Below are positions 1 to 11,030 of a stretch of DNA of 11,030 bases, piece by piece (position 1 is the first letter of the stretch; each line of letters opens with the position of its first letter). The stretch spans positions 1 to 11,030 of the forward strand of contig JAGLYR010000188.1 in assembly GCA_023132135.1 (NCBI GenBank), given 5' to 3'. A model generated the notes under the pieces. It saw only the letters and a list, made by a program, of their open reading frames with translations, was not told the origin of the DNA and searched no databases. Both the position numbers and the translations under genes were made by a program. The stretch comes from Candidatus Eiseniibacteriota bacterium (GTDB lineage: Bacteria; Arandabacterota; Arandabacteria; JAGLYR01).

Positions 1-29
1 TGCTGGAACAGCGTGCATATGAAAAATGG

Positions 30-49
30 GTCCCCGCTTCCGCGGGGAC
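30..49. repeat. Perfect palindromic hairpin, REP-like
   Basis: GTCCCCGC (30-37) pairs perfectly with GCGGGGAC (42-49) around a TTCC loop. No T-run follows, so it is not a classical intrinsic terminator of an upstream gene. Short GC-rich palindromes of this form are common dispersed intergenic elements in bacteria, and translating through one gives the typical PRFRGDDG string. That indicates the open frame running through here towards the methyltransferase is not coding at this end. Confidence 0.55.
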
Positions 50-85
50 GACGGGCGCGATAGCTCCGCCAGATGGATCATGTTG

Positions 86-111
86 GGCGCCAAGTCCTGC
101 AGTGCCACATT
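86..111 (+). repeat. REP-like 26-bp unit, copy A
   Basis: These 26 bases match the left arm of the inverted-repeat element at 1544-1569 at 23 of 26 positions. All three differences are transitions. The shared core is TGCAGTGCCACATT. The copy lies upstream of the methyltransferase promoter, in the same orientation as the arm downstream of that gene. A full inverted partner is not obvious here. The fragment CATTGACACCG (151-161) resembles a partner arm with an internal deletion, but it also supplies the -35 hexamer of the next promoter, so that reading is uncertain. Confidence 0.6.
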
Positions 112-152
112 CTTGGGGCTAACGCCTTGTAAGCGTGCCGGGATCTTCCACA

Positions 153-181
153 TTGACACCGCCCCGGCTGTAGAGTACAAA
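153..181 (+). promoter_or_regulatory. sigma70-type promoter of the methyltransferase gene
   Basis: A perfect -35 TTGACA (153-158) is followed after 17 bases by TACAAA (176-181), 4 of 6 to the -10 consensus. Transcription would begin near 188. That lies downstream of the earlier in-frame start at 26 and upstream of the ATG at 251, so it supports the shorter protein. Confidence 0.6.
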
Positions 182-250
182 CGATTCAGAGACTTATCTG
201 CATCATGTTTCTTTCGGAGGTTCTCGGCTCAAGTACAAGGTCAAGATGCT

Positions 251-1279
251 ATGGCTATCCCCAGGCCCTCCACGGTCGCGAAACCAGACGCTCAGACCAC
301 AGGCTCGTCGAAGGACGACCTCTTGCAGTTCGTACCAAAGGGCCTTCTTCCCCTCAAGGACCCACAGAAGGATATCCCGAGGATCGCTAAGGATTCCAAG
401 CTGACAGCATCTATAGATGAAGCTCTGCGTCGGATCTCCACGTCCCATAGGCTCTTCCTTGGCGATGCGAGAACCATGACAGCCCTGGAACCGGGATCGG
501 TTCATCTAGTCGTTACATCCCCACCCTACTGGACTCTTAAGGAGTACCGCGATACGGAGGGACAGCTGGGCCACCTGGAAGACTACGCAAAGTTCCTGGA
601 AGAGCTTGACAAGGTCTGGGCGCAGTGTTTTCGAGCTCTGGTGCCAGGCGGACGCCTTGTCTGCGTGGTCGGTGACGTCTGTCTATCGAGACGCAAGAAC
701 AACGGCCGGCATATGGTCGTACCTTTGCACTCATCTATTCAGGAACATTGCCGCTCCCTTGGGTTTGACAATCTCGCCCCTATCATCTGGCACAAGATAG
801 CGAATGCGGTCTATGAAGTTGACAGCGGCTCAGGAGGATTCCTCGGCAAGCCTTATGAGCCAAACGCTGTTATCAAGAACGATATTGAGTTTATCTTGAT
901 GCTGAGAAAGCCCGGCGGATACCGCAAACCTACCGCTGCTGAGCGTGTCCTCAGTCTCATTTCCACTGAGAATCACCAGAAGTGGTTCCAGCAGATTTGG
1001 ACTGGCGTCACTGGCGCCAGTACGAGGGACCATCCTGCGCCGTATCCGGTCGAACTCGCAGACCGCTTGGTGCGGATGTTCAGCTTTGCTGGTGATACTG
1101 TTCTCGACCCCTTCATGGGTACCGGTACTACGAACCTCGCCACCGCACGATGGGGTCGACACAGCATCGGCTATGAGATTGACCCGGAGTATTACAACTA
1201 CGCGTACAACCGCCTTATGCAGAGTACACAGGGTCTCTTCAGTACGACATCCATCGAAGCTATCACACCCGGACAGTAG
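251..1279 (+). CDS. Site-specific DNA methyltransferase, beta class (N4-cytosine or N6-adenine)
   Basis: Transfers a methyl group from S-adenosylmethionine to an exocyclic amino group of cytosine or adenine in a specific DNA site. The 342-residue protein has the catalytic motif TSPPYW (SPPY at residues 90-93) before the AdoMet-binding motif DPFMGTGTT (286-294). This IV-before-I order is that of the beta class (N6_N4_Mtase family), with target recognition expected between about 110 and 270. SPPY is more typical of N4-cytosine enzymes but does not exclude N6-adenine. The frame is open from 26. I chose ATG 251 because it is the first in-frame start after the promoter at 153-181, with AAGG ten bases ahead, and because the extra 75 codons run through a palindrome and a REP-like unit. 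No restriction gene is intact nearby. Lower GC than the genes downstream suggests horizontal acquisition. Family is sure; specificity is unknown. Confidence 0.93.
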   Translation: MAIPRPSTVAKPDAQTTGSSKDDLLQFVPKGLLPLKDPQKDIPRIAKDSKLTASIDEALRRISTSHRLFLGDARTMTALEPGSVHLVVTSPPYWTLKEYRDTEGQLGHLEDYAKFLEELDKVWAQCFRALVPGGRLVCVVGDVCLSRRKNNGRHMVVPLHSSIQEHCRSLGFDNLAPIIWHKIANAVYEVDSGSGGFLGKPYEPNAVIKNDIEFILMLRKPGGYRKPTAAERVLSLISTENHQKWFQQIWTGVTGASTRDHPAPYPVELADRLVRMFSFAGDTVLDPFMGTGTTNLATARWGRHSIGYEIDPEYYNYAYNRLMQSTQGLFSTTSIEAITPGQ

Positions 1280-1283
1280 GACT

Positions 1284-1361
1284 ATGAAAAACCTCGACGA
1301 GCGACTACGCAAAGCGGTACGAGCTTCTGCTAACACGCTTGGTCCGCGAGCGTCTTTATAA
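1284..1361 (+). pseudogene. 25-codon scrap after the methyltransferase, possible remnant of a restriction gene
   Basis: An ATG four bases after the methyltransferase stop opens a 25-residue frame, MKNLDERLRKAVRASANTLG followed by five residues and TAA. The close spacing is that expected of a translationally coupled partner. The first 14 residues resemble, from memory, the helical N-terminus of XhoI/PaeR7I-like endonucleases, in which L-x-KAV is followed by FW-x-TR. The FW-x-TR part is absent, as if the frame had been lost. Nothing downstream continues the protein. This is inference from a very short match; it could equally be a chance frame. Confidence 0.25.
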
Positions 1362-1543
1362 CTCAGCCTGTTTCCTTCTTTCGAACAAGTCCGGTGGACG
1401 TCGGGGGAAATTCAGGCAACCCAGCGACGAGCTCTCCTTCCGGAATTTTGCAGCATCACTCACTGCTCACGCAACGGCTTTTGCGAAGGCGCTGCGCTGA
1501 ATCTTCCTGTCGTGGAACATGTTTGAGAGTATTCGAAGGTCTT
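1362..1543. other. Intergenic stretch without recognisable content
   Basis: These 182 bases between the scrap and the inverted-repeat element hold no start codon with a convincing ribosome binding site, no RNA gene and no promoter that I can support. They may be decayed sequence left after loss of a gene next to the methyltransferase. Confidence 0.4.
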
Positions 1544-1649
1544 GGTGCCAGGTCTTGCAGTGCCACATTGTCCCACCGTTGGCCGGGCAGGAAGACATGC
1601 AAGGACAGCGACTTAGACCCTGAAATGCGGCATTGCAAGACCCGACACC
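1544..1649. repeat. REPIN/MITE-like inverted-repeat element (copies B and C)
   Basis: Two 26-bp arms, 1544-1569 and 1624-1649, are inverted copies matching at 22 of 26 positions, with all four differences being transitions. They enclose 54 bases. The left arm also matches the unit at 86-111 at 23 of 26. Paired, oppositely oriented short repeats with no coding capacity are the form of a REPIN or a small MITE, usually moved in trans by a REP-associated Y1 transposase or an IS transposase. No such transposase is in this window. The element sits upstream of the secreted-protein gene and could fold into a long hairpin in a read-through transcript. Confidence 0.65.
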
Positions 1650-1673
1650 GAAGACGTGGACACCGAAGGCGTG
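1644..1673 (+). repeat. 15-bp tandem duplication
   Basis: GACACCGAAGACGTG (1644-1658) is followed directly by GACACCGAAGGCGTG (1659-1673), with one mismatch. The first six bases belong to the outer end of the inverted-repeat arm, so the duplication probably arose at the edge of the element by slippage or during insertion. Confidence 0.75.
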
Positions 1674-1742
1674 AAGTCTCGGTACGCATTGGGACGATGC
1701 CCTTGCCTATGGATGGCGCGAGGGCGAACTCGGGAGGAGCAG

Positions 1743-2084
1743 ATGAAGTGGGTGCTGTGGATCGCGATTGTTCTGATGGCCGTTCCGGCGTGTGCACAAG
1801 AGCTCCGGAATCCGGATGTACCTTTCGGATTCATGGCTGTCGACGTTTGGGGCGGTCAATCGTTGGGAGCGAAGACGGAGTATCACAGTCGCTATAGCGA
1901 CGCGGTGTTCGAAACGGATGTCGGTCATTTCGGGGTCTCCTTCATGGTGCCGGCGGGCCGGCGGGCTACGCTCATCCTCGACGCCGGGCATAACCGGGGT
2001 GAGATGGAGAGCGATGGTGGGCAGATGTACACCTCTAGAGTTACTACCGTGAACCTGCGGCTGCGTTTCTACCTTGGAGGCTAG
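1743..2084 (+). CDS. Small secreted or outer-membrane protein, unknown function
   Basis: The 113-residue product starts with a clear Sec signal peptide, MKWVLWIAIVLMAVPACAQE, with a likely cleavage after Ala-Cys-Ala, leaving a mature protein of about 95 residues. ATG 1743 was chosen because GGGAGGAG (1732-1739) lies just ahead of it and the signal peptide starts there; the in-frame extension upstream to 1656 runs into the repeats. The mature part alternates hydrophobic and polar residues and ends TVNLRLRFYLGG, like the final strand of a small beta-barrel or beta-sandwich, so periplasmic or outer-membrane location is plausible. I do not recognise the family. The DUF4846 gene follows after 88 bases in the same direction and also encodes an exported protein. 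Confidence 0.72.
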   Translation: MKWVLWIAIVLMAVPACAQELRNPDVPFGFMAVDVWGGQSLGAKTEYHSRYSDAVFETDVGHFGVSFMVPAGRRATLILDAGHNRGEMESDGGQMYTSRVTTVNLRLRFYLGG

Positions 2085-2137
2085 GTTTCACCGATCGGTT
2101 CGCCCTGAGTGCCTCGCAGTGCTTTCTGAAACAGTAC

Positions 2138-2153
2138 TTCGATGTGCATCGAA
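2138..2153. promoter_or_regulatory. Operator-like palindrome upstream of the DUF4846 gene
   Basis: TTCGATG (2138-2144) and CATCGAA (2147-2153) are perfect inverted 7-bp arms separated by TG. The site ends six bases before the GGGAGGG ribosome binding site of the DUF4846 gene. It could be a dimeric repressor site or a small 5'-leader hairpin. No clear -35/-10 pair was found around it. Confidence 0.35.
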
Positions 2154-2172
2154 GGGGCCGGGAGGGTCCATC

Positions 2173-3048
2173 GTGACGGTGTGGATCAGGGGTCTCATGG
2201 TGCTCGTCGTTCTGGGGACCTCAGCTGTCGGAAGCGCCCAGACACCGGTGAGCGACGGGCAATCGGGTAAAGCAGTGGATTACCCCTGGCTCCCCGATTC
2301 CGCGCGAGTCGAGACCCTGGCTGAGAGGTTTCCGCCTTCAGACGGACATGAGCGAGTTCCGGCCGATCAGGCCAGCTTCGCCGGGTGGCTCCGGCATCTT
2401 CCGATGAAGCATGGGAGATCGCCCGTTCGCTCGTATGACGATGACGTGATCCTCGGTCCCAACGCTCCCCAGCTTGCCGGCGTCGTCGATCTGGATCTCA
2501 TCGGGGACGATCTTCAGCAGTGCGCCGACGCGATCATTCGACTGAGAGCTGAGTACCTTTGGTCGAAGGGAGCGAGGAATCGGATTGCGTTTCAGTTCAC
2601 GAGTGGGGATCTGTGCAGATGGGCGGACTGGGTGTCGGGTCTTCGCCCTCAGGTCAACGGTAATCGCGTTCGCTGGGTGAAAAGGGCTTCTCCCGACAGC
2701 TCCCGGCACACCTTCCGCAAATACCTGGAGACGGTCTTCTACTACGCGGGGACGATCTCCTTGAGCTACGACTCCGTTCAGGTTCCCGCCGATGAGATTG
2801 CACCCGGTGATTTCTTCCTCGAGAGCGGCAGCCCGGGACACGCTGTGATCGTCCTCGACGTGGCCACGGATCCTGAGGGGCGGCAACAAGTACTGGTCGG
2901 ACAGAGCTTCATGCCCGCCCAGGATTTCCATGTTCTGAAGACTAAGACGGGAGGCGCCTGGTTCAATGTTGATCCCGCGAGCCCCGGGCTCGACGTGCCT
3001 TCCTGGAAAACCTTCCCATGGTCGTCGCTGAGGAGGTTCAGGGAGTGA
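2173..3048 (+). CDS. DUF4846 domain-containing exported protein
   Basis: A 291-residue protein recognised as DUF4846 by its run of family signatures: ADAIIRLRAEYLWSKG, FQFTSGDLCRWADWVSGLRP, FRKYLETVFYYAGTISL, IAPGDFFLESGSPGHAVIVLD and LVGQSFMPAQDFHVL. The function of the family is unknown. An N-terminal signal peptide (about residues 1-22, cleavage near GSAQ) indicates export. The GTG at 2173 is chosen because GGGAGGG (2160-2166) precedes it by six bases and the signal peptide begins there; the upstream ATG at 2074 overlaps the previous gene and would bury the signal sequence. Cys117 at the head of a helix and His223 in PGHAVIVLD, after a PGD turn, recall the Cys/His arrangement of NlpC/P60-like papain folds. 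That resemblance is inference only. Confidence 0.87.
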   Translation: MTVWIRGLMVLVVLGTSAVGSAQTPVSDGQSGKAVDYPWLPDSARVETLAERFPPSDGHERVPADQASFAGWLRHLPMKHGRSPVRSYDDDVILGPNAPQLAGVVDLDLIGDDLQQCADAIIRLRAEYLWSKGARNRIAFQFTSGDLCRWADWVSGLRPQVNGNRVRWVKRASPDSSRHTFRKYLETVFYYAGTISLSYDSVQVPADEIAPGDFFLESGSPGHAVIVLDVATDPEGRQQVLVGQSFMPAQDFHVLKTKTGGAWFNVDPASPGLDVPSWKTFPWSSLRRFRE

Positions 3049-3190
3049 TGTCTCAGAGCTAGCCCGTATTTCTCACCAGTCGCAGGCTTCGGCCTTCGCC
3101 AGGAGGGCAACCTCGACGGCCGCGTCGATAACCAAAGCCAAAGCGGAGATTGGCTCAAGACCGCCAATGACCTGGCCGCGGAATCAGCAA

Positions 3191-3219
3191 TTGTCACAGA
3201 ACTATCAAACGCGTGATAT
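3191..3219 (+). promoter_or_regulatory. Candidate promoter of the GNAT/YoaP gene
   Basis: TTGTCA (3191-3196), 5 of 6 to the -35 consensus, is followed after 17 bases by TGATAT (3214-3219), a weak -10 (3 of 6). A start near 3226 would leave a short leader of about 17 bases carrying the AGAGGGG ribosome binding site. No other candidate was seen in the 194-base gap after the DUF4846 gene. Confidence 0.35.
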
Positions 3220-3242
3220 ATCCTGGAGCCAGAGGGGACACA

Positions 3243-4019
3243 ATGAACGATTCTCTTGAGATCATCACCGTTGACGGCACGAATTTCGAGGAGCATGGGT
3301 TCTTCTGTTACAAGAGCAAGCCCAAGTCACAGGGGTATCAGAAGAAGTTGGACTGGCTGCGGCAACGCTTCGCGGAAGGTCTCAGAATCAAGATACTCTA
3401 CGAGAGTGGCCGGTCGGTTGGGTTCATCGAATACATTCGGGGGGAGCACAGCTGGAGAGTAGTCGAAGCGCCGGACTATCTTGTTGTTCACTGTCTCTGG
3501 GTAGTTGGTCGTGGCAAGAAGAAAGGCTATGGTTCCCGCTTGCTCAGTGAGTGTGTTGAGGATGCGCGGCAATTTGGGAAGCACGGTGTGGCGATGGTGA
3601 GCAGCAGGGGGAATTGGCTGGCCCACGAGAAGGTTTTTCTCAAGAACGGCTTTGAGAAGGTGGATACAGCACCACCCTCATTCAATCTGTTGGTGAAGGA
3701 GGTCAAGGCAGGGCCTGCGCCGGCTTTCCCCCAAGATTGGGAGAAGAGGCTGGGTCAGTATTCTTCGGGGGTGACCATAGTCTATGCAGACCAGTGCCCC
3801 TACATGCCGGATGCAGTGCAACAGGCAGTCGATGCGTTCGCGGCAAGAGGGATAGAGCCCAAGGTGGTCAAGCTGGAGAGCAGCGCAGAGGTGAGGGCCA
3901 AGTCGCCGACGGCGTATGGGGTCTTTGGAATCGTCTGCGACGGAAGGTTGTTGACGTATCATTATTTGGGCAAGAAGGAGTTGAAGCGACTTGACGAGGA
4001 ATTCCTTTCGCAATCGTAG
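3243..4019 (+). CDS. GNAT-family N-acetyltransferase with C-terminal YoaP-like domain
   Basis: The 258-residue product has a GNAT domain in its first ~150 residues. It includes the acetyl-CoA-binding segment VVGRGKKKGYGSRLL (87-101, with the R/Q-x-x-G-x-G-like KKKGYGS) and the closing motif WLAHEKVFLKNGFEKV (125-140). From about 165 a second domain follows, GVTIVYADQCPYMPDAVQQA and onward to ELKRLDEEF, which matches the YoaP-like domain often found fused to this type of GNAT protein. The YoaP part looks thioredoxin-like: a beta strand, then Cys185-Pro-Tyr-Met at the head of a helix. Acceptor substrate unknown; cytoplasmic. ATG 3243 is preferred over in-frame GTG 3213, because AGAGGGG lies six bases upstream of the ATG and the GTG overlaps the candidate -10. 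It appears to be a single-gene unit ending at a hairpin. Confidence 0.88.
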   Translation: MNDSLEIITVDGTNFEEHGFFCYKSKPKSQGYQKKLDWLRQRFAEGLRIKILYESGRSVGFIEYIRGEHSWRVVEAPDYLVVHCLWVVGRGKKKGYGSRLLSECVEDARQFGKHGVAMVSSRGNWLAHEKVFLKNGFEKVDTAPPSFNLLVKEVKAGPAPAFPQDWEKRLGQYSSGVTIVYADQCPYMPDAVQQAVDAFAARGIEPKVVKLESSAEVRAKSPTAYGVFGIVCDGRLLTYHYLGKKELKRLDEEFLSQS

Positions 4020-4031
4020 AAAGGCGGCATT

Positions 4032-4050
4032 CCGGGGCTGATGGCCCCGG
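4032..4050 (+). terminator. Hairpin after the GNAT/YoaP gene
   Basis: CCGGGGC (4032-4038) and GCCCCGG (4044-4050) form a perfect 7-bp stem with a TGATG loop, 12 bases after the stop codon. No T-tract follows, so termination may be weak or factor-assisted; it may only stabilise the 3' end. Confidence 0.45.
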
Positions 4051-4083
4051 CCACGGGGATCTTATGCTAGTCACTCTACTCAC

Positions 4084-4213
4084 TGTTATGTGAGGAGATG
4101 AAATATGAAAATGATGGAAGACGTGATATTGAAACATTCAATGGAGATCAGAACAACACCGGAAAAGATCTTCGAGTTCCTTTCCGGCCTTGTAGATGAA
4201 CACTCACATAACA
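4084..4213. repeat. 11-bp inverted repeat bracketing the SRPBCC fragment
   Basis: TGTTATGTGAG (4084-4094) recurs inverted as CTCACATAACA (4203-4213). The left copy overlaps the ribosome binding site of the truncated gene; the right copy begins within three bases of the point where homology to SRPBCC proteins stops. It may mark the rearrangement that cut the gene. The match does not extend beyond 11 bases, so chance is possible. Confidence 0.4.
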
Positions 4214-4239
4214 ACAGCATGGACAGCGACAAGCAATAG
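4105..4239 (+). pseudogene. Truncated SRPBCC (START/Bet v1-like) family gene, 5' fragment
   Basis: ATG 4105, seven bases after GAGGAG (4092-4097), opens a 44-codon frame beginning MKMMEDVILKHSMEIRTTPE and continuing KIFEFLSGLVDE. This is the typical first strand and helix of SRPBCC-family proteins (polyketide cyclase or ligand-binding type), whose next residues usually read like D/E-x-YRAWHPEDH. Here the similarity ends at 4200 and the frame runs into HSHNNSMDSDKQ and TAG. The normal length of the family is about 150-250 residues, so roughly four fifths is missing and no downstream remnant was found in any frame. The start and ribosome binding site are intact, so a short peptide might still be made. 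Family assignment is from recall of a 30-residue stretch. Confidence 0.55.
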
Positions 4240-4302
4240 CAGCTCGTCCGCTCTCAATCTGGTCATGGTAGATCAAGATATTGCAGCGCAGTCTGTTCCC
4301 CT

Positions 4303-4320
4303 CTTCGTGATCTTCGTGGT
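4303..4320 (-). repeat. ACCACGAAG-type intergenic repeat, copy 1 (inverted)
   Basis: On the minus strand these bases read ACCACGAAGATCACGAAG, differing at two positions from the + strand copy at 4985-5002. From memory, ACCACGAAGNNCACGAAG strings recur widely in intergenic DNA of environmental bacteria. Here the two copies face each other across the NuoE-like gene. Confidence 0.5.
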
Positions 4321-4341
4321 GAATGCGTAGCGCAAGGCCCA

Positions 4342-4357
4342 CAACTTGAACAAGTTG
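4342..4357. promoter_or_regulatory. Palindrome, candidate regulator site upstream of the redox operon
   Basis: CAACTTG (4342-4348) and CAAGTTG (4351-4357) are perfect 7-bp inverted arms around AA. The centre lies about 77 bases before the predicted transcription start, a position typical of activator sites. I cannot assign a regulator; it does not look like a Rex box. Confidence 0.35.
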
Positions 4358-4391
4358 GCACCGTCCCCGAAAGGTTCCCACAGGTTTGAAC

Positions 4392-4420
4392 TTGCAAGAG
4401 CCGCTCCATCCGGCTAGAAT
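4392..4420 (+). promoter_or_regulatory. sigma70-type promoter of the redox operon
   Basis: TTGCAA (4392-4397, 4 of 6) is followed after exactly 17 bases by TAGAAT (4415-4420, 5 of 6). The start would be near 4427, with a leader of about 50 bases. The perfect inverted repeat CGGCTA-GAA-TAGCCG (4411-4425) contains the -10, so a protein bound there, or the local fold, could control initiation. Confidence 0.55.
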
Positions 4421-4477
4421 AGCCGTCCAGCTCTTGAGGACCGCATCCGGGACTTCTCTCATCATGGAGAAACGCTG

Positions 4478-4939
4478 TTGGACCCCGAAACACTTGAACG
4501 CCTCGACTGCCTGATTGACGAAGCGGGTCTTGAGGAAACCGACCTCATCGGGGCCATGCAGGATATCCAGAGGGAACTGAACTATCTGCCCGAGGAGGCC
4601 ATGCGTCTCGTTGCGCAGAAAATCGGCGTCCCTCTCTCCCAGGTCTACAGCATCGCCACCTTCTACAAGACGTTCTCACTCGAGCCTCGCGGCCGTCACC
4701 TGATCAACGTCTGTATGGGAACGGCCTGCCACGTGCGCGGGGGCGTGCAGATACTGGAGAAGCTGAAACGGATCCTGGGGATCGATACCGGGGGGACAAC
4801 CAACGACCAGCGGTTTTCCCTCGAGGCTGTCCGTTGCCTGGGCTGCTGCGGCCTGGCACCCGTGATCATGATCGACGGGAAATTCCACGGCAAGCTGACA
4901 CAGAAAGGCCTCGACCGGATCCTGGAACAGTACGAGTAG
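4478..4939 (+). CDS. nuoE: NuoE/HndA/HoxE-like [2Fe-2S] diaphorase subunit
   Basis: The 153-residue protein is a thioredoxin-like [2Fe-2S] subunit of the complex I 24-kDa family. The cluster ligands are Cys79 and Cys84 (CMGTACH) and Cys120 and Cys124 (CLGCCG), the C-x4-C and C-x3-C pattern of the family. The N-terminal helical part (LNYLPEEAMRLVAQKIGVPLSQVYSIATFYKTFS) is also characteristic. Length matches the usual 150-165. It starts at TTG 4478 with GGAGA (4466-4470) seven bases ahead; no in-frame ATG upstream is usable. It is the first gene of a three-gene unit, with a 101-base gap to the NuoF-like gene filled by repeats. It should pair with the NuoF-like subunit and relay electrons to or from FMN in the cytoplasm. 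It is close to HydC/HndA of multimeric hydrogenases and equally to NuoE; sequence alone does not separate them. Confidence 0.9.
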   Translation: MDPETLERLDCLIDEAGLEETDLIGAMQDIQRELNYLPEEAMRLVAQKIGVPLSQVYSIATFYKTFSLEPRGRHLINVCMGTACHVRGGVQILEKLKRILGIDTGGTTNDQRFSLEAVRCLGCCGLAPVIMIDGKFHGKLTQKGLDRILEQYE

Positions 4940-4955
4940 CACAGAACGTGGAATC

Positions 4956-4989
4956 GCAAGAGCCCGAACCACGCAAGAGCTCGAACCAC
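4956..4989 (+). repeat. 17-bp tandem duplication
   Basis: GCAAGAGCCCGAACCAC (4956-4972) and GCAAGAGCTCGAACCAC (4973-4989) are adjacent and differ at one base. The second unit merges into the ACCACGAAG-type repeat. It lies between the first and second genes of the redox operon and is not translated. Confidence 0.8.
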
Positions 4990-5002
4990 GAAGGGCACGA
5001 AG
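4985..5002 (+). repeat. ACCACGAAG-type intergenic repeat, copy 2
   Basis: ACCACGAAGGGCACGAAG lies in the gap between the NuoE- and NuoF-like genes, about 40 bases before the NuoF start. It is 16 of 18 identical to the inverted copy at 4303-4320. In an operon transcript the two could pair across the NuoE coding region. Confidence 0.5.
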
Positions 5003-5040
5003 CGTGTTTCTTCCCGGGGTTTCGGGAGTAGGAGTATCCG

Positions 5041-6834
5041 TTGAAAACTTGTCGCACTCATCTCCTGCTCTGCGCCGGGACCGGATGCGTTTCAAACGGC
5101 GCCTTCGAAGTCATGCGCTCGCTGGAAGAGGAAATCAAGCGCCACAACCTGACCGAAGAGGTCTCCATAGTGGCAACGGGCTGCAACGGCTTCTGTGAAC
5201 GCGGGCCCACCATGGTCGTCCAGCCGGACGGTATCTTCTACCAGCGATTGACCGTCGACAAGGTCCCTCACCTCGTGGAAGAGCATTTCCTCAAGGGGCG
5301 CCCGGTCAAAGAGCTCATGTACACCGAGGCCAAGGGCAGGCCTCCCGTCCCCAGGATGAATGACATCGAGTTCTTCCGTCACCAGGTGCTGATTGCTCTG
5401 CGGAACCGGGGACGGATCGACCCGGAGAAGATCGACGAGTACATCGCAAACGACGGGTACGCGGGCCTGGCCAGAATCCTCAAGGAAATGTCCCCGGAGG
5501 AAGTAATCAGCCAGATCAAGAAGTCCGGGTTGCGGGGCCGAGGCGGCGCCGGTTTTCCCACGGGCATGAAGTGGGAGTTCGCTCGTCGCTCTGCCGCAGA
5601 CCTGAAATACATCGTCTGCAACGCGGACGAGGGCGACCCGGGCGCCTTCATGGACCGGAGTATTCTCGAGGCCGATCCTCATTCCGTTCTGGAAGGGATG
5701 CTCATCGGCGCCTACGCCATCGGGGCCTCCAGGGGATTCATCTACATTCGTGAGGAATATCCTCTCGCAGTCGAGCGAATCAAACGGGCCATCCGCGCAG
5801 CCGAGGAGTACGGTCTTCTCGGCGAGAGAATCTTCGGCGCCGCATTCGACTTCTCATTGCGGGTGGTCCGAGGCGCCGGCGCCTTTGTGTGCGGCGAAGA
5901 AACGGCGCTGATGGCATCCATCGAGGGCAAGATGGGGCGCCCGAGGCCGCGCCCTCCCTTCCCCGCCGAATCCGGCCTCTGGGGATGCCCGACCAACATC
6001 AACAATGTTGAAACCTGGTCCAATGTGCCCGTCATCATTCTGCGCGGGGCCGACTGGTATTCCTCGATCGGCACTCCTTCGAGCAAGGGCACCAAGGTAT
6101 TCTCGGTGGTCGGCAAGGTCGAGAATACCGGATTGGTCGAAGTCCCCATGGGAATCACCCTGCGCAAGATCATCTTTGATATCGGGGGAGGCATCCCCGG
6201 TGGCAAGCGCTTCAAGGCAGTCCAGACGGGTGGACCCTCGGGTGGCTGCATCCCAGAGAACAAGCTGGATCTCGAGGTGGACTACGAACAGCTGGCTGAG
6301 GCCGGGGCCATCATGGGCTCCGGCGGACTCATCGTGATGGATGAGGACACCTGCATGGTCGACCTGGCGCGCTACTTCCTGGCCTTCCTGGAGGACGAAT
6401 CTTGCGGGAAATGCGTGCCGTGCCGCGAAGGCCTCCAGAGAATGCACGAGATCCTGGACGACATCACCGAAGGCCGGGGAACCATGGACCATCTCGTTCT
6501 CCTCGAGCGTCTGGCGAACACCGTGAAAAAGGCATCACTCTGTGCATTGGGATCGACAGCACCGAATCCGGTTCTCACCACGCTCCGGTACTTCAGAGAC
6601 GAGTATGAGAGCCATATCAACGAGGGCCGTTGCCCCGCCGGCGTCTGCAAAGCGCTGATCCGGTTTTCCATCGACCCGGAGGCCTGCACCGGCTGCACGG
6701 CGTGCCGGAAGGTATGCCCGACCGATTGCATCGCCGGAGAACGAAAGCAACCACACAAGATCGATCCCGACAGGTGCATCAAGTGCGGGGCCTGTCACGA
6801 GGTGTGCAAGTTCAATGCGGTGCGGAAGACATGA
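5041..6834 (+). CDS. nuoF: NuoF/HydB/HndC-like NAD(P)H-binding diaphorase subunit with fused Fe-S domains
   Basis: A 597-residue flavo-iron-sulfur protein oxidising or reducing NAD(P)H at FMN. In order: a thioredoxin-like [2Fe-2S] domain (Cys11, Cys16, Cys48, Cys52), the Nuo51 NADH/FMN domain with GLRGRGGAGFPTGMKW (163-178) and CNADEGDPGAF (193-203), an SLBB region, the [4Fe-4S] motif ESCGKCVPC with Cys501 (455, 458, 461, 501), and two C-terminal ferredoxin motifs (Cys549/552/555/559 and 579/582/585/589). H525, C531 and C536 (H-x5-C-x4-C) lie between the parts, like the zinc-binding link of bifurcating HydB proteins. Length and layout are those of HydB/HndC rather than plain NuoF (~430). It starts at TTG 5041, six bases after AGGAG. 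It overlaps the next gene by four bases (ATGA), so the two are translationally coupled. Confidence 0.93.
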   Translation: MKTCRTHLLLCAGTGCVSNGAFEVMRSLEEEIKRHNLTEEVSIVATGCNGFCERGPTMVVQPDGIFYQRLTVDKVPHLVEEHFLKGRPVKELMYTEAKGRPPVPRMNDIEFFRHQVLIALRNRGRIDPEKIDEYIANDGYAGLARILKEMSPEEVISQIKKSGLRGRGGAGFPTGMKWEFARRSAADLKYIVCNADEGDPGAFMDRSILEADPHSVLEGMLIGAYAIGASRGFIYIREEYPLAVERIKRAIRAAEEYGLLGERIFGAAFDFSLRVVRGAGAFVCGEETALMASIEGKMGRPRPRPPFPAESGLWGCPTNINNVETWSNVPVIILRGADWYSSIGTPSSKGTKVFSVVGKVENTGLVEVPMGITLRKIIFDIGGGIPGGKRFKAVQTGGPSGGCIPENKLDLEVDYEQLAEAGAIMGSGGLIVMDEDTCMVDLARYFLAFLEDESCGKCVPCREGLQRMHEILDDITEGRGTMDHLVLLERLANTVKKASLCALGSTAPNPVLTTLRYFRDEYESHINEGRCPAGVCKALIRFSIDPEACTGCTACRKVCPTDCIAGERKQPHKIDPDRCIKCGACHEVCKFNAVRKT

Positions 6835-7517
6835 TGACCATCAAGCTGAAGATTGACAAACAGGATATCGAGGTTCCCGAGGGAACAACGATCCTCGAGG
6901 CGGCTCGGATGCTGGGAATCCGGATTCCCACCCTTTGCCATCATGAAGCCCTGAAACCCTACGGAGCCTGCAGGATCTGCCTGGTTGAGGTCCGCGCGGG
7001 AACGGCCCGGGCAAGTACACTGGTTGCCTCCTGCGTGTTCCCGGTCCGCCAAGGTCTGGAGGTCACGACCGACTCAGACGAAATCCGGGAGGTCCGGGCC
7101 GGTCTGCTGGAGCTCCTGTTGGCCCGTTGTCCGGGATCCAGGCAAATCCGGGAGCTGGCCGGGGAATTCGGCGTCCACGAGACACCCTACACGCCTCGCG
7201 ACCATCTGTGCATACTGTGCGGTCTCTGCGTTCGCGTCTGCGACGAAATCGTGGGCGCCCGGGCTATTGACTTCTCCTTCCGAGGACAGGCCCTGGACGT
7301 CAAGCCGCCCTTGTTGACCCCGGCCGGTACCTGTATTGCATGCGGCACGTGCACAACGGTTTGCCCGACCGAGGCAGTGAAACTGGAGGAAATAGCGCGG
7401 GTTCCATATGGACACGCCGTCTCCGAGACACATCCCGGTGAGCGTTGCCGCGTCTGCGGGACACATCCCACAAAGCCGGAGTTTCCCGCGAACTACGACG
7501 ATTGGTTCCCGAAGTAA
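6831..7517 (+). CDS. Short NuoG-N/HoxU-like ferredoxin subunit of the diaphorase
   Basis: The 228-residue product has an N-terminal [2Fe-2S] plant-type domain (Cys36, 47, 50, 68) and two [4Fe-4S] motifs, Cys127/130/133/137 (C-x2-C-x2-C-x3-CDEIVGA) and Cys168/171/174/178 (C-x2-C-x2-C-x3-CP). It corresponds to HoxU or to the N-terminus of NuoG/HydA. The H-x3-C-x2-C-x5-C motif expected between the two parts is missing: the region reads LLELLLARCPGSRQIRELAG, with only Cys100. The C-terminus adds H201, C206-x2-C209 and H212, possible ligands of a metal. No H-cluster or molybdopterin domain follows. The product should collect electrons from the NuoF-like subunit and pass them to an unknown partner or to soluble ferredoxin. 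ATG 6831 (ATGA overlap) is used; ATG 6834 is one codon later and better spaced from GGAAG. A longer in-frame extension into the NuoF gene is not real. Confidence 0.88.
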   Translation: MMTIKLKIDKQDIEVPEGTTILEAARMLGIRIPTLCHHEALKPYGACRICLVEVRAGTARASTLVASCVFPVRQGLEVTTDSDEIREVRAGLLELLLARCPGSRQIRELAGEFGVHETPYTPRDHLCILCGLCVRVCDEIVGARAIDFSFRGQALDVKPPLLTPAGTCIACGTCTTVCPTEAVKLEEIARVPYGHAVSETHPGERCRVCGTHPTKPEFPANYDDWFPK

Positions 7518-7530
7518 TCCGGCTTATCGC

Positions 7531-7560
7531 TTGACAATCCATGCGCTGCGGTCGTAGCGT
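7531..7560 (+). promoter_or_regulatory. Candidate promoter of the ABC exporter pair
   Basis: A perfect TTGACA (7531-7536) is followed after 18 bases by TAGCGT (7555-7560), a weak -10 with 3 of 6 matches. The predicted start is about 7567, next to the ATG at 7568, which would give a nearly leaderless transcript. No good ribosome binding site precedes either ATG, which fits that idea. Confidence 0.4.
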
Positions 7561-7567
7561 GCATCCG

Positions 7568-8518
7568 ATGACAAACTCCACCCCAATGCTGGAAGCACTC
7601 AAGCTGACCAAGGATTTCGGACCCCTCTGTGCTCTCTCCGAGGTCGATCTCGAAATCCGGGAAGGTGAGATCTTCGGATTGCTGGGCCCCAACGGCGCCG
7701 GCAAGACCACGTTCGTCAACATCGCCACGACATTCCTGAAACCGACCTCGGGGACAGTGAGGATCGCCGGGCTGGATGTGATGGAGGACACGGCCCGGGT
7801 CAAGAACCTCCTTGGCGTGGTTCCCCAGGAAATTTCCCTCTACGACATGCTGAGCGGGGAGGAAAACCTGGAGTTCTTTGGCGGTCTGTATGGCCTCAGG
7901 GGAGGCCGCCTCAAGACAAGGGTCTCCGAGGTGCTGGAGACTCTTGGGCTCGCAGAGCGGAGAAAAGGGAAAATCTCGAACTACTCAGGCGGGATGAAAC
8001 GGCGAGTCAATATCGGCGCCGGCATCCTCCACGAACCCCGTATGATTCTGATGGACGAGCCCACCGTGGGCGTCGATCCTCAATCCAGGCATCACATTTT
8101 CGGCGTGATTGAGAACCTCCGCGACAACGGCGCCACCATCCTCTACACGACCCACTACATGGAGGAGGCCGAACGCCTCTGCGACCGCATTGCCATCATC
8201 GACCACGGGAAGGTCGTTGCTTGCGGGACAAAGCGGGAGTTGGTCGCGCTCATCGGCGAGCAGTCGGTGCTGGAGATCGGGTTCAGCGGCGATCCGGATC
8301 CGGCGGTCCTTGAGAGTACCCTCCCCGACGCAAGAATCCATGACCGCAGGATCCTGATTCACACCACCGATCCGGCCGCGGCCCTCCCCCGCGTCGTTTC
8401 CGGACTCTCCGGGGTGGGCGTCGACCTGACGTCCATCAACGTTCAGGAACCCGACCTGGAAGCCGTGTTCCTGAGGCTGACCGGCCACCGGCTGAGAGAT
8501 CGAGGTACGGAATCGTGA
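7568..8518 (+). CDS. ABC transporter ATP-binding protein (ABC-2 exporter type)
   Basis: Hydrolyses ATP to drive the permease encoded next. The 316-residue protein has Walker A GPNGAGKT (40-47), the Q-loop Gln87, signature YSGGMKRRV (139-147), Walker B MILMDEP (159-165), D-loop GVDPQS and the H-loop His196 (TTHYMEEAERLCD). The ~90-residue C-terminal extension after GHIVVACG-like sequence, ending EPDLEAVFLRLTG, is standard for DrrA/CcmA-like ATPases of ABC-2 exporters. The start is uncertain: ATG 7568 (MTNSTPM) is preferred because ATG 7541 would lie inside the candidate promoter and would add MRCGRSVHP, which is not a family feature. The GTGA overlap with the permease gene couples the two. Substrate unknown: drugs, lipids and polysaccharides are all possible for this class. 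Confidence 0.93.
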   Translation: MTNSTPMLEALKLTKDFGPLCALSEVDLEIREGEIFGLLGPNGAGKTTFVNIATTFLKPTSGTVRIAGLDVMEDTARVKNLLGVVPQEISLYDMLSGEENLEFFGGLYGLRGGRLKTRVSEVLETLGLAERRKGKISNYSGGMKRRVNIGAGILHEPRMILMDEPTVGVDPQSRHHIFGVIENLRDNGATILYTTHYMEEAERLCDRIAIIDHGKVVACGTKRELVALIGEQSVLEIGFSGDPDPAVLESTLPDARIHDRRILIHTTDPAAALPRVVSGLSGVGVDLTSINVQEPDLEAVFLRLTGHRLRDRGTES

Positions 8519-9831
8519 CCCTTCACCTGATTGCCAGAGACCTCAGGATCATTTTCAAGGACCGGGGGGCCATGTTCCTCGGCTTCGCGGTGCCCGTCGT
8601 TCTGTTCACCGTGTTCGTTCTCATCTTCGGCGGCATGGGATCCTCGGGCGACATCAACTCAATTCACCTGATCGTGGTGGACGAGGATGACAGTCCGCAG
8701 TCCAGGCGCCTTGTTTCTCTCCTGGAGAAACTGGAACCCCTGCGGATCCGCAAGAACAAGAAAACCGGGGATTCGGAAGAGCAAATCCCGTACACGGCTG
8801 CAACGGCGCGTGAGGCCGTCGCCGCAGGGAAGGTCTCCACCGCCCTGGTCATTCCCGAAGACTTCGCCCGTGGCCTGGAAGAACACCTCTTCGCCGATTA
8901 CGATTCCCTGCCGGCCCTGACCATCCTCTATGACGCGGCCGTGCCCATCGAATCCCAGGTTGTAAGGGGCCTCCTGCAGCAGGTCGTGTTCATGAGCCTG
9001 ACGAGCACGTGGGCCGTGAAGGGCATCGACATCATGGCGCAGGAGTTGGCGTTAGACACCGACACGTCCAACCGGATGACCTCGTGGATGACCGAGGTAT
9101 TCGAAGAAGTGGAGCAGATCCAGGAAGCGGAGGAAGCCGGTCCCGATTCAACCGAAGCCGCCGGGGGCGGTGGTTTCGGATCCCCCATCCCTATCAAGAC
9201 GGTGGACGTTCTGGGGGAATCCAAGAGGAGTCCCGTCGCCGCGATGACCGCGGCCCAGGTCGTCGTCATGTTTCTCCTGTTCTCCGTGATGTACTCGGCG
9301 GGCTCCATCCTGCAGGAGCAGGAAGGCGGCACCCTGCGGCGGCTTCTCATTTCACCAATGACCGATTGGCAGTTCCTGCTGGCGAAGGTTGGTTCCACCA
9401 CGATTTTCGGCTTTTTCCAGATCATGATCATGTACCTGTACGGCTGGATTGTGTTCAACGTGGACCTGTTCCGTGACTTCCCTGCGGTAGTGCTGATGAC
9501 GGCCGTCACCGCGGTCTCAGCCACAGCTCTGGGCCTTTTGCTGGCGAGTCTATGCCGGAGCATGAAGCAGGTTGAATCGATTTCCATGCTCGTGGTTCTC
9601 TCCATGTCCGCCATTGGCGGATCCATGATCCCCCGATTCCTGATGCCCAAGTGGATGCAGGATGTCGGACTCCTTTCCTTCAACGCTTGGGCCATCGACG
9701 GGTTCTACAAGATCTTCTGGCGGGAGATGGGTATCGTTGAGATTCTTCCGCAAGTGGGAGTACTCCTGGCGGCGGGCCTGGTCTTCTTTTTCATCGCCTC
9801 ACACTTCTTCCGACAGCGTTTCTACGCATAG
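8515..9831 (+). CDS. ABC-2 type transporter permease
   Basis: A 438-residue membrane subunit of the exporter. One membrane segment near the N-terminus (about 18-40, MFLGFAVPVVLFTVFVLIFGG) is followed by a large extracytoplasmic domain (about 41-243). Then come five hydrophobic segments (about 244-265, 290-317, 322-346, 352-374 and 408-428). This is the ABC2_membrane_3 layout (YhaP/DrrB-like half-transporter with a loop). The conserved stretch EQEGGTLRRLLISPMTDWQFLLAK (268-291) is the coupling region that contacts the ATPase. GTG 8515 overlaps the ATPase stop (GTGA) and has GAGG nine bases upstream. The extracytoplasmic loop holds an acidic stretch followed by AAGGGGFGS (215-223), probably a flexible linker. 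It presumably works as a homodimer with two ATPases, since no second permease gene is present. Confidence 0.92.
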   Translation: MTLHLIARDLRIIFKDRGAMFLGFAVPVVLFTVFVLIFGGMGSSGDINSIHLIVVDEDDSPQSRRLVSLLEKLEPLRIRKNKKTGDSEEQIPYTAATAREAVAAGKVSTALVIPEDFARGLEEHLFADYDSLPALTILYDAAVPIESQVVRGLLQQVVFMSLTSTWAVKGIDIMAQELALDTDTSNRMTSWMTEVFEEVEQIQEAEEAGPDSTEAAGGGGFGSPIPIKTVDVLGESKRSPVAAMTAAQVVVMFLLFSVMYSAGSILQEQEGGTLRRLLISPMTDWQFLLAKVGSTTIFGFFQIMIMYLYGWIVFNVDLFRDFPAVVLMTAVTAVSATALGLLLASLCRSMKQVESISMLVVLSMSAIGGSMIPRFLMPKWMQDVGLLSFNAWAIDGFYKIFWREMGIVEILPQVGVLLAAGLVFFFIASHFFRQRFYA

Positions 9832-9866
9832 CCCGCGTTGGCCCGCACGGCCGCACCCCGGTCTGC

Positions 9867-9894
9867 TTGACAGCGCCGATCGTTCCGCTAAGAT
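9867..9894 (+). promoter_or_regulatory. sigma70-type promoter of the tRNA thiolation gene
   Basis: A perfect TTGACA (9867-9872), a 16-base spacer and TAAGAT (9889-9894, 4 of 6) place a start near 9901, about 45 bases before the GTG start. It lies in the 114-base gap after the permease gene, so this gene is probably transcribed separately from the exporter. Confidence 0.6.
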
Positions 9895-9945
9895 GCCAGA
9901 GATCGAACCGGACTCGGGAAGTGTGATCCACGGGGAGGTAGTCGA

Positions 9946-10935
9946 GTGGGATGTCGTCGCGTCAAAGCCGTGGGACTGTTCTCCGGTGGCCTGGACAGTG
10001 TGCTCGCCGCCCGGCTTCTAATGAACCAGCAAATCGAGGTCCACGCGTTGACTCTCGAATCCCCGTTCTTCGGCTCCGAGCGCGGGATTCGCGCGGGAGC
10101 GGTTATGGGAATTCCGGTCGAGGTTCGCGACGTCACGGACTTGATCTGCAGGCTCGTCGAGGACCCTCCGCACGGGCACGGCAAGAACCTCAATCCGTGT
10201 CTGGATTGTCACGCGATGATGTTCCGGGAAGCCGGAGTGTTCATGGAGGAGATGGGGGCCGATTTCCTCTTTTCGGGAGAAGTCCTGGGGCAACGGCCCT
10301 TCTCGCAGAACTACCAGGCAATGCTTCAGGTCGCGGACCTCTCCGGATACGGGCAGTACATCGTCCGGCCGCTCTCGGCAAGACTCCTGCCCCGGACAAA
10401 GCCTGAGGAAGAAGGCAGCGTGGATCGGGAGAAACTACTGGATATCCAGGGCCGGTCCCGGGCTCGCCAGATGGCACTGGCCTATGAGTGGGGGATCAAA
10501 GAATACGCCAGCCCGGCCGGGGGGTGTTGCCTCACCGATCCCGGTTTCTGTGGCCGCCTCAGCGATCTCCTCCGCCACAACCGGCCGTTGGACAGGCGGG
10601 CCGTCCGGCTCCTGAAGTATGGCCGCCACTTCCGCCTTGGAGAACGGGTCAAGGCCATCGTGGGCCGGAAACATTCGGAGAACCAGGCGCTGGAGGGGCT
10701 TTCCATCCCCGAAGACGTTGTGCTCGAAGTCCAAACCTATCCCGGCCCGACGGTCCTTGTCACCGGACCGGCCGACGCCGGCGATGTTCACCGGGCAGCT
10801 GAACTGGCGGTGCGATACAGTGATGCACCTTCCGGTGAGGAGGCAGTGCTGGTACGGGTTGTGCAGCGTGGGGAGGAGACCGAGATCTCGGCCGGGACCG
10901 CCGCTGACGACGTGCTGGAGCGGATCCGCGTTTAG
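9946..10935 (+). CDS. PP-loop tRNA thiolation enzyme, ThiI/MnmA-like, with C-terminal DUF814-type domain
   Basis: The 329-residue protein should adenylate a tRNA uridine before sulfur insertion. The ATP-pyrophosphatase loop is FSGGLDS (12-18). Further family signatures are NPCLDCH (83-89), with candidate catalytic or metal-binding Cys85 and Cys88, FSGEVLGQRPFSQ (109-121), RPLSARLLPRTKPEEEG (141-157), LDIQGRSRARQ (165-175), PAGGCCLTDPGF (190-201) and LLKYGRHFRLG (222-232). It is a shorter relative of ThiI/MnmA, often annotated as tRNA 4-thiouridine synthase or as an MnmA-like methyltransferase; it lacks the THUMP domain of classical ThiI. Which uridine is modified is not shown. It starts at GTG 9946 with GGGGAGG (9932-9938) seven bases ahead. 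The second cysteine in GGCC (194-195) and Cys202 in DPGFC are additional cysteines beyond the usual GGC. Confidence 0.88.
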   Translation: MGCRRVKAVGLFSGGLDSVLAARLLMNQQIEVHALTLESPFFGSERGIRAGAVMGIPVEVRDVTDLICRLVEDPPHGHGKNLNPCLDCHAMMFREAGVFMEEMGADFLFSGEVLGQRPFSQNYQAMLQVADLSGYGQYIVRPLSARLLPRTKPEEEGSVDREKLLDIQGRSRARQMALAYEWGIKEYASPAGGCCLTDPGFCGRLSDLLRHNRPLDRRAVRLLKYGRHFRLGERVKAIVGRKHSENQALEGLSIPEDVVLEVQTYPGPTVLVTGPADAGDVHRAAELAVRYSDAPSGEEAVLVRVVQRGEETEISAGTAADDVLERIRV

Positions 10936-10946
10936 CTAGCCCGCAA

Positions 10947-10964
10947 GCCCCCCGGATGGGGGGC
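10947..10964 (+). terminator. GC-rich hairpin after the tRNA thiolation gene
   Basis: GCCCCCC (10947-10953) and GGGGGGC (10958-10964) form a perfect 7-bp stem with a GGAT loop, 11 bases after the stop codon. It is not followed by a T-run, as with the hairpin at 4032-4050, so both may belong to the same U-poor terminator style. Confidence 0.5.
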
Positions 10965-11030
10965 GACTCAACTTAGCCCACGGTAGAGCGGAGCGGAACC
11001 GGGGGACAAGAAGACGACCCCATACCACTA

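Follow-up and report, generated by a model that had tools for sequence, protein, structure and literature searches.

A Bfu-type diaphorase trio and its probable partner, an Hdr-type complex encoded on another contig

The window analysed here (the whole stretch of DNA: one full contig of 11030 bases, labelled C99 in its genome) encodes a diaphorase-like trio, and a Pfam scan of those 11030 bases finds beside it no gene for a hydrogenase, a formate dehydrogenase or an AOR. With what, then, does the trio exchange electrons? The three open reading frames of the original prediction were verified, and the locus reads as follows:

4392..4420, plus strand: candidate promoter, TTGCAA-17-TAGAAT, 9/12 matches, chance level
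4478..4939, plus strand: bfuC, NuoE/HydC-like, 153 aa, TTG start; thioredoxin-like [2Fe-2S] subunit
4940..5040, no strand: bfuC-bfuB gap, 101 nt, containing a copy of the ACCACGAAGGGCACGAAG repeat, with an inverted copy at 4303-4320
5041..6834, plus strand: bfuB, NuoF/HydB-like, 597 aa, TTG start
6831..7517, plus strand: bfuA, short NuoG-N/HoxU-like, 228 aa

The trio and its cofactor ligands

Shine-Dalgarno-like motifs precede the TTG starts of bfuC (GGAG, at 4478) and bfuB (AGGAG, at 5041), and an ATGA overlap joins bfuB to bfuA. Of the ‘three coupled genes’ claimed originally, only bfuB and bfuA are tightly coupled, bfuC lying 101 nt away from bfuB, and the promoter proposed in front of the trio is no better than chance, two such candidates being found against 1.2 +/- 1.2 in shuffled sequence. 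In composition and GC3 the trio agrees with contig C17 (see below) and with the remaining genome, which rules out contamination as its source.

Judged by its sequence, the trio is predicted to combine a full Bfu/HydBC-type core with a short, NuoG-N-like BfuA, all three subunits carrying the Pfam domains of the Bfu family. BfuC matches 2Fe-2S_thioredx (PF01257, 3e-49) and 7t2r_C (E 3e-48), has its [2Fe-2S] ligands at C79, C84, C120 and C124, and is without the N-terminal extension present in most Hdr-linked BfuC (a receiver domain, PF00072, in the one scanned). BfuB matches Complex1_51K (PF01512, 1e-48), NADH_4Fe-4S (PF10589, 7e-34), SLBB (PF10531), Fer4 (PF00037) and an N-terminal 2Fe-2S_thioredx half-domain, and is colinear with HydB of the bifurcating NiFe-hydrogenase of A. 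mobile and of the same length, 597 aa (7t2r_B; 62% identity, E 6e-264). Its layout runs from an N-terminal [2Fe-2S] (B5) through the FMN/NADH site, [4Fe-4S] B1 and B2 to the C-terminal [4Fe-4S] pair B3/B4; every B1 and B3-B5 cysteine is present and the unusual B2 [2Fe-2S] ligand set is complete (C438/T476/H525/C531/C536), which bears out the full HydB-type layout first proposed. The B2-B5 clusters, including the conserved His among the B2 ligands (His525 here), are missing from non-bifurcating homologues (PMC9304861), and BfuB possesses them all, which makes ‘HoxEFU-like’ a loose label. The HydBC-type layout and the suggestion that the module may bifurcate are well supported by these domains and ligands, by the similarity to HydB and by the BfuC+B+A tree described below.

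BfuA matches Fer2_4 (PF13510, 4e-19) and Fer4_7 (PF12838), with N-terminal [2Fe-2S] ligands (C36, C47, C50, C68) and two [4Fe-4S] clusters (C127-C137, C168-C178). The motif for a His-Cys3 cluster (A3) is absent, C100 being the lone cysteine there, and apart from a C-terminal His...CxxC tail (H...C206, C209) the protein shows no motif for another cluster (A5); a BfuA with neither A3 nor A5 is a mark of Type 2 Bfu. The original prediction made no mention of the missing His-Cys3 cluster. The protein ends at 228 aa, with no H-cluster domain and no Nfn-like NADPH domain. Its predicted monomer is poor (pLDDT 59.5, dicluster part <50), and the fold search served solely to identify its closest structural match, 9mqx_A (Wor-Bfu), a distant one (38%).

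An Hdr operon in relatives and on a second contig

In six genomes (KSB1 (L008=L173), G001, G002, G003, G007 and G111) a related trio lies directly upstream of an Hdr operon, on one uninterrupted contig, in the order HdrA-MvhD-HdrBC-HdrA-HdrA-MvhD-HdrA/GltD-HdrA; the KSB1 BfuB is 72% identical to that of the window. In G065 (BfuB 71%) the trio and HdrA1 stop at an N-gap and HdrBC-HdrA... begins at another, and in G005 the contig breaks after bfuA and HdrA1 opens another contig; both are the same trio-Hdr arrangement with an assembly gap inside.

The window's own genome carries an operon with the same Hdr gene order on contig C17, encoding HdrA1, MvhD, HdrBC, a selenocysteine HdrA, HdrA2, a selenocysteine MvhD and a GltD-bearing type III HdrA. 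No trio lies alongside it, the gene upstream of HdrA1 being that of a phosphoesterase, so that the trio (on C99) and HdrA-MvhD-HdrBC (on C17) are unlinked here. Against KSB1, HdrAc and HdrA2 are 69% and 59% identical, but HdrA1 and MvhD1 share just 34-46% identity with their positional counterparts, so that for exactly these subunits, the likely site of docking, orthology is judged by gene order and length. MvhD is encoded at only two loci of the genome, C17 being one of them, and the sole other Bfu-type BfuB (on C197) is of the Nfn/Stn type.

Among 386 genomes sampled, ten have a C17-type HdrA (G000, G001, G002, G003, G005, G007, G065, G109, G111 and G205), nearly the set that has the trio, which was found in nine of the ten and not seen in G109. 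Trees of BfuC+B+A group the window with the Hdr-operon trios (support 97/93, and 90/87 with another taxon set); with BfuB only, the window falls in a polytomy, and the AU test does not reject its grouping with glutamate-synthase-linked trios (p 0.085). The His...CxxC tail is shared by the window BfuA and all eight Hdr-linked BfuAs (9/9), as opposed to 0/8 other BfuAs, and it is on tail and tree position together that we place the window in an Hdr-linked Bfu clade, a grouping defined in the present analysis. At 12 other loci BfuA is fused N-terminally to HdrA.

The claim that the trio is ‘without a catalytic partner’ accordingly holds for the window, which has no acceptor subunit, but not for the genome, given that HdrA-MvhD-HdrBC is conserved beside the trio in relatives and present on C17 here, a situation that the original prediction had itself named as telling against it. 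More generally, an ‘orphan’ diaphorase may be an artefact of viewing a single contig, with a partner that can be found through synteny in relatives, co-occurrence and fusions.

A proposed electron path and competing readings

Synthesising these observations, we consider it probable that the trio is the electron-bifurcating BfuABC module, serving as NADH and ferredoxin port, of the Hdr-type complex encoded on C17, genetically unlinked from it in this organism. The gene content, the cofactor ligands, the linkage in relatives, the co-occurrence and the BfuA-HdrA fusions at other loci are seen directly; a physical complex in this organism, together with its bifurcation, the direction of electron flow and the terminal substrate, we infer, in a model that would run as follows. 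NADH would exchange hydride with the FMN of BfuB, and the C-terminal B3/B4 clusters would form the exchange route for ferredoxin electrons, such that high- and low-potential electrons could be merged or split at the B2-FMN-C1 triad. Mid-potential electrons (about -400 mV) would next be exchanged by BfuB with BfuA and travel onward to HdrA1/MvhD, with the HdrA flavins presumably redistributing them once more among HdrBC (acting on a disulfide or some other acceptor), ferredoxin and, via GltD, NAD(P)H. We know of no experiment that demonstrates bifurcation by an Hdr-linked Bfu. More speculatively, and with rather low odds in our estimation, Bfu and Hdr/type III HdrA could together constitute one machine that bifurcates twice in tandem and has no terminal oxidoreductase of its own, coupling NADH, ferredoxin, NAD(P)H and thiol/disulfide, with the unlinked Bfu as a port that can be ‘plugged’ into both Hdr complexes, that of C17 and the POR-linked one of C50.

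One option raised in the original prediction is a free-standing NAD(P)H:ferredoxin oxidoreductase in need of no third partner, a reading that the lack of an acceptor gene on the window contig would suit, as would two Spirochaetota loci (L011, L012) where BfuB-BfuA stand without a catalytic subunit in the vicinity, in one case beside Rnf. We find this improbable: in Bfu enzymes BfuA is the electron carrier that connects the core to a third partner (PMC9304861), the Spirochaetota BfuAs are without the His...CxxC tail, and the clade's trios are Hdr-linked wherever their context is visible, with the Hdr partner adjoining in six relatives and on C17 here. The related claim of a module shared among partners encoded elsewhere survives in narrower form, in that the partner would lie elsewhere in the genome and is most likely one Hdr complex, possibly two. 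The second would be the POR-associated HdrA/MvhD/HdrCB set on C50, which sits with 2-oxoacid oxidoreductase genes; unlinking lifts the constraint to a single partner, but in none of the relatives examined does a trio lie beside a C50-type set and the BfuA tail tracks the C17-type operon, and we hold a module common to both complexes to be just as improbable as the free-standing enzyme. Marginally less credible still is that the trio serves a tungsten aldehyde oxidoreductase (Wor-Bfu or Bam-like) whose gene lies elsewhere: the closest solved BfuA comes from such an enzyme (9mqx), Bfu and Hdr modules are already combined in Bam-Bfu (PMC9304861), and the genome has three AOR-family genes (on C44, C173 and C49), one preceded by a small FeS protein; none of the three is linked to Hdr or to the trio, however, at none of the Hdr-linked trios or Hdr operons examined could a neighbouring AOR gene be recognised, and the 9mqx_A match is, as noted, distant.

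Two further readings appear very unlikely. An 11-subunit complex I encoded elsewhere might use the trio as its NADH input module (Nuo-Bfu), since the genome yielded no complex I NuoF and any orphan complex I that it might have could rely on the trio, but Nuo-Bfu belongs to Type 3, whose BfuA has cluster A3 (PMC9304861), absent from the window BfuA. Least plausible of all is a glutamate-synthase-linked module that has lost its partner gene; related trios with a short BfuC and a 226-259 aa BfuA do precede a ~526-aa protein (PF01645 in the one scanned), and the AU test allows that grouping, yet their BfuA tail motif differs and the genome holds no glutamate synthase above cut-off (one sub-threshold match).

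Several other candidates in the genome were also rejected. The single Fe_hyd_lg_C match (PF02906, on C42) is sensor-type and without the H-cluster motifs L1-L3; among the formate dehydrogenases, that on C63 has its own NuoEF fusion, that on C162 looks membrane-type (ahead of FeS and membrane subunit genes), that on C163 is a mere fragment at a contig end, and that on C197 is fused to Nfn-Bfu. The genome has no [NiFe]-hydrogenase large subunit.

Comparison with known systems

BfuB is close to HydB of A. mobile NiFe-HydABCSL (7t2r) and BfuA is matched best by the bifurcating tungsten aldehyde oxidoreductase (9mqx), with neither a hydrogenase nor a tungsten subunit linked to the trio; in HydABC [FeFe]-hydrogenases the H-cluster domain resides in HydA, whereas BfuA has none. 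Stn/Nfn-Bfu (8oh5, 9bov) shares the BfuBC core but has BfuA fused to an NADPH-binding Nfn domain, unlike the window BfuA; the same genome does encode such an enzyme, apart from the trio, on C197. In the Hox diaphorase (HoxEFU/HoxYH), HoxF is without the C-terminal dicluster that BfuB has, and [NiFe] subunits are linked; the complex I N-module (NuoEFG) has a NuoF without C-terminal Fer4 and a long NuoG with His-Cys3, neither of which applies to the trio.

Type 2 Bfu share with the trio the BfuB/BfuC cofactor set (B2 ligands included) and a BfuA with [2Fe-2S] and two [4Fe-4S] clusters but no A3. Their partner subunits are expected as separate polypeptides, as for the trio, whose partner genes are unlinked here, and the extra subunits that feed BfuA would be those of the Hdr operon adjoining the trio in relatives. 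The partners listed in the 2022 Bfu survey are FeFe, NiFe, Fdh, Nfn, F420, Wor, Bam, Por, Codh, Mbh, Nuo and Rub (Schut et al. 2022, PMC9304861); an Hdr/MvhD partner with no further catalytic subunit is not among them, our check of the literature for priority being partial. A Bfu enzyme has already been produced in Pyrococcus furiosus (PMC9304861). That survey left 17 clades with no assigned third substrate (PMC9304861), and the Hdr-linked trios would supply a concrete partner for one set of Bfu modules.

On the Hdr side, the C17-type operon has the HdrA/HdrBC/MvhD composition of FlxABCD-HdrABC, HdrCBA-MvhD-MetVF and type III HdrA, and the insertion of GltD in HdrA is seen likewise in the Moorella MTHFR HdrA and in type III HdrA (PMC12054007, PMC9430772). 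It differs from the Flx or GltD-alone Hdr complexes in that NADH would enter through the BfuABC trio, and neither metVF nor mvhAG was recognised among its genes. There is also a likeness to Bam-Bfu (class II benzoyl-CoA reductase, BamBCDEFGHI), where a BfuABC module (BamGHI) is combined with an HdrA-type bifurcating module to give two bifurcation sites in series; in place of a BamB-type tungsten subunit, which was not recognised, the Hdr-Bfu operons seen have additional copies of HdrA, and an HdrA that bears GltD. In the Hdr-linked trios, two bifurcation chemistries that are unrelated, FMN-FeS in Bfu and FAD in HdrA, may meet within one predicted complex outside benzoyl-CoA degradation.

The window trio as a Bfu module

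The contig carrying the window (C99) belongs to a genome of 3.40 Mb in 345 contigs, 96.4% complete, and the three-gene diaphorase set of the original prediction is borne out by the following open reading frames, named here after the electron-bifurcating NADH/ferredoxin (Bfu) module:

bfuC, 4478-4939, encoding BfuC (NuoE-like)
bfuB, 5041-6834, encoding BfuB (NuoF-like)
bfuA, 6831-7517, encoding BfuA (short NuoG-N-like)

The coupling claimed for these genes holds for bfuB and bfuA, which overlap (ATGA), but not for bfuC, which a gap of 101 nt separates from bfuB. Along 594 residues BfuB is colinear with, and 62% identical to, HydB from the bifurcating NiFe-hydrogenase of A. mobile, and it retains all cysteines of clusters B1 and B3-B5, along with the B2 ligand set, C438/T476/H525/C531/C536; a Thr at position 476 is found in around two thirds of BfuB sequences, and His525 is missing from non-bifurcating homologues (PMC9304861). 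BfuA carries ligands for one [2Fe-2S] and two [4Fe-4S] clusters, plus a C-terminal tail with a His and then Cys206/Cys209; those for the His-Cys3 cluster, A3, were not found in it. Judged by sequence, the trio is a Bfu module under the published definition, its BfuA following the Type 2 pattern in lacking A3, and belongs to the family on every criterion tested; it probably works like a Bfu enzyme. In enzymes of Type 2, the electrons come from partner subunits that are separate (PMC9304861).

Elsewhere in the window, a short frame at 4105-4210, between a GNAT gene and the trio, resembles by eye the start of an SRPBCC-type protein and is an apparent gene remnant. Copies of a 26-nt repeat (core TGCAGTGCCACATT; 86-111, 1544-1569 and 1624-1649; two direct, one inverted) flank an orphan N6/N4 DNA methylase gene (263-1279).

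An Hdr operon as candidate partner

As predicted, the window encodes no acceptor subunit; as a general claim, however, the lack of a catalytic partner does not stand. The closest BfuB proteins are from a KSB1 bacterium (L008, 72%; contig apparently identical to G205:C3) and genome G065 (71%). The KSB1 gene order is bfuC-bfuB-bfuA-HdrA-MvhD-HdrBC-HdrA-HdrA-MvhD-HdrA/GltD-HdrA, and the trio is followed by the same Hdr order in G001, G002 (where the contig stops inside the Hdr genes), G003 and G007, all of the window's own class, and in the more distant G111; G005 and G065 each have an assembly break within this arrangement, and the broken ends match.

In the window's genome, MvhD-type genes occur only on C50 and C17 (PF02662 search), and C17 carries the operon corresponding to that of the relatives, with a phosphoesterase gene upstream where they have the trio. 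In-frame TGA codons mark two probable selenoproteins there (L104), an HdrA (DCAIUILAPK) and an MvhD (CCNWUAYSAAD); such codons also occur in formate dehydrogenase genes of C63 and C163. Apart from the window's BfuB, the genome encodes a single BfuB of Bfu type, the Nfn/Stn-type one on C197.

Some Hdr-linked operons encode a 293-aa BfuC (L136:7221-8102, with equivalents in L135, L138, L139, L141 and L008); the one scanned, from L136, has an N-terminal response-regulator receiver domain, absent from the window BfuC, fused to the [2Fe-2S] domain. Iron-hydrogenase-like sensor proteins end relatives' Hdr-Bfu operons at L183:7343-8614 and L184:8806-10098.

Strength of the link and other partners

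Five agreeing lines argue for a link between the trio and C17. HdrA of the C17 type occurs in 10 of 386 genomes, nine of which have the trio. In a concatenated BfuC+B+A tree of 17 taxa the window is basal to the Hdr-linked trios (support 97/93), as it is with another taxon set including G111 and G007 (90/87). All eight Hdr-linked BfuAs have the His...CxxC tail, as does the window's, whereas eight BfuAs with no linkage or a different one all lack it. At 12 other loci BfuA and HdrA are fused in one polypeptide, with BfuA at the N-terminus, direct evidence that both modules cooperate in related systems. Finally, trio composition and GC3 match C17. The link is weakest at HdrA1 and MvhD1, the operon's first HdrA and MvhD and the likely docking subunits for the Bfu module, which are just 34-46% identical between C17 and relatives. 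The BfuA-HdrA fusions (around 1050-1090 aa; L010, L017, L028, L068, L078, L178 and others) adjoin NiFe-hydrogenase genes in L178 and apparently L017.

A BfuB-only tree does not resolve the window's position, and an AU test did not reject its grouping with glutamate-synthase-linked trios (p 0.085); nothing above threshold for glutamate synthase was found in the genome. At L035, L037, L040, L140 (6548-8128), L152, L177 and L179, BfuC-BfuB-BfuA-like genes (bfuC not seen in all) precede a protein of around 526 aa, which in L140, the one scanned, is a glutamate-synthase-domain protein (PF01645); this partner is missing from the published Bfu list and may define a separate type. Of the candidates for a separately encoded partner, three AOR-family genes are present (C44, C173, C49), none linked to the trio or Hdr genes; the genome has no [NiFe]-hydrogenase, and its sole FeFe-type gene, an iron-hydrogenase-like sensor (C42, L105:4110-6176), lacks H-cluster motifs. 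The main formate dehydrogenases carry their own electron-transfer subunits.

Proposed mechanism and known systems

The cofactor ligands are present and the genes are linked in relatives; we infer that a complex forms in this organism, as well as bifurcation, its direction and the terminal substrate, from the Bfu (PMC9304861), type III HdrA (PMC12054007) and Moorella/Sporomusa Hdr-MTHFR (PMC9430772) families. Most likely, NADH would bind at the BfuB FMN and ferredoxin at its C-terminal clusters, with BfuA relaying mid-potential electrons to or from HdrA1/MvhD; HdrA flavins, HdrBC and the GltD-bearing HdrA would then provide the connection to a thiol/disulfide or other acceptor and to NAD(P)H.

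Taken alone, the Bfu trio of the window is ordinary; what makes it interesting is its partner assignment and its unlinking. Among solved structures, the BfuA closest to the window's comes from 9mqx, the bifurcating tungsten aldehyde oxidoreductase. An Hdr-Bfu operon that lacks a terminal tungsten subunit is missing from the types of the 2022 survey (PMC9304861), and our literature search, covering subscription literature only in part, found no description of it. The already known Bam-Bfu likewise combines Bfu with Hdr, but no such subunit was recognised in the operons seen here.
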